The translations under genes and the position numbers were made by a program. A model generated the notes under the pieces. That model did no database searches and was not told the DNA's origin. It saw nothing but the letters and a program-made list of their open reading frames with translations. Of a DNA stretch of 64,000 nucleotides, positions 1 through 64,000 are shown piece after piece. Position 1 is the stretch's first letter. Each line of letters starts with the position of its first letter. The stretch spans positions 1 to 64,000 of the forward strand of contig JACMPW010000007.1 of the NCBI GenBank assembly GCA_014377305.1. Direction: 5' to 3'. Source of the stretch: Candidatus Altimarinota bacterium (lineage in GTDB: Bacteria > Patescibacteriota > Gracilibacteria > BD1-5 > UBA2023).

Positions 1-548
1 AGAGTTCCTCCAACTACGACGACATCACCAGAAGCGAAGTTCACAGATGATTCAGAGAGAGTAAATGTAAGAGCTGAAGTAGATCCAGAGTTCACACTCG
101 TTGGAGTAGCTCCGATAGTTACCGTTGGAGCAACAGTATCTTTTGTAACTGTTGTAGTTATGCCAGAAGCAGTTACTGTGCCACCAGAATTTGTAACTGT
201 TCCACTAAGAGTCACTATTCCTTCACTTAAAGAAGAAAGATTATTAGAAGGAAACTGAATTCAACCACTTCAATTATTTGATCCTGTAAGAGTTATGATA
301 CTAGCACCAGTATCAGTTACATCAACCCTAACTACATCTCATGTATCAAGGGTACCATTGAGATTTACATTAAATGTATAATTTCAAGAATTTGTATTAT
401 TAATATATGCAGGTGCCGCTATAATATTCCCAGAATCAATAACAGTAGCATACGTCATATTGAGTCAGATCGGGCCGAACTGAGATGCGAGCATCGCTGT
501 GAGGGTCACGAGTGACACTCATCTCCGAGAAAAAAAGGATTGTTCCAT
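1..548 (-). CDS. Large secreted Ig-like repeat surface protein (N-terminal part)
   Basis: The start is ATG at 548-546; the C-terminus lies outside the window. Read with UGA as Gly, the first 34 or so residues look like a basic N-terminus plus hydrophobic signal peptide (MEQSFFSRRGVSLVTLTAML). The rest is Thr/Ser/Asn/Gly/Val-rich beta-type sequence. From about residue 140 it has the DTVAPTVTI...SGSTSALTFSLSESS pattern typical of tandem bacterial Ig-like domains in large adhesins and surface proteins. At least six in-frame TGA codons fall in this segment. A surface or attachment role is inferred from the domain type. The protein appears to be transcribed from a promoter whose spacer is a G tract (see the promoter at 677-705). 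The family is clear, but the exact function is not. Confidence 0.75.
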
Positions 549-676
549 AAAATAATGGTAAAGGATATAAACATACATACTATCAATAGGGTATACAATA
601 ATAATACCTCTCTAGTAGACTACTAATATGAGCATAACTAAAAATAGCAAATAATTAATACTAATTTGACTACAAG

Positions 677-705
677 AGTATATCCCCCCCCCCACCGATT
701 GTCAA
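677..705 (-). promoter_or_regulatory. Sigma-70-type promoter with a G10 tract as spacer, upstream of the surface-protein gene
   Basis: On the minus strand, TTGACA (705-700) and TATACT (682-677) are separated by exactly 17 bases. The spacer is ATCGGT, then ten G, then A. Both hexamers are at or one base from consensus. The start codon of the Ig-like surface protein lies about 130 bases downstream, with no other gene between. A homopolymer in the spacer changes hexamer spacing each time it slips, which is the classic layout of phase-variable promoters. Confidence 0.75.
684..693. repeat. Homopolymer C10/G10 tract
   Basis: Ten consecutive C on the plus strand (G on the minus strand), lying between the -35 and -10 hexamers of the promoter at 677-705. 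It is a candidate slipped-strand contingency locus. Confidence 0.9.
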
Positions 706-809
706 ATTTACTTTTTTTCAGACACAACTCGGAACTCTCCGGTATCTCTCACAAAAAACTCGTAGCAGTATCAGCCACTCTGGTGATATATTCTTTTGGA
801 AAAAGTTGT

Positions 810-854
810 ATATACAAAAATAGTGTACACCCAGTGTACACTATTTTTGTATAT
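810..854. terminator. Perfect 21-bp inverted repeat, probably a terminator
   Basis: Two perfectly complementary 21-base arms (810-830 and 834-854) are separated by CCA. The arms are AT-rich (ATATACAAAAATAGTGTACAC), so the T-rich half of the stem replaces the usual U tail. It lies just downstream of the minus-strand gene at 888-1145 and is placed to end it. The rest of 549-887 holds the phase-variable-type promoter and no supportable gene. Confidence 0.6.
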
Positions 855-887
855 CAATTTTATAATTATTCATTTTAGAGTCTTGAA

Positions 888-1145
888 TTATCTCTTTCTA
901 TCGTAGTGTTCTTTTAACCCTTCCACTGTCCCGATAGCCACTCGGCAACTATGGCAGACAGGGCACTCATAAAGAAACTCGCGGACTTGCTTGCCCACTT
1001 TCTGTGGTTCGAGATGGATCGGCTCGACTTGCTTACGGCAATCTCTGCACCAATAGGCAATATCTCCACGTTCAGGATTGAATGTGGATTCACGTTTTTT
1101 TCCAAAGGATGGAACATTGACGAGATCGAGGTAGGAGGTAGACAT
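888..1145 (-). CDS. Small zinc-ribbon protein of unknown function
   Basis: An 85-residue protein with two CxxC knuckles, WCRDCRK at about 33-38 and YECPVCHSC at about 60-66, separated by about 24 residues: a zinc ribbon. The C-terminus is basic. No in-frame TGA. The start ATG at 1145 is preceded by GTAGGAGGTAG-like purine sequence when read on the plus strand only, so no Shine-Dalgarno sequence is claimed. It follows pta on the same strand and could be co-transcribed with it. It resembles small ribbon proteins linked to RNA or transcription, but nothing identifies a partner. Confidence 0.7.
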   Translation of the reverse strand: MSTSYLDLVNVPSFGKKRESTFNPERGDIAYWCRDCRKQVEPIHLEPQKVGKQVREFLYECPVCHSCRVAIGTVEGLKEHYDRKR

Positions 1146-1188
1146 ATGAGGATTGTATAGAAAATGCCCAAATCAGCAAATACAATAA

Positions 1189-2217
1189 CTACTGCTTCGA
1201 TAATCGAATAGCTGTTACATATGCCATATCTACGATAGTCTGTATCGAAGTACCTCGAGAGAGATCACTCCATCCAGGATATTGGAATCCTGTTAAAATT
1301 GGACCAATAGCATGGTATCAGCCGATACGTTCCATACTTTTATAAAAAAGATTGCCTGCATCAAGTGTCGGGAATACGAGTATATTTGCAGGACCCGTGA
1401 GTCTTCATTGTCATTTTGTCTTCTGCATATAGATAGCAAGATCGATAGCAGCATCGAGCTGAAGTGGTCAATCAGACTCGACATCTGGACATAGACTTTG
1501 GAAGATCCTATGAGCATCTTTCATCTTATCCACTGATACACCTACTCCACTATCATAGGTGGAATATGAGAGGAATGCAACTCGAGGTATACTATCTGGG
1601 AAAAATGTAGTATGTGTCTCAACAAGGGAAGATGCTATGTCAGCAATTTGTTCTGCGGATGGATCAGGATTGACAGCAGAATCACCAATAGTATAGATCT
1701 CATCTCTGAAAGATCTCTCGGATGGCATCATGAGAAACTCTCCAGATATACGATGCCCAGATGCCAATCACAAACTATTATATCATACGCGAATTACATC
1801 TTTTGTATCTGCTATAGAGCCGACTACAACACCGTCAGTGGTGCCATCTTTGAGCATATTGGCTGCCTGTACTAGATCTGCTGGAAATAATCAGATGATA
1901 TCTTCTCGTTGTCCTCATTTTCTCTCTATATACTCTCATACAAGTTGCTCTCTGAACTCCATATTCAGAGGAGTAACTTGTATAGATTGAAGAATTTGTA
2001 TATCTGTTTCATTGACATCCCCAAGAGAGTATTTTTTTCTTTTTTCTCAATCAGAAAAAGTATCCAAAATAATATGAGAATCACCAATAAATACTGGTTC
2101 AACAATACCAATAGTTTTCAATGCTATAGCTGCTGCTAATACACGAATATCTCTAGATTCTGGTAAAAGAATACGAGTACCGCGATTGATGGTAGTAAGT
2201 GGTAATGAATAATTCAT
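1189..2217 (-). CDS. pta: Phosphate acetyltransferase
   Basis: A 342-residue PTA_PTB-family enzyme that interconverts acetyl-CoA plus phosphate with acetyl phosphate plus CoA. The conserved C-terminal signatures are all visible once TGA is read as Gly: SGEFLMMP, GDSAVNPDPSAEQIADIA, RVAFLSYST, GPANILVFPTLDAGNLFYK and AIGPILTGF. The GPANILVFP segment is preceded by two TGA codons. Length matches stand-alone bacterial Pta (about 325-340 residues). It lies 28 bases after aclA on the same strand, so ATP-citrate lyase and Pta probably form one operon that takes citrate-derived acetyl-CoA to acetyl phosphate. No acetate kinase is in the window. Confidence 0.9.
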
Positions 2218-2245
2218 AAGAAATAGTTATATCAATATATATATA

Positions 2246-4027
2246 TTATTCTCCATAATAGATATCCTCCCATGCGGTTCGATAGAGTGGCTCACCGAGC
2301 CTCTTCTGATCGAGAGCATGTCCGATGAATCCGATGGAACGAGCAAGGATGAAGAACGCGTTGAATATACCAGCATCGATATAGATCTCGATCTCAGATG
2401 GAGTCATCCCGATAGAGACGAAGATATCGAGGAGAGATGCTGCAATATGACCATCGACATTGAGGATGAGATTCGCTCGCTTCTCCAGAGTCAGAGTCTC
2501 GACCGAGAGAGCATAGTTGAGATGTTTGATCGATGGGATATTCTTGGCGAGTTGCCTGAGTATCTCACAGCGATTATCAGGATTGAATTTACTCTTTACT
2601 TTATGACCGATTCCCTGTATTGGATTTCCTGAATTTTTCATACGAGTGATGAGATGTTCAGGAGTTTCTTTTTGATCTACTGCCTCATACCAGGTACGAG
2701 CTGCTCCGTCGATCGCTCCGCCGAACCGAGGACCAATCGTCATGAGTCCTGAGACGAGAGACGAGAGGATATCTTTGCCTGCTCTCGCTGTCACGATCGT
2801 GTTGGTCGCACCAGAGACTGCAGGTCCATGATCCGCGAGGAGGATGATGATCGTATTGATATAGTCGAGAGCATAACCAGGGAGATCACGCTTGAGCCAG
2901 AGTGCTCCGATCACCTTCGCGATGCTCGCATCTCCTATATACTCGGTGAGTGGTCGACCGTTGTAGAGGACATCTTCGTCCCGCTCATCTGAGATCGTCG
3001 AGGTGAATCTGGTCGGTTTACGAGTATTGATGATTTGGAGTTTTTGTTGTATTTCTGTATTTGTTCGCACACCAGAGCTCGCAATCCCGAGCTCCTGAGC
3101 CACTGATGAAATCAAGTCTCCAAAATCCGCATAACTCTCTGGTACACGAGCTCCAGCCTCACGAAGTGCCTTATTCTTGTAGCTCGCTTTTTCTTCGTCA
3201 GCATTGGCCTTGGCTCCTGCATGTCCGAACTGTACCTCGGTGGTGAGTGCTTCTGCAAATGATCCACTGACATAGGCAACGACTGGTTTTGTTATTTTTT
3301 TGGCAACGAGCAGCTCTGCAATCTCGAGTTCATCTCGTGAACCCACCTCACCGAGCATCACTATCATCTTGATTTCGGGATTTTGACTATAATCCAATAT
3401 GATATCACGAAAAGTCGAACACACAAATCGATCACCACCGAGAGCGATCCCTGTATGGATACCATCTGTGCGAGTCCCGATCACTCGGAACATCTCATTC
3501 GACATACCACCACTACGAGAGACAAAACCAACAGAACCAGGGCTATAGAGTCCACTCGCTACGATATTGTCCAGTGATCAGCCTGAGTTCCCCATACGCA
3601 GAGTGCCTCCGATGATGGCTCAGGCAGTCGCAGGTCATATAATACGAATATTCGCATGAGTATCGTTGTACGCTATGATCTCACGGATATTTCGCTCTGG
3701 TATACCCTCAGCGATGATGACGATATGAACAAACCGCTCCGAGTGGATCGCCTCCCAAGTGGACTCTGTCGCAGAGCGAAATGATGCCAGATTGATAAGC
3801 GTATCGATAGTCGTATCCGCTGGGATACTATCGAAATCAGAGTAGATCGGTATGAGGATCTCCTCTCCACCAAAAAATAACTTCGTCACACTCGACCTCT
3901 TGCTACCAGGATCAATAAATCCTGCGACGGATGGGGTACGCCCCGAGAGATAGTCAAAATCGAGCATTCGCTGTGCGACATCGAGATGGCGTCCGTAGAT
4001 GATGGCGGTAGAGTTGAGAGTGAACAT
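2246..4027 (-). CDS. aclA: ATP-citrate lyase, large subunit (CoA-ligase plus citrate-synthase domains)
   Basis: A 593-residue protein that, with AclB, cleaves citrate with ATP and CoA to acetyl-CoA and oxaloacetate. Residues 1-170 or so are the succinyl-CoA-ligase-like CoA-binding domain. FGHAGA, with the phospho-accepting His, is near residue 269. The C-terminal third is the citrate-synthase-like domain: DHGPAVSGATNT near 399, FGGAIDGAA, GIGHKVKS near 472, LILNVDG and a C-terminal GFIGHALDQKRLGEPLYR. These are hallmarks of ATP-citrate lyase and are absent from succinyl-CoA synthetase. Three TGA codons near residues 131-155 encode glycines of RIIGPATAGAIIGG and SGG. Length matches the two-subunit bacterial enzyme (about 600). 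It starts two bases after aclB. Confidence 0.93.
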
Positions 4028-4029
4028 TT

Positions 4030-5259
4030 TTAGAGTTTTATATTTTTGAGGATATCCGTCATATACCGACTCCCGTCAGCGATCTCACAAGGCAGCTTGA
4101 GCTCTTCACAAGCTTTTTGCATCATCTGGAGTCACTTGCTATCATTGATCCCGCCTCGTCTGACGAGGATATAGACATCTTGTTGTTGCATATCAGTTAT
4201 CCGATCACGCAGCGCATCGATCACACCAGCAAATGTCCGATCGATATGAGTGAAGTTCGCGATCGCTCCTGCGATCACGAGATATTTTCATTTGGTTGGA
4301 TTCGCGAGCATCGCATCCAGGAGTGTCGCCGTATATGCCCGAGTATTCTCACGATCAGGATTGCCACTACACTCACCATAGTTGCCGATCTCAGTCGCAA
4401 AACCGAGATCTGCGAGTGTATCTGCTATGATCACTGATGCTCCTCATCAGGAGGTGAGTAGCCAGATGCGACCCTCTGGATTGAGGATGCGGAACTTTAG
4501 ACTTGCACCCGTCTCAGAGTCGAGTTTCTCGATATATTTTTCTCAGTCGGTTTTCTCTGGACCAAAAGGATACGGAAATATCAGATCAGTCCAGTTCTTG
4601 CGTTGGCGAAACTCCTCACTATCGTCTATTCGAGCAACCATATCGAGACAGACAACCGATCCATCTGTTGCAACAGTAAATGGATTGACCTCGAGATAGG
4701 CAAATCCATATTCTCGAAAGAATGAGTAGAGTACTATAATAAAATCTTGGATTTTTGTGTCAACGATACCAAATGTATCTACCAGTTGTGCTACTTCTAG
4801 ATCATAGATCGGTCTCTCTAGTCTGATATGCAACTCTCGTACACTCTCCCAGTTCTCCTCTACCTCGATCCCTCCAGATGTCGAGAAATATATCACATCA
4901 TGATCTCGCTCCGTTTTGATCGCAACATAGTACTCACTCGTATGAGGGGTGAATGGCTCGATGAGAAATGTTGTCAGGAGCCCCTCTTGTTTTCCTATAG
5001 TAGCCTTATGCTGATGGTGCTCAGTCCACCATTTGCGAATAATCGCAATATTGAGATTGACGCCGATGAGACCATATTTACCTCGTTTACCAAAGAGCTG
5101 ATCTGGCTTGATGACCCAGGTTGTGGGAATTCCTGTTTCTTTTGCTGCAAATGCGGCGATATCCTCCTCGTCTTGGATCAGATATCCACGATAGAATGAT
5201 GATGAAAAGTTGGCGAACATACGCTTGGCGTCATATTCACGGATTGCGAGTTGTGCCAT
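4030..5259 (-). CDS. aclB: ATP-citrate lyase, small ATP-grasp subunit
   Basis: A 409-residue partner of AclA carrying the ATP-grasp domain that phosphorylates the catalytic His. It starts MAQLAIREYDAKRMF, as in ATP-citrate lyases, and continues with WVIKPDQLFGKRGKYGL, LEVNPFTV and, near the C-terminus, LVRRGGINDSKGLQMM, the family's CoA-ligase beta-like end. Several TGA codons encode Gly (for example LLTSGGASV). An ATG 39 bases upstream is possible, but the residues it would add do not look like the family, so 5259 is preferred. It is separated from dnaJ by a terminator-like hairpin (5284-5318), which makes aclB the first gene of an aclB-aclA-pta unit. Confidence 0.92.
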
Positions 5260-5283
5260 GGTTTTTGATATAGTATATAGAGA

Positions 5284-5318
5284 AAATAGGAGAAACAAAA
5301 TTTTTGCCTCTCCTATTT
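5284..5318 (-). terminator. Terminator after dnaJ
   Basis: AAATAGGAGA (5284-5293) pairs with TCTCCTATTT (5309-5318). It lies between the dnaJ stop and the aclB start, so the chaperone gene and the citrate-lyase operon are probably separate transcripts. Confidence 0.55.
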
Positions 5319-5319
5319 A

Positions 5320-6441
5320 TTATCCACCGAACAATTCTTCGAGCCATCATTTTTTCATCTTGCCTCACTCCGATTGTAGGAGTGCTTCGTAGAGCTTTTT
5401 TTGATCACTCGATAGCTTCGCAGGAATATCTATCTCGATATGGATGATGAGATTGCCAGTACCTCACTTGCGATCGAGCTTCTCTATCCCTTCACCACGG
5501 AATGTGATCATAGTTCAATGCTGTGTTCCTGCCTTGATTTCGATTTCCTTTTTACCGAGAATAGGGAGATCTAGAGACCTGTCGACACCGAGTGCTGCCT
5601 CAGCTGGAGATATATGCACGACATAGTGGAGATCCGCTCCATCACGAGTGAGTCCACCCTCACTATCCGGAACCGTGAATGTGATATAGAGATCACCGTT
5701 GCCGTCGGCTCACTTGTTTGCCTCACTTCGGATTTTGATCGTCATACCATTTTCGATGCCTTTGGGTATATCGATGGTCTTTCAGGTTTTTTCTTTGAGT
5801 TTTCATTTACCGTGACAATAGCTACACTTCTCGATCACTCGTTGTCATGTGCCGCTACATGATGAACATGGTCGAGCCTGCTCCATCACACCGAACACGG
5901 TCTGGACTCGCTCACGAACCTGCCCTTGTCCACGACAGGTCGTACAGGTCTCAGTAGTTCCTCACTTGCCACTACAGTGATGACAAGTGGTTGAGCGGTC
6001 GAACTCGATCTTGCGACTCGTCCCACGGATGGCATCCTCGAGTGATACCCGGAGTCGCATCTCGATATCCTCTCAGATATCAGCTCTTGCTCTGGAGCGT
6101 CCACCGCCTCCGCCCATCCCTCCACCGAAGAACGATGAGAAAATATCACCGAGATCTCAGGCATCAAATCCTCACTGGAATCCTCATCCAAATCCACCAA
6201 ATCCTCCTCCTCCCTGCCCATGATTATCCATCGTTCCATGACGATCATAGTGTGCTTTTTTCTCGACATCTGAGAGTACAGAATAGGCTTCGTTGAGTTT
6301 TTTGAATTCTGCTTCTTTTACCTTGTCACCCCCATGACGATCAGGATGGACTTCCATAGCTTTTTTGCGATAGGCTTTTTTGATCTCATCTGCTGTCGCA
6401 GTCTGATGGATCTCGAGTATAGAATAGTATTCGAATTGCAT
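5320..6441 (-). CDS. dnaJ: Chaperone DnaJ (Hsp40)
   Basis: A 373-residue type I DnaJ that stimulates DnaK ATPase and delivers unfolded clients. The N-terminal J domain has HPDRHGG near residue 32. A Gly/Phe-rich linker follows, then four CxxCxGxG zinc repeats (including TCHHCSGKGG, TCTTCRGQG, PCSSCSGTG and KCSYCHGKG) and the C-terminal substrate domains, ending EELFGG. Many linker and zinc-repeat glycines are TGA codons, which breaks the frame under the standard code and is strong evidence for UGA as Gly. Length equals the family norm. It is not next to dnaK (21.8 kb) or grpE (49.7 kb). Confidence 0.95.
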
Positions 6442-6464
6442 AGGTATTGGTTAAAAGCGAAAAA

Positions 6465-6494
6465 TTTGTCACTCACCGCGAGGCGAATGACAAA
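6465..6494 (-). terminator. Terminator after the thioredoxin gene
   Basis: On the minus strand TTGTCATTCGCC, loop TCGC, GGTGAGTGACAA (two G-U pairs) is followed by ATTTTT. It lies between trxA and dnaJ. Confidence 0.65.
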
Positions 6495-6514
6495 ATAAGA
6501 AATATAGCATAGAA

Positions 6515-6829
6515 CTAGGCGTGCTTCGCGATGGCAGCCTCAAGAACTAATACCTCTTGAGCACCGACCCACTTCTCCACTGGCTGACCATCCTTGAAGA
6601 GGATCATCGTAGGAATAGACATGATGCGGAATCCGCTTGGAGTCGTCGGATCGCTATCGACATCATGCTTGGCAACTACGGCCTTGCCCTCTGTAGATGC
6701 TGCGAGTTGTTCGAGACGAGGGAGCATCATCTGACATGGACCACACCACTCCGCCCAAAAATCGACGAGAACGAGTCCAGTCTTGGTAATATCTGCGAAT
6801 GTAGAGTCAGTGGAAACTTGGAGAGACAT
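6515..6829 (-). CDS. trxA: Thioredoxin
   Basis: A 104-residue cytoplasmic disulfide reductase with the active site FWAEWCGPCQ (Cys29, Cys32) and the cis-proline segment SIPTMILFKDG near 72. The start at MSLQVSTDS gives the normal thioredoxin length; an upstream ATG would add about 35 hydrophobic residues that overlap the promoter. No TGA codon is used. The gene has its own promoter preceded by a Fur-box-like palindrome, which suggests redox- or metal-linked control. Confidence 0.92.
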   Translation of the reverse strand: MSLQVSTDSTFADITKTGLVLVDFWAEWCGPCQMMLPRLEQLAASTEGKAVVAKHDVDSDPTTPSGFRIMSIPTMILFKDGQPVEKWVGAQEVLVLEAAIAKHA

Positions 6830-6881
6830 AGTTTTGATAGTTAATAGAGATATGCAAAAGTCTGAAAACTTTATGGTTTGT

Positions 6882-6909
6882 ATTGTATTAAAAAAGCCAT
6901 TAAAAGCAA
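6882..6909 (-). promoter_or_regulatory. trxA promoter
   Basis: On the minus strand TTGCTT (6909-6904) and TACAAT (6887-6882) are 16 bases apart, about 50 bases upstream of the trxA start. Confidence 0.5.
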
Positions 6910-6914
6910 GAGAA

Positions 6915-6937
6915 ATAATGAGAATAGTTCTCATTAT
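6915..6937. promoter_or_regulatory. Fur-box-like palindromic operator upstream of trxA
   Basis: ATAATGAGAA, TAG, TTCTCATTAT is a perfect 10-bp inverted repeat. It closely resembles the ATAATGA/TCATTAT halves of Fur-family operators and lies five bases upstream of the trxA -35 hexamer. A Fur-family regulator is encoded at 48620-48958. The assignment is by sequence likeness only. Confidence 0.5.
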
Positions 6938-6973
6938 AAAAAAGACCCATAATTAACTTAGAGGTCTTTTTTA
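6938..6973. terminator. Bidirectional terminator
   Basis: AAAAAAGACC and GGTCTTTTTT flank a 15-base loop. It lies between trxA and the DUF378-like gene and can end the latter on the minus strand. Confidence 0.6.
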
Positions 6974-6989
6974 TGTATTTGTATCAGAT

Positions 6990-7192
6990 TTATTTTTTGG
7001 CTGTACAGCTCATACAATAGTTGTATGTCTCATACAGAGCTGCGAGACCGACGAGGATATAAACCACTCCAGGAGCACCAGCAACACTACCCAATAGCAT
7101 CTCTACCAGATTTATATTAAATCATCCGAAAGACCCCAGTTGAGACCTCCGACCAGGACGAGAATGCGAGCAACCATATTCAGAGTAGACAT
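6990..7192 (-). pseudogene. DUF378-like small membrane protein with an apparent one-base frameshift
   Basis: The first 20 or so residues (MSTLNMVARILVLVGGLNWG) and the last 47 or so (GFNINLVEMLLGSVAGAPGVVYILVGLAALYETYN, then CMSCTAKK) together make a typical DUF378 two-helix membrane protein of about 67 residues. They lie in different frames: one base is missing near 7127-7135, in the run read as GGGGTCTTTCGG on the minus strand. The frame-one reading stops soon after at TAA. This is either a real loss of function or a sequencing/assembly error. The GLNWGL motif and the hydrophobic segments make the family assignment fairly safe. Confidence 0.65.
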
Positions 7193-7285
7193 AAAAGGAA
7201 AGTGAAGAGGTAAATGTACAACTGCACAGTTCCAGTATATATATGTGCCCTTATTGTGCAAATTTTTTGTGCGAAAAATCGCATT

Positions 7286-7852
7286 TTATGTTCTGATATC
7301 AGATCGCTGAATAATCATAATACTGTCATCAATATCTGTTTTTTCTATAGAATAGCTGATCCTGTTAGCATCGAGATACGCATACAAATCAGGCATCTTG
7401 TCTGCAAACTTCTCGACATCATCGATGATGATGAGCGCATCAGGAGTACACTTCGGGAGTATTGCCAAGAGATAAGTAAGATATTCTTTTTTCATCGCAT
7501 CGATATACACGAGATCAAAAAACTCATTCGCAAGTGCGGGAACCACAGCCTTGGCATCTCACCAGATGGCATGGATGTTTTTGAGTTTGCAATTACGGAA
7601 ATTCTCGACTGCAAAATTGTGCATATTCCATGCATATTCGATCGTCGTGATATCAGCAGAGTCAGGGAGTACACTCGCAAACTGGAGTGTCGAGTAGCCA
7701 TTGGCTGTACCTATTTCGAGGATATGCTGGGGATTCTTCTCCCCGATGAGTTTTTTGAGGAACTCGGCATTCTCTTCGGTGATATTGGGGATACTATGTT
7801 CCAGTCCGATTTTTTTGAGATTGCGGAGTGTGAGAGTGATGATTTGGGACAT
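7286..7852 (-). CDS. SAM-dependent O-methyltransferase (COG4122 type)
   Basis: A 188-residue Rossmann methyltransferase. Motif I is ILEIGTANGYST near residue 45, an acidic TTIEYAW follows motif II, and FDLVYIDAMKKEYLTYL near 114 gives the metal-binding Asp of this O-methyltransferase family, with IIIDDVEK after it. One TGA links the two halves (HAIWGDAK). Family members methylate catechol-like compounds or the wobble hydroxyuridine of tRNA (TrmR); the sequence does not decide. The ATG overlaps the TAA of the upstream gene (TAATG), implying translational coupling. Confidence 0.85.
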
Positions 7853-8337
7853 TAGTGTTGTTTTGGTGGATTACGCAATATTTCTGGAGTGACTCAATAT
7901 ATTGCAGTCATCTTAAGTATGATAGTTACGAGTTTATTATTTTTCTCTCTTGCCCCCATAGTCATGATTGTATCTACTGTTATTCATTTACGCTTGAAGG
8001 CTTGCGGATCATTTTTTTCATGCCAATCTCAATTTTGAGAATCAACTAATTCCCATTGATGAGTTTTCCACAATTCCCTATCTTTCATTTCTATCACGGA
8101 TAATATATCTCTTATTTTATTTGATGATGCCTCAGATAAGAGCATCTTGATACCATCAAGGGAACCGATAATCTCATCAAATGAATCTTGTGATTTAGAA
8201 TTGAGATACACTCAGACTCTTTCCTGAATTTTATATAGCAGTACATGTACTTGTCTATCGCAAGTATTTTGTCCAGAAACATATACTGATTGTTGTGATT
8301 CTTCTAGTTTTTTTAATTTAACATTACTAACAGCCAT
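7852..8337 (-). CDS. Unknown protein, 161 residues
   Basis: Not recognised. Starts MAVSNVKLKKLEESQQSVYV and is mostly hydrophilic, with likely helices (for example SFDEIIGSLDGIKMLLSEASS near 60), two Cys, no signal peptide and no membrane segment. Four TGA codons are read as Gly. It shares TAATG with the downstream methyltransferase start and follows another unknown gene by five bases, so the three form one transcription unit. Confidence 0.65.
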
Positions 8338-8342
8338 AGATT

Positions 8343-8783
8343 TTATTTATGAAATGGGATACTAACATGATTCTCTGGAACTCTTGCCACGATTTCCATA
8401 AATGATATGACGGAATTAACCTTGGTGGATGTAGTATCATTCATAAAGATTGCGAGAAGTATATCGAGTTTCTTCTGAAAATCAGGACTATTTTTATCTG
8501 CTTTTTCGAGAGCTTTCTTTAGTACATCTTGCCACTCTTCATCTGATTTTCGGAACTCTGATTGCATAGTTGCCACTTTTTCGAGCCTACTGAGAAGACG
8601 TTTTTTGCACTTATTCATCAATAAATATGCCTTCCTCGAGTCCTGTATGTCTACTTGGTTTTGTCTTTCTTTGTATCTTAGACATCTCACAATATCTTGT
8701 TTTATGAGATTTCATAATTCCACAATTCTATTTGCTAATTGTTGTTCCTGTGCACCAGGTAAATAGAGAATCTTTGCACCCAT
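8343..8783 (-). CDS. Unknown coiled-coil-like protein, 146 residues
   Basis: Starts MGAKILYLPGAQEQQLANRIV. The middle is highly charged and helical (repeated Lys/Glu/Asp with heptad-like leucines), and the end is VARVPENHVSIPFHK. A single TGA (VELGNLIK) joins the first 24 residues to the rest. Same strand and nearly adjacent to the next unknown gene. No catalytic motif seen. Confidence 0.65.
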
Positions 8784-8795
8784 AAAAAAGAAGTT

Positions 8796-8816
8796 ACCTA
8801 TAGTGATTATAGGCTG
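8796..8816 (-). terminator. Hairpin with U tract between recG and the next gene
   Basis: CCTATA, ATCAC, TATAGG on the minus strand is followed within a few bases by TTTTTT just before the ATG at 8783. It is a possible terminator or attenuator. Confidence 0.4.
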
Positions 8817-8842
8817 GTATTTGTATTTTACAAGTTTATTTC

Positions 8843-10843
8843 TTATTTTTTAATACCTTTCATCCACTCCTCTATATCTGATCGGATATCTGCGATGAGA
8901 TCAGTGTCACGCAGATCAGCGAAGTGCATATCTGGGACACCTGATTGGCGGACGCCGTAGACCTCACCAGGTCACCTGAGATCGAGATCTATCTGAGCGA
9001 GCTCGAATCCGTCATTCGTCTGCTCCATCGCTTTCAGTCTATCGCTCTTGTATTCTTTTGTCGTGAAGAGATAGCAATATGACTGATGTGCACCACGACC
9101 GACACGACCACGGAACTGATGGAGCTGTGACAGTCCAAATCTCTCGGCTGCCTCGATACACATGACCGTCGCATTGGGATTGTTGACTCCGACCTCGACC
9201 ACTGAGGTAGATGAGAGTATCTGGATCTTGTTCTCATAGAACTCTTGCATGATCCGATCTTTCTCTTTGCCCGACATCTTGCCATGGATGAGTCCGACCG
9301 AGAGGTGAGGAAAAATCCCCGAGAGGATCTCTTGCATATTGGTCGCTGAGGCGATATCGAGTGTATCTGACTCCTCGACCAGAGGAGATATCCAGTAAAC
9401 TTGTCGACCAGATCTCACCTCTTCGTCCACCCATTTGTAGACTTCGTTTCGGCGTTCCTCCTTCACTACTCGTGTATGGATCGGGAGTCTGCCCGCTGGA
9501 TACTCATCGAGGACCGAGATATCCTGATCTCCATAGAGCGTCAGGGCGAGTGATCGAGGGATCGGAGTTGCTGACATATTGAGACGATGTGGGACGATGA
9601 CACTATTACTACAATATTCCTCGAGGGTTTTGCGTTGTTCCACGCCGAACCGGTGTTGCTCATCCACCACTACGAATCCAAGTCGTGAGAAAGAAACCGA
9701 GTCCTGAATTAGAGCATGTGTCCCGAATATAATATCTGTCTGTCCACTCGCGAGACGAGATCTCGCATCGATCTTGAGTCTAGCTGTGAGTGATCCGACG
9801 AGCAGATCAGAGCTGATTCCCCACTGTATGAGCCAATCCTCTTGTCCCGAGAAGTGCTGACGAGCCAGGATCTCTGTCGGTGCCATGATGGCTACTTGGA
9901 TTCATTTTCACTCAGGGTTTTTGTTCCTACTCAGGAGTATCGCATGTACACTCGCGAGGAGTGCGACGACAGTTTTTCCGGTTCCGACATCTCCCTGGAG
10001 CATACGAGCCATCGCGTGTGGTCGTTCCATATCTTTCAGGATCTGGAAGAGTACGATTCTCTGCTTATTCGTGAGAGGAAATGGGAGCGAAGCAATGAGT
10101 GACCGCATAATATCAACATCGATCTGGAGCTCTGGAGCGAGTCCGAGCGAGTCGCGTTCGAGGGCGTATTTTTTCTCGAGTCCTTTTTTCTGGAAATGAT
10201 AGAGCTCTTCGTATCCGAGCTCCTTTTTTGCCCGCTCAAAATCCTCTATCGAAGTCGGAAAATGAATCGATGATATATTCTCAGCTCTAGTACGGAATAC
10301 ATGTTTGGCTCTGATCTCTACTGGAACCGTATCAGGAAAATTCCCAGCCAAATATGATCTGAGGAGTACAATCTTCTCACGGATCCAGATCCCCGGGATA
10401 TAGTTGAGATCCGAGTATACTGGGGCGATCTCCCTGCGTGTTGAGCGGAGCTGCTCGATCTCAGCAGATGGGAATGTAAGGCGACCATATTCGTACTTGG
10501 GCTTGCCATAGATGAGCACCGTATCTCCAGATGCGAATTGTTGCAAGAGATACTTTCGGTTGAACCACACTGCTTCGGCATATGATCCATCTCAGTCGAC
10601 GAGGACTGCCTTGATGAGGAGTTTTTTGTTGCGTGTATTCTCTGATGTGATGAGTTCGATCCGACACTTCACGACTTGCTTGTCTACGATATTGAGCGAC
10701 GAGAACTGCTCACAGACATCGCTCTTGTCCTCGATATCTCGTGGGAAATAGGTGAGCAGATCAGTCACTGTCTCTATCCCCGCCTCATGGAGTCGCTTGA
10801 TATACGCATCGGTAGTATGGAGGATAGACTTGGTGAGTTGCAT
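8843..10843 (-). CDS. recG: ATP-dependent DNA helicase RecG
   Basis: A 666-residue helicase that remodels stalled forks and recombination intermediates. An N-terminal OB/wedge domain is followed by helicase motifs: LQGDVGTGKT (Walker A), VVDEQHRFG (the RecG DEQH box), NMSATPIPRSL (motif III) and QFRGRVGRG (motif VI). It ends with the RecG C-terminal segment GPGEVYGVRQSGVPDM. Start MQLTKSILHT is chosen because upstream codons add unrelated residues. Three TGA codons encode Gly, including LDLRGPGEV. Length is close to the usual 680-690. Confidence 0.95.
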
Positions 10844-10880
10844 GCCATGAGTATATCGATGATGACAAAAAATGGAAACA

Positions 10881-10910
10881 AAAAAACCACCTGAATTAGG
10901 TAGTTTTTTT
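10881..10910 (-). terminator. Terminator overlapping the end of the 10896 gene
   Basis: ACTACCT, AATTC, AGGTGGT followed by seven T on the minus strand. It includes the stop codon of the gene that ends at 10896 and separates it from recG. Confidence 0.6.
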
Positions 10911-11468
10911 AGGTATGGAAGTCTGCGGCAAGTTTGGTATACGAATATATGCATCTCATTTTTTCTCTTTTGGTGGTTGTTCGATAATTTCTATTGGAAT
11001 ATACGATGCTGGAAGAGCGTTTGTGAAGTCTACAATTTTATTCGCAATATCTCGAACTGCATTTTTACCAAAAATATCCTGTAGTGCCTCATATCTCATG
11101 ATTCGAGTATCGGGACGCCATGTACTCGGATTAAAAGTAATATCTGGTCAATTATATAGAGGCATAATTCATTTTCCTGCTACTTCTGCCCTACACTGTG
11201 CCATGAGATTGAAGCGAGCCTCACATACGGCCCGCTCCACAATGAGTGTTGTTATGAGCTCTTTCAGGAAAATCTCATGTCCTGGTTTAATTGGTCCCAG
11301 ATTCAATACTTTGCCATCCAATAGCACAGATGATCATTTTTTAGAATTATCAATTATCAATTTTCCAGATAAATACTGTTTAGCATTATTTTTATCCCAT
11401 CACTTAGATAGCTCTGCAAGATGATTCATAGATTCCTGAATATATATACTTTCTTTTTCTATTCACAT
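10896..11468 (-). CDS. Unknown protein, about 190 residues
   Basis: Not recognised. It reads MGIEKESIYIQESMNHLAELSKG from the ATG at 11468; an internal ATG at 11429 is an alternative start. Five TGA codons are in frame. The middle (GHEIFLKELITTLIVERAVCEARFNLMAQCRAEV) looks helical. The later part carries FNPSTWRPDTRIMRYEALQDIFGKNAVRDIANKIVDF, and the tail is proline-rich. No signal peptide or membrane segment. It follows the 11488 gene by about 20 bases and ends at a terminator. Confidence 0.65.
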
Positions 11469-11487
11469 ATTCTATAGAAATTAATAA

Positions 11488-11814
11488 TTATGCTGCAAGA
11501 GCAACTCGCTCATCATTGGCTGCTGATCGTACAGCAAAAGAAGTACCAGATTCTTGGATCTGTACTCGCATACCATCATAGATGAGAGTCTTTCCGATGA
11601 GACTCTTGACTCCGAGGAGGAGACTCGGGCCAAATCCACTGATACCAAATATTCGCTCAAGATCAGCAATCGTATCAGTCATCTCAACTGTATGAGATCT
11701 CGGACTCAGTACGAATTGTACGGCACTCGCAACTGATGATTTGCGAGATACTACAGATGATAACTCGTGTACAAGACGAGTCTCGGGGGCACCATGTGTG
11801 AGAGTATTGGTCAT
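11488..11814 (-). CDS. Unknown small protein, 108 residues
   Basis: Starts MTNTLTHGAPETRLVHELSS and ends NDERVALAA. It has Ser/Val-rich, probably alpha/beta sequence, no TGA codon and no recognisable motif. It is the first gene of a two-gene unit with 10896-11468 and is divergent from the T-box leader of glyS. Confidence 0.55.
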   Translation of the reverse strand: MTNTLTHGAPETRLVHELSSVVSRKSSVASAVQFVLSPRSHTVEMTDTIADLERIFGISGFGPSLLLGVKSLIGKTLIYDGMRVQIQESGTSFAVRSAANDERVALAA

Positions 11815-11894
11815 AGATATGGGATAGGAAATAAAGTTACCAAATCACTATGTCACAATAGTTTTATTTTTGCAAATATTCTCATCACTTTTCT

Positions 11895-11922
11895 TTGCAT
11901 TTTATTCACTTTCATCTATACT
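11895..11922 (+). promoter_or_regulatory. Promoter of the glyS T-box leader
   Basis: TTGCAT (11895-11900) and TATACT (11917-11922) with a 16-base spacer. It predicts a transcript start near 11929, just ahead of the T-box elements. Confidence 0.55.
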
Positions 11923-11928
11923 CGTATG

Positions 11929-12082
11929 AGTTTGTATCTCTGACGAGCTCGATTGGCACCGAGGGAGGAGAAAAACTACGATAAAGTTGTTCTGAAAATT
12001 CAGAAAACTTGGGTGGAACCGTCCAAAATAATTCACATTATAGGACCCCAAGAAAGTTTAATCTTTTTTGTGGGTCTTTTTT
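11929..12082 (+). ncRNA. T-box riboswitch leader of glycyl-tRNA synthetase
   Basis: The T-box core GGGTGGAACCG lies at 12011-12021. The antiterminator folds well: CTTGGG (12008-12013) pairs with CCCAAG (12047-12052), and GTCC (12021-12024) pairs with GGAC (12043-12046). These helices enclose the UGGAACC bulge that binds the tRNA acceptor end. An overlapping terminator, GACCC...GGGTC (12044-12076) followed by six U, competes with it. A stem III-like TTCTGA/TCAGAA hairpin precedes it. Upstream, a short hairpin CTCG-ATTGGCAC-CGAG exposes GGC (11955-11957), a glycine codon followed by A, as a candidate specifier. Stem I appears very short. The next plus-strand gene is glyS, about 360 bases on. 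From 12083 to 12443 the sequence is AT-rich with no gene I can support. Confidence 0.75.
12044..12082 (+). terminator. T-box regulatory terminator
   Basis: GACCC (12044-12048) and GGGTC (12072-12076), extended by AAGAAAG/CTTTTTT around the loop TTTAAT, then a U tract. It is mutually exclusive with the antiterminator at 12008-12052. Confidence 0.75.
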
Positions 12083-12443
12083 ATTTTTCTATCTTTATCG
12101 TTATGTATAAGCTATCATCTTATTGAAAATTTGGTTCAATTTCTTTTTTTATTGGATTTATAGTATTTAATCTATTTTTTTCTGAAGATATTCTCATGGT
12201 TCCTTCGGGCATAACTATCTCATGACTTGAAAATAATTTACTTTTTATAAATAAATATCTCATAGATATCGTATCGTGATATATCAGTTTTAGTACATAT
12301 GGATGATTACAATTATGGATTGTTCTAATATTCTGATTTTTATTAAATATAGCTCTAATATATTTAGTATTCAGTACTATTGAATATATAGTCAAAGAAA
12401 TCAAGCATTGACCTAAATTTTAATTTTTTTCACTTTCCCATTT

Positions 12444-13844
12444 ATGCCTACTCTCGAAATGTCTACTCTCGTCACCTTTGCAAAAACAAAGGGATTCGTC
12501 TACCAAGGTTCTGAGATCTACGGTGGTCTCGCGAACTCTTGGGACTATGGTCAACTCGGAGCTCTCCTCAAAGAAAATATCAAAAATCTCTGGATAAAAG
12601 AATTTGTCCAGAAACGCAAAGATATGGTACTCCTCGATGCATCGATCATGATGAATCCCAATGTCTGGGTCGCATCTGGTCATGTCGGATCGTTCTCTGA
12701 TCCACTCATGGAGTGTCGTGGATGCAACACTCGTCATCGTGCAGACAAGCTGATTGAGGAGGCACTAGAGAAAAATGCGAGCTTCCCTGTACCAAATAAT
12801 TGGGCAGGAGACAAGACTCCACTCGAAGATCTGAATGTCTATAATAAATCGGGTCATCTCGCTTGTCCGAACTGTGGAGCCAAGAACTGGGGTGAAGTGA
12901 AGCGATTTAATCTTATGCTCTCAACGAGCCAAGGTACTACTGAGGATGCGACAGCACTTGTTTACCTGCGTCCTGAGACCGCTCAGGGAATTTTTGTGAA
13001 CTTCCCGAATATTGCACGCAGTTCCAGGAAAAAAATCCCATTCGGAGTTGCTCAATGTGGTAAAGCATTCCGCAATGAGATCACACCAAAGAACTTCATA
13101 TTCAGAACGAGAGAGTTCGAGCAGATCGAGATCGAGTACTTCTGCAAACCAGGTACTGATGCAGAGACATTCGAGACTTGGCTCGTGGATGAGGGCAAAT
13201 TCTTCACAGATGCACTGGGACTCAAGGCAGATAAAGTCAGATTCGTCGAGATCCCAGCAGAGGGACTGCCTCACTATTCCAAGAGAGCAGGAGACTTTGA
13301 GTATCTCTTTCCATTTGGCTGGGGAGAGATCTCTACTCTCGCTAACAGAACTGACTATGATCTCGGAGCTCATATGAAACACTCTGGAGCGGATCTCTCC
13401 TACTTCGACCCGTATGACAATACCAAGTATCTCCCCTATGTCATCGAACCATCGATCGGACTCTCTCGTCTGACCCTCGCAGCAATGTGTGATGCCTACG
13501 ATGAGATCCCAGGTGAGGAGTGAACATCGAAGGTAGTGATGCGATTTGCCCCTGCGGTTGCTCCGATCAAGGTAGGAGTATTCCCTCTGGTAAAAAAATT
13601 CGCCGAGTCAGCAAACGAGCTCTATGATATCTTGTCAAAAGAATTCATGTGTGAATATGATGAGGCGGGTACAATCGGAAAACGATATCAGCGAGCTGAT
13701 GAGATCGGTATTCCTTTTAGCATATGTGTTGAGCCTGAGAACTATGATCAGTGGCAGGTAACTGTCCGTGATAGAGATAGTGGTGAGCAAGAGATCGTGA
13801 GGATAGATGAATTGGTGCTATGGTTGAAGCAAAAAGGTTGCTAA
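12444..13844 (+). CDS. glyS: Glycyl-tRNA synthetase (alpha2 class II type)
   Basis: A 466-residue enzyme that charges tRNA-Gly, here including whatever tRNA reads UGA. The N-terminus is FVYQGSEIYGGLANSWDYGQLG. Motif 2 (KAFRNEITPKNFIFRTREFEQ) lies near residue 205 and motif 3 (YVIEPSIGLSRL) near 333. The C-terminal anticodon-binding domain starts after an in-frame TGA at 13521-13523 (PGEE-Gly-TSK) and carries FAPAVAPIKVGVFPLVKK. Under the standard code the protein would lose its anticodon-binding domain. The T-box leader upstream implies control by uncharged tRNA-Gly. Confidence 0.95.
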
Positions 13845-13863
13845 TTTCTAAAATTCGAATCCT

Positions 13864-14454
13864 ATGCATACTCTTATAGACTCTCTCTTCTCATTTTTCT
13901 CCACGATCGACTATATCGCGATATTCATCCTGATGACACTCGAGTCATCGATATTCCCTGTGCCATCAGAGCTAGTGATGATACCTGCGTGAGTATCTGC
14001 GATGGGCGGATATATCGATCCAGTACTCGCGACACTCGTCGGTGGGGTTGGATCTGTAGTGGGTGCACTGTTGAATTATTTCATACTCGGCAAATGGCTC
14101 GGGCGTCCTTTTCTCGAAAAATATGGGAAGTATATTCTCATCACTCCTGAGAAATATGAGAAAGCGGAAAAAATATTTCTCCAAAATGATAAAATATATA
14201 CATTCATCGGACGACTCATCCCCGTAGTTCGTCACCTGATTTCAATCCCTGCTGGTATTTTTCGTATGCCACTCACCCCATTTGTATCGATCACATTCGC
14301 CTGAGCTACTCTCTGGTGTGCTATCCTCGTAGCTCTCGGCTACTATCTCTGAGAACCAGTTATCGAGGTGACCAAGCAATATGGCAAGGAGCTGACATAT
14401 ATAGCGATCCCTGCGATTGGTATATATATCTGGTACAAGATTTTTAAAAAATAG
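13864..14454 (+). CDS. DedA-family membrane protein
   Basis: A 196-residue polytopic protein of the DedA/VTT family, whose members act as lipid scramblases or proton-coupled transporters. It shows the family's reentrant signature ESSIFPVPSELVMIPAG near 30, later GGVGSVVGALLNYFILGKWLG, and the conserved FIGRLIPVVRHLISIPAGI near 115. Four or more hydrophobic segments. TGA codons encode Gly in IPAG, TFAGATLW and YLGEP. It follows glyS by 19 bases and runs into the next gene with five bases between. Confidence 0.88.
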
Positions 14455-14458
14455 AAAG

Positions 14459-15112
14459 ATGAACACACTCATATTTATCGATGGAGGTATGTCATTTGCT
14501 ACTTATGAGGAGTATCTCACTTGGCTCAAAAAAGACTATACTGAGTGGTGTAAAAATGTCTGGAATCCAGAGCCACGGAAAAAGTGGAAACACAAGGTTG
14601 CATCACAATGGGTGAATGATGGATGAGTTGCGTATATCCCAGAGATGCCTTGTGATCTCGATGCCAAATATATCGAGTGGAAAATCGTATTCGAGAGTGT
14701 CATGGAGAAGCTCTCAGTAAGAGATAATATCACTCTCATCGGACATTCTCTCGGTGGCAACTTCCTCCTGAAGTATTTTGGAGAGATAGAGAAATATGAT
14801 GGCAATATGCAGGCAGATAGTCAAGAACAAATTAATCTCCTTTTCATCCAAAATATCCATCTCATAGCTGCTTGTATCTCTGAGTGAGATTTCACAATAC
14901 CTGAGAACTACGATACGCTCAGATCTCTCGGGAGCAAGGTACATATCTGGCATGCGGAGGATGATATGATGGTTCCATTTGCGACAGGGAAACAACTCAA
15001 AGCAGAACTTCCCGAGGCCGTGACTCACTTCTTCTGAAGTGAAAAATGATACGGACACTTTTCTCCACTTGCTGTATTCCCAGAGTTTGAGGATGCTATA
15101 TTTTCAGAATAA
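14459..15112 (+). CDS. Alpha/beta hydrolase (RBBP9/YdeN-like)
   Basis: A 217-residue predicted serine hydrolase. The nucleophile elbow is TLIGHSLGGNF (Ser near 98), the acid is in HIWHAEDDMMVPF, and the catalytic His is in KGYGHFSPL. The N-terminus MNTLIFIDGGMSF leads straight into the core fold, with no signal peptide. Five TGA codons supply Gly, including FFGSEKGYGHF. Family members have poorly known esterase activity, so the substrate is unknown. It is probably co-transcribed with the DedA gene. Confidence 0.8.
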
Positions 15113-15129
15113 GGCTCGAATAGTTGAGA

Positions 15130-15432
15130 TTACTTCTGATTTTTGCCCCACCAATCTGCGAGTTGTATCAGTTTTTTTGAGAGATCTTGTCCGAGTGGAG
15201 AGAGTGAATACCTGGAGTCGGGAGTATTTTTGAGAAGGATTCACTCTGTGACGAGTTCAGTGAGACGATCGGTGAGTATCTTGGTATTGGCCTCTCCGAT
15301 ATCTCGACGTATATCCGTGAATGTCTTTGCCCCGTGATCGACTGCCTGGAGGATAAATAGTACCCACTTCTTTCCGAGGATTGCAAAGAGTCACTGAGCA
15401 TGTGGGCAGCTACATTGCGGAGAACGAACCAT
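15130..15432 (-). CDS. HxlR-family transcriptional regulator
   Basis: A 100-residue winged-helix protein. The HxlR pattern is clear: CPHAQGLFAILGKKWVLFIL near 9-28, then FTDIRRDIGEANTKILTDRL and the wing SRYSLSPLG. Two TGA codons are read as Gly (AQGLF, TEGIL). It is divergent from the nitroreductase at 15546, and HxlR proteins often sense oxidants or electrophiles and control an adjacent oxidoreductase. Regulation of that gene is inferred from this arrangement. The 113-base divergent region is AT-rich and holds TATAAT-like boxes. Confidence 0.85.
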
Positions 15433-15545
15433 AATATGGTATTAATATAGAAACAATATAATCAATTTCTTTTTTAAAGCAAAAAATTTGCTTTTCTCTC
15501 TGATTTCAGTAATATATTTTTACTTTATTTTTTACACTAAAAATT

Positions 15546-16169
15546 ATGTCTTTTCTCTCCAATCTCAACTGGCGATATGCAACCAAAAAATTCGATACAA
15601 CTAAAAAAGTATCTGATGAAGATCTTGCAAAAATCCTCGAAGCCATCCGTATGACTCCGACATCGTTCGGGATGATGCCATACCACTTCTATATCGTAAC
15701 CAATCCAGATATCCTGTTACAGATCCAACCTATTGCATGGGGACAACCACAGATTACAACATGTTCTCATCTCATCATATTCGCAGCTCGTAGCGATCTC
15801 ATAGCAAACAAAGATGAGTACTTCGACCTCATGTCAGGTGGTAATAATGAGGTACGAGCACAGCTGAAGTGATACGAAGATATGGTAACAGGATTTGCTC
15901 AGTCCAAAGACGAGTCAGCAGCGATAGCATGGTCAGCAAGACAGACCTATATTGCTCATGGATTTGCACTCGCAGCATGTGCCGAACTCGAGATCGACTC
16001 ATGTGCTATGGAATGAGCAGATTTCGATGCAGTTGGCAAGATCCTCGGACTCCCTGCTACGCAAAAAGCTGTCGTCCTGCTCCCGATCGGATATCGAGCC
16101 GAGTGAGAGGCTCCTCGAGGACCCAAGGTACGATTCACGAGAGAGGCTCTCTTCACAGAAATCAAATAA
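15546..16169 (+). CDS. FMN-dependent NAD(P)H nitroreductase family protein
   Basis: A 207-residue nitroreductase-fold flavoprotein. The N-terminus is LNWRYATKKFD, then the FMN-binding region IRMTPTSFGMMPYHFYIV near 33-50. The C-terminus carries AVVLLPIGYRAEGEAPRGPKVRF, typical of the NfsB/dihydropteridine-reductase group. TGA encodes Gly at three or more sites (for example QLKGYEDM and EGADFD). It probably reduces quinones or nitro compounds with NAD(P)H. It lies opposite the HxlR regulator and ends at a strong terminator. Confidence 0.85.
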
Positions 16170-16176
16170 GTAATCA

Positions 16177-16210
16177 ATCCACTCCGTGAGTACTCACGGA
16201 GTGGATTTTT
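16177..16210 (+). terminator. Terminator after the nitroreductase gene
   Basis: A perfect palindrome, ATCCACTCCGTGAGTACTCACGGAGTGGAT, centred on GAGTACTC and followed by five T. It belongs to a set of GAGTACTC-centred terminators in this window. Confidence 0.85.
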
Positions 16211-16313
16211 ATATAGCCAAAATTGCTCCTTTGGGATTTTTTTGACAAAAAGAAAATTACTCTATATTTCATATAGAAATTTTATTTCTGTTTTACTTTT
16301 TATCATCGTACCT

Positions 16314-16829
16314 ATGCCTAGTATCAAGGAAGCAGCTCAGAAAATCGGACAAGAAGCAGAAACAGCTCGCAATACCAAGTCGACTCGTCTCTGGTTTCTC
16401 CTCCTCGTTGGTGCTGTATTATTCGTCCTCTGGTGGATGGGCAAGATCAAGACAGCATTTGCAATCGGTCTCGGTGTAGTCCTCCTCGCAGCTATCGGTA
16501 TCCAGACTATGGACTATGATCTCGATCTCGGCTCACTCTGGGCAGGCAATAGTATCGCAGACTCTCGTGTACAACAGACCAAGGATGGTATCAAACTCAT
16601 GGGATCATGCGTCAAATCTCAAGGCAAGACTATAGCCGATCTCAACTGTAATAACTTCAAGACACAAGAAGAGGCTCAAGCCAAATATGATACCTGTGCT
16701 ACTCAGATCGCCTCATACAATGCTGGGAAATCAGCAACAGATATCAAAAATCTCGATATCTATGGTCTCGATGGGAACAAGAACGGTGTCGTATGTGAGG
16801 CACTCCCTCATCTCACTCCTGCGATGTAA
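16314..16829 (+). CDS. Membrane protein with excalibur calcium-binding domain
   Basis: A 171-residue protein. Two hydrophobic helices lie near 26-44 and 50-66 (LWFLLLVGAVLFVLWWMG and the following segment). A C-terminal excalibur domain has IADLNCNNFKTQEEAQAKYDTC and then LDGNKNGVVCEALP, the DxDxDG-like Ca-binding loop with its Cys pair. No TGA codon. The start MPSIKEAAQ is preferred over an upstream ATG that would add a third, weaker hydrophobic stretch. Excalibur domains usually sit on the outer face; the function here is unknown. Confidence 0.8.
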   Translation: MPSIKEAAQKIGQEAETARNTKSTRLWFLLLVGAVLFVLWWMGKIKTAFAIGLGVVLLAAIGIQTMDYDLDLGSLWAGNSIADSRVQQTKDGIKLMGSCVKSQGKTIADLNCNNFKTQEEAQAKYDTCATQIASYNAGKSATDIKNLDIYGLDGNKNGVVCEALPHLTPAM

Positions 16830-16837
16830 TGCGAAAC

Positions 16838-16874
16838 AAAAATCCTCTCCCGAGTACTGGGGAGAGGATTTTTT
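16838..16874. terminator. Bidirectional terminator between convergent genes
   Basis: AAAATCCTCTCCCGAGTACTGGGGAGAGGATTTTTT, read in two halves around GAGTACT. It serves the excalibur gene (plus) and the CDF gene (minus), and its T tract abuts the stop codon of the latter. Confidence 0.85.
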
Positions 16875-17787
16875 ATGCTACGACCTCATAGCTCGGTTCG
16901 ACATGGACGACGACACTCGCTATATTGGTGAATGTTTGTTTGATATCATTCTCGACCTGATGAGCAATCACATGTCACTCACGGACGGTCTGCTCACCAT
17001 CAATGAGGAGATGGAGCTCAGTGATACGGTCGAATCCACTCTTTCGGACGATACAGGTATTGATATTTTTGACAGCTATGTTGCGAGCTATGATAGTCCT
17101 AACCGCCTGTTCCATATCTGGATGATCGACCTCATCGAGGAGCTCACGGATCGCCGGCCAACCGATATGATAGATATTGTAGCACATGAACAGTGCAGCG
17201 ATCAGAGCAGCCCAGTCAGCCGCAGTTGCAAATGTCGGACCTGCGAATAGAGCAATGAGTGTACCGATGAGTGCAATCCCTGTCGTCACCGCATCAGAGA
17301 GATGGTGGAAGGCATCCCCCGTGACCGCAGTACTCTGGAGTGACTTGCCTATAGCGAGTGCTCGGACGAAGAGTGTTCCCTTGAGTATCACAACTGCGAG
17401 TAGTATCCAGAGTATCCACGGTGCCGGGAGTCCTGTGTCTGGACTTTGCAGGCGGGCGATCGCTCACTTCACGATCTCGATGACGGCGAATATGAGCAAT
17501 ATAGATACAGCGAGTCCTGCCATCGGCTCCGTCTTGCCATGACCATATGGATGATTGGCATCAACTGGTCGCTGAGCATAACGGACACCGAGATATACGA
17601 TCCCAGATCCGATGATATCGGTCGTAGACTCGATCGCATCAGCGATGAGTACATAGGAGTTTCCGAATATCCCACCAAGGAACTTCACGGTTGCGAGTGA
17701 GATATTGGCCGCGATACCGAAGAGAGCTATGTTTTCTCCATCTTTGGGGGTATTGAGTGTAGGAGTCTTGTTCATGCGCTCTAGCAT
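16873..17787 (-). CDS. Cation diffusion facilitator (CDF) metal efflux protein
   Basis: A 304-residue CDF/CzcD-like exporter of Zn, Fe, Mn or similar divalent ions. The transmembrane metal site is visible as VLIADAIESTTD (first half-site) and GDAFHHLSDAVTTG (HxxxD half-site). VDANHPYGHGKTEP is the conserved cytoplasmic His loop. The C-terminal ferredoxin-like domain spans TIIARNIAVKNINTCIV to the end. TGA codons join the segments at EIVKGAIARL and TVREGHVIA. The ATG at 17775 is an alternative start. Metal specificity cannot be read with confidence. Confidence 0.92.
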
Positions 17788-17810
17788 AGAGCAAAAAATA
17801 GGAAAATCAA

Positions 17811-17845
17811 AAAAATCCTATCCCGAGTACTCGGGATAGGATTTT
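17811..17845. terminator. GAGTACTC-centred terminator
   Basis: AAAATCCTATCCCGAGTACTCGGGATAGGATTTTG, a near-perfect palindrome. It lies between the META-domain gene, whose minus-strand transcript starts further right, and the CDF gene. Confidence 0.8.
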
Positions 17846-17887
17846 GTTTTGTTAGGGATATATCTACATACCATACGTATATATATC

Positions 17888-18802
17888 TCACTTCTTGGTC
17901 GTGATGACGAGGTGCATCGTCGGGCCTGTGGATCCAGCCATGAGGCGGAGTGCCTGGAGTGAGTAGATCGCCCCATCGAGTACAAAGTTATTCTCTAGAA
18001 TCATCGACTGACCCTCACAATACATCATCGTACTCGCGAGTCCTGGAGAGGAGATCGTATTGCCTGAGAGAGTATATGATCCGAACATATTGTTGCAAAA
18101 CTTGGCTGAGAGTCTATCTCGCTCAATAGTCAGTGTATATCCAGTACTCGTGATCGGAGTAGAATTATATCCGATGAGTGTCCATCTCCCGAGGAGTGGA
18201 TTTTCTGTAGGCTGTGATCTCTTCGAGAGTACTCGGATGAGTGAATACGAGTGTGATGATCCATCTGCTGGAGGATTGTCTACCTTGGTCTCGAGAACCA
18301 ACAGACGATAACTATATCCAGAGAGATAATCAAATCCAATAATAGTGTTATAAAAATTCTGCCATATTTTCTGCCATCACATGCGCACCTGGAGACACTC
18401 CATCGGTGCTACACCAGTACATGCTTGTTTCTCTGGTGCAATAGTCAAGATACGAACTCGTGATTCCCATGGACGGATACATTGCTTCGCAAGGAAATTC
18501 CAAGAGTATCCAGCCGATGCCTTGCATCCATGGATATCACTATCACCTCAGACGATGACTGGAGGAGTGATAACCGATCCATCACATGCACCAGTCGTGA
18601 TATTCGTTGCGTGAGATGCGTTTGCCATACATGAGTTGGAGAAGGTCTGTCTCACAGGATAACATGGAGCCGTGATACACTGTACCTGGACGGAGCCACA
18701 TACAGGAGCATACTCCATAGTACAGGCAATAGTATCAGTACTAGCTGAGACGCTTGCTATACCTGCAAGGATGAATACAAGTAGTGTGAAAAAAAATTTC
18801 AT
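17888..18802 (-). CDS. Secreted protein with Kazal-like, DUF4377 and META domains
   Basis: A 304-residue exported protein. The signal peptide is MKFFFTLLVFILAGIASVSA. A Cys-rich Kazal-like module follows (CTMEYAPVCG...CITAPCYPV...FSNSCMANA...TGAC, about 27-73). DUF4377 comes next (QACTGVAPMECLQVR, IIGFDYLSGYSYRLLVLETKV) and then a C-terminal META/HslJ domain (LLGRWTLIGYNSTPI, FGSYTLSGNTI). Two TGA codons join the parts, at VIVGGDSD and VRMGWQ. The Kazal fold suggests protease inhibition, while META domains occur in heat-shock or antibiotic-tolerance envelope proteins. The combined role is unknown. Confidence 0.82.
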
Positions 18803-19020
18803 AGAAAATATATTAAAAAATAGTGAGAATATTCTATGAAAATATGTGAGAGAAACAAGGCTCCTCACGCGAACTTCACCATAACATCGAGAAGCATTCG
18901 TACCAATCTCTCTTTTGGAATTCAGATTGTCTCGGATCTCCCTTTGCACAAAATTCACGCGAACCAACTTGCATATTCGACGAGTATTTCTATACTCTCT
19001 CTATCCTAATTATCACTCCT
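18803..19020. promoter_or_regulatory. Divergent intergenic region
   Basis: The 218 bases between the divergent starts of the META/DUF4377 and DUF3298 genes must hold both promoters. A TATATT-like box lies close to the minus-strand start. No operator or hairpin stands out. Confidence 0.35.
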
Positions 19021-19710
19021 ATGCGTCGTCTTGCTCTCATTGTACTCACACTCTCATGGACCCTCTCATCGTATGCGAGTAATCCTGACTCTCGTATCCA
19101 TATTACCCTCCCTACTGGACTCAGTAGTACAGTAGCAACCACACTACAATCTGAGATCGAGAGCAAGATATCCAAAGAGCTGATAGCACCAGAGTCTATA
19201 TCAGCAAAATCAATACCAGTCACTACGAGTACCCCTATGATGGCGATGGATACCATAGCTACTATCGATCCGACGAATTGGGAACAGACTATCGATGTTA
19301 CACGAGTCTACTCTGATACTCGTATCACCTCACTCCTCATCACTACCTATGAGTACACTGGATGAGCCCATGGTTCGATGAGCCGTACTGGACTCGTCAT
19401 CGACAATACCACAGGCAAAAAACTCTCACTCGCAGATCTCTACAATGGATCAAAACTCGCCATGCGACTCTCGCCTCTCTGGCAATCTCAAATCCTTGCT
19501 CGTCTGAGATCTCTCCTCACAACCACTCTGACAATAGATGAGAAAAACTGGGTCCGAGATGGTACACGCGGGATAGATCAGTACCAGTCATTCGTGATGA
19601 CTGACAAGATGCTCATCGTCTATGGACAACAGTATCAGCACAATGCGTATGCATATGGAGTACAGACACTCATCTATCCACTCTACCGACTCACAGATCT
19701 CCGCAAATAA
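19021..19710 (+). CDS. Secreted DUF3298/DUF4163 domain protein
   Basis: A 229-residue protein with signal peptide MRRLALIVLTLSWTLSSYAS. Its C-terminal half carries the DUF3298 pattern, including GAHGSMSRTGLVIDNTTGKKLSLADLYNG near 118. A TGA codes the first Gly of the GAHG motif. These domains occur in RsiV-like anti-sigma factors and in free-standing envelope proteins; here no cytoplasmic anti-sigma segment is present. It is divergent from the META protein and ends at a strong terminator. The envelope location is inferred from the signal peptide. Confidence 0.8.
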
Positions 19711-19714
19711 TATC

Positions 19715-19750
19715 AAAAATCCCATCTAGAGCATTCTAGATGGGATTTTT
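19715..19750 (+). terminator. Terminator
   Basis: AAAATCCCATCTAGA, GCAT, TCTAGATGGGATTTTT closely follows the DUF3298 gene. Its A-rich 5' arm can also act for the minus-strand gene ending at 19807. Confidence 0.8.
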
Positions 19751-19806
19751 CTGATGTACTAAGTCATATCCTTCATAGTCAGATATAGTTTTTAGTGTAG
19801 AGTTCT

Positions 19807-20706
19807 TCACTCTGAAATGATATGATCTCTTGCTATACGCTCCAGAATGTTCCCATTGCAGAAAAACAGAGGGATAAAGTGTTCAGGATCTAAAATATCT
19901 CGAAAATCATTCAATAGCTGAGTAATAGAAAGCTGTTTTATACGGTCAAGATCGTCATAATAGGGTAATATAGTATCATTCCATAAGCGTGCTAAAGATA
20001 TATGCATCCTGGCATTTTGCTCAATAAAATCATCTACAAAATAAGCAGCCTCAATAGATGTCAGTTCTGGATCTTCTTCCATAGCATCTCGTATATGTTC
20101 ATCATATGTATAGTCTACCCCTCATAGGTAGCTATAGTGGTCGATCATAGCATCTACCTGATCTTGGTGATACTCATCTCCGATTCTCCGTAGATGCGAT
20201 ATGATAGCAACCTCTGATCATCCAACCTGGGAAAACCTACAAAGTGTCGAAAGATATACGAGCACATTCTCGATACTATATTGTGCATATGCATGGAGAT
20301 AGTGGAGGTAGTCATCAAAAAGTTCTACATCAATAACTAGTCCCTCATCATAGATTCATGCACTAAATCTCGTATAGGCGTCAAGAACTCATTCTTCTGT
20401 CAGATTCTCTTCTATAGTTCTCAAGATAGCCAGATCTTTAGTAGCACTGATGATGAGTCAGTTTTGTATGTTCATGTGGTGTTGTATATGGGCAAGTTCT
20501 ATCTCGAGCTCCTTTCGGGACTCATCATCTTGAGGAAGAGTATTGACGATCTGAAAAAATCTATTGCGAAAAGCGACGACAAAAGCATCTATTTCAAATA
20601 ATCCTTGAGATTGAAATCCAGGCATCTTTTCTACGATGGCATAGATAGCATCTCTGACTGGGCAATCTGCTGTTGGGAGCATTTCTGAGAAGTTCATTGT
20701 ATCCAT
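19807..20706 (-). CDS. Unknown acidic protein, about 299 residues
   Basis: Not recognised. It starts MDTMNFSEMLPTADCPVRDAI. The ATG at 20739 is rejected because it lies inside the -10 box of a promoter (TTGACA 20757-20752, TATGAT 20736-20731). It is acidic and mostly alpha-helical, with no signal peptide or membrane segment. Five or more TGA codons encode Gly. It stands alone on its strand, between terminator-like hairpins. Confidence 0.65.
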
Positions 20707-20730
20707 ACTATATTCATATATATGAACCAT

Positions 20731-20757
20731 ATCATACAATTATTTATTATTTGTCAA
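20731..20757 (-). promoter_or_regulatory. Promoter of the 19807-20706 gene
   Basis: TTGACA and TATGAT on the minus strand with a 15-base spacer, short but with consensus-like hexamers. It helps fix the start codon at 20706. Confidence 0.45.
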
Positions 20758-20847
20758 TATATCTGACTGAAAAAATAAAAAATCCCACCGGAAGTTGGAG
20801 GGATTCTCAGAAAATCAAAAAGAAAAATGAGGATGGGAGATGGGGAA

Positions 20848-21789
20848 TTATTTTTCAGTCCAATCAATCATGCGTAACAATACATCATCAGTAACACTAA
20901 AATCATTGTTTGAGTCTACTCAAAGAATTTGCACCAATTCATTGAAAGTGGAAGTATCATATATAGCATAGGTAAGTCGAAATCGATATCTCTGACAATA
21001 AGTGATAAATTCTGGATGAGAAGATCATGCTTTATTTCCAAATGTCATTTGAATCAGCAATAGCCTCTGAGCCATAATAGATGCTTTTGAATATATATTT
21101 GATAGATCTCCATTAGATCATGCTCCAGCAAGTTTGAGTCAATCTAACATAGATCATCAAGTAATAATAGCCGTTTCTGCTCAGGAGAGGAAACCAAAAC
21201 ACTCTAATATGGTTTTAAATTTAACATCATTAAATACTCTATTTACATCTGATCATTTTTGCATAGCAGTATTTTTGAAAACTCTATATCGAAGAAATAA
21301 GTGATTGATTTCATGATTAATAGTATTGATCAGTTCATTATTATCTCGAATTCTCCATAAATAAATACCTATATGTGTGTTCTCAGTATTAAAGAATGTT
21401 TTCTCTAGAAAATTCTTTACATCTTCTGTGTCTCATATGTCAGCGGAATGCAGGTATCATCTCGTTCTATTATCATTCGGTACTGAGCCTTGATTATTCG
21501 GAAGAAACTGGACAAAATCCTTGATTCGAGACATAAATAAATCTTCAAGCTCCTGTCTTTCAGATTGAACAAGACCAAGTTGATATATTTGTTTTCTAGC
21601 TGACTCTATCACCATCTGATATGCTTGATCTAGTATATTGTCAGAATTTGATAAATTGAGTATCCCCCTAGCGCGTACTTGGGCATTATTTCATGATCCT
21701 ATATTTATTCAAGGAACTGCGTTATTTCTTCAAGATGTATTTCTTGCATTAGTTAATATACGACTACTATATACTAAATATTCAATCAT
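20848..21789 (-). CDS. Unknown protein with HExxH motif, 313 residues, dense UGA use
   Basis: Readable only with UGA as Gly: it holds 13 in-frame TGA codons and has no long open frame under the standard code. It starts MIEYLVYSSRILTNARNTSG and ends LRMIDWTEK. Near residue 169 it carries NTINHEINHLFLRY, an HExxH zinc-metallopeptidase-type motif inside a predicted helix. A third ligand is not obvious. There is no signal peptide. It is more AT-rich than its neighbours. Flanking terminators suggest it is transcribed alone. Calling it a protease would be speculative. Confidence 0.7.
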
Positions 21790-21792
21790 TGC

Positions 21793-21827
21793 AAAATTCC
21801 CCCATTCTTTCGAATAGGGGAATTTTT
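21793..21827. terminator. Terminator downstream of dnaK
   Basis: AAAATTCCCC...GGGGAATTTTT flanks a 14-base middle. It lies nine bases beyond the dnaK stop on the minus strand and is symmetric enough to act both ways. Confidence 0.75.
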
Positions 21828-21835
21828 AAGAGCCA

Positions 21836-23728
21836 TTACTTCGTCTCCTCTACCTCCGCCTCCACTGAGCCATCATCATTCTTTTTCTCAGTAGCATCTG
21901 CCTCTGGAGTAGCAGCTGGGTCTCCTGCGTGAGCATAGATCGCCTGTCCGATCTTCATCATGACATCTGAGAGAGCCTTGGTTGCTGACTCGAGTTCGTC
22001 CTTCGATGCGTCCGCTTTTGCGAGAGTAGTCTTGAGTTCCTCGAGCTTGGCTCGTGCCTCAGTCCCATCTGCCTCTTCGTACTTATCCTTGTTTTCATCG
22101 AGTGTCTTCTCAGACTGGTAGACCATAGAGTCGGCATGATTGCGAGCTTCGATCGCTTCTTTCTTTTTCTTGTCTATCTCACGATTGGCCTCAGCTTCTT
22201 TGATCAGCTTCTCGACCTCAGCGTCTGACATACCCGTTGAGCCCTGTACAGTGATCTTCTGTTCTTTGCCAGTTCCCTTGTCCTTCGCCGTGACATGGAG
22301 TACACCAGATGCATCGATGTCGAGCGTCACCTCGATCTGAGGGACACCACGAGGAGCACCCGCGATACCCGAGAGGATGAACCGTCCGAGTGACTTGTTG
22401 TCTCCTGCCATCTCACGCTCACCCTGGAGGATGTGGATCTCTACTGAGTCCTGATTGTCCGCAGCGGTCGAGTAGACCTGAGACTTCGAGCTTGGGATCG
22501 TCGTGTTGCGTTCGACCATGCGAGTCATCACGCCACCAAGCGTCTCGATACCGAGTGAGAGTGGAGTCACATCGAGGAGGAGGACATCCTTCACATCACC
22601 CTGGATGATACCAGCCTGGATAGCAGCACCGAGAGCGACTGCCTCATCTGGATTGACGGTTTCATTTGGTTTTTTTGCGAAGAACTGTTCTACTTTCGCC
22701 TTCACCATCGGTACACGAGTCGATCCACCGACGAGGATGACCTCGTGGATCTGAGATGGCTGGAGACCGGCGTCGGCCATCACCTTGCGACATGGCTCGA
22801 TAGAGCGTTCGACGAGATCCGCGATGAGCTCTTCGAACTTGGCACGAGTGATCGTGATATTCATATTGCTCGGGACTCCATCGTTCATCGCGATGAATGG
22901 CTCGTTGATCTCTGTAGATGTCGCTGATGAGAGCTCGATCTTCGCCTTCTCAGCTGCAGATCTCACACGCTGGATCGCCATAGCATCCTTGCGAAGATCG
23001 ATCCCAGTATCTTTTTTGAATTCTGCCATCACATACTCGAATATCGCTTGGTCGAAGTCATCACCACCGAGGTGAGTATCTCCGTTGGTCGCGAGTACTT
23101 CGAATGTTCCCTCTGATCCGATTTCTAGAATAGAAATATCGAATGTACCTCCACCAAAGTCATACACTGCTACCTTCTGATCCTTGTTCTTGTCGACACC
23201 GTAGGCGAGGGCTGCCGCAGTTGGCTCGTTCACGATACGCTTGACATCGAGACCCGCGATCTTACCCGCATTGATGGTTGCCTGACGCTCTGAGTCATTG
23301 AAATATGCTGGAACAGTGATAACTGCCTCAGTTACCTTCTGTCCGAGGAACTTCTCTGCATCTTCCTTGAGCTTCATGAGGACTTTCGCTGAGATCTCCT
23401 CAGGCCGTACTCCCTTGCCCTCCCACTCGATGAGACATCCTCCGTCAGATCCTTCAGTGACTTTGAACGATGTATTCTTGAGCTCTTCAGTGACCTCTGA
23501 GAACTTGCGTCCGATAAAACGCTTCGCAGATGAGATCGTGTTGGCTGGGTTCGTGACCGCTTGGCGACGAGCTGGCATACCGACGATGGTTTCGCCTTTT
23601 TTGCTCGCGACGACCGATGGAGTTGTACGTCCTCCTTCGCTATTTGGGATTACTTTTGCTTGGCCACCTTCCATGAAGGCGACACATGAGTTGGTTGTAC
23701 CGAGATCGATACCGATTATTTTTCACAT
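21836..23728 (-). CDS. dnaK: Chaperone DnaK (Hsp70)
   Basis: A 630-residue ATP-driven chaperone. The start is [18 protein letters not shown], where residue 2 (Gly) is a TGA codon, the only TGA in the gene. Under the standard code the protein would appear to begin at residue 19, without its phosphate-1 loop. [10 protein letters not shown], the connect-2 region [12 protein letters not shown] and the linker region [18 protein letters not shown] are intact. A Glu/Lys-rich C-terminal lid follows, ending AEVEETK rather than the EEVD-like or EEVKDD tails seen elsewhere. A CIRCE-like operator and a good promoter lie upstream. dnaJ and grpE are elsewhere. Confidence 0.97.
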
Positions 23729-23772
23729 ATATGATTAGGATTAAGAAATATTATCCATATAGGATATGGAGC

Positions 23773-23800
23773 ATATTATCAGAATTTTTCTTCCTGTCAA
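23773..23800 (-). promoter_or_regulatory. dnaK promoter
   Basis: TTGACA (23800-23795) and TAATAT (23778-23773) with a 16-base spacer on the minus strand, about 45 bases before the dnaK start. Confidence 0.65.
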
Positions 23801-23807
23801 AACTTTT

Positions 23808-23834
23808 TTAGCACTTTTTGTGTTTAAGTGCTAA
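23808..23834. promoter_or_regulatory. CIRCE-like HrcA operator
   Basis: TTAGCACTT, nine bases, AAGTGCTAA matches the CIRCE element (TTAGCACTC-N9-GAGTGCTAA), with one symmetric change in each arm and the exact nine-base spacer. It lies seven bases upstream of the dnaK -35 box, so HrcA-type heat-shock repression is likely. Confidence 0.85.
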
Positions 23835-23902
23835 TTTTGTTTAATTGATGTTATCATAGTCTTATTTTTGACAAAAAATATGGAATGTGGAATACTATAA
23901 TA

Positions 23903-24178
23903 ATGGATTGAACTCTATCTGACATCCGTGAAAAAGTGATCATCGAAATGGCAAATGAATATAAAACAATATTTGAATTGTCCCCTACTGATACTCAACG
24001 AGTACTCAATAACTTGAGAGTTATGGATGATACATGACTCGCTCGAGAAATACTATTACTACAATACTATCATAGTGATACTCAGGCGATATATATGAGA
24101 TGACTCACCAAAACTCTAGAAATAGCATCCGAAGAAGAAAAATTAAATAATAATCCAAATCTTATTCTTAATTTCTAA
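23903..24178 (+). CDS. Unknown small protein, 91 residues
   Basis: Reads MDGTLSDIREKVIIEMANEY to LNNNPNLILNF with three TGA codons. Helical and charged, with no membrane segment. First of two tightly spaced genes; the next starts three bases after its stop. A TTGACA at about 23868 may belong to its promoter. Not recognised. Confidence 0.6.
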
Positions 24179-24181
24179 AAT

Positions 24182-24610
24182 ATGACAAATGATATACTAA
24201 AAGTAGATGAGACCTACGCTACGAATGACAAAGCAAAACAGTTTATCCTCTTACCTACATTTGAGAATTTTGCCAAATCAAAATGACATAATGAAAAATC
24301 TATTGCTCAGGCAAAAGAAGAAATATCAAAAAGATTTGGTCAGTTCAATGCGGAATGAATGAATGATCAACGATTCAAAATACTCTCTCGTACTATATCA
24401 AATATGATAGAGAGTGAGCTCTCTCGAGCAAAAAATAAACTCCAGGAACAATCCGGAGCTATGGTTGGTATAGAGCCAGTTTCAATACCAGCAGATACAC
24501 AGATCCCTAACACTCTCCCGATTGCTGTACAGAAACCAAGTGATAAAATAAACCTTGGAACTACTCTCAAGGCCATAAATGTAAAAAAAGAAATACTTGC
24601 ATCACTATAA
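24182..24610 (+). CDS. Unknown protein, 142 residues
   Basis: Starts MTNDILKVDETYATNDKAKQ and ends INVKKEILASL. Two TGA codons. Hydrophilic, Lys/Glu/Gln-rich helical sequence (SIAQAKEEISKRFGQF), then a proline-containing stretch. No known domain recognised. Coupled to the 23903 gene. Confidence 0.6.
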
Positions 24611-24684
24611 AAATAATTTTTTACATAAAAACTTGAAAAAGGGAAATAAAAACTTATTATACATAATACACTTTATATACATGT

Positions 24685-25323
24685 ATGAGTAGAACATTTC
24701 ATCACGGAAGCCAAGGTGACTATCCAGAGAAAAATAGGATATATACCCCTACAGAAAATCGTCGAGAAAAAAATGAAGCAAGGCTCATAAAAAGAGTATC
24801 TGGAAATACTCCGCTCCCCTCATATCATGAGGTATATACGGAAATACTATCAGATGTACGAGCATCGTCATGATACTCTCTGAACATAAGATGACTCATA
24901 CAATCAACCCTCGATGATATGTTCAGTGGTACTCTCGATATAACGAAACTCAATGATGGAGACCATCGTACATATTCAGCCTATACTCAGAGAAAAGTAG
25001 ATCAAGTTCTTGCATATAAGCCAGCTCTTACACAACAATACTTGTGTAACACAGATAATGATATACCTTTGCTCACCTATGATCCTACTCCCATTCGAGC
25101 TCTGGAAATAAAAGAAAAAGAAATCCTGAAGACAAAGCTCTTTGCCATGTTAGCAGCTCTCATGCCTACTCGGGAATATACTATGATCCAGGATTTTATT
25201 AGAGAAATACTAGATACAATTCGTATAAAATCGATATACATACAAAATCTCATAGAATTAATAGTAAATATTGCTGTAGCTCATATCAATACAAAAAGAA
25301 AGTGAACAAAAAAATATATATAA
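24685..25323 (+). CDS. Unknown protein, 212 residues
   Basis: Starts MSRTFHHGSQGDYPEKNRIY. Basic N-terminal third, then DDMFSGTLDITKLNDGDHRTYSAYTQRKVDQVLAY and a helical C-terminal half ending HINTKRKGTKKYI; the last Gly is TGA. It resembles the style of the two genes before it (AT-rich, hydrophilic). An AT-rich promoter-like stretch (TTGAAA then TATACA) precedes it. Not recognised. Confidence 0.6.
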
Positions 25324-25332
25324 TACTACGCT

Positions 25333-25743
25333 ATGACTCTCAGCTCTATACTAAAACTATCTCGATATACTCTTATCTACTTCTATCCGAAGGACGATAC
25401 TCCAGGTTGCACACTCGAGGCACAGGACTTCACGGGGCTGGTACCAGATTTTGCGAAGCTCGCTATACAAATAGTCTGAGTATCCAAAGACTCGGAAATA
25501 TCCCATGCGAAATTCTGCAACAAGTATGATCTCGGTATCACTCTCATCTCTGATATTGACGGCTCACTTCATGAACAGTTCGCAGTCATAGGAGAAAAGA
25601 AAAACTATGGCAAGGTCTATATCGGCGTGATCCGTTCCACTTTTCTCCTCGATAACACATGAGAAATTCTGAAAGAATGGAGAAATGTGAAGGCAACGGG
25701 ACATGCAGAGAAGGTTCTGAGAGAAGTGAAAGAAATCATATAA
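25333..25743 (+). CDS. Peroxiredoxin of the Bcp/AhpC-TSA family
   Basis: A 136-residue thiol peroxidase. FYPKDDTPGCTLEAQDF near residue 18 holds the peroxidatic Cys (PGCT). The Cys five residues later, typical of two-Cys Bcp, is replaced (LEAQD), so it may act as a one-Cys type. VSKDSEISHAKFCNKYDL and STFLLDNTGEIL complete the fold. Two TGA codons encode Gly (IVGVSKD, NTGEIL). Slightly shorter than usual Bcp (about 150) because the N-terminus is trimmed. Confidence 0.88.
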
Positions 25744-25797
25744 TCCTGACTGGCAAATAGCGAAAAGATTGGTATACTAGGCATAACCAATTTTTTT

Positions 25798-27759
25798 ATG
25801 TCCAACCTCTTCAAACTCCACTCTCCATATTCACCAACGGGTGATCAGCCTGCCGCAATAGCCAAGCTCGTAGAGTCGATCCGATCTGGAAATGATTTCC
25901 AGACACTCCTCGGTGTGACAGGTTCTGGGAAGACATTCACCATGGCGAATATCATAGCAGAACTCCAGCGACCAGCACTCATCATGGCCCACAACAAGAC
26001 ACTTGCCGCTCAACTGGCTCAGGAGTTCAAGGAGTTTTTCCCAGAAGCTGCAGTCCACTACTTCGTGAGCTACTATGACTACTATCAGCCAGAGGCTTTT
26101 GTGGTAAAAAGTGGTACCTATATCGAAAAAGAAGCCACGATCAATGAAGAGATCGATCGTCTCCGACATGCAGCAACTGAGTCACTCCTCACACGCCGAG
26201 ATGTTATCATCATCGCATCCGTATCGTGTATCTACGGTATCGGTGAGGTCGACCAGTATGAAGCTCAATGTCTCAAATTCCAGACGAATCACGAATATAT
26301 CATCGAGAACATAATCCGAGAGCTCGTCATGGTACAATTCACTCGCTCTACTGCGGACTGGAAACCTGGTATGTTCCTCGTGAAGTGAGATACTCTGGAG
26401 ATATGGCCATCATCGAGTGAGTCGATTATCAGGCTTGAGTTCTTCGGTGATACTCTGGAGCGGATCTCTCGTATCGAGCACCTCACGCACTATCTCATGG
26501 ACGATATGGATGAGATTGTGATATTCCCGGCGAAGCACTTTGTCACGGAGAAGTGAGTCATCGAGAGCGTGATACCAAAAATAAAACACGAGATGGAGGA
26601 ACAAGTGAAGTTCTTCACAGAACATGGCAAACTCGTCGAGGCAGAGCGGATCAAGATGCGAGTTGAATATGATCTCGAGATGCTCACCGAGACTGGCTAT
26701 GTAAATGGTATCGAGAACTACTCGATGTATCTCGGGAACCGCAATATCTGAGAGCCACCAGCGACACTGATGGAATTTTTCCCAGAGGGATTTCTCACAT
26801 TTGTCGATGAGTCGCATATGACGATCCCTCAGATCGGTGGGATGTATGCGGGAGATAGAGCGAGGAAGGAAAATCTCGTGAACTACGGATTCCGCCTGCC
26901 GTCTGCTATGGAGAACCGACCACTCCAGTTCCACGAGTTCGAGCAGAAGATCGGACAGACCGTATTCGTCTCAGCTACTCCATCCAAATACGAGGCAGCA
27001 CACGAGAAAGTGGTAGCCGAGCAAGTAATCCGTCCGACAGGACTCCTCGACCCTGAGATCCAGATCGAGGATATGGAGTATATGGTGGACTCACTGATGC
27101 GCCATATTGCAGCCGCAACGGAGCGAGGAGAAAGGTCGCTCATTACAACCATCACAAAGAAGTCCTCCGAGGATCTCGCGACTTATTTTGCTGAGCATGG
27201 AATCAAGGTCAGATACCTCCACTCCGAGATCGAGACGCTCGAGCGTCTCGAGATACTGAGATCCTATCGTCTGGGTGAGATCGATGTCATCGTCGGAGTC
27301 AACCTCCTCAGAGAGGGGCTCGACCTCCCAGAGACCAGCTTCATCGGAATACTCGATGCTGAGAAGATCGGATTCCTGAGATCCAAGACCTCACTCCTCC
27401 AGATCATCGGACGAGCCGCCCGCAATGTGAATGGCTATGTCATCATGTACTCCGCAGGATGCAAGGAGTCAGTCGCGATGGTAGATGCGATAGCAGAGAC
27501 CAATCGCAGACGAGAGGTACAAGTCAGTTATAATACAGCACATGGTATCACGCCTCGTACAATCATATCATCAGTGAAGGAGATATCGATCCCATCGAAA
27601 AAGACGGAAACATTCGAGTGAAAGGCAGTGATGGGTGATGTGAGTACCTATATAAAACGTCTCGAACTCGAGATGGATGTAGCGAGTGCCAATCTCGACT
27701 ATGAGAAAGCAGCACAAATCCGAGATGAGCTTATTGGGATCAGGAAAAACAAGCGATAA
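25798..27759 (+). CDS. uvrB: Excinuclease ABC subunit B
   Basis: A 653-residue damage-recognition helicase of nucleotide excision repair. Walker A is GVTGSGKT (39-46), the beta-hairpin is [11 protein letters not shown] near 84, DESHMTIPQ is the Walker B-like segment, [11 protein letters not shown] and [10 protein letters not shown] are motifs V and VI, and a C-terminal UvrC-binding helix ends IRKNKR. TGA codons stand for Gly at FLVKGDTLE, VTEKGVIES, NIGEPPA and TFEGKAV. Normal length. Its TAA is immediately followed, with no spacer, by the stop codon of the convergent rnc gene. Confidence 0.97.
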
Positions 27760-28518
27760 CTAGACTCGATTTCCTTTGATTTTTGATTCCCATTCTCATT
27801 TTTTCCCGAGAGCATTTTCTGCCGCATCTTGCTCTCATTTTTTCTTGGAGCTACCACGACCCTGTCCGAGCTCTACCGAGTGGAGTGACACAGAGATGAG
27901 ATAGACCTTGTTATGATCAGCTCATATCTCCTCGATGACCTGGTAGATGGGAGTGATACCCCAGACCTCTTGAGTGAGCTCTTGGAGGGCAGACTTGGGA
28001 TCGATGAAGAGTGACTGTTCGAGTATATGTGGGAGCGTTGAGTAGACATGTTGGAGGATAAACTCACTCGCCCTCTCGAATCCATGATCAAGATAGAGGG
28101 CTCCGATGATCGCCTCGAGTGTATTGGCGAGGATGTATGGGTTCTCATGTCCACGAGCATTGTACTCACCGCGAGATACCTGTATCGCGTGAGCAAAATG
28201 GAGTCTATGAGCAATCTGAGCCAGGTTGCGACCTCGTACGAGTGCTGAGCGGATATCGGTGAGTTCTCACTCCGGCTTGGCCGGGAACTCATGGAATAGT
28301 GCCTCTGTGATGACGAGTTCGAGAACAGCATCACCGAGATACTCGAGTCGCTCGTTGGACTCACTATATCCATCAGTGACCTCATTGAGGACAGATCTAT
28401 GGACACAGGCGAGAGTATAGAGATCGGGATTTTTCGGCAGAATTTGGAGAGAAGCGAGCAATTGACTCACCTGAGATTCAAACTCTGGACGAGCAAATCG
28501 AATAGAGATACGAGACAT
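27760..28518 (-). CDS. rnc: Ribonuclease III
   Basis: A 252-residue double-strand RNA endonuclease. The catalytic signature ERLEYLGDAVLEL is near residue 56, with the downstream ANTLEAIIGALYLD motif near 128. The C-terminal dsRNA-binding domain spans DPKSALQELTQEVWG to KKKGEQDAAENALGKK. TGA codons encode Gly in KPEGELTD and in KKKGE/KKGEWE near the end. It abuts uvrB tail to tail. A terminator (28574-28606) separates it from nusB. Confidence 0.95.
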
Positions 28519-28573
28519 AGGGAATATATATTACAGAGTGTATTCTATAGATTTTTTCTTATTTTCAAAACTC

Positions 28574-28606
28574 AAAAAATCCCCCATTTGCATGGGGGAT
28601 TTTTTA
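28574..28606 (-). terminator. Terminator between nusB and rnc
   Basis: AAAAAATCCCCC, ATTTGCAT, GGGGGATTTTTT, symmetric with A and T flanks. It ends the long ribosomal-protein transcript after nusB. Confidence 0.8.
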
Positions 28607-28612
28607 TGAGTA

Positions 28613-29080
28613 TTATACTCCAGTTTTCAATATTCGGAATGTTCCATCAACTGCCTTGGGAATCAGAGTCTCTCGTTCTTTGAGGAATGTAGCCAGAGCT
28701 CAGTTGATGAATACCTTACCAGAGTCATCAGAAAATCGCTTGGTGAGCTCGATAGCCTCATTGACTGATACAGATGGTGGGATAGCCTCGCCAGTCCAAT
28801 ATATCATCTCTGTGAGAGATATCATGAGTATGAGGATATGCATTGTCGGAATCGTCTCGAGATCGAATCTGGGAGCTATGAGTGATATGAGTCCGATGAG
28901 AGCCCCTTCATGCTCTAACAGTAATCGCTCCATACCATCGAGATAGACCATATCGAGCGAAAGTGAGTGATCTCCGAGAAAATACGCACCATAAAAAATA
29001 CCCCGATCAAATGGTGAAAGATGAACTCGTGCATAGAGGGTCTGCAGGAGGTATTCACGTGTCTGACGACGGGATATCAT
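28613..29080 (-). CDS. nusB: Transcription antitermination factor NusB
   Basis: A 155-residue all-helical protein that binds boxA RNA with S10 during rRNA antitermination. Starts SRRQTREYLLQTLYARV, with VSVNEAIELTKRFSDDSGKVFINGALATFLK near 105, the conserved NusB C-terminal block; its Gly is a TGA. Last gene of the infB-to-nusB block. Confidence 0.88.
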
Positions 29081-29188
29081 AGGAGTATCGATTAGATAAT
29101 ATGGATAAGTATGTTAAGGTGAATACATATCACACTAGTTATCAACTACATTCTCAGTTGCAAAAACTGAGACAAGAACAAAAAACAA

Positions 29189-29425
29189 TTATGCTCGGAT
29201 TTTTGTAGGAACCTTGCCACGACCCGTCTTGATACGGATGACTTGGCGTCCTTTGTATTGTCCAGTGATAGGAGATGCAAAATGAGCAAGTGCCATAGCC
29301 TCACCCGCAGCATTATACTGGAGAGAGATACCATCTTTGAGACGCTTTGCATTGAGCTTGAGCCATGCAGAGTATCGTTTCTTTCCTCGGACTTTTGAGA
29401 GTTGTTGTTTTGGAGCGAATGTCAT
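29189..29425 (-). CDS. rpmF: Ribosomal protein bL32, cysteine-free form
   Basis: A 78-residue protein. N-terminus APKQQLSKVRGKKRYSAWLKL and the C-terminal YKGRQVI match L32. The zinc-binding Cys pairs found in many bL32 are absent (the protein has no Cys), with SPITGQ before YKGRQVI. A C-terminal extension (RIKTGRGKVPTKIRA) is present. It follows L27 in the operon. The assignment rests on the two end motifs. Confidence 0.75.
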   Translation of the reverse strand: MTFAPKQQLSKVRGKKRYSAWLKLNAKRLKDGISLQYNAAGEAMALAHFASPITGQYKGRQVIRIKTGRGKVPTKIRA

Positions 29426-29535
29426 ATTATTGAGAATTTAGAACTTGGAACTTAGGATCTAGATCTTAGTACATGGAAACTGTTCTTATTTCTAAGCTCT
29501 CAGCTCTCATTTCTAAGATCTATAATTGGGGTCGA

Positions 29536-29808
29536 TTAGACGACTGATACATAGAGATCACGGTATATACGACCATCGAAACGCACTCGACGCTTCTCAG
29601 CGAATGATACCATACCATCTACTGTAGCAAAGAGGGTGAAATCTCGTCCCTGCTCTACACCAGTACCTGGCCAGAATTTATTTCCTTTTTGTCGGATGAT
29701 GATATTCCCAGCGATTGCTGATTGTCCACCGTAGATTTTTACGCCAAGTCTTTTGGCTTGCGAGTCACGACCATTGGAGGTCGAACCCATCGCTTTTTTA
29801 TGAGCCAT
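29536..29808 (-). CDS. rpmA: Ribosomal protein bL27
   Basis: A 90-residue large-subunit protein near the peptidyl-transferase centre. [20 protein letters not shown] and GVKIYGGQ, with [18 protein letters not shown], are diagnostic. No L21 gene is adjacent, unlike in most bacteria. No TGA codon. Confidence 0.95.
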
Positions 29809-29855
29809 ATTCGGTTGATTAGTTAGTGAGAGTTAGAGTTCTGGAGCATGAGAGA

Positions 29856-30311
29856 CTATCGATTATTAGCATAACGAGCAAATGCCTTGTTTGCCTCAGC
29901 CATCTTGTAGACATCGAGTTTCTTTTTGACAGCAACTCCAGTCTCCGTAGCAGCATCAATGAACTCCTGAGCGAGAAAATAACAGAAATCCTTTCCGTCT
30001 TTGCCACGAGCGGCTCCGAGGATCCAACGTGATGCCAGAGCAAATGAACGACCAGGAGGTACATCCATCGGTACTTGGTAAATAGATCCACCGACTCGCT
30101 TTGGACGACATTCAACTTTTGGCATAGTATTATCTATTGCCTTATCGAAGATATCTTCAGGATTGTTATATCCCTTTTCACGGAGGATATCGAAGGTATT
30201 GTTGAGGATCTTGTGTGCAAGAGTTTTCTTACCATTCTTCATGATATAGTTGACGAACTTTTGGAGTCGTTCGTTTTGTGTTGAGAATGATACACTTCCT
30301 TTTGTACTCAT
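29856..30311 (-). CDS. rpsG: Ribosomal protein uS7
   Basis: A 151-residue 30S head protein that nucleates the 3' domain of 16S rRNA. FVNYIMKNGKKTLAHKIL, VECRPKRVGGSIYQVPMDV and the C-terminal YKMAEANKAFARYANNR are canonical. Directly follows S12; the usual fusA and tuf do not follow. No TGA codon. Confidence 0.96.
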   Translation of the reverse strand: MSTKGSVSFSTQNERLQKFVNYIMKNGKKTLAHKILNNTFDILREKGYNNPEDIFDKAIDNTMPKVECRPKRVGGSIYQVPMDVPPGRSFALASRWILGAARGKDGKDFCYFLAQEFIDAATETGVAVKKKLDVYKMAEANKAFARYANNR

Positions 30312-30385
30312 ATGAGTTGTAGTTAATAGTTGATTTTTGGTATTGAGATGAGATATCTCTGCTTATTGCGTATTATCGCATTATG

Positions 30386-30805
30386 CTATTTTTTTGCCTT
30401 TGGCTTCTTTGCTCCGTAGAGAGATCGAGACTGGTTGCGTTTGTCGACACCCTGACAGTCGAGGAGTCCTCGTACGATATGATATCGTACACCTGGCACA
30501 TCCTTCACACGACCACCTCGGATCATCACAACACTATGCTCTTGGAGATTGTGCCCCTCACCTCCGATATAAGCGATTACTTCGTAGCCATTGGTAAGAC
30601 GGATCTTTGCGATTTTTCGCAGTGCCGAGTTTGGCTTCTTCGGAGTACTCGTATATACCTTGAGACAGACTCCACGACGCTGAGGAGCGGAGAGAGGAGA
30701 CATTACTTTTTTTAGAGTATTCTTGTTGAACTGGAGGGCTGGAGATTTGCTCTTTCGAGAGTTATCTTTTCGCTTTGAGCGGACGAGTTGACTGATTGTA
30801 GGCAT
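30386..30805 (-). CDS. rpsL: Ribosomal protein uS12
   Basis: A 139-residue decoding-centre protein. [28 protein letters not shown] (with the streptomycin-site Lys), [17 protein letters not shown] and [13 protein letters not shown] are all present. It has a short insert ([14 protein letters not shown]) common in some bacteria. Pairs with rpsG. No TGA codon. Confidence 0.97.
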
Positions 30806-30847
30806 GATAGAGAATTATGGAGAAAAATGAGAAGACGAGAGAGTATA

Positions 30848-31243
30848 TTAACGCTTTGACCAAGATCCAGCCTTACGAGCCTTATGGAGACCTGGTTTCT
30901 TTCGCTCGACTTTTCGTGCATCACGAGTGAGCATACCTGCACCCTTGAGTGCCTGGCGGAGAGCTATATCTGCGAGAGTGAGTGCTCTGGCGATACCATG
31001 ACAGATTGCCTGTGCCTGAGCTGATTCTCCAGATCCAGCGACGATCACATCGAAGTGGAAGTTCTCATACATACCAACTGTTTTGAGAGGCGAGTAGATA
31101 GTTTGGAAGAGATCTGCACGCTTGATATAAGTATCAATAGGAAGTTTGTTAACTGTTGATGCTCCCTTTCCAGCGTAGAGACGGACCTGAGCTACTGCTG
31201 TCTTGCGACGACCGATAGCGTATGAATACTGTTTTGTAGACAT
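30848..31243 (-). CDS. rpsI: Ribosomal protein uS9
   Basis: A 131-residue protein ending in the basic tail KARKAGSWSKR; the final Lys/Arg contacts P-site tRNA. YAIGRRKTAVAQVRLYAGKG and GSGESAQAQAICHGIARAL are diagnostic. Follows L13 as usual. Confidence 0.96.
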   Translation of the reverse strand: MSTKQYSYAIGRRKTAVAQVRLYAGKGASTVNKLPIDTYIKRADLFQTIYSPLKTVGMYENFHFDVIVAGSGESAQAQAICHGIARALTLADIALRQALKGAGMLTRDARKVERKKPGLHKARKAGSWSKR

Positions 31244-31281
31244 GAGTGATAGTTATTAGATTTGATTGGAGCGGGAGAGAA

Positions 31282-31713
31282 TTAGATAGAGAGTTCTGTT
31301 GGCTTCTGAGCCTCATACTGATGAGTAGCGCCAGGTACAACTCGGAGTCTCTGGAGCATACCAGCTTGGAGCTTATTTTTTGGGAGCATACCCTTGATCG
31401 CATGCTCGAGGATATGAGCAGGATTCTTTGCTCGCATCTTGGTGAGATTTATTTCTTTGAGACCACCGAGATACTGTGAGTGAGAGTAGTACATCTTCTC
31501 TGTTTCTTTTTTTCCAGAGACAGCTACTTGAGCCGCATTGACGATGACGACGTAGGCACCATTATCGATATGAGCAGTGTAATCAACACGATCTCGACCA
31601 GAGAGCTTGCGAGCAATCGTAGTAGCGAGGCGTCCGAGATTTTTACCAGCTGCATCAACGACGAACCATGGGCGGTCTGTAGATGGGATTTGGGTTGAGA
31701 AGAGAGTTTTCAT
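31282..31713 (-). CDS. rplM: Ribosomal protein uL13
   Basis: A 143-residue early-assembly 50S protein. WFVVDAAGKNLGRLATTIARKLSGRD and HILEHAIKGMLPKNKL are canonical. Forms the conserved rplM-rpsI pair, here placed after rplQ. No TGA codon. Confidence 0.96.
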   Translation of the reverse strand: MKTLFSTQIPSTDRPWFVVDAAGKNLGRLATTIARKLSGRDRVDYTAHIDNGAYVVIVNAAQVAVSGKKETEKMYYSHSQYLGGLKEINLTKMRAKNPAHILEHAIKGMLPKNKLQAGMLQRLRVVPGATHQYEAQKPTELSI

Positions 31714-31761
31714 AATATTGGATTTTAGGGTTCTTATCTATTTTGAGTAAGAAAAGAAGGA

Positions 31762-32121
31762 TTATACGAGTTCGAGCTTTACGAGGAGTGCACCATCACC
31801 CATTCTATATTTGAGAGGAGTGATACGAGTGTATCCACCATGACGATCCATATAGTTCGGAGCAATGACCATAACAGCACGAGAGGCTGCTTCTGTAAAT
31901 ACTTCAGGAGTGATATATCTGATCTTGTTGTACTCAGTAGTAGGACCCTTGGCCACCTCGATGAGACGGTCGATAATACCTACAATAGCAAATGCTCGCT
32001 TGTTAGTAGTGACAAGTGATCCATTCTCGAAGAATGATCCTACAAGGCTACGAACAACACTCTTTCGGTGTGCTTGATCTTTTCATTTGAAGTGGAGATT
32101 TTTTTTGACTCGGTGTCGCAT
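31762..32121 (-). CDS. rplQ: Ribosomal protein bL17
   Basis: A 119-residue protein. MRHRVKKNLHFKGKDQAHRKSVVRSLVGSFFENG is the L17 N-terminus, with one TGA as Gly (HFKGKDQ). TTNKRAFAIVGIIDRLIEVAK follows. Without recoding only the last 64 residues would be seen. Follows rpoA as in the usual alpha operon. Confidence 0.93.
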
Positions 32122-32162
32122 GGGGAGAAATGTTAGATTGTGGAATAGTTTTGGATCTTGAT

Positions 32163-33140
32163 TTAGTCATCTCAGAGGAGTTTGCAACCTTTGGTAGCGA
32201 GAGCTTCTCGTACTTCTGTCATTGCCTTTTTACCGAATCATTTGATCGATGAGAGCTTGGCTTCTGTACACTTGGTGAGGTGTTCGATAGAGAGAATATC
32301 TCCATTGACGAGTGCATTGAGAGTTCGAGGGGAGAGTCCCATGATTTCGATCGGAGTATAGCTCTCTTTTTCGAGATCAGCCTTGACCTCTTGTTTCTCG
32401 CGTTCGATCACTTGGCGGATATCAGCTATGAACTCGCCTCCAACCTGGAGAGCATCTTCATTGAAGAGTGCAAAGTATGATTCGAGCATCTTTCCTGAGA
32501 ACTTGACGACATCAGATGGAGACATCACACCATTGGTCTTGATAACCATATCGAGAGATTCGAGATTGGTGATCTCACCGTAGCGAGTATCTGTAACATC
32601 GTATTTGACCGAAATCACTGGAGAGAAGTTCGCATCGACGAGGAGAACCGCCGTATCATCTTCACGATGCTTGAGCTCATCTATACTCACATATCCAACA
32701 TTGCGTTCGATACGGATCTCAGCGGTGAAGTCGAAACTCGCATCAAGAGCGGTGATATACATATCAGGATTGTGGACTGTCACACCTGCTGGACACTTGA
32801 TATCAGCTGCAGTAACCATACCACCTTTTTTCTTCGAGAGAGTGAGCCATTCGATACCTGAGTCAGATTTTTCGATGACGAGACCCTTGAGATTGAGGAG
32901 GATATCGATGATAGAATCATGAACACCTGGGAGAGTAGTATACTCATGAGTGACACCTGCGATCTTGACACCTGTAACACGAGTACCTGGAATAGATGAG
33001 AGCATCACACGGCGGAGAGAGTTACCGAGAGTGACACCATATCCAGCCGGAAGTGGACCAACAGTCAGACATTCTTCATTGATACCAGTAGCCTTTCGAG
33101 AGATCTTCGGTACGCCGATGAGTGAGTGGATAATGTGCAT
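32163..33140 (-). CDS. rpoA: RNA polymerase alpha subunit
   Basis: A 325-residue subunit that seeds polymerase assembly. The N-terminal dimer domain has GPLPAGYGVTLGNSLRRVMLSS and GVKIAGVTHEYTTLPGVHDSIIDILLNLK. The C-terminal helix-hairpin-helix domain spans IEIMGLSPRTLNALVNGDI to IKGFGKKAMTEV, where the Gly of IKGFG is TGA. Ends CKLLGDD with another TGA. Both DNA/activator-binding and dimer domains are complete. Confidence 0.97.
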
Positions 33141-33173
33141 AGAGAGAAATGGAGAGAAGAATTAAACGCCTTA

Positions 33174-33794
33174 TTACTTCGAGTAAAACTCTACGATACG
33201 CTGAATATCAATCATCTTGTCAAAATCACTAGGACCTGGGAGAGCATTCATGGTGATAGAGAGTTTCTTTGGGTCTACTGTAAGCCACGCAACACTCGTC
33301 ACTGAAGCAGTTTCATTCTTTTTTGCGAATTCTCCGAACTCTTCTACGAGAGTTTTATAGAGAACTGACTCTTTGAGACGCTCCTTGATCGTGATGACAT
33401 CACCGATACGAACCTGGTATGATGCGATATTAAGTTTTTTACCGTTGACGAGGAAGTGAGCATGACCGACAGACTGACGAGCCTGCATGATCGTACGAGC
33501 AAAGTTGGCTCTGAGGACGACATTGTCAAACCGAGTTTCGAGAAGTGTGATCATCTGTTCACCAGTCACTCCAGATATCTTGGTAGCTTTCTGATAGTAG
33601 CGAGCAAATTGTTTTTCTGATACAGCGTATTGGCGTTTTGCAGCTTGCTTTTTGCGGAGCTGTACACCGAACTCTGAGAGCTTGTTTCCTCGTTTTACCT
33701 CACGGTGGTTGTCTTCGAGATTATATTTCTCTACTCCAAAAAGGTTGTATCCTTCACGGCGGCAGAGTTTCATTTTTGGTCCAGTGTATCGCAT
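33174..33794 (-). CDS. rpsD: Ribosomal protein uS4
   Basis: A 206-residue 16S-binding assembly initiator. MRYTGPKMKLCRREGYNLFG, GVQLRKKQAAKRQYAVSEKQ and the S4 RNA-binding region ETRFDNVVLRANFARTIMQARQSVGHAHFLVNG are present. In many bacteria S4 represses its own operon. No TGA codon. Confidence 0.97.
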   Translation of the reverse strand: MRYTGPKMKLCRREGYNLFGVEKYNLEDNHREVKRGNKLSEFGVQLRKKQAAKRQYAVSEKQFARYYQKATKISGVTGEQMITLLETRFDNVVLRANFARTIMQARQSVGHAHFLVNGKKLNIASYQVRIGDVITIKERLKESVLYKTLVEEFGEFAKKNETASVTSVAWLTVDPKKLSITMNALPGPSDFDKMIDIQRIVEFYSK

Positions 33795-33836
33795 ACTTGA
33801 GAATTTATAATTTAGAATTGAAACGAGAAACTTATT

Positions 33837-34229
33837 TTAGAGTTTTCGAGCCTTACGCTTGCGGCATCCGTTGTGTGGAACCGGAGTGATATCGAAGATA
33901 GCATTGATATCGACACCTGCTATAGCAATACCGCGGACTGCCTGCTCACGACCTGATCCAATACCCTTCACATAGACATTAGCTTTCTCTACTGAGTGGA
34001 GAGTTTTTGCCTTGCCTACTGCATTCTCACTTGTGATCTGAGCAGCATATGGAGTTGCTTCACGAGCACCCTTGAATCCTGATGATCCACCAGTTGCCCA
34101 AGTGAGTACCTGACCATCGAGAGATGCGACGACCACATGAGTATTGTTGAGTGTCGCTGTGATGAAGATATTCACCTCTGGGATATTCTTGCGAGTTTTT
34201 TTTGATCGGCGGAGTTTTGGAGTAGCCAT
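33837..34229 (-). CDS. rpsK: Ribosomal protein uS11
   Basis: A 130-residue platform protein. NIFITATLNNTHVVVASLDGQVLTWATGGSSGFKGAREATPYAAQ and the C-terminal DITPVPHNGCRKRKARKL are diagnostic. Normal alpha-operon position between S13 and S4. Confidence 0.97.
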   Translation of the reverse strand: MATPKLRRSKKTRKNIPEVNIFITATLNNTHVVVASLDGQVLTWATGGSSGFKGAREATPYAAQITSENAVGKAKTLHSVEKANVYVKGIGSGREQAVRGIAIAGVDINAIFDITPVPHNGCRKRKARKL

Positions 34230-34239
34230 AGAGAGATTA

Positions 34240-34330
34240 TTATGAGAGTTGGATTTTATGCAGTTCCTAGAATCTCACATAAGTGAGATTTTTCTGAGGA
34301 AAGGTATTTTTTATAAAACCTGAAGTTTTA
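34240..34330. promoter_or_regulatory. Hairpins between rpsM and rpsK
   Basis: The 110-base gap inside the operon contains ATCTCAC-ATAA-GTGAGAT and ATAAAAC-CTGAA-GTTTTAT. Such a long, structured spacer is unusual here and could be an RNA-level control site. Confidence 0.3.
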
Positions 34331-34339
34331 TGATTTGGA

Positions 34340-34705
34340 TTATTTTTTCTTGTTCATGATCGCGACCGCTTTTCCTTTGCGAGTACGAGCATTGGTCTTG
34401 GTACGTTGTCCACGGACTGGGAGACGTTTTTTGTGACGAGACCCACGATACGATCCGATATCTTGGAGAGTCTTGATATTCGATGATATTTCTCGACGGA
34501 GATCACCTTCGATAACATATCCCTTGAGTTCCTCACGGATGAGATCGAGCTCAGCCTCTGAGAGTTCACTCATCTTCTTATTGTGAGCGATTCCTACCTT
34601 AGTGAGGATGACTTTAGCGAGAGATCGTCCAACACCGAATATATACATCAATGAGATTTCAGCATGTTTAGAATCAGGGAGATTAACTCCGGCAATACGA
34701 GCCAT
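34340..34705 (-). CDS. rpsM: Ribosomal protein uS13
   Basis: A 121-residue head protein. [30 protein letters not shown] and the C-terminal [25 protein letters not shown] are canonical. No TGA codon. Confidence 0.97.
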
Positions 34706-34761
34706 AGGTGGAATGTTAGAATTTTAGATTTGAAGTTTTATAGAGAGTATATTCTCAGGAA

Positions 34762-34875
34762 TTACCCTTGACGCTGCTTGTGCTTTGGCTCATCGCATAT
34801 AACACGGACAACACCCTTACGACGGATGATAACACATTTTTCACAGATTTTTTTGACGGATGGACGGACTTTCAT
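34762..34875 (-). CDS. rpmJ: Ribosomal protein bL36
   Basis: A 37-residue zinc-type L36: [21 protein letters not shown], then [16 protein letters not shown]. The CEKC pair plus the later Cys and His form the zinc site. Lies between infA and rpsM as in most bacteria. Confidence 0.95.
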
Positions 34876-34961
34876 GGGAAGAAAAGTTAGAGGAGTATTA
34901 CGAGCTTAATCAGGGATGATACTGTATTTCTCATTCCTTGATTTGGATAGTGTGTGCGGGA

Positions 34962-35237
34962 TTATCTGCGGTATGGTGTGGATCCTGGTGTACGAACTGG
35001 AGCGTTGGCGTTGGGCTTGCGGAAAGTAATCCGACCTCGAGAGAGATCATATGGTGTGAGCTCTACAGTGACAGTATCTCATGGGATGAGACGGATGAGA
35101 TGTTTCTGCATCTTGCCACTCACGTAGGCCCTGATGACCATGTTCGAGAATTCTTCTGGAAGCTGTACCTCGAAGATAGCTCCGGGGAGCGACTTCAGTA
35201 TTTTGCCTTCTACTTCGATTTTATCGTCTTTTGACAT
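34962..35237 (-). CDS. infA: Translation initiation factor IF-1
   Basis: A 91-residue OB-fold protein that binds the 30S A site. [60 protein letters not shown] is the family core; the Gly of IPGD is TGA. A C-terminal tail of about 20 residues (KPNANAPVRTPGSTPYRR) extends beyond the typical 72. Confidence 0.95.
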
Positions 35238-35373
35238 GATTTGCAGAGCTGGTAGAAAATAGCTGGCGAGAGTATATATAAAAGAAGAAAGAATGCAAAT
35301 CTATTTTTAAATAAACGGTTTGGTGCTGTCGGATGCGTATACACCTGGGAAATATGAGAGCACAAAATGTGAA

Positions 35374-37929
35374 CTACTTACGTTGTACCATCTTGTAAAA
35401 CTCAAGTGTATCTCCGATCTCGATCGTGACATCTCCCTTGAAGTTGATACCACACTCCTCTCCTTCCTCGGCCTCGATCACATCGAGTGGTCACTTCTTG
35501 AGATTGGCAACTTCTCCTGATCCGACCTTGGAGTCTGATCGGATAACTCGGACCTTGGACTTGGGCTCGATACGACCAGTATCCACACCGAGACCGACGA
35601 TCATCATGGACTTGTTTTTGCCAGTATAAAATATTGCCTTGGCAGTAGCAGATCCGAGCTCTGCCTCCTCATAGCGGATATCGATCATACCCGTGATGAT
35701 AGATTCGACCTTCTCGAGGACATGATAGATGACTTTTTTGTCGATAAACTCGATCTTGGACTGAGAGAGTGCTGACTTCGCCGCTGGGAGTATACCGACA
35801 TTGTATGCGATGAGGAGTGCCTGTGAGGTACCTGCCATCATGACATCTGACTGATTGACATCACCGAGAGCTGCATGGATAAATGTGACTTGCGTCTCAG
35901 GAGTCGAGAGCTTGCTGAGTGATGCCTTGAGTGCCTCGAGTGATCCGCCGGTATCTGTTTTGAGCACCACTTTGAGTTGCTTGAGTGCTCCTGACTTGAG
36001 TCGACCCATGAGCATAGCGAGTGATGCTCATTCGAATGCGTGGATCGATTTCTTATTTTTCGCAAGAGAGTATTCCTTGGCTCTGGTAGTCGCGATCTCT
36101 GGAGTCGAGACCACTTGGAGGATATCTCCACCCTCGACCACTCCTGATAGACCGGTTATCTGGACTGGTGTCCCTGGTCATGCAGACTCGATATTTCTGG
36201 CCTTATAGTCCTTCAAAGTACGGACACGACCTGAGACTCCTGCACAGACGATATTATCTGTCTTATGGATAGTACCCGTATTGATGAGGATCGTCGCCAC
36301 AGATCCGAGCTTGGCATCCATATGTGCCTCGATGACCGTCGCCACCGCTCCACGATCTGGATTGGCCATGAGCTCGAGCATCTCTGCCTGGAGCAATATC
36401 ATCTCGAGGAGTGTATCCATACCGAATCCAGTATGAGCTGAAACTGGTACTACAACCGTCGTCCCTCCCCAATCCTCTGGCTGGAGTCCTTGCTCTGCGA
36501 GTTGCCCCTTGATCATATCGATATTGGCTCCTGGTTTGTCCATCTTGTTGAGTGCGACGATGATCGGGACTCATGCCTCTTTCGCATGATTGATCGACTC
36601 GATAGACTGAGGCTTCATCCCCTCGTCTGCCGCGATGACGATGACCGCGATATCCGTGAGCTTGGCTCCACGAGCACGCATGATGGTGAACGCCTCATGT
36701 CCTGGAGTATCGAGGAACGTGATCCGCTTGTCATCTTTGGTGACCTGGTAGGCTCCGATTTTTTGTGTGATTCCTCCTGCCTCCCCTGATGCGATCGTCG
36801 ATTTGCGGATATAGTCCAGTATCGACGTCTTACCATGGTCGACGTGTCCCATCACCGAAATGATCGGCGAACGAGTGACCCAATGCGTCATATCATCCTC
36901 ATGGATGAGGTCTGCGATATTACCATCCATCAGATCAGATACTGATACATCCTCAGATATCTCTTTGACGATCTTGATACTAAAGGCCTCTCCGATGAGA
37001 AAACAGGTATCAAAGTCGATCGGAGCATTGAGCGTGACAAGGACTCCGTTTTTCATGAGCTCTCCGATCACCTTGACTACAGATACTCCGAGCTTGTCTG
37101 AGAACTCCTTGACCGAGATCATATCTCCGACAAATACCTCCTGACCGGTACGATCCACGAGAATCTGTTTCACATCTTCGAGTGCTTTTTGTTGTTTTTT
37201 GGATTGCTTGTGTCCTCGACGAAACGATCCATCATCTGCATCTCATCCGACACTTTTGAGGGATTTCTTTTTGTTCGCATCATAGTCACGAGCCCCTCAT
37301 TTGCTTCACTTCTTCGCAGTACCATCACGAGATGGTGTCGAGAATCCGATATCACGCTGGAACATCGGCTTCGATGAATCACGCAGTCGAGCTGGACCGG
37401 TTGCTGCTGGAGCGGTGGTACCAGCTGGTGATGGAAAAGGACGAGGCGAAGAACCCTGAGGACGAGGTGGACGAGCACCACGACGCTCCTCTGGTGGGAG
37501 CTGCATCACAGGACGATTCTCGAGCGGACGGAACCCCGTAGACACCTTTTGGAATGAGATGAGTGGCTTCTTCGTGGCATCTTGCTCACGAGCAAGTGGA
37601 GAGTTGGTGGCTGCTTGATTTTTCATCATCGATCGCATGAGTCCCTCACCCGCATGCTCTCGTGATACGAGTCGAGCGGTTGGTCTCTCGTCCTCAGATA
37701 CACTCGGTGAAATCTCTGCAACTTCTACAGTTTCAGTTTTTTCGATTTTTCGAGCGATGATTTTTGGTTTGGATACTGTCTCCTCTACTGGCTCTGATGG
37801 AGTCTCAGTTGGTTTTTTTGCCACTACTTTTGGCTTGATTTTGAGGACTTTTTTGTCTCCTGATGTACTCTCTGTCTGAGAGATATTGGCGTAGTAGTCG
37901 TCCTGGATATCGTCCTTGGATGTCGTCAT
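35374..37929 (-). CDS. infB: Translation initiation factor IF-2
   Basis: A GTPase of about 851 residues that delivers initiator tRNA. A basic, low-complexity N-terminal region (Lys, Pro, Arg, Glu) is followed by the G domain: [14 protein letters not shown] (G1), LDTPGHEAF (G3) and [13 protein letters not shown] (G4). Domains II to IV end EFYKMVQRK. Several TGA codons give conserved Gly (for example EAGVPIIV, LKKGPLDV). The ATG at 37965 is an alternative start, since the N-terminal region is not conserved enough to decide. First gene of the long translation block. Confidence 0.95.
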
Positions 37930-38178
37930 GCGGGTGATGGGGTTATTGTATGGAGAGGAGATCATAAGGCTTCTCTTTTACTACAAAAAGGTCGACTTCG
38001 GTACTACCGAGAGACGCCTATCTAGTAACGCATACTGGAAATGTAAGAGAAGAATATTGAAAAGAGGGGAAATGTCAAAAAAGAAAAATGAGAGCAAAAG
38101 CAGAGTCCAATATACACAAAAAAGAGATAATTGATATTCTGTAAGATTTAATGTACTTCATTTTTTAATGATACTCCT

Positions 38179-39087
38179 ATGATAACCTTTCGAAGAATCT
38201 ATGAACTCATATTCAAGTCGTTTCGGATGCAAGCCACTAGACACTTTCTCGATGAATTCACCAAAGAACAGCTACATGAGATGATTATTCTAAGGCACTA
38301 TTTGGGCTACTGATTTTTTGTGAGCCTCGTATATATTCTCATAGTCATTGTACTATTCATCAATATTTATTTTGTATTCCCGCATTATCCTTAACCACTT
38401 TTTAAGTATCCAATACTCTCAATACTCATTTTAATTGCTATGCTCAGAGTCTATAGTAGTATCCGGTATTTATATTTTTTTCGAAAAATCCATAGTAGAA
38501 CTACTATACTCACAGGAAGACACGATATTGTCTTTATAAAAGAGGACCTCAAGAAGGTATTTATCTCATTCTTCGACTAGATTACCACGAGTTATATCCT
38601 AATGATATTCATTACCCTGTTCAATATTTACTATTCCCTCTATTTGGACATCAGGGCCTCAAGCATCACCACTGTTTGGGAAGTTATCTTTTATGGGGTT
38701 CAGATTTATCTGGTTCACTACTACCAGAACCAGATGATCAATCTCGAAATGGAACGTGTGATCATAGTAACTAATCATATCTACTTCATCGATCAAGTAG
38801 GCATCTATAAAAGGAGGGAGAGTATAAAATGTGTCAATAATGTCCCAATTATCTCAAGTAAGTATCAATGATTTTTTGGAGCACTGTTCAACTATGGGGC
38901 AATCGAGATTGTGATCAAGTGAGATACTCCAGCTCTCGCCATCACTTATCATATGTGCTATATGGATCAGCCGATCGAAACCGTGAATCAGATAAACATC
39001 ATTATAGAACCAAAGCATTTAGTGATAGTGCCAAGTAAAAGTAGTGAAATAATACTGTGAGATAAGAGAAGGGCAGTTATGAATTAA
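38179..39087 (+). pseudogene. Decayed bacterial-PH-domain-like membrane protein gene
   Basis: A single frame of 303 codons is interrupted by two true stops, TAA at 38392-38394 and TAG at 38578-38580, besides two or more TGA codons read as Gly. The pieces make one coherent protein. It has two pairs of membrane helices (YILIVIVLFINIYFVF, YPILSILILIAML, YILMIFITLFNIYYSLYL) and a C-terminal segment ERVIIVTNHIYFIDQVGIYK...FFGALFNYGAIEIVIKGDTPALAITYH. That segment resembles bacterial PH (YdbS/bPH) domains. Sequence between and after the stops stays coding-like, so the inactivation is recent, or an error. Confidence 0.65.
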
Positions 39088-39162
39088 CTAATCAATACAT
39101 TTAAAAAATTATGAAAAGAAGAAATAATAACTATATTGTGGCTACTTCTTAATTTTTATAAA

Positions 39163-39843
39163 ATGAAAAAATACATACTTATTATTATTGTCCTATTTTT
39201 CACAATGCAGACATATGCCCTATCAGAATGAGAAACAGCTACGTATAAAAAATGGGCAATTCAAGAACCAAAAATACGTGAATTTGAGTTTCAAAAAAAA
39301 GATTGTATTGGAACAACAAGTGACTTTAGCGGAACTTGAGATCTCCTCAGTAGTCTAGTATTAGATTCGATATTTCGAGGAAAAATCATAAAAGAACAAT
39401 ATTGATCTGATCATATAACTCGGCTCAATGATATCAATCTCGTCATAGATTACACTCCTGAATACCTTATAGGACTCGATAAGAGTATAACTAAAAAACT
39501 ACAAAAAAATTTTTATGTATGATATCTCTGTAATATATGAAAAAATATTGATATCGTTGCTGGTAATTATTCATCCAAATGAAGATGAAGCAAGGTTCTC
39601 ATTCTACGAAAAGGTAATGTAATTTCAGTACTCCCAAAAAGTATACAATTATATAATAAAAGTGCTACATGAGCAGGTGTAAGTCATTGTGAAGCAATAG
39701 CAAAAAATAATGTGAGTTTTAACTGGTCATGCTTTGTATGACTTGCAACTGATACTAACTGAGTAATCTGAAGTAAGAAAAAAACATATACCATCTCTCT
39801 TAAAACTGGAAAAATAGTACAGATACGATCATATAATGAGTAA
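39163..39843 (+). CDS. Secreted protein of unknown function, 226 residues
   Basis: Visible only with UGA as Gly (11 in-frame TGA). Signal peptide MKKYILIIIVLFFTMQTYALS, then a mature Lys/Ile/Asn-rich domain with four Cys (KDCIGTTSDF, YLCNIGK, SHCEAIAK, WSCFVG), perhaps two disulfides. AT-rich compared with the housekeeping genes. Stands alone between the decayed gene and a strong terminator. Confidence 0.7.
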
Positions 39844-39925
39844 CGCTAGATTAATATTCATTGTAGCTCTTCCATGGAAATAATCTCGTATATATCCAGT
39901 ATTATTCAAGGTTTACCTTCTTATA

Positions 39926-39965
39926 AGATAAAACCTCCTCAAATTACTTTGAGGAGGTTTTATCT
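39926..39965. terminator. Strong bidirectional terminator
   Basis: AGATAAAACCTCCTCAAA, TTAC, TTTGAGGAGGTTTTATCT: perfect 18-base arms. It serves typA (minus) and the 39163 gene (plus). Confidence 0.88.
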
Positions 39966-39975
39966 TTATGGACAA

Positions 39976-41796
39976 CTATCCATTCTTCTGACTACCGTTT
40001 TTCTTGCGGTCAGTTTCTGTGAGCCACTTCTTGCGGAGACGGAGTGACTTCGGAGTGACCTCAACATACTCATCATCACCGATATAGTCGAGACAGTCCT
40101 CGAGAGTCATCTGGCGGATCGGAGTGAGACGGATCGCCTCATCAGTTCCAGAGGCTCGCATATTGGTGAGCTGCTTGTTCTTGGTAGGATTTACCACGAG
40201 ATCAGATCCCTTGAGATGCTCACCGATGATCATACCTTCGTAGATCTCAACAGCTGGCTCAACGAGGATCGGTCCTCTATCCTGGAGATTGAACAGAGAG
40301 AACGCCATAGTCATACCACCACATGCAGAGATCATAGATCACACAGATCGCTTCTCGATAGCTCCCTTATAGTCCTCATAGTGATCGAACGATGAGTAGA
40401 TGATACCCTCACCCTTGGTCTCGATGACAAACCTGGAACGGAACCCGAGGAGTCCTCGAGTCGGTACATCGAACTCCATACTCGTGACACCGTTTACAGT
40501 ATTCATGTTTTTACAGATTCCCTTGCGTTTTCCGAGCATCTCGAACACTGTTCCAGATGCAGACTCTGGTACCCACATGACGACTGACTCGATTGGCTCT
40601 TGTTTTTTGCCGTCTACCATATGGAATATGACTTGTGGAGCACCGACCTGGAGCTCGAATCCCTCACGACGCATCGTCTCGACGAGGACTGAGAGGTGGA
40701 GTTCTCCACGACCTGATACCTTGTATGAGTTACCGTCAGATCCATCGAAGTCGATCTTGAGTCCCACATTCATCTCTGTCTCCTTTTCGAGACGATCTCG
40801 GATCTGGCGAGATGTGACGAATTTTCCTTCTTTTCCAGCAAATGGAGAATCATTTACCATGAACTCCATAGTCAGAGTCGGCTCATCGACGGTGATAGGA
40901 GGCATCGCAACACACTCTGGATCCGCACAAACTGTCTCACCTACATAGATATCGGGGATACCTGCGATCGTGATGATGTCTCCAGCAACTCACTCTGCGA
41001 CCTCCATCTTTTTGAGACCGAGTGAGGTGAGCACCTTCGAGATCTTACCCGTTCGGCGAGTACCATCATTGGCGATGATCGTGACGACTTGTCCGACCTT
41101 GGCCGCTCCATCGACGACACGACCGATACCCATACGACCGACATAGTTATCATACGCGAGGTTGGCGATCTGCATCTTGAGTGGTTTTGTCACATCATTG
41201 GCAGCAACAGCAACCTGCTCGATAATAGTGTCGAATAGTGCTGAGATATCCGTCGCCTCATCAGACATATGACGCTTGGCGATACCGTCACGAGCGATCG
41301 CATAGACGATACGACCGTCAGTGATATCGAGTTGCTCATCTGTAGCACCGAGTTGGACAAAAAGATCGAAGAGCATATCCACCACCACCTCTGGCTGAGC
41401 CGTAGGCTTGTCGATCTTGTTGATGACGATGATTGGCTTGAGACCGAGTTCGAGAGCTTTTTTGAGAACAAACTTCGTCTGTGGCATAGGGCCCTCGTAC
41501 GCATCAACCACGAGACATACGGAGTCAACCATACGGAGCACTCGCTCGACCTCAGAACCGAAGTCCGCATGTCCTGGAGTATCTACGATATTGATTTTGT
41601 AGTCACCGTATTGGACGGCCGTATTCTTGGCATAGATCGTGATTCCTCGTTCCTTTTCTTGGTCGTTGGAGTCCATGATCGTCGTTCCGACATCCTCGTT
41701 CTCACGGAATGTGTTGGTCTGTTTGAGGAGGGCATCGACGAGAGTTGTTTTACCGTGGTCGACATGGGCGATGATCGCTACATTGATATATTTCAT
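39976..41796 (-). CDS. typA: GTP-binding protein TypA/BipA
   Basis: A 606-residue ribosome-associated GTPase of the EF-G family, active in 50S assembly and stress. The start [24 protein letters not shown] begins directly at G1; an upstream ATG would add 42 unrelated hydrophobic residues. [10 protein letters not shown] (G2), [10 protein letters not shown] (G3) and VINKIDKP (G4) follow, then the BipA-specific C-terminal domain with [21 protein letters not shown] and [15 protein letters not shown] codons give Gly at MEVAEG and [12 protein letters not shown]. Confidence 0.96.
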
Positions 41797-41987
41797 TGGG
41801 GGAAAAGAGAGAAAAAATAGAAAAATGAGCCAAAACTGGCTCGAATTCGCGTGGATTATACCAAAAAATGAAAAAAAGCAAGTTTTTATGAAAAGAAAGT
41901 TGACTATCTTATTTAAATACATGTAAAATTGATTTTTATTTAAAAATGATTATGGTATTAAAACGATTTATACTTTTATATTGAAAT

Positions 41988-42398
41988 ATGGATTCAATGA
42001 ATGATATTGCTACATCCGCCGCAAATTGTCATCGGGCAATTAATGCACTTATGTGAGAATTTGAACGAATAGAATCAGAAAATCCACGTGGTATTGAATT
42101 ATTTGAGAGATTCTTAATGCTTCATTCGGAGTTTTATTGACATATACTGACTCTTACATCTGAGGAATCATGAGAAGTAGATGGGGATTTTAGAGAAGAG
42201 ATTCTAGAAGAATCTCAAAGATTAAAAGAAGTAGTGCATCATATAAAAAAAGAAAGAGGATTTTTAGAGGCATTAACTGGAAGGGTTATTGGTAGATCAA
42301 ATCGGATGGCAGATTATTTTGCTAGATGTGTTGCTGATATTTTTGAATGATATGATATTGATCCACAGACAAACGAGATTTTCTTCATCTATGATTAG
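41988..42398 (+). CDS. Unknown helical protein, 136 residues
   Basis: Reads MDSMNDIATSAANCHRAINA to NEIFFIYD with four TGA codons. Acidic, all-helix-like (EFERIESENPRGIELFERFL, EEILEESQRLKEVVHHIKKE). No signal peptide, membrane segment or known motif. Stands alone after an AT-rich region upstream of typA. Confidence 0.6.
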
Positions 42399-42490
42399 GG
42401 AAATTCCTTGTGAATTAGAGGTGATTTTTATATTATTCTCTTGCTCTTTTCACTCACATCTGCTACACTAGTCATATCCTAATTGATCAT

Positions 42491-43042
42491 ATGGCCAAAG
42501 AAATCGAACGACAGTACATCATCAATACCGAGCATCCAGAGTGGGAAAAGATGAAGCTCAGCCTCCCTCGCAAACACTATATCCAGTCGACGATCCACCG
42601 TGGTGAGGGGAACAAGCTCCGAGTACGACTCATCGAGGATATGCAGACTGGTGAGAGGTCTGCTGCGTTCACATTCAAGGTGAACAAAAACTCCAAAAAA
42701 GACGGACCTAATATCCGTGATGAATATGAGTGGGAAGTACCGTATCGCGTTGCTCTCTTCATCATGATAGGGCATGGTGAGGTCATCAAGACGAGATATG
42801 AATATATCCATACTGATGGGAAAAAGTGGGAACTCGACGAATACGAGGGCACCAATAGTGGGATCGTACTCGCAGATATCGAGCTCCAGGATGAAAATGA
42901 AAAATTCGAACTCCCAGACTGGATCGGTCAAGAGAGCACCAAGGAAAAACGCATCACGAATAACTCCTTCACCCTCCACCCATACGCGAACTGGTCAGAG
43001 AATGAGAAGCTGTGGTACGCGAGCCTGAGGAAGCGGAAATAG
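42491..43042 (+). CDS. CYTH-domain protein (triphosphate tunnel enzyme family)
   Basis: A 183-residue protein. EIERQYI at the N-terminus is the ExExK-like CYTH signature variant. The tunnel strands continue with KLRVRLIED, AFTFKV, DEYEWEVP, TRYEYI, WELDEYEGTNSGIVLADIEL and FELPDWIG. CYTH proteins bind triphosphates or nucleotides and hydrolyse inorganic tripolyphosphate, or act as class IV adenylate cyclases. The activity here cannot be chosen. No TGA codon. Followed at once by a promoter for a possible small RNA. Confidence 0.85.
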   Translation: MAKEIERQYIINTEHPEWEKMKLSLPRKHYIQSTIHRGEGNKLRVRLIEDMQTGERSAAFTFKVNKNSKKDGPNIRDEYEWEVPYRVALFIMIGHGEVIKTRYEYIHTDGKKWELDEYEGTNSGIVLADIELQDENEKFELPDWIGQESTKEKRITNNSFTLHPYANWSENEKLWYASLRKRK

Positions 43043-43044
43043 TT

Positions 43045-43072
43045 TTGACAAATCATCCTCTCTCTATACTAT
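43045..43072 (+). promoter_or_regulatory. Promoter of the candidate small RNA
   Basis: TTGACA (43045-43050) with TACTAT (43067-43072) at 16 bases, or TATACT (43065-43070) at 14. It starts two bases after the CYTH stop codon. Confidence 0.5.
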
Positions 43073-43078
43073 CATCAT

Positions 43079-43205
43079 ATGAATATCTGTTTTGTTTTGG
43101 CATACCTGCTCCCCGTACCACTACCGACTCTCAGTAGGTAATTTGTCATAACCAAAACGAAATATCCCCCTCCAGAGAGTCATATGCTACGAGGGGGATA
43201 TTTTA
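43079..43205 (+). ncRNA. Candidate structured small RNA or leader-peptide gene
   Basis: A compact unit with its own promoter and terminator and no normal-sized gene. TTTTGTTTTGG (43090-43100) pairs with CCAAAACGAAA (43152-43162) with one G-U pair. It encloses smaller stems (TACCT/AGGTA, CTAC/GTAG). A terminator, ATATCCCCCTC...GAGGGGGATAT then TTTTA, follows at 43163-43205. A 20-codon frame (43079-43141, MNICFVLAYLLPVPLPTLSR) is also present and might be a leader peptide. No known RNA family is recognised. Confidence 0.45.
43160..43205 (+). terminator. Terminator
   Basis: AAATATCCCCCTC pairs with GAGGGGGATATTTT around a 19-base loop; it ends the 43079 unit. Confidence 0.75.
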
Positions 43206-43227
43206 TTATTTTATAATACATCCATAT

Positions 43228-43470
43228 ATGGATATGCTCAATGCTCAAGACTTCTTGCTCTATAGTGATCTCTGTCGAGTCACTTCGAGAACCCTAAATA
43301 TATCAAATATAACGAAAGAACAAGTAAATATTCTCATTTCTCTCCGTATGAATGGTATATTTCCAGTTGAATCAATATCAGGTCGAAGCTGGAAAATTCC
43401 ATCAAAAAAACGCCAATGAGGAAAGCTTTCAAAATCATTTTCTCAGAAATTTTTCCTTGGTGAAAAATAG
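43228..43470 (+). CDS. Unknown small protein, 80 residues
   Basis: Starts MDMLNAQDFLLYSDLCRVTS and ends QKFFLGEK, basic at the C-terminus. One TGA is read as Gly (KRQGGKLS). Lies 38 bases before proS on the same strand and after a terminator. Not recognised; a real gene is likely but not certain. Confidence 0.5.
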
Positions 43471-43508
43471 ATTTCCCCTATACTCTCTATCATTAACTCA
43501 CATATCCT

Positions 43509-44726
43509 ATGCTAAGGCTCTCTACTCTCCCATTCAAAACTCAGAAATCTATCCCATCAGGATCAGACAACCGTGGTACCGGACTCCTCCTCCAGGCTGG
43601 TTTCATACGTATGACACTCGCTGGAGCGTACAACTATACCACTCTCGGACTGAGAGTACTCCGCAATATCGAGGAAATAGTCAGGGAGGAGATGAACGCG
43701 ATCGGATCATCAGAGGTGCTCCTCACAGCCCTCGGGTCAAAAGATGCCTGGGAAAAGACTGATCGCTGGAACTCGGTCGATATACTGTTCAAACTCCCAG
43801 TAGCTGAGTGAAAAGAATACGCTCTCAATCCGACTCACGAAGAAGTGGTCACACCGCTCATCGGCGAATGGATCCAGTCGTACAAGGATCTCGAGAACTG
43901 CTCCGTATACCAGATCCAGACCAAGTTCCGCAATGAAAAACGAGCCAAGTCAGGACTCATGCGAGGTCGAGAATTCCTCATGAAGGATATGTACTCGTTT
44001 CATAGAACTCAAGAGGAGCTCGACACCTATTTCGAGGTCGTACACGGAGCCTATGATCGAGTATTTGAAAGATTAGGATTGGCTGACTCGACGCACTACA
44101 CATTTGCATCGGGTGGTGACTTTTCGAAATACTCATACGAATTCCAGACAGAGATCGCGATCGGTGAAGATGAGATATTCGTCTGTAGTGCCTGTGGTCA
44201 GGCTCACAACAAGGAGATCATCGATGAAAATAACTTCGTCTGTGTAGAATGTGCACACACCATCTGCGATCGTCGGATTGTATCCGAGTCTGCCAATATA
44301 TTCAAGCTCGGGTCTCGGTTCTCCGATGTGTTCGGCCTCAAGTATCAGGATACCGATGGTCAGACGCGAAATATCGTGATGGGATGTTATGGTATCGGAG
44401 TGTCTCGTCTGATGTGACTCATCGCTGAGAAGTTCGCTGATGACAAGGGACTCGTCTGGCCAGTAGAGGTATCTCCAGCGACTCATATCATCATCGTGAT
44501 AGGAGATCATCTCGCAGGGGCTCGCAAACTCGCAGAGCAAATCGAATCAACTGGTGCCACCGTACTGATTGATGATCGCAATACAGGATTCGGACAGAAG
44601 GCGAGTGATGCAGATCTATTCGGTATTCCGAATCGTATCATTCTCTCTGACAAGACAATCGAAAAATGAGGATATGAGCTCAAAAAGAGAAGAGAAAATG
44701 AGGGAGTAATAATATCTATCAAATAA
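43509..44726 (+). CDS. proS: Prolyl-tRNA synthetase, short form without editing insert
   Basis: A 405-residue class II synthetase. TGLLLQAGFIRMTLAGAYNYTTLGLRV near 23, motif 2 as TKFRNEKRAKSGLMRGREFLMKDMYSFH near 138, and motif 3 as GCYGIGVSRLMG near 297, then an anticodon-binding domain with THIIIVIGDHLAGARKLAEQIE. The editing (INS) domain of about 180 residues found in E. coli-type ProRS is absent, as in the short alphaproteobacterial-type enzymes. Four TGA codons encode Gly, including PVAEGKEYALNPTHEE. Conserved blocks are uninterrupted. Confidence 0.93.
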
Positions 44727-44980
44727 ACACAGTAACTATAAAAAACCAGCCAATATTACATACCGGGGAAGAAAAAATAGCTGATCTCGGTCATGCCATA
44801 GAGGAGCTATCATCAGGAGTACCTGTATTGATAACACGAGTACCCGCACTCGCTGCACTCCTCACACCAGAATTACTCGCAAGAGTATGAGAAGATCCTA
44901 CTATAAAACCATGGACTGAAAAGGCCAAAGCAGAATTCGTAAAAGTAATGTATGCCGCTTATCCAAAGACTGAAAAGTAA
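44666..44980 (+). CDS. Unknown small protein, up to 104 residues, start uncertain
   Basis: The well-formed part is TVTIKNQPILHTGEEKIADL to MYAAYPKTEK (from about 44729). It has amphipathic sequence (GHAIEELSSGVPVLITRVPALAALLTPELLARVGEDP, with TGA as Gly). The only ATG in frame, 44666, would overlap the 3' end of proS by 61 bases. A non-standard start near 44730 is possible. Not recognised. Confidence 0.45.
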
Positions 44981-44996
44981 TAAGAAATAGATCCTA

Positions 44997-45030
44997 GAAT
45001 CTAGATTCCTGCATACGCAGGAATGACAGA
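44997..45030 (+). repeat. Short palindromic intergenic element
   Basis: ATTCCTGC, ATAC, GCAGGAAT followed by GACA. This is the type of small hairpin dispersed between genes in many bacterial genomes; only one copy is seen here. Confidence 0.4.
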
Positions 45031-45051
45031 AACCAAGATGACCAAAACAAT

Positions 45052-45672
45052 ATGCGTAAACTCTTCCTCTTCATACTCGTATCAGCAATGCTCCTCATGA
45101 CTCCATGGGTGATCATCTCTGTGTCTGAGTCAGACAGAGTCTATCGGGATATTGAGACGATACCCACTCGTGAGGTCGGGGTCGTACTCGGGACGACACC
45201 TGGAGTCTGATGATCGAATCTGTTTTTCACGACTCGTATCGAGGCTGCGAAGGAGCTCTATGAACGCAAAAAAATCTCCCATATCATCGTCTCTGGAGAT
45301 AATAGTGACAAGAGCTACAATGAACCCGAATATATGCGAAACGCACTCGTGAAGTCAGGAGTACCAGCGGATGCTATCACGATGGATTATGCCGGATTCC
45401 GTACGCTCGACTCTGTCGTGAGAGCGAGTGAGGTATTCTCTCTCACAGGAGGATTCACGATCATATCCCAGCCATTCCATATAGAACGAGCTCTCTATCT
45501 GGCAGAGGCTAATGGGATCGATGCAATCGGGTATGGAGCGGCCAATGTATCACTCGAGTATGGACTCTACGCCTATATCCGTGAGATCCCAGCTCGCTGG
45601 CTCGCTCTCTATGATGCGTGGTTCGGGACTGAGGCAACAGTACTCGGAGACAAAGAAACAATTGGGAACTAG
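45052..45672 (+). CDS. sanA: SanA/DUF218-family membrane protein
   Basis: A 206-residue protein. An N-terminal membrane anchor (KLFLFILVSAMLLMTPWVIISV) is followed by the DUF218 core: VGVVLGTTPGVGGSNLFFTTRIEAAKELYERKKI, IIVSGDNSDKSYNEPEYM, DYAGFRTLDSVVRASEVF and FTIISQPFHIERALYLAE. SanA-type proteins affect cell-envelope permeability and vancomycin tolerance. One pair of TGA codons encodes the GG of PGVGGSN. Its last four bases (CTAG) are shared with the convergent gene's stop. Confidence 0.87.
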
Positions 45673-46220
45673 TGAAATATCAATACTCCTATCTGCGGAA
45701 CACATTGATCCGTACTATACATCCAAGGATTTTGGATCTTATTTTCTCTTATATCAGTAATGACTGGTTTATGAAATGTCGCATCAAAAAGATATGATGA
45801 TCCATCAGATATAAACTGAAATACTCCAGCTTTTCCATAAGATCCAAATGTATCAAGAGCATGAATAATTCTATCTTCACCATCATATCCAATAGTAAAC
45901 CAATCCTTGATAATATCACTATAGATCATATATGTGGACTTATCGTGATTGATAAAAATCATGAGCGGATAGGTATCTACACTATTGCTCCCTTCGGCAT
46001 GATTATCGAGATAGTGTCTATATGATAGAGCGTATTCCATGGCCGTGGAAGCGGATGGGGTTTTCATGAAATTCATCTGAGCATCACATGCTTGTTGCGT
46101 GGGGGTGCTCAAGTATTGAGCAGTGTATTTGACATTACGCATAACACTCGATGATACTAGCGAACTATCAGGATGTGATGCTACACCCGTTCATCATAGT
46201 AATACTGGTATTATTCTCAT
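45669..46220 (-). CDS. Unknown protein, 183 residues
   Basis: Starts MRIIPVLLGGTGVASHPDSS (two TGA codons give the GG), a short hydrophobic leader that may be a weak signal peptide. Then a mixed domain with ALSYRHYLDNHAEGSNSVDTYPLMIFINHDKSTYMIYSD and IGYDGEDRIIHALDTFG. It follows mnmA by four bases, so it is probably the last gene of the fur operon. Not recognised. Confidence 0.6.
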
Positions 46221-46224
46221 AATT

Positions 46225-47250
46225 TTATTGAATTATTCAGCTTCCAATAACAACATCGCCTATATATATAACACATACTTGTCATATAGCTATTGCTCGT
46301 TGTGGGAAATTAAATATAACTTTTATTATATTTTTGTCAATTATAATTTCACATTCTTGATCTGCTTGTCTGTAGCGAATTTTCGCATTATATTTTTTTC
46401 ATTCAGTGAGATCAGATCCGACCCAGTCCACGAGTACACAATATGATGTGAAGAGGTGGAGATCAGCCTCTCCTCCTACCGTGATCGTATTCGCAACCGT
46501 ATCCTTGGCAGTGACAAAAAGAGCGGGCCCACCACCGATCTCGATCCCCTTGCGTTGCCCGATCGTATAGCTATAGGCTCATCCATGTATCCCGACTACT
46601 TTTCCAGTTTGATCGTGGATATTCCCTGGTTTTTTTGGGAATCGTTTTTCGAGGAATTCTTTCATCGAGACTTTTCCGATGAAGCAGAGTCCCTGACTAT
46701 CTTTGCGATCAGCATTTGGAAGTCCTGCCTTTTTTGCGATCTCTCTGACCTCTGACTTCTCAAGATCTCCGATCGGGAATAGGGCGTGCGAGAGCTGGAA
46801 CTGAGAGAGTCGCGAAAGAAAATAGGACTGATCCTTGAGAGGATCGACTCACTTGAGGAGCTGATCATCCTGAACTCGTGCATAGTGCCCCATAGCGATA
46901 GTGTCAAATCCGAGTGAGAGTGCCTCTTCGAGGAAGAGATCAAACTTCACGAGATTATTACAAAATACATCAGGATTGGGCGTATGCCCGATCTCGTACT
47001 CACGGTAGATATAGTCCACGATCCGTCTCTCATATTCCTCTCGGTAGTCGAAAGTATAGAACGGGAGTCCGAGATATTCAGCGACTTTTTTTGCCTCTTC
47101 GAGATCGACTCTCGTCGGACAAGTCGGATTCTCCTCGTCAAGGTAGTTGATCATATATCCACACGACACCTCATGCCCCTGTTCTCGTAGAAGCCAAGCA
47201 GAGACTGCAGAGTCAACACCTCAGGAAAGTCAGACGAGGATTTTGGACAT
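46225..47250 (-). CDS. mnmA: tRNA-specific 2-thiouridylase MnmA
   Basis: A 341-residue enzyme that thiolates U34 of tRNA Lys, Glu and Gln. The N-terminal PP-loop reads MSKILVGLSGGVDSAVSAWLL, in which Gly7 and Gly10 are TGA codons. HTPNPDVFCNNLVKFDLF holds the first catalytic Cys (near 105) and DSQGLCFIGKVSMKEFL the second. YTIGQRKGIEIGGGPALFVT is the central domain. The C-terminal beta barrel is complete (RYRQADQECEIII, IGDVVIGSGIIQ). Its ATG overlaps the upstream gene's TAA. Confidence 0.95.
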
Positions 47251-47888
47251 TATTTGGATGAGAGATTATCGATTATTTCTTGCCAATTTTTCACACGATA
47301 GAGGTTCGGATGATCGAATATGATATCACGATTCCATGGCTTCTCGAGGAGGATGACTGAGAGTCCAGCATCTATCATATCTCTCGCATTATCGATATGA
47401 TCATCGATGAGTAGGGTGATACCGAGATTCTTGCAGACGCTAGACTTCGGGAGTGACTCGCTACTATAGTGATTGACGAAGTGGAGGTCAGAGAGAGAAA
47501 TATGAGGAAAGTGGTATGATACCCATTCTATAGTCATTTTTCTTTTTATAGGATCATTGCCATTGCGAGCAGTGATAATGGCACATTGTGCTCCATGTTG
47601 CATCAAGAGATTCACTCATTGAAGGCTCTTCTCTACAACCATGGTATCCTCTGGTTTTTTGATACTGAGATTGTACTGATGCCATATATCGATCATCTCA
47701 TCGCGTGTCACGCCGAATGACGGATCATCGAATATATCATGGATAATAAAATCCTCCGTAGTCTGACAAGAGATAAGCCTACCAGCACTATGAGCGATTT
47801 GCAACATTCCTGCAAAAGTAGACGCAAGTGTCTCGTCAAGATCGAGTCCTATCTGTGTATGCTGGGTAAATATATCCTGTGGGAGCAT
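47250..47888 (-). CDS. HAD-superfamily 5'-nucleotidase-like phosphatase
   Basis: A 212-residue protein. IGLDLDETLASTFAGML (HAD motif I, DxDxT, near 14), IITARNGND (motif II Thr), CKNLGITLLIDDHIDNARDMIDAG (motif IV, DD). It resembles the YqfW/NT5C group of nucleotidases. One TGA codon (KSLQGMNLL). TAATG overlaps at both ends couple it to the ABC ATPase before it and to mnmA after it. Confidence 0.8.
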
Positions 47889-48616
47889 TATCCGAGATGG
47901 TTACGGGTACTATTTTCAGATATTCTTTGCATAAAAAAATCTTCAAGAGGTATATCAAGATCTCGGATATGCATATTGGCGACGAGTCGTCCCTCACAAA
48001 TAATGCCAAAACTATCACAAATAGTCTCTACATCCGAGAGGATATGGGTATTAAAAAATATGGTTTTTTTTGATTTTTTGAGTTCGAGCATGAGATCCTT
48101 GACCATCTTACGACCGATCGGATCAAGTCCACTCATTGGTTCATCGAGAAATATGATATCTGGATCATGGAGTATTGCTTGGGCGAGTCCGATACGCTGG
48201 AGCATTCATTTTGAATAGGTATTGAGTCGCTTACTGCGAGCTTCTAGGAGTCCTACTTTTTCGAGTGCCCAGGTTTTTCGCTCTTCGAGTTTTGCTTTTG
48301 ATAAGGCGTAGAACTTCCCATTGAATTCGAGAAACTCATCTCCAGTCAAGTACTTGTAGAGATAGGTATTCTCTGGCATGAATCCGATTCGTACCTGTAC
48401 AGTCGTATCTCGTGGTGACTTGCCAAGTATCTCGATACTCCCACTGGTCGGCTCGATGATACCGAGGATCGCTTTCATGGTAGTCGTCTTGCCGGCACCA
48501 TTGGGCCCAAGGAATCAGAATACTTCTCAAGACTTCAAGTTCAATGAAATATCATGGAGAATTTCGGATTTTCCGATAGTTTTCGAGAGATGTTGGAGGG
48601 AGATGACTGACTGCAT
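47888..48616 (-). CDS. ABC transporter ATP-binding protein
   Basis: A 242-residue ATPase. Walker [17 protein letters not shown] near 36, Q-loop region [15 protein letters not shown], signature [15 protein letters not shown] (first Gly from TGA), Walker [18 protein letters not shown]-loop [10 protein letters not shown]. It belongs to the type that pairs with separate ABC-2 permeases, but no permease gene lies nearby. Starts three bases after the fur stop, so its product may be metal-regulated or serve a distant permease. Confidence 0.9.
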
Positions 48617-48619
48617 ATA

Positions 48620-48958
48620 TTATTGTTTGCGAATTTGGATACGAATCTCAGCGATATCATAACCGTCAGGAATACCTGAAACGGAGATATTCGACATCGG
48701 GAAGTCACAGAACATCCCAGTAGCATCATCTACGAGATGAGCATGTGTCGCATCATTGCACTCATAGTATGTCTTGCCATTGATCCCAGGGAACCGACGA
48801 AGCACTCCTTCCTCAGCCATTGCCTCGATATTACGATAGACGGTTGCTCGCCCGATTTTTGGCTCCTTGACCCTGACCTCATCGAATATATCATCCGCCG
48901 AGAGATGTCGGCAGGTACAGGTCGTACAGATGATATCACGATATTGGTGGGTTCTCAT
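48620..48958 (-). CDS. Fur-family transcriptional regulator
   Basis: A 112-residue protein. The winged helix includes LSADDIFDEVRVKEPKIGRATVYRNIEAMAEEGVLRRF (recognition helix with TVYRNI). The metal/dimer domain is short: YYECNDATHAHLVDDATGMFCDF, with the H-A-H and one Cys. The second C-terminal Cys pair of zinc-structured Fur/PerR is missing. It could be Fur-, PerR- or Zur-like. It heads an operon with an ABC ATPase, a HAD phosphatase and mnmA. A palindrome upstream (49001-49026) may be its own operator. Confidence 0.88.
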   Translation of the reverse strand: MRTHQYRDIICTTCTCRHLSADDIFDEVRVKEPKIGRATVYRNIEAMAEEGVLRRFPGINGKTYYECNDATHAHLVDDATGMFCDFPMSNISVSGIPDGYDIAEIRIQIRKQ

Positions 48959-49000
48959 ATAGTATCAAAAAATAAATTTTTTGGAAATCTTCGTTCATTC

Positions 49001-49026
49001 GGAAAATTTGAGCAAGCTCATTTTCC
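49001..49026. promoter_or_regulatory. Inverted repeat upstream of the fur-like gene
   Basis: GGAAAAT, TTGAGCAAGCTCA, TTTTCC is nearly perfectly palindromic. It lies about 45 bases before the regulator's start and may be an autoregulatory site or an end signal for the 49083 gene. Confidence 0.4.
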
Positions 49027-49082
49027 TCACTTCACTCGATTATGAGAAAAAGTCTCAAAAAAGCAACTTTTCTGTTAGGGGA

Positions 49083-49700
49083 CTATTTAATAGAATATTT
49101 GTCGCCAAAAGAATCAACGAACATTCCATCTTCATGCCGCATCTTCTCATGCCACTCATCTGGATCTCCATAGTCAGCGAAGTCCCGATACCATCCATGA
49201 GCAAATCGAGGCTTGTGAGCCGACTTGAGTGGACACCAATACCTCTCAGTACGGGCACCGATCTCGACCGCATATGAAAACACTCCATTCACATAGCTAC
49301 AATAAAGGCAATTGATCTTCTCCAGGAGATTGAGATAGTCGAGGAATCTGCGATCATAGGTGATGAACTCTGATCGTCTGACATGCGGGATGCCGTAGAG
49401 TGAAAACGCAACAAACTGATAGATACTGAGGCAGATATCGAGAAATACGGTCGGGATGATTATCCCATAAATGAATGGGATCGAGAGGATATAGCGAATA
49501 TGGATCCACTTGGTCGGGATGAGATACTTGTAGAGTGGGGTTTTCTTGGCCTTATTATTCTTAGCAAACATCTCGAGGAATATCACCTTCTTTTGCTGTA
49601 AGATGAACCCATACTTCTCGGAGAGTCGGTCGTATTCTCATTTGAGATCATTATTGAGGGACTCTATTGCCGTGAGGATTTCTCGGATCTTGGATTGCAT
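49083..49700 (-). CDS. Conserved membrane protein of unknown function, 205 residues
   Basis: The N-terminal 40 residues are a charged helix (MQSKIREILTAIESLNNDLKG, Gly from TGA). One long hydrophobic segment follows near 74-100 (IRYILSIPFIYGIIIPTVFLDICLSIYQFVAF), then a conserved-looking cytoplasmic part with EFITYDRRFLDYLNLLEKINCLYCSYVNGVFSYAVEIGARTERYWCPLK. It includes CLYC and a single WC. The type is seen in many bacteria without known function. Confidence 0.7.
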
Positions 49701-49724
49701 AGGGTATTAGATAAATGATATCGA

Positions 49725-50270
49725 CTATTCTCCTGAACCGACGATCACCTTCGCATGACGCAGTACCCGATCTCGAAGCATATATCCTCGCTCGAACTCT
49801 TGTATTATTTTTCCTGATTCTCCTGGCATCTCGGTCATCACATCGTGACGATCTGGATCAACCTCTTGTCCCACAGAGACGAATGCCATCACTCCCTGTG
49901 ACTCGAGGAACTTGGCAAATCCTGCGAGCACAGAGCGGATCCCATCGACGAAACTATCTCACTCGACTCCTGTCTTGAGTGCGACAGCTCGTTCGAGATT
50001 ATCGATCTGAGTGAGGAGTGGTGCGAGCATCTTCGCCGAGAGGAAAAATGCCATATCCGCCTTGTCCCGCTCGACTCGCATGAGGAGATTCGCATAGTCT
50101 GCCTGAGACCGAGCCAGTGATGCCTGGAGCTGAGCGACCTGTGCATCTCCATCAATCGGCGTATCTGTTCCGATACTATCAGTATCATCTGTTGCCTGCT
50201 CGGCGATCACCTCGAGTTCATCGACTATCGATGGATCTGATGGCTGTTGTGTTGGATCTTGTGTTGTCAT
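49725..50270 (-). CDS. grpE: Nucleotide exchange factor GrpE
   Basis: A 181-residue DnaK partner that releases ADP. Acidic, Gln/Thr-rich N-terminal region, then a long helix (QLQASLARSQADYANLLMRVERDKADM) and the core AKMLAPLLTQIDNLERAVAL, ending in the beta domain GQEVDPDRHDVMTEM, YMLRDRVLRHAKVIVGSGE. TGA codes Gly in KTGVEGDSFVDGIRS. The start MTTQDPTQQ is preferred to an upstream ATG in another context. Not next to dnaK; no CIRCE is seen here. Confidence 0.9.
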
Positions 50271-50298
50271 AGTTACTATGTGTGAGGAATTATTGAGA

Positions 50299-50328
50299 TA
50301 AAAAGACACCGAGATTCGGTATCTTTTT
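50299..50328 (-). terminator. Terminator
   Basis: On the minus strand GATACCGAATCTCGGTGTC followed by TTTTTAT, just after the 50354 gene and before grpE. Confidence 0.65.
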
Positions 50329-50353
50329 CACTGGACCGACTGGAGTCAGGGAG

Positions 50354-50950
50354 TTATACCGTTGGTGTCTTTGGAGCTGTAGCTTTTTTGACTACTGACT
50401 TTTTCACTGGACTCTTGGTAGTCTTGGCTGCTGGTTTCTTGTCAGGAGTCTTTACGACTACTGTTGACTGGAACTGTTTCTCTATCGTCTCATAGGTGGA
50501 GCTTAGCTCTCGGCGAGCGGTAGCAATCCAAGAGTCGATCGTGGATTCTGGGATCCCTGAGAACGATGCCGCTTTGGCTTTTGCATTCTCGAGAGTGGCC
50601 TCATGTGAGCTATAGTATTCTTGAGCAATTTTGAGGAGCTCTGCTTTTTTGGTAGTCCCAGCTTCTTTTGCTGTAGCGATATGAGAGGCGAGGCTACCCG
50701 AGAACCCTGATATTACAGATGAGACCTTGGATTGCAGATCGTCGAAGTTTTCGACATCATCGAAATTTTCTTTTGCGAATCATTTTACATCAGCGAATGC
50801 TGACTTGTGGATATCTACAATCTCATCAAAAAATGAATCAATATGAGATTTGGTCGGGGTAGCGAGCTTGGATGTACCAGCATCTTTGCGATATTTCATC
50901 GCGACAGCGAGTCCTGCAGCATATCCAGCAATGAGGGTGAGAAGTCGCAT
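50354..50950 (-). CDS. YtxH-like membrane-anchored protein with Lys/Ala/Thr-rich tail
   Basis: A 198-residue protein. A short hydrophobic N-terminus with RLLTLIAGYAAGLAVAMKYRK (YtxH-like glycine-rich helix) is followed by a long helical, acidic middle (FFDEIVDIHKSAFADVKGF, with its single TGA). The C-terminal 45 residues are low-complexity, rich in Lys, Pro, Thr, Ala and Val (KTPDKKPAAKTTKSPVKKS). YtxH proteins are stress-associated; the tail resembles histone H1-like tails and may bind nucleic acid or cell wall. The function is not known. Confidence 0.7.
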
Positions 50951-51009
50951 AAGTGAGAATTAGGATAGAGACAGTATATAGGAAAAGTTGATTTTTTCAA
51001 GTGTTTTAT

Positions 51010-52083
51010 CTAGCTCAATTTTTCGCAACCAGTCTCCGTAATCAGATAATCATCCTCGATTCTGAACCCAATCTGTTCATCCGAGATATAGATCCCGGGC
51101 TCGATCGTGAGGACCATACCAGGAACGAGGAGAGTATCACGAGGTCCGACATCATGGACATCGAGTCAGAGAAAATGGGAGGTACGGTGTGGATAGTATT
51201 TTCGCGATAGTTTTGCAACCTCATCTTCAGTAGCATCTGGTGGAATGAGACCAAGATTTGTGAGTTCTTCATTCATCGCTACTCTCACGATCTGTTCGTA
51301 CTCAGTCAGTGATATTCCTGGACTCAGGGTATTTTCGGCGATTTTTTTGACCCTATCCACTGCCTCATAGACGGCGAGTTGCCGAGGAGCAAAACCCGAT
51401 ACAGCAAATGTCCGAGTCATATCACTCGCATATCCCATATACTCTGCTCCCGCATCGATGAGCACGAGATCACCCTCTTCGAGTTGTCTCATATGAGCAC
51501 TATAGTGGAGGACACAACTATTGGGACCTGATGCAACTATACTCGGATATGCCTCAGTCAGATGATGTGAGCGAAAAATACGAGCCACCTCAGCCTCGAT
51601 CTCGTACTCATACATTCACGGTTGTAGTATGGACTCGATATGAGAAAATGCCTCCTGAGAGATACTGATCGCTTGTCGGATTTTCTCTATCTCGTCGGGG
51701 GTCTTGATGAGACGAAGCGAATGGATAATATCTCGGACAGCATCATCGTTTGTTTCTTTTTTGCCTGATCTATACAGTTCCAGATCACTCCTATCTCGGA
51801 TATCTACAATCCCCGCAATACGAACTATCTCATTATCTGAGATCTTGTCAGATCCCCAGACTCTATCCAGGTCTGTGATCGCCTCTCGCCAGAGGATGAT
51901 CTGATCTGAGAATATAGTCAAAATCAAACCTGGTACTGAGAGTCCTGTGAGATAGAGAAAATCTGAGTCTTGCCGAAATGGATAGTGGACATCTCCATTG
52001 CGGAGTGGTGCTATTGCTCCAGTGATCGTGATGAGGTGATCAGATGGGAGTTCAGCGATCAGAGCGGTGAGGTAGGAGTTCAT
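51010..52083 (-). CDS. pepP: Xaa-Pro aminopeptidase (aminopeptidase P, M24 family)
   Basis: A 357-residue dinuclear metallopeptidase that removes residues before proline. The N-terminal creatinase-like domain has [17 protein letters not shown]. Metal ligands are in [25 protein letters not shown] (two Asp near 205-217), SHFLGLDVHDVG (His), LTIEPGIYI (Glu) and [10 protein letters not shown] (Glu). TGA codons give Gly at ILQPGMYE and HFLGLDVHD. Shorter than E. coli PepP (441), but all ligands are present. Confidence 0.92.
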
Positions 52084-52171
52084 AAAGAGATAGTATCGAA
52101 TCTGGGATGAAATGCAATTGACAGAAAGAAAATTCCCACACTGTATGGCTACAGTCGGGGATTTTTGATAC

Positions 52172-53677
52172 CTACACTCGCTCCAGTCTCACGACTGTCT
52201 CGATATGATGCGTATGTGGGAACATATCCATCGGGGTGATATCCGAGATGCGATAGAGTGGGAGGGTTGTTTTGGTTTCTTTTTTATCCTGATGAGCCTG
52301 ATCTGCTATCATCTCAGTAGCATTGGTATCTGTCGTCTGATGACTCATATCTCGGCCGAGCATGATAGAGATATCTCGTACGAGTGTGGCAGGATTGCAT
52401 GATACATAGATGATCTCACGAGCTCCGAATGCAAGAATATGGGGTATCGCACTCGCATGAAGTCCATCTCGTGGAGGATCGAGGATGATAGTATCTGCTT
52501 TGCCCTTTTCTGATGCGAATTGTTTGGCGAAGTCCTCGACTTTTGCATTGATGAATTCGACATTTGTGACACTATTTCTGTCCGCATTTTTTACTCCATC
52601 TTCACTCGATGAACTCACGAGCTCGACTGAGTACACTTTGGAAAAATATTTTGCGAGGAGGATACCGATCGTACCAGTACCCGCGTAGAGATCGAGGAGT
52701 ACTCATCTCTTGTATTGTATAGAGTCGATGACTCGACCATAGAGCTTCTCGGCTCAGAGAGTATTGACCTGGAAAAACGACTTCGGCTGTATCTCGAATG
52801 TGAGCCCCAGGAGTTCATCCGTGATCGTAGCTGCCCCATAGAGGAGGACCTGATTCCCCTGTACGACATCCGCTCGACTCATATTCTCGAGATAGTAGAC
52901 TGATGCGATCTCTCTGTATTTTTCGGACAGTTCTCGAACCATATTTGTGAAAAATTGCTCTCTTGTTCCCGTTATTCCCACTTTTTCTGTGTCCCAAGTT
53001 CCATTGACCGAGAATATGAGCATCATCTCTCCGGTCTTCTTCGCCCTCCGCACGACGAGATGTCGCCAGAATCCGATACCCGTCTTGGGATCATAGGTAG
53101 GGAGATCTGATCCGCGAGCATAGATATCAATATCGCGAAATACCTGATTCGTCAGCTCATCTGCGAGGACACAATACCAACAATCCTCGATCCGATCGAA
53201 CTGTCCCTGCACATGGAATCCGAATCGGTAGTCATCGTGCATCCCCTCTCGCTCTGAGATATACTTGCCCCATGAGAACTCTACCTTGTTGCGGTAGTGC
53301 TCTGAGTCTGGTGATCGGATGATCGTATGCCAGTCCGTTTGCTCAGTTTCTCATTTGAGTGAGTGGAACGCCTCCGTGATCTGTTGCTCCTTGATCTCGA
53401 GCTGTTTGTCATATGGGATCGGGAGCCACTTGCACCCACCGTAGAGTTGCCACTCGGCTGGGATCGCCTTTTCCAGTGGAGACTTTTTCACGGTTCGGTA
53501 TATCTGAGCCTCGAGGTGATTTTTCTTCGACTTCGTGATCCTCAAATCTACGATCCCATCTGGGATCGCGCCACCGGAGATGATGATCTTGCGTCCATCT
53601 GATGCGGTCGCGAGTCCTGATCCTCCGAAGATGAGCTTCTCGATCTTGATATTTTCGATGATATCGTGTTTTTTCAT
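52172..53677 (-). CDS. RNA (uracil-5-)-methyltransferase, TrmA/RlmCD family
   Basis: A 501-residue methyltransferase that makes m5U in rRNA or tRNA. N-terminal TRAM-like segment (ENIKIEKLIFGGSGLAT), then GGCKWLPIPYDKQLEIKE, FEIQPKSFFQVNTLGAEKLYG, motif I LLDLYAGTGTIGILLAK, DTIILDPPRDGLH and the catalytic YVSCNPATLVRD. A low-complexity insert (SHQTTDTNATEMIADQAHQDKK) precedes the usual C-terminal DMFPHTHHIETVVRLERV. TGA codons are read in HSLKGETEQ, NTLGAEK and QYKRGVLLD. The target (23S U1939, U747 or tRNA U54) cannot be told. Confidence 0.93.
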
Positions 53678-53778
53678 AATTCAAATAGAGTGAGGAGGAG
53701 AAAAGAGTGAAACGAATTTTTATCCTGCGAACGGAATGCGGAATTAAGAGACCGAAGGGATCATAGTTTGAATTAAAA

Positions 53779-53800
53779 ATCCCCCAATTGCTCGGGGATT
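53779..53800 (-). terminator. Terminator
   Basis: AATCCCC, AATTGCTC, GGGGATT, with a T tract on the minus strand. Ends the two-gene unit 54641-53828. Confidence 0.65.
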
Positions 53801-53827
53801 ATAGAGAAAAGTCGGGAAAATGGAAAT

Positions 53828-54115
53828 CTACTTTCAATTCAAAATATTTGCAACTGATATAACTCGTCGATATATATCTTCTGGAATATGACTCATAGTG
53901 CATCACGTTTGAAATATATCAACCGTGCTCATATTTAGTGCCGACTTATATGCGAGTTCTCTTCATTGTGAATTTGGAATATCAGTTTTTAGGGATACAC
54001 CGTGATTCTTGAGATAGGCTTCTTGAAATAGTTTTTTCCATTTTTTAAATGCCTTTACACTAAATGTATAACTATCTCATGTTTCTGATATTCGTAATGT
54101 TCAGGTGATTAGCAT
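53828..54115 (-). CDS. Unknown small protein, 95 residues
   Basis: Starts MLITGTLRISETGDSYTFSV and ends VISVANILNGK, with five TGA codons. Lys-rich helical middle (KAFKKWKKLFQEAYLKNHG), no membrane segment. Begins four bases after the 54120 gene stops. Not recognised. Confidence 0.6.
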
Positions 54116-54119
54116 ATAC

Positions 54120-54641
54120 TTATTCTCACTGACTCGAGAGACTATATCTCTGTCCACCACTCACGAACTGTGTATCTGAGAGAGAGAGTGTCGCTCCAGT
54201 ATCTATACTCGCTGTGAGAGTACCAATCTGAGTACCAGCTATGATATCTCGACCATGCATATCGATAGACACATGATAAACGCCCCTCTCTGACTGTCCT
54301 ATGATACGGATATCTGGACTCACTGTAGTCACTGAGTGGAGTCGGCTCGGATCTCCGAGGAGAGTCAGATCGATCATATCGACTGTCTGAGCTCGTGTAC
54401 CGAGGGTGAATGTGATATTATCATCCTGTCGTGTCATCATGATATCTGCGTCATAGTGAGGAACATTAGACACATTTACCACACTCGCCATGAGTCCTCG
54501 TGGATCGATATCTGAGTGGATGAGCGAAACAAATCAGAATGCTGCGAATACCGCAATTCCTCCTGAGAAGAGATACTTGTGTATCTGAGCTGATCTGAAT
54601 TCTTTGAAGAAGTCTGTATTTTTGTGAGTGTTTTTTTGCAT
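54120..54641 (-). CDS. Membrane-anchored protein of unknown function, 173 residues
   Basis: A single N-terminal transmembrane anchor follows a basic leader (HKYLFSGGIAVFAAFGFVSLIHS;  Gly from TGA). The outer domain is Thr/Ser/Asp/Val-rich beta-type (DIMMTRQDDNITFTLGTRAQTVDMIDLTLLGD, RGVYHVSIDMHGRDIIAGTQIGTLTAS), similar in style to cohesin/dockerin-type or type IV pilus assembly accessory folds, but not identifiable. The gene ends SLSSQGE after one more TGA. Confidence 0.6.
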
Positions 54642-54720
54642 GAGGAGGGATGGACAATAGAGAGAAAATGGATATCTTGTAGGCAAGTGTACTCCGATTC
54701 TATTTTTTTGTCAAATAATC

Positions 54721-55092
54721 ATGCCACTCCGGGCTTATTTCTTCATCCTGTTTCTCATATTCCTCGCAAGTAGTAGCTCTATGGCCATGTTATATTGGTA
54801 TATGGATCCAACTACCAATATGATGATGGGGTTTTCACTGATGAGTATGGGATTATTTCTGACTGGGAGTAGTTTCCTCTCATTGGCATTATTTTTTGTG
54901 AAAAAGATCTACTACAGAGGTGATGTCCATATATCAACCATACACACTAGTATACGTCAGGCAATCCTCATCTCCATCTGAGGCATCTTGATGATCGGAC
55001 TCTATGGAACTCATATCTACGAGCCACGACTCATCGCGACCGTCTGGCTCACACTCGGTTGTATAGAGGTCATGGCCCAAGCGATCGAATAA
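54721..55092 (+). CDS. Small membrane protein, 123 residues
   Basis: Four hydrophobic segments (YFFILFLIFLASSSSMAMLYWYM, MMGFSLMSMGLFLTGSSFLSLALFFV, SIGGILMIGLYGTHIY, LIATVWLTLGCIEVMAQAIE) with a short basic loop FVKKIYYRG. One TGA as Gly. First of three plus-strand genes for membrane or exported proteins. Not recognised. Confidence 0.65.
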
Positions 55093-55146
55093 TATAGATA
55101 TGAACCCGATTGGGTTATGAGGCTATCTCTCTTGATTCTACATTTC

Positions 55147-55198
55147 GCTCGAAAATGCTCCTTTGTGAAGCATTGGAAATACCCTTGGGGTATCGAGC
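55147..55198 (+). ncRNA. Candidate three-way-junction RNA element
   Basis: GCTCG (55147-55151) pairs with CGAGC (55194-55198) and encloses two hairpins: ATGCT (55055-55059 offset +100, i.e. 55155-55159) with AGCAT (55169-55173), and ATACCC (55179-55184) with GGGTAT (55188-55193). It lies 30 bases ahead of the exported His-rich protein gene, in a 135-base gap with no other gene. It could be a riboswitch or another cis-acting RNA. Confidence 0.4.
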
Positions 55199-55227
55199 AA
55201 GTTCTATTTTCTCACTCCATTTGAACT

Positions 55228-55836
55228 ATGAAAAAATATATCATCTTTCTCTGCCTCATTATTTTGAGTATCTCTGCAACCTACATATTCACGCCACGAC
55301 CCTATATGGTGCATTATCATGCGAATTTCGCAGTATATATCGAAGGGAAGGAGTGGGATTTTTCACCCTCAAGTTATATGGAAGAGGTTTCCCGGTGCAA
55401 TATCACCGAGTGAGTGCTCCCAGCGGATCGAATACATCTCCACGATAACAAGGGATGACTCCTCCATGTCCATATGGCAGCAAGCACTTGGGGCGATCTA
55501 TTCGCCAATATTGGCTGGGGAATATGATCGGACTATCTTAGTAGCGGATACAATAGTATATATCTTGCCGATACCACTCATCATCTCTACTATATATACA
55601 ATGGAACTATAGTGATGAATCCTGCGAATATCTCAGTCGCAAGCACTGATCGACTCCTTATCTGGTATGGAACAGGTACTCAACAAGAGGTACTCGCCAA
55701 GTGGGATACACTCGTCGACAGTGACGCGATCGAGTACAACAAAAAAGATGACCCAGCGAGCTGCAGTGTGAATACCTATGGTTGGCTATCGCCGATTGCC
55801 AATCCGATCATGGAGTGGATAGAACATCATGGGTAG
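55228..55836 (+). CDS. Exported His-rich protein of unknown function, 202 residues
   Basis: Signal/anchor KKYIIFLCLIILSISATYIF. The mature part has clustered histidines: VHYHANFAVYIEGKEWDFSP, RIHLHDNKGGLLHVHMAAST and THHLYYIYNG. It has two Cys (SRCNITEG, PASCSVNTYG) that may form a disulfide. Four TGA codons. The HYH, HLH and HVH pairs suggest metal binding on the outer face; this is inference. Sits between two membrane-protein genes. Confidence 0.7.
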
Positions 55837-55910
55837 TATCCATGAGATGGGGATCTCAGTGTTTTAGAGTGTTTTGTCCATATTTGGCGAGAAAAAATCG
55901 GGAGCCCTAT

Positions 55911-55939
55911 TTGCATAAAAAATATAAATACTCTATAAT
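55911..55939 (+). promoter_or_regulatory. Promoter of the 55961 gene
   Basis: TTGCAT (55911-55916) and TATAAT (55934-55939) with a 17-base spacer, 21 bases before the ATG at 55961. Confidence 0.7.
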
Positions 55940-55960
55940 TGTCCTATATTTACCCGAACC

Positions 55961-56425
55961 ATGTATACCAATCTCAAAACTCTCATCTCATCGTCTCATC
56001 GTCTCCTATCCTACCTCGCTCTGGTCATCATCGCTCTCGCAATCTGGTGGTACTCGACTGATATAGTCATCATGTTTGGCAACTATGGAGATATCCATAC
56101 CTATATAGATATAGCACTATCGATGATCATGATCCTCATATTCCCATTCTTTCTCATAGCACTAGTATACAAGAGCTACAAATATGGAAAACGGGCAGAT
56201 ATAGGTGGAAAAACGAGCACAGGAATAGTCGGTGGTATCATTGGTACGATCATTTCTGGGGCATCATGTTGTGGGGCAACACTCGCTGCATCATTTGGAC
56301 TCCTACCACTCATGAATCTCCTCCCTTATGATGGACTCGAGATCAAACTTATATGAGCGATCTGACTCCTCTACGCCACTTGGGATATACTCGTCAATCT
56401 CGAAACCTGTCGAGTCAAACGATAA
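55961..56425 (+). CDS. Membrane protein with conserved-looking Cys-Cys pair, 154 residues
   Basis: Four hydrophobic segments. The third carries TGIVGGIIGTIISGASCCGATLAASFG, a glycine-rich helix with adjacent cysteines inside or near the membrane, a feature seen in metal- or thiol-handling membrane proteins. The end is YATWDILVNLETCRVKR. One TGA (KLIGAIG). Has its own strong promoter. Together with the His-rich exported protein it suggests a metal- or redox-related role, which is inference. Confidence 0.7.
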
Positions 56426-56464
56426 TGTTTGTTTTTCTGAGATAATACTGCTACGATATACCAT

Positions 56465-57316
56465 ATGAAACACCTAGAACCATCCGAGTATCCTCAAGAT
56501 TTTTTTTATCACCGGACGAGTGCCGAGATCTACCGTCCGTATATCGAGTCGTGTGGCAATATCGATACATTCGACATCGGGAATGCTCCACAATACGCCT
56601 GGAAAAAGTGACTCCTCGGGAATCGCGTCCATGTGGTGAAATACGAGCGCACCGATATCGAACCAGATATCGAGAAACTCAAAGCCGAATGAGTCAAACA
56701 TGCGATGGTGACCTGGATCCCCTATTCACGATCAGATATCCCAACATGATGGAGACGACTCTATCTCACAGATCACTTCCAAGAGACGAGTGTGAATGAG
56801 CTCACTCAGGACTATAGGAGCAAATGGAATGACAGAGCCCGTCGAGCTCTGAAAAAATATGAAAAGTCAGGCGCTGAGGTCAAGTTCGTCGATGCTGACA
56901 CATTCATTGCAGCGTTCCGGGCATCACATGTGAAGACCTGGAACTACAAGATGATCAAAAATGACTATATCCGCAACTACAAGCGGATCAGATCATTTGC
57001 TCCTGACCAGGTGAGACAATGGCTCGTCTATAGCGAGGGACGAGCGGTCGCGGGACTCGCCTGTCTCGACTATGTCGACAATCACTCCGTCCACTTCGTC
57101 GCATTCACAGGTACAGCCGCATATCCGATCCAGTGAGGTACCGCTCTCATCGATGAGTGGTTCCGTTCCTCTCTCGAGAAGGGCATCAAGTATATCACCT
57201 TCGATCAGCTCCGCAATCCTCATGGGCCATCGGATCAACGAGGATATACCGAGTTCAAGGAGAACTTCGTCGAACACAGGCTCTCATTCCCGAAAGCATA
57301 CTTCAAGATGTTCTAA
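56465..57316 (+). CDS. FemAB/GNAT-like acyltransferase
   Basis: A 283-residue protein. The C-terminal half has the GNAT-like core of FemAB-type transferases: TSVNELTQDYRSKWNDRARRALKKYEKSGAEVKFV, WLVYSEGRAVAGLACLDYV, FVAFTGTAAYPIQGGTALIDEWFRSSLEKGIKYITFDQLR, then a GYTEFKENFV ending. Members add amino acids to peptidoglycan or acylate surface polymers. Three or more TGA codons. No signal peptide. Ends at a strong GAGTACTC-type terminator. Confidence 0.7.
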
Positions 57317-57319
57317 AAT

Positions 57320-57356
57320 AGAATCCCTCTCCCGAGTACTCGGGAGAGGGATTCTT
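57320..57356 (+). terminator. GAGTACTC-centred terminator
   Basis: Perfect 18-base arms, AGAATCCCTCTCCCGAGT then ACTCGGGAGAGGGATTCT, and a T. From 57357 to 57454 nothing else is seen. Confidence 0.85.
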
Positions 57357-57454
57357 GAATCATACTATCTCGGTGAATCCAAGGAAATGGCAAAAGCTTA
57401 ATCAAGAATTCTGTTAGAGGTGTACATTATTTGCGAGAAAGCAACCTTTTATTA

Positions 57455-57700
57455 TTATAAATTGTTAGTCTTTACTTTTTTTACCCATTTTCCAAGAGCA
57501 TCTTTCTCATATACATGCTCGACTGCGGCCCATGCCACCTTATGTGCGACAACTTCGCGAGATTCGTCTCCACGACGTTTTGACGGTTCTTTGTACTCTT
57601 CATACGCACTGTTGAATGCGGCGAGATAAATCTCTTCTGTATGCTCTGGAAGCACGTGTTGTACTCCTTTAGGGAGGTCTTTGAGTGATTGGTATGGCAT
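57455..57700 (-). CDS. ChaB-family protein
   Basis: An 81-residue protein. MPYQSLKDLPKGVQHVLPEHTEEIYLAAFNSAYEEYK, RRGDESREVVAHKVAWAAVEHVYEKDALGKWVKK is nearly the ChaB consensus. ChaB is a small cytoplasmic protein of unclear function, once linked to cation transport. No TGA codon. Stands alone next to the restriction-modification island. Confidence 0.9.
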   Translation of the reverse strand: MPYQSLKDLPKGVQHVLPEHTEEIYLAAFNSAYEEYKEPSKRRGDESREVVAHKVAWAAVEHVYEKDALGKWVKKVKTNNL

Positions 57701-57796
57701 AAATAAATAGTAAAATATTAAACGAGGTACTCAGAAAAAATTTTGTATGGACTTAAATTATATTCGTATATCAAAAAATACAAATTCAAAGGGAAT

Positions 57797-57829
57797 AAAA
57801 ATAACTCATAATGTTTTATGAGTTATTTT
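57797..57829. terminator. Terminator
   Basis: AAAATAACTCATA, ATGTT, TATGAGTTATTTT, just downstream of the D12 methyltransferase gene on the minus strand. Confidence 0.75.
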
Positions 57830-57848
57830 CTTATACTGATATTTTTTA

Positions 57849-58856
57849 TTATTTATCAGAATCCATCACTCCATCCACCTCTACATAGTGTAGGTACTCG
57901 ATCACACTATCTTTCTTATGATTGCGTGATTCAGTTTTGTCTGCCTTGAACCTCGTATACTCTCGCTCGAATACTCCATACTTGCCACGACGACTCATGA
58001 TCTCTCGGATATCATCGAGACTCATGAGTCCCTCGTCATTGTACGAGAGGAATATATACTTCGCATCGAGATTGTCGATGAGTTCACTATATGCCCGCTT
58101 CACATTGACTCTACTACAATAGTCAGACCGCTGTTCACGACAGTCTCGCATGCCAGTCTTGCCATGGATCTCAGGTGAGTCATATCTCGCGATCGTCTCG
58201 AGGATATGATAGTTCCCACTATATTGTCTATGATTGTATGGCGGATCGAGGTAGACGACATCGTGCTTACTACTCGCCGCAAGGAGTCCGACATCACTAT
58301 TCGTCACGATATGATCATGATCGTTGAGATGATACTTCGCTGGTTTGAGTTCGAGTGGTTTCTCGGCTGATTTTTTGAGTTTCTTCAGGAATGCTCCATA
58401 CACCGATGCGGTATTGGCCACCTTGTCGATGGCTTCCAGAAGAGATGCGAGGAGGAAAAAATACTCATCCTCTGTCACTTTTGCTTCATTTTTCCAGATC
58501 TCTATCTGAGTACGGATCGTATCACATTGCTTACCATTCTCATCGGAGAAGTATTGTCGCTCATGCATACCTCCACTCGTACCACCAGAACAATAGTTCT
58601 CGTAGATGAATCCGCTCGTGAGCTCGAGCCCACTCAGATATGCGAGTACGATCTCCTTGGTCTCATTCACTGATGCGATGATGAGCTCTGGGATCTCTGA
58701 TATGAGCCCTACGAAGTAGAGATCATGATGATTGCCGATGTAGTGACGGTTCAGTGCATAGCTATAGTACTGGAGGTCATTTGCCCATACTTGATGTCAT
58801 TTTTCTTTCCAGTACCTTCATACTTGACCCGTTCCTGCAAAAAGATCCGAAAACAT
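57849..58856 (-). CDS. D12-class adenine-specific DNA methyltransferase
   Basis: A 335-residue methyltransferase. SDLFAGTGQVGRYWKEKGHQVWANDLQYYSYALNRHYIGN is motif I with the following acidic loop. VVYLDPPYNHRQYS near 204 is motif IV (DPPY). KYIFLSYNDEGLMS follows. The ATG at 58856 puts motif I at residue 4, so the usual N-terminal motif X (an F-x-G-x-K type segment) is absent; in-frame GTG codons at 58874-58877 add only seven residues. Two TGA codons encode Gly in the N-terminal part. It is co-directional with, and just behind, the nuclease gene. Confidence 0.85.
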
Positions 58857-58892
58857 ATATTTCTGATCTCTCACCACCGAAGTAGTGATAAG

Positions 58893-59357
58893 TTATATGG
58901 CAAAGTCAGCAATCATTCGTATATCCTTTACCGTTAGACTTGCTTGAGCATTTAATGATCTCGGCATTATTTTATGAAGCTCCAAAAGAGTTTTTGCCAT
59001 TTCATTATTCAATCATAATTTTGCAATAAGAGTGCTTGTTTTAATTCCAAATACTTCTTGAATTCTTGATTTCCCTTTATCAGGTATAAAAAATAATGTT
59101 ATTGTTTCATATTTTGCAGCATCGGTAGTTCCGAGAACTACTTCACTATATCGAACGAGATCAAGCCAGATACTCGTTCATTTTTTGAATTCTATTTTAT
59201 GATCATTCCACCTGGCATCCCAATATCTACAAGTATCTTCTTGCATTCAGAGAATATCACACAAAGCTCCATCATAATTGGAGTTATTGAGTAAAAAATC
59301 TCAAACCATTTTTTCTTTGAGAGGTATTAGGAATGTTTTTAATGCAACAATATCCAT
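58893..59357 (-). CDS. Probable type II restriction endonuclease (PD-(D/E)xK-like)
   Basis: A 154-residue protein of no family I can name. WNDHKIEFKKGTSIWLDLVRYSE near 50-72 contains Asp52...Glu56-Phe-Lys58, the D-x(n)-ExK pattern of PD-(D/E)xK nucleases. Another Asp (DILGMQED) lies upstream. TLFFIPDKGKSRIQEVFGI and a helical C-terminus follow. The assignment rests mainly on context: it begins one base after a C-protein-like HTH gene and ends 37 bases before a DNA methyltransferase. Four TGA codons. Confidence 0.65.
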
Positions 59358-59358
59358 A

Positions 59359-59577
59359 TTATTCTTCAAAAAGATCTTTAATTTCTACTTCCAATGCAAT
59401 TGCCAATTTTTGGATATTTTCCAATGTAATATTTTTCTCTCATCTCTCAATATTACCAATATAAGTCCGATGGAGCTTGGCCTTATTTCAAAAAGACTCC
59501 TGAGAAAGTCCAGTTTTTAGTCGTAAAGATCTGATTTTAACTCAGAATTTTTTCTTGATATCCATAATTTTTTCCAT
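59359..59577 (-). CDS. XRE-family HTH protein, probable restriction-modification controller
   Basis: A 72-residue helix-turn-helix protein of the size of C proteins: KKKFGVKIRSLRLKTGLSQESFGNKAKLHRTYIGNIERGEKNITLENIQKLAIALEVEIKDLFEE. Three TGA codons are Gly. C proteins time nuclease expression so the host is methylated first. A candidate C-box, GACTATAGTT (59610-59619), lies 33 bases upstream of the start. Placed directly before the nuclease gene, as in C-R-M systems. Confidence 0.85.
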
Positions 59578-59609
59578 GCAAAAATACTAGCATCAATATA
59601 TCAAATGAT

Positions 59610-59619
59610 GACTATAGTT
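59610..59619. promoter_or_regulatory. Candidate C-box operator
   Basis: GACTATAGTT resembles the GACTnnnAGTC half-sites bound by C proteins and lies just upstream of the HTH gene. One imperfect site only. Confidence 0.3.
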
Positions 59620-59653
59620 CTACATGCTATAAATAGCACTTTTATAAGTGGAC

Positions 59654-59944
59654 CTAACGAAGACTAGGTGTTCAATATCAACATTCAAGATAGACAAGAC
59701 ATTCTTGCAAATTTCTACCATCTACATCGATCATTCTATTTTCCAGAGGAATACTACACCTTGGACATATTTCTTGGGCTACAGTTTCAATATAATCTAT
59801 AACTGATAATTCTTCATCTACATTATCAAGTTTTGAGTATCATTTTTCAGTATCATACAATGCGATAACAAGTCGTTTTCATAATTCCTGAGCTGAGAGA
59901 TTACTATTCACTGTAGCTTTTATTGTAACAAAATATTCTGACAT
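59654..59944 (-). CDS. Small zinc-ribbon-like protein, 96 residues
   Basis: Starts MSEYFVTIKATVNSNLSAQE. A possible metal site is ICPRCSIPLENR near 64, with the later QECLVYLECGYG. Four TGA codons. Lies inside the restriction-modification island, between the second methyltransferase and the HTH gene, and ten bases after the former. Role unknown; may be an accessory or spacer gene of the island. Confidence 0.6.
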
Positions 59945-59954
59945 ATTTGATTTT

Positions 59955-60605
59955 TTAGAAGTTATACTGTTTTTTTAACCATACCATACACATAAAACCA
60001 AGTGGAACCCACTCACTATTCTTGTAGGCGTCACCGACCACGATGACCATATATCACTTCTTCTTGAGAATCTTGTGCGTATTGTCTATCACTTTTCCGA
60101 ATGATTCGAGAAAGTGTGGGACACTCTTGGTATTCGATAGGTCTTCGGACTTCTCACTGAATCTGATGATATCAAAATATGGAGGATGCAATATGGCGAG
60201 ATCTACACCATCGATATCTCGATGTTTGAGTATCTTCTGTATGTCTCTGAGTGTCTCAGGCGATGAGCTATCTCCCACTCAGAAGTGTGTATGGATATGA
60301 TCTGATGGGACGAGTTCCTTGGCTCTCTCGATGAGAGATGGCTGGATATCTATACCGATGATATTGCGTCCGAGTTCTTCGCACTCAATAGCGGTCGTCG
60401 CACTCCCGAGGAATGGATCATAGACCCAGCCTCATTTTTTGGTATATCTCTGGATGAAGTGATTGGGAATCTGCGGGATGAAGTTCCCGTGATAGAAGTT
60501 GGATCTCTTTCCTCACTTGGCTCGTTCTCCGATAACCCAGAGACTATCCATATTGAGATCTATTTCTTTCCATTTTTCGAGATCGAAGTCATTGTGTGCA
60601 GGCAT
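59955..60605 (-). CDS. DNA methyltransferase of the N6-adenine/N4-cytosine type
   Basis: A 216-residue protein. WVYDPFLGSATTAIECEELGRNIIGIDIQPSLIERAKEL near 61 is motif I and II; DLAILHPPYFDIIRFSEKSEDLSN near 136 is motif IV (HPPY); the end is KKGYMVIVVGDAYKNSEWVPLGF. Similar to COG0863 methylases. Four or more TGA codons. It heads the minus-strand island and may modify the same or a related site as the D12 enzyme. Orphan activity is also possible. Confidence 0.85.
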
Positions 60606-60704
60606 AGTAGATTAGTTATTTTGACCACATTCTATACATTTCCCTCACTTTGCCAAACACAAAAATCCCTCATTTTCATGAAAGATTCTTGGTTTGATAT
60701 ATGA

Positions 60705-61178
60705 TTACTCAGCAGCTGGAGCCTCAGCAACAGTGACTGTACCACCTGCCTTCTCGATAGCAGCACGAGCACCTGCAGACACCGCATCAGCGGTGATCGT
60801 CATTGCTGACTTGATCTCACCACGACCGAGTACCTTGAGGAACTTGCCCTTCTCTCGGATGATGCGTCGCTCATAGAGTACAGCGTAGTCTACCGTAGTG
60901 ACACCATCGAGTGCGAGTAATTCGATCTGATCGAGATTGACGATGACGAACTCCTCTGGCTTGTAGGCGGTGAATCCTCGTTTCTTCGGAGTACGGCGAA
61001 AGAGTGGAGTCTGTCCTCCCTCGAATGTAGGATAGCGCTTACCCGTACCAGTACGAGAGTTCTGTCCGTTCATACCGCGACCACATGTACCACCTACTCA
61101 GCTCCCTCGACCTCTGGCGAGGCGAGTTTTGCGAGTTTGAGATCCTGGAGATGGGCTCAGTGTTGTGAGATTTGACAT
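60705..61178 (-). CDS. rplO: Ribosomal protein uL15
   Basis: A 157-residue protein. The N-terminus is MSNLTTLSPSPGSQTRKTRLARGRGSGVGGTCGRGMNGQNSRTG (one TGA as Gly). GFEGGQTPL-like YPTFEGGQTPLFRRTPKKRGF and the C-terminal GARAAIEKAGGTV complete the signature. Last gene of the spc fragment here; secY, adk and map, which usually follow, are replaced by the restriction-modification island. Confidence 0.95.
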
Positions 61179-61213
61179 AGTATTGAGAGTTTAGTTTTTT
61201 TTGGAGTTTTGAC

Positions 61214-61999
61214 TTATTTAGCGGCTTTTGGAGCTGCTACTTTTTTAGCTACTGGAGCCTTAGTTGGAGCTTTTTTTGTCTCTGCTGCTGGAGTAGTAGC
61301 TGGGACTTTTTTTGTCTCTGCTGCTGGAGTAGATGGAGTCTCTGTAACAGGAGCTTTGGCAAATGACTTGATCTGAGATACTGGCTTGAGTGAGGCAAAT
61401 GCTCTCATAGCCACACGAGCATTGGTGATAGGGTTGGATCCACCGTGTTGTTTCGCGATGACATCCTTGAGTCCTGAGACGGAACAGATCTTACGAACTG
61501 CACCACCAGCGATGATACCAGTACCTGGATGAGCAGGATGGAGAAATAGTGAGCTCGCCTTGAAGTTGACTGATACGTCATGAGCAATGGTACCATTCAC
61601 GATATTGAATGTAACCAGATTCTTTTTTGCATCACGGATTGCCTTCTCGATCGCACCCTGAACTTCTCCAGACTTACCGATACCGAGGCCAACACGACCC
61701 TTGCCATCACCGATCACGATCGATGCACGGAAGCGGAGTTGTCGTCCACCAGCCGTCACACGAGTCACACGAGCGATCTCGAGCATCTCCTCGCGGAATT
61801 CTTTTGCCTCTTCACGGATTCCACCACGACCACCATCACGGCGAGGTCCACCCTTGCGGTCACCTGGACGAGCAGATCGATCTCCTCTCGGAGCGTCTTT
61901 GGCAACTTCTGGTGTAGCAACAACAGGAGTCTCGACTGTTACAGTCTCGACGGCTTCTGTTTGTGCTTCTGTTTCTGGAGTAGCTTGAGTATCTGACAT
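61214..61999 (-). CDS. rpsE: Ribosomal protein uS5 with long extensions
   Basis: A 261-residue protein, about 95 longer than usual. The core is intact: VTRVTAGGRQLRFRASIVIGDGKGRVGLGIGKSGEV and LHPAHPGTGIIAGGAVR, with SVSGLKDVIAKQHGGSNPIT. The N-terminal 65 residues are acidic then Arg/Gly-rich (GDRSARPGDRKGGPRRDGGRGG). The C-terminal 45 are repeats of TPAAETKK-type sequence. No TGA codon in spite of the many glycines. No rpmD (L30) gene lies between it and L15. Confidence 0.95.
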   Translation of the reverse strand: MSDTQATPETEAQTEAVETVTVETPVVATPEVAKDAPRGDRSARPGDRKGGPRRDGGRGGIREEAKEFREEMLEIARVTRVTAGGRQLRFRASIVIGDGKGRVGLGIGKSGEVQGAIEKAIRDAKKNLVTFNIVNGTIAHDVSVNFKASSLFLHPAHPGTGIIAGGAVRKICSVSGLKDVIAKQHGGSNPITNARVAMRAFASLKPVSQIKSFAKAPVTETPSTPAAETKKVPATTPAAETKKAPTKAPVAKKVAAPKAAK

Positions 62000-62023
62000 A
62001 GGGAAAAATATGAGAAAGAAATA

Positions 62024-62365
62024 TTAAAACTGAACTCCTGCAGCACGAGCTGCCTCAGCAAGAGCCTTCACACGACCATGATAGAGGGATCCTCCGCGAT
62101 CGAATACACAGAGCTTGATACCCTGAGCGATCATCGCCTTACCGATAGTCTCTCCGACAGTCGTTGCTCGTTCTGTCTTTGTACCAGTTGTTGCAGTGAT
62201 ATCACTCGCTGCACAGAGAGTAGTTCCTGTGACATCATCGATTACCTGAGCCGTGATGTACATATTGCTACGAACTACACAGAGACGAGGCTTCTCGGCT
62301 GTACCAGTCATACGAGCTCGTACGCGAGTAGCTCGAGAGAGACGATTTTTGATCTTTTTTAACAT
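62024..62365 (-). CDS. rplR: Ribosomal protein uL18
   Basis: A 113-residue 5S rRNA-binding protein. [53 protein letters not shown] and [19 protein letters not shown] are canonical. No TGA codon. Confidence 0.96.
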
Positions 62366-62404
62366 AATAGGGAATTAACAGTGTATAAGGGATGATTTCG
62401 GATA

Positions 62405-62956
62405 TTATTTACCAGCAGTCTTACCAGCCTTGCGACGAACATGCTCACCAACATAACGGATACCCTTTCCTTTGTATGGTTCTGGTTTTTTGAGTGATCG
62501 GATGTATGCGGCGAAATATCCGAGGAGTTGCTTGTCGTGAGAGGCAATATGGATACGATTCTTCTCAGTTGCATCAGCAGTGATCGTGACTCCAGCTGGA
62601 GCATCGACGAGTACCTTGTGAGAAAAACCGATTGCGAGTTCCATCTTCGTAGGTGACTTGATATCGAACTTGTATCCAACACCGATGATCTCGAGTGCCT
62701 TCGTATATCCAGCAGAGACCCCAGTGACCATATTCTGGATCATAGCACGAGTGAGACCCCAAAAGGCTTTTTGTTGCTTGTTCGTAGCATCTGCGATCGT
62801 GACGGTGAGGATACCAGCATCTTGTGCTACTGATACGCCTTCGAGGATATTGAAATGAAGAGTTCCCTTAGCACCTTTGATTGTGACGAGCTCTGGGGAG
62901 ATCTCGACAGTGACTCCTGAGGGGAGAGTGATAGGTTGTTTTCCGATTCGTGACAT
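62405..62956 (-). CDS. rplF: Ribosomal protein uL6
   Basis: A 183-residue protein near the GTPase centre. MSRIGKQPITLPSGVTVEI, GVGYKFDI and the C-terminal RSLKKPEPYKGKGIRYVGEHVRRKAGKTAGK are diagnostic. No TGA codon. Confidence 0.96.
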   Translation of the reverse strand: MSRIGKQPITLPSGVTVEISPELVTIKGAKGTLHFNILEGVSVAQDAGILTVTIADATNKQQKAFWGLTRAMIQNMVTGVSAGYTKALEIIGVGYKFDIKSPTKMELAIGFSHKVLVDAPAGVTITADATEKNRIHIASHDKQLLGYFAAYIRSLKKPEPYKGKGIRYVGEHVRRKAGKTAGK

Positions 62957-63037
62957 AGTATTGAGAGTTTAGTTTGTAGCTCCTAGAGTCTGGAGCTCTC
63001 TCCCTATATGGAAAGAGACACTCAGTTCTGGAAAAAA

Positions 63038-63424
63038 TTAGTAGATTTCACACAGGAGCTCTCCACCGACTCCGAGAGCGTGTGCCTCGTATCCAGTGAT
63101 CACACCTTTTGGTGTCGAGAGGATAAATATACCAACTCCATTTCGAGACTTGCGAATATCGCCTGACTTGATATAGATACGCTGACCTGGTGTAGATATT
63201 CTTCGGAACGAAGGGATATACTTGGATTTGCGAACGTCTTGGAGTTCTACGATGAATGATCGTTTGTCCTCGGAGACGATGAAGTCTACAATATATCCAT
63301 TCTTCTTAAAGATTCGAAGAATTTCAGCTTTCATATTCGAGCAAGGAACAGCTACCTCGTGGAGACGAGCCATATATCCGTTTCGGATACGAGTGAGGAG
63401 ATCTGCTATTGGATCGTGAGTCAT
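63038..63424 (-). CDS. rpsH: Ribosomal protein uS8
   Basis: A 128-residue protein. MTHDPIADLLTRIRNGYMARLHEVAVPCSNMKAEILRIFKKNGYI and the C-terminal GIFILSTPKGVITGYEAHALGVGGELLCEIY are canonical. In many bacteria it represses the spc operon. Confidence 0.96.
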   Translation of the reverse strand: MTHDPIADLLTRIRNGYMARLHEVAVPCSNMKAEILRIFKKNGYIVDFIVSEDKRSFIVELQDVRKSKYIPSFRRISTPGQRIYIKSGDIRKSRNGVGIFILSTPKGVITGYEAHALGVGGELLCEIY

Positions 63425-63519
63425 AGGATTGGAGAATTAGATTTTAGATTGTGAGTGTTTCTATCATTGCACTATTTCTAGAGAAATAAAACGATACGTG
63501 ATGAAACGAGTTCAGTATA

Positions 63520-63744
63520 CTACCAGCTTGACTTGCGAACTCCCATGAGCTCACCTGCATTTGCTTTTTCTCGTATACAGATACGGCAGAGATTATATCT
63601 CCCGACATATCCACCAACACGACCACAATGAGAACATCGGTGGTAGAGTCGAGTTGAGAATTCTGATTTCTTACCGAGTAGTCGAGAACGCTCTGCTTTT
63701 TTTTGAGCTTCTTGACACTTGTGTACGATTGCTGTTCGAGCCAT
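63520..63744 (-). CDS. rpsN: Ribosomal protein uS14, zinc-binding type
   Basis: A 74-residue protein. YHRCSHCGRVGGYVGRYNLCRICIREKANAGELMGVRKSSW has the two CxxC pairs of type Z S14, with a short N-terminal extension including a further Cys. Lies between L5 and S8 as usual. Confidence 0.93.
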   Translation of the reverse strand: MARTAIVHKCQEAQKKAERSRLLGKKSEFSTRLYHRCSHCGRVGGYVGRYNLCRICIREKANAGELMGVRKSSW

Positions 63745-63786
63745 AGGGAAGAGATTATATTGTAGTTGAGACTGAGAAGAGATGAC

Positions 63787-64000
63787 TTATTTTGAGAATG
63801 GAAATCCGAGTTTATCGAGGAGTGCCTTTGAGTGATCTTTTGAGGTAGTTCGCATCTTGATAGTGACTTGCATACCATGAGACTTCACGACATCGAGTTG
63901 AGGAACCTCTGGGAAGATCGTATGTTCTTTGATACCAAAGTGGTAGTTTCCTTCGTTATCGAATGATCGAGCCGAGATACCACGGAAGTCACGAACACGA
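63787..64000 (-). CDS. rplE: Ribosomal protein uL5 (C-terminal part)
   Basis: The last 71 residues lie in the window: RVRDFRGISARSFDNEGNYHFGIKEHTIFPE, then SHGMQVTIKMRTTSKDHSKALLDKLGFPFSK. This is the C-terminal half of L5, which contacts 5S rRNA and P-site tRNA. The start is beyond the right edge. Confidence 0.93.
   Translation of the reverse strand, partial: RVRDFRGISARSFDNEGNYHFGIKEHTIFPEVPQLDVVKSHGMQVTIKMRTTSKDHSKALLDKLGFPFSK

Follow-up and report, generated by a model that had tools for sequence, protein, structure and literature searches.

The window, i.e. the whole 64-kb stretch analysed here, corresponds to positions 1-64,000 of contig JACMPW010000007.1 (C3) of Candidatus Altimarinota bacterium (GCA_014377305.1). 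The organism is an uncultured patescibacterium that uses genetic code 25, in which TGA is read as Gly, and its 918-kb assembly is 93% complete. At the beginning of the window, the minus strand carries a candidate promoter followed by the 5' part of a gene for a secreted Ig-like surface protein (Table 1). The TTGACA and TATACT hexamers together match the consensus at 11 of 12 positions (minus strand, 705-677). They enclose a homopolymeric spacer, defined by a tract of at least 8 nt between -35 and -10 (here G10, 684-693), and the spacing of 17 bp is at or near the optimum. The initial annotation, which placed the two hexamers exactly 17 bases apart with ten Gs between them and about 130 bases ahead of a secreted Ig-like gene, is correct in sequence and coordinates, the -10 hexamer standing 128 bp before the ATG at 548.

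Table 1. Features of the poly-G promoter locus and other long G tracts of the same genome.
Feature	Position	Strand	Remark
5' part of secreted Ig-like surface protein gene, 182 codons	3..548	(-)	code 25, six TGA = Gly
Predicted signal peptide region, MEQSFFSRRGVSLVTLTAMLASQFGPIGLNMTYA	447..548	(-)	read by eye from translation
Presumed 5' leader, ~120 nt	549..671	(-)	start presumed ~7 nt past -10
-10 hexamer TATACT	677..682	(-)	5/6 consensus
Promoter spacer, 17 bp, ATCGGTGGGGGGGGGGA (ATCGGT + G10 + A)	683..699	(-)	read from sequence
G10 homopolymer	684..693	(-)	sole G/C run >5 in the window
-35 hexamer TTGACA	700..705	(-)	6/6 consensus
Perfect 20-bp inverted repeat, 3-base loop, ATATACAAAAATAGTGTACAC...GTGTACACTATTTTTGTATAT	811..853	.	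terminator-like in both directions
Second spacer G10, TTGACG-18-TAGAAT, before DUF805 membrane protein	G000:C16:25917-25926	(-)	
G9 (G6T before it) near 5' end of 1302-codon frame, peptidoglycan-binding domain	G000:C4:66860-66868	(-)	

No further promoter-like site of at least 9/12 with a spacing of 16-18 bp was found between the -10 hexamer and the gene. The RNA fold of the presumed leader was nothing unusual (z = 0.1) and no Rfam family reached the cut-off in it; RNA structure was dropped as a leader feature on these grounds. On the other side of the promoter, the inverted repeat is likely a bidirectional terminator, which would set the poly-G promoter apart from the minus-strand gene that precedes it (888-1145).

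Just 182 codons of the Ig-like gene are visible because contig C3, and with it the window, begins inside the gene. The start ATG at 548 gives a signal peptide, and another in-frame ATG lies upstream at 578. Since a hydropathy test made from the ATG at 578 called the gene negative, the predicted signal peptide rests on inspection of the sequence and on homologue N termini. A Big_12 domain begins at residue 137 (33.7 bits, above the Pfam cut-off, partial at the contig edge) and, together with the signal-peptide-like N terminus, marks the product as a secreted surface protein. Contig C1 opens with a 718-aa open frame (C1:1-2157) of the same repeats. It contains five Big_12 stretches (184 bits) and one Bact_surface_Ig-like domain, so that Big_12 domains above the Pfam cut-off are repeated, and it holds a near-identical copy of the repeat found at the C3 edge. 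Judged from these repeats, the assembly very probably broke within the Ig-like region between C3 and C1, and the protein would therefore have about 900 aa or more, a length that is likely if the two parts belong together. The gene would then comprise 182 codons on C3 and 718 on C1, with an assembly gap inside the repeats. Of the earlier description as a giant Ig-repeat surface protein, the secreted and Ig-like nature stands; "giant", in the sense of thousands of codons, goes beyond the coding sequence seen, as the gene runs off the contig. The protein presumably serves in attachment.

Long G tracts in the genome

Runs of G or C in the window have lengths of 1 to 5, with none of 6-9 and a single one of 10; runs of A or T in the same window reach 8. 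The probability that a random 10-mer position falls inside the spacer of a promoter-like site was estimated according to consensus score, and amounted to 0.037% of positions (about 0.0004) for 11/12 sites and 0.28% for 10/12 sites. G tracts of at least 8 occur only three times in the 918-kb genome, twice within promoter spacers. The placement of the G10 in a promoter is not due to chance.

The second spacer tract, on contig C16, precedes a gene for a DUF805 membrane protein without a homologue among the family's genomes. The third tract, on contig C4, has three ATGs upstream of it, each in another frame, so that each tract length would bring another start in frame. It belongs to a lineage-specific N-terminal stretch, as homologues align only from residue ~33-39. 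Given this position, slippage would change expression there too.

Occurrence of poly-G spacer promoters

The class was surveyed (353 genomes) with the pattern TTGAC-(0..9)-G8-(0..9)-TANNNT, using the reversed pattern as control. Spacer tracts turned up at 47 distinct places in 28 of these genomes, versus 3 matches of the reversed control, and several individual genomes had three to five such tracts. When C8 replaced G8, 9 sites were obtained versus 1 in the control; 47 G-tract against 9 C-tract sites shows that G is strongly favoured in the coding strand. About 28 of the 61 G tracts of at least 8 in 12 poly-G genomes lay within such spacers, a proportion that is no class average, these genomes having been picked for having matches. 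The 47 tracts (G8-G13) lead to spacers of 14-21 bp around 17 (14 bp, 3 tracts; 15, 6; 16, 7; 17, 10; 18, 5; 19, 8; 20, 5; 21, 3). Closer to the present locus, neither the Ig-like nor the DUF805 gene has a close homologue in same-genus genomes, none of the family homologues of the Ig-like protein has a poly-G promoter, and the promoter itself did not turn up in family relatives.

Such a promoter could have been peculiar to this lineage. A scan of named genomes contradicts this, as it found at least 119 stretches with the same layout from many phyla, and the arrangement is therefore widespread. The listed matches include Clostridia, Bacilli, Ancillula, Saccharibacteria, Nomurabacteria, Peribacteria, Chloroflexi, Treponema and Streptobacillus. 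Among 123 listed TTGACA-G9+-TATAMT sites, spacers measured 13-23 bp, mostly 15-20, with a pattern that permitted 10 to well over 20. The spacers of this pattern (L093-L211, many phyla) peak at 16 and 19-20 bp and not at a single 17.

The first gene behind these promoters was classified by simple hydropathy (an N-terminal hydrophobic segment), not by a signal-peptide predictor. In the class, 21 of 41 first genes had such a segment versus 51 of 233 other ORFs of the same stretches (OR 3.7, p = 2e-4). Among the listed matches in wider bacteria, the corresponding figures were 61/88 and 129/580 (OR 7.9, p = 8e-18); the background rate is 22% of other ORFs. Secreted peptidases of the C39-like and M57-like types are among the downstream products, as are proteins that resemble pilins or lipoproteins and others with a membrane anchor. 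At one locus (G107:C77, L284, minus strand), about 65 bp separate a G10 from a pilin-like frame downstream. This frame has no typical prepilin start and may represent a frameshifted (off) state.

Mismatch repair

The absence of MutS is expected to increase homopolymer slippage. No match to MutS_I (PF01624) was found in the genome studied (93% complete), and the 27 genomes of its family gave none either; within the class, 184 of 353 genomes have the domain. About 21 of the 28 genomes with poly-G promoters are MutS-positive. MutS loss is thus not a general requirement, most of these genomes having MutS, and it was dropped as a general cause for that reason. In one family (f15, about 74 genomes), MutS_I gave no match and poly-G spacer promoters were almost absent.

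Spacer length in related genomes

Paralogous promoters within one genome can differ in tract length. Those of G302 have G13, G10 and G10, those of G037 have G8 with a 15-bp and G9 with an 18-bp spacer, and those of G289 are also unequal. The three poly-G promoters of G102 have spacers of 14, 14 and 15 bp. The sister genomes G102/G103 provide an internal control, in which promoters without poly-G share the upstream motif and the -35 hexamer with these three but have spacers of 16-17 bp. The motif of the latter, AAAAAAAGTCCTCAAAAATTTGACA, is conserved, their spacers are T- or A-rich (L348-L356), and they likely form a lineage-specific strong promoter class. Compared with ordinary promoter spacers in the same DNA, a wider spread of poly-G spacers was a trend only, in a small sample. 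Taken together, the comparative spacer data are compatible with slippage, no proof of it.

Different secreted proteins were also seen to be preceded by almost the same cassette of about 200 bp, made up of promoter and leader, in G058 (L028-L030, L341) and G037 (L026, L027, L342-L344). Where such a cassette lacks poly-G, its G tract is interrupted in G058 and its spacer is A-rich in G037.

Other relatives would fit a constitutive promoter whose G-rich spacer is held at one length, in which the G tract would be selected for structure or protein binding and not for variability. Four promoters of G058 have a constant 19-bp spacer, one of them despite an interrupted tract, and in the relatives G258 and G260 the spacing stays at 16 bp for tracts of G7 and G8. 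Tract lengths of orthologues could be compared in the sole pair found, G112/G118, where the same G8 promoter is conserved before proteins down to 78% identity. Such constant spacing is evidence against free variation in these relatives. The strand bias (47 G versus 9 C sites), which length change alone should not produce, also favours a fixed-length spacer. Against it stand the range of spacer lengths (14-21 bp for the class, 13-23 bp for the listed bacterial matches) and the unequal tracts of paralogous promoters within one genome. Moreover, homopolymers of about G10 length are inherently unstable, especially where MutS is missing, and G/C tracts this long are otherwise almost absent. A promoter of fixed spacing is on balance unlikely at this locus.

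The hexamers could also be chance matches around a passenger tract, with the gene transcribed from elsewhere or silent. The 128 bp between -10 and ATG, versus about 45 bp usually found after other poly-G tracts, would agree with this, as would the number of promoter-like sites in the region, which is not above chance overall (50 found, 48.7 expected). Yet a placement this good has p ~0.0004 at a random position and is similar at the second of the three genome tracts, the excess of G-tract spacers over the control is class-wide (47 versus 3), and the terminator-like repeat at 811-853 lies upstream with no other promoter evident. These observations make a passenger tract quite improbable. A sequencing or assembly artefact or a homopolymer miscount is very improbable and was rejected: some Illumina chemistries give poly-G artefacts (e.g. 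two-colour calls), a contig end (G311:C3) falls exactly in a tract and another tract (G107:C70) abuts an N run, but promoter-completing sequence occurs on both flanks, in promoter orientation, in many separate assemblies, and an artefact blind to promoter direction would not give 47 G against 9 C sites.

Proposed mechanism

We consider it probable that the G10 site is a slippage-tuned (phase-variable) promoter of the secreted Ig-like protein. A sigma-70-type promoter with a slippage-prone G10 spacer would drive this adhesin-type protein, and replication slippage would add or remove one or two Gs in the tract. The altered tract would shift the -10 hexamer relative to the -35 hexamer, and transcription would go up or down. 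As a result, the population would comprise cells displaying more or less of the Ig-like protein. The inverted repeat at 811-853 would block read-through from upstream, which would leave the poly-G promoter as the only evident one of the gene. We infer both that the tract changes in length and that expression follows tract length. The phase-variable promoter proposed in the initial annotation is borne out in its architecture and its secreted product, is strengthened by the class-wide recurrence and the enrichment of surface or secreted genes, and is weakened by the constant spacing in some relatives.

If switching is real, a sub-megabase organism with a changed genetic code retains a stochastic surface-protein switch, which would bear on the attachment of episymbionts to their hosts or their escape from them. 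It is possible, though doubtful, that poly-G spacer promoters are a widespread and largely unrecorded diversifier of surface proteins, both in reduced, probably host-attached Patescibacteria and in many uncultured gut Clostridia and Bacilli. In that case, the preference for G over C and the two peaks of spacer length (16 and 19-20 bp) would point to a part in promoter function for the G tract as such, beyond its length. The layout is detectable in public genomes by a simple pattern and strongly tied to surface genes, so that phase variation of uncultured lineages can be tested from existing metagenome reads.

Comparison with known systems

In Neisseria, homopolymers between the -10 and -35 elements of porA, opc and fetA alter expression (PMC2791445), and homopolymers of at least 8 are mostly variable in meningococci (PMC5084427). 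The resemblance to these spacers that had been proposed for the present promoter was upheld (PMC2791445). As in porA, opc and fetA, a G/C homopolymer of about 10 lies in the spacer between -35 and -10, the sequenced spacing is near-optimal and the product is a surface protein. Unlike them, the present promoter belongs to an uncultured code-25 patescibacterium, and the tracts of its class are mostly of coding-strand G. The kind of promoter is therefore already known; new are the lineage and the breadth of occurrence. In the papers searched, an incomplete set and so weak evidence of novelty, no such promoter is described for this lineage, and one paper is relevant to phase variation in it. This paper concerns the hypervariable PTD-repeat gene of a gracilibacterium (PMC6851277), which shares with the present case the broad lineage, a local hypervariable locus and a predicted surface protein. 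The PTD-repeat gene, however, varies in codon use inside a coding repeat, and the paper describes no promoter tract (PMC6851277). The pilus switch of Bifidobacterium breve (PMC9187656) is also similar: there poly-G slippage governs a surface attachment structure, in a non-pathogen. Its tract is intragenic and acts by frameshift, whereas the tract of the Ig-like gene lies in a promoter; within this genome, the tract on contig C4 is the closer match to the B. breve system (PMC9187656).
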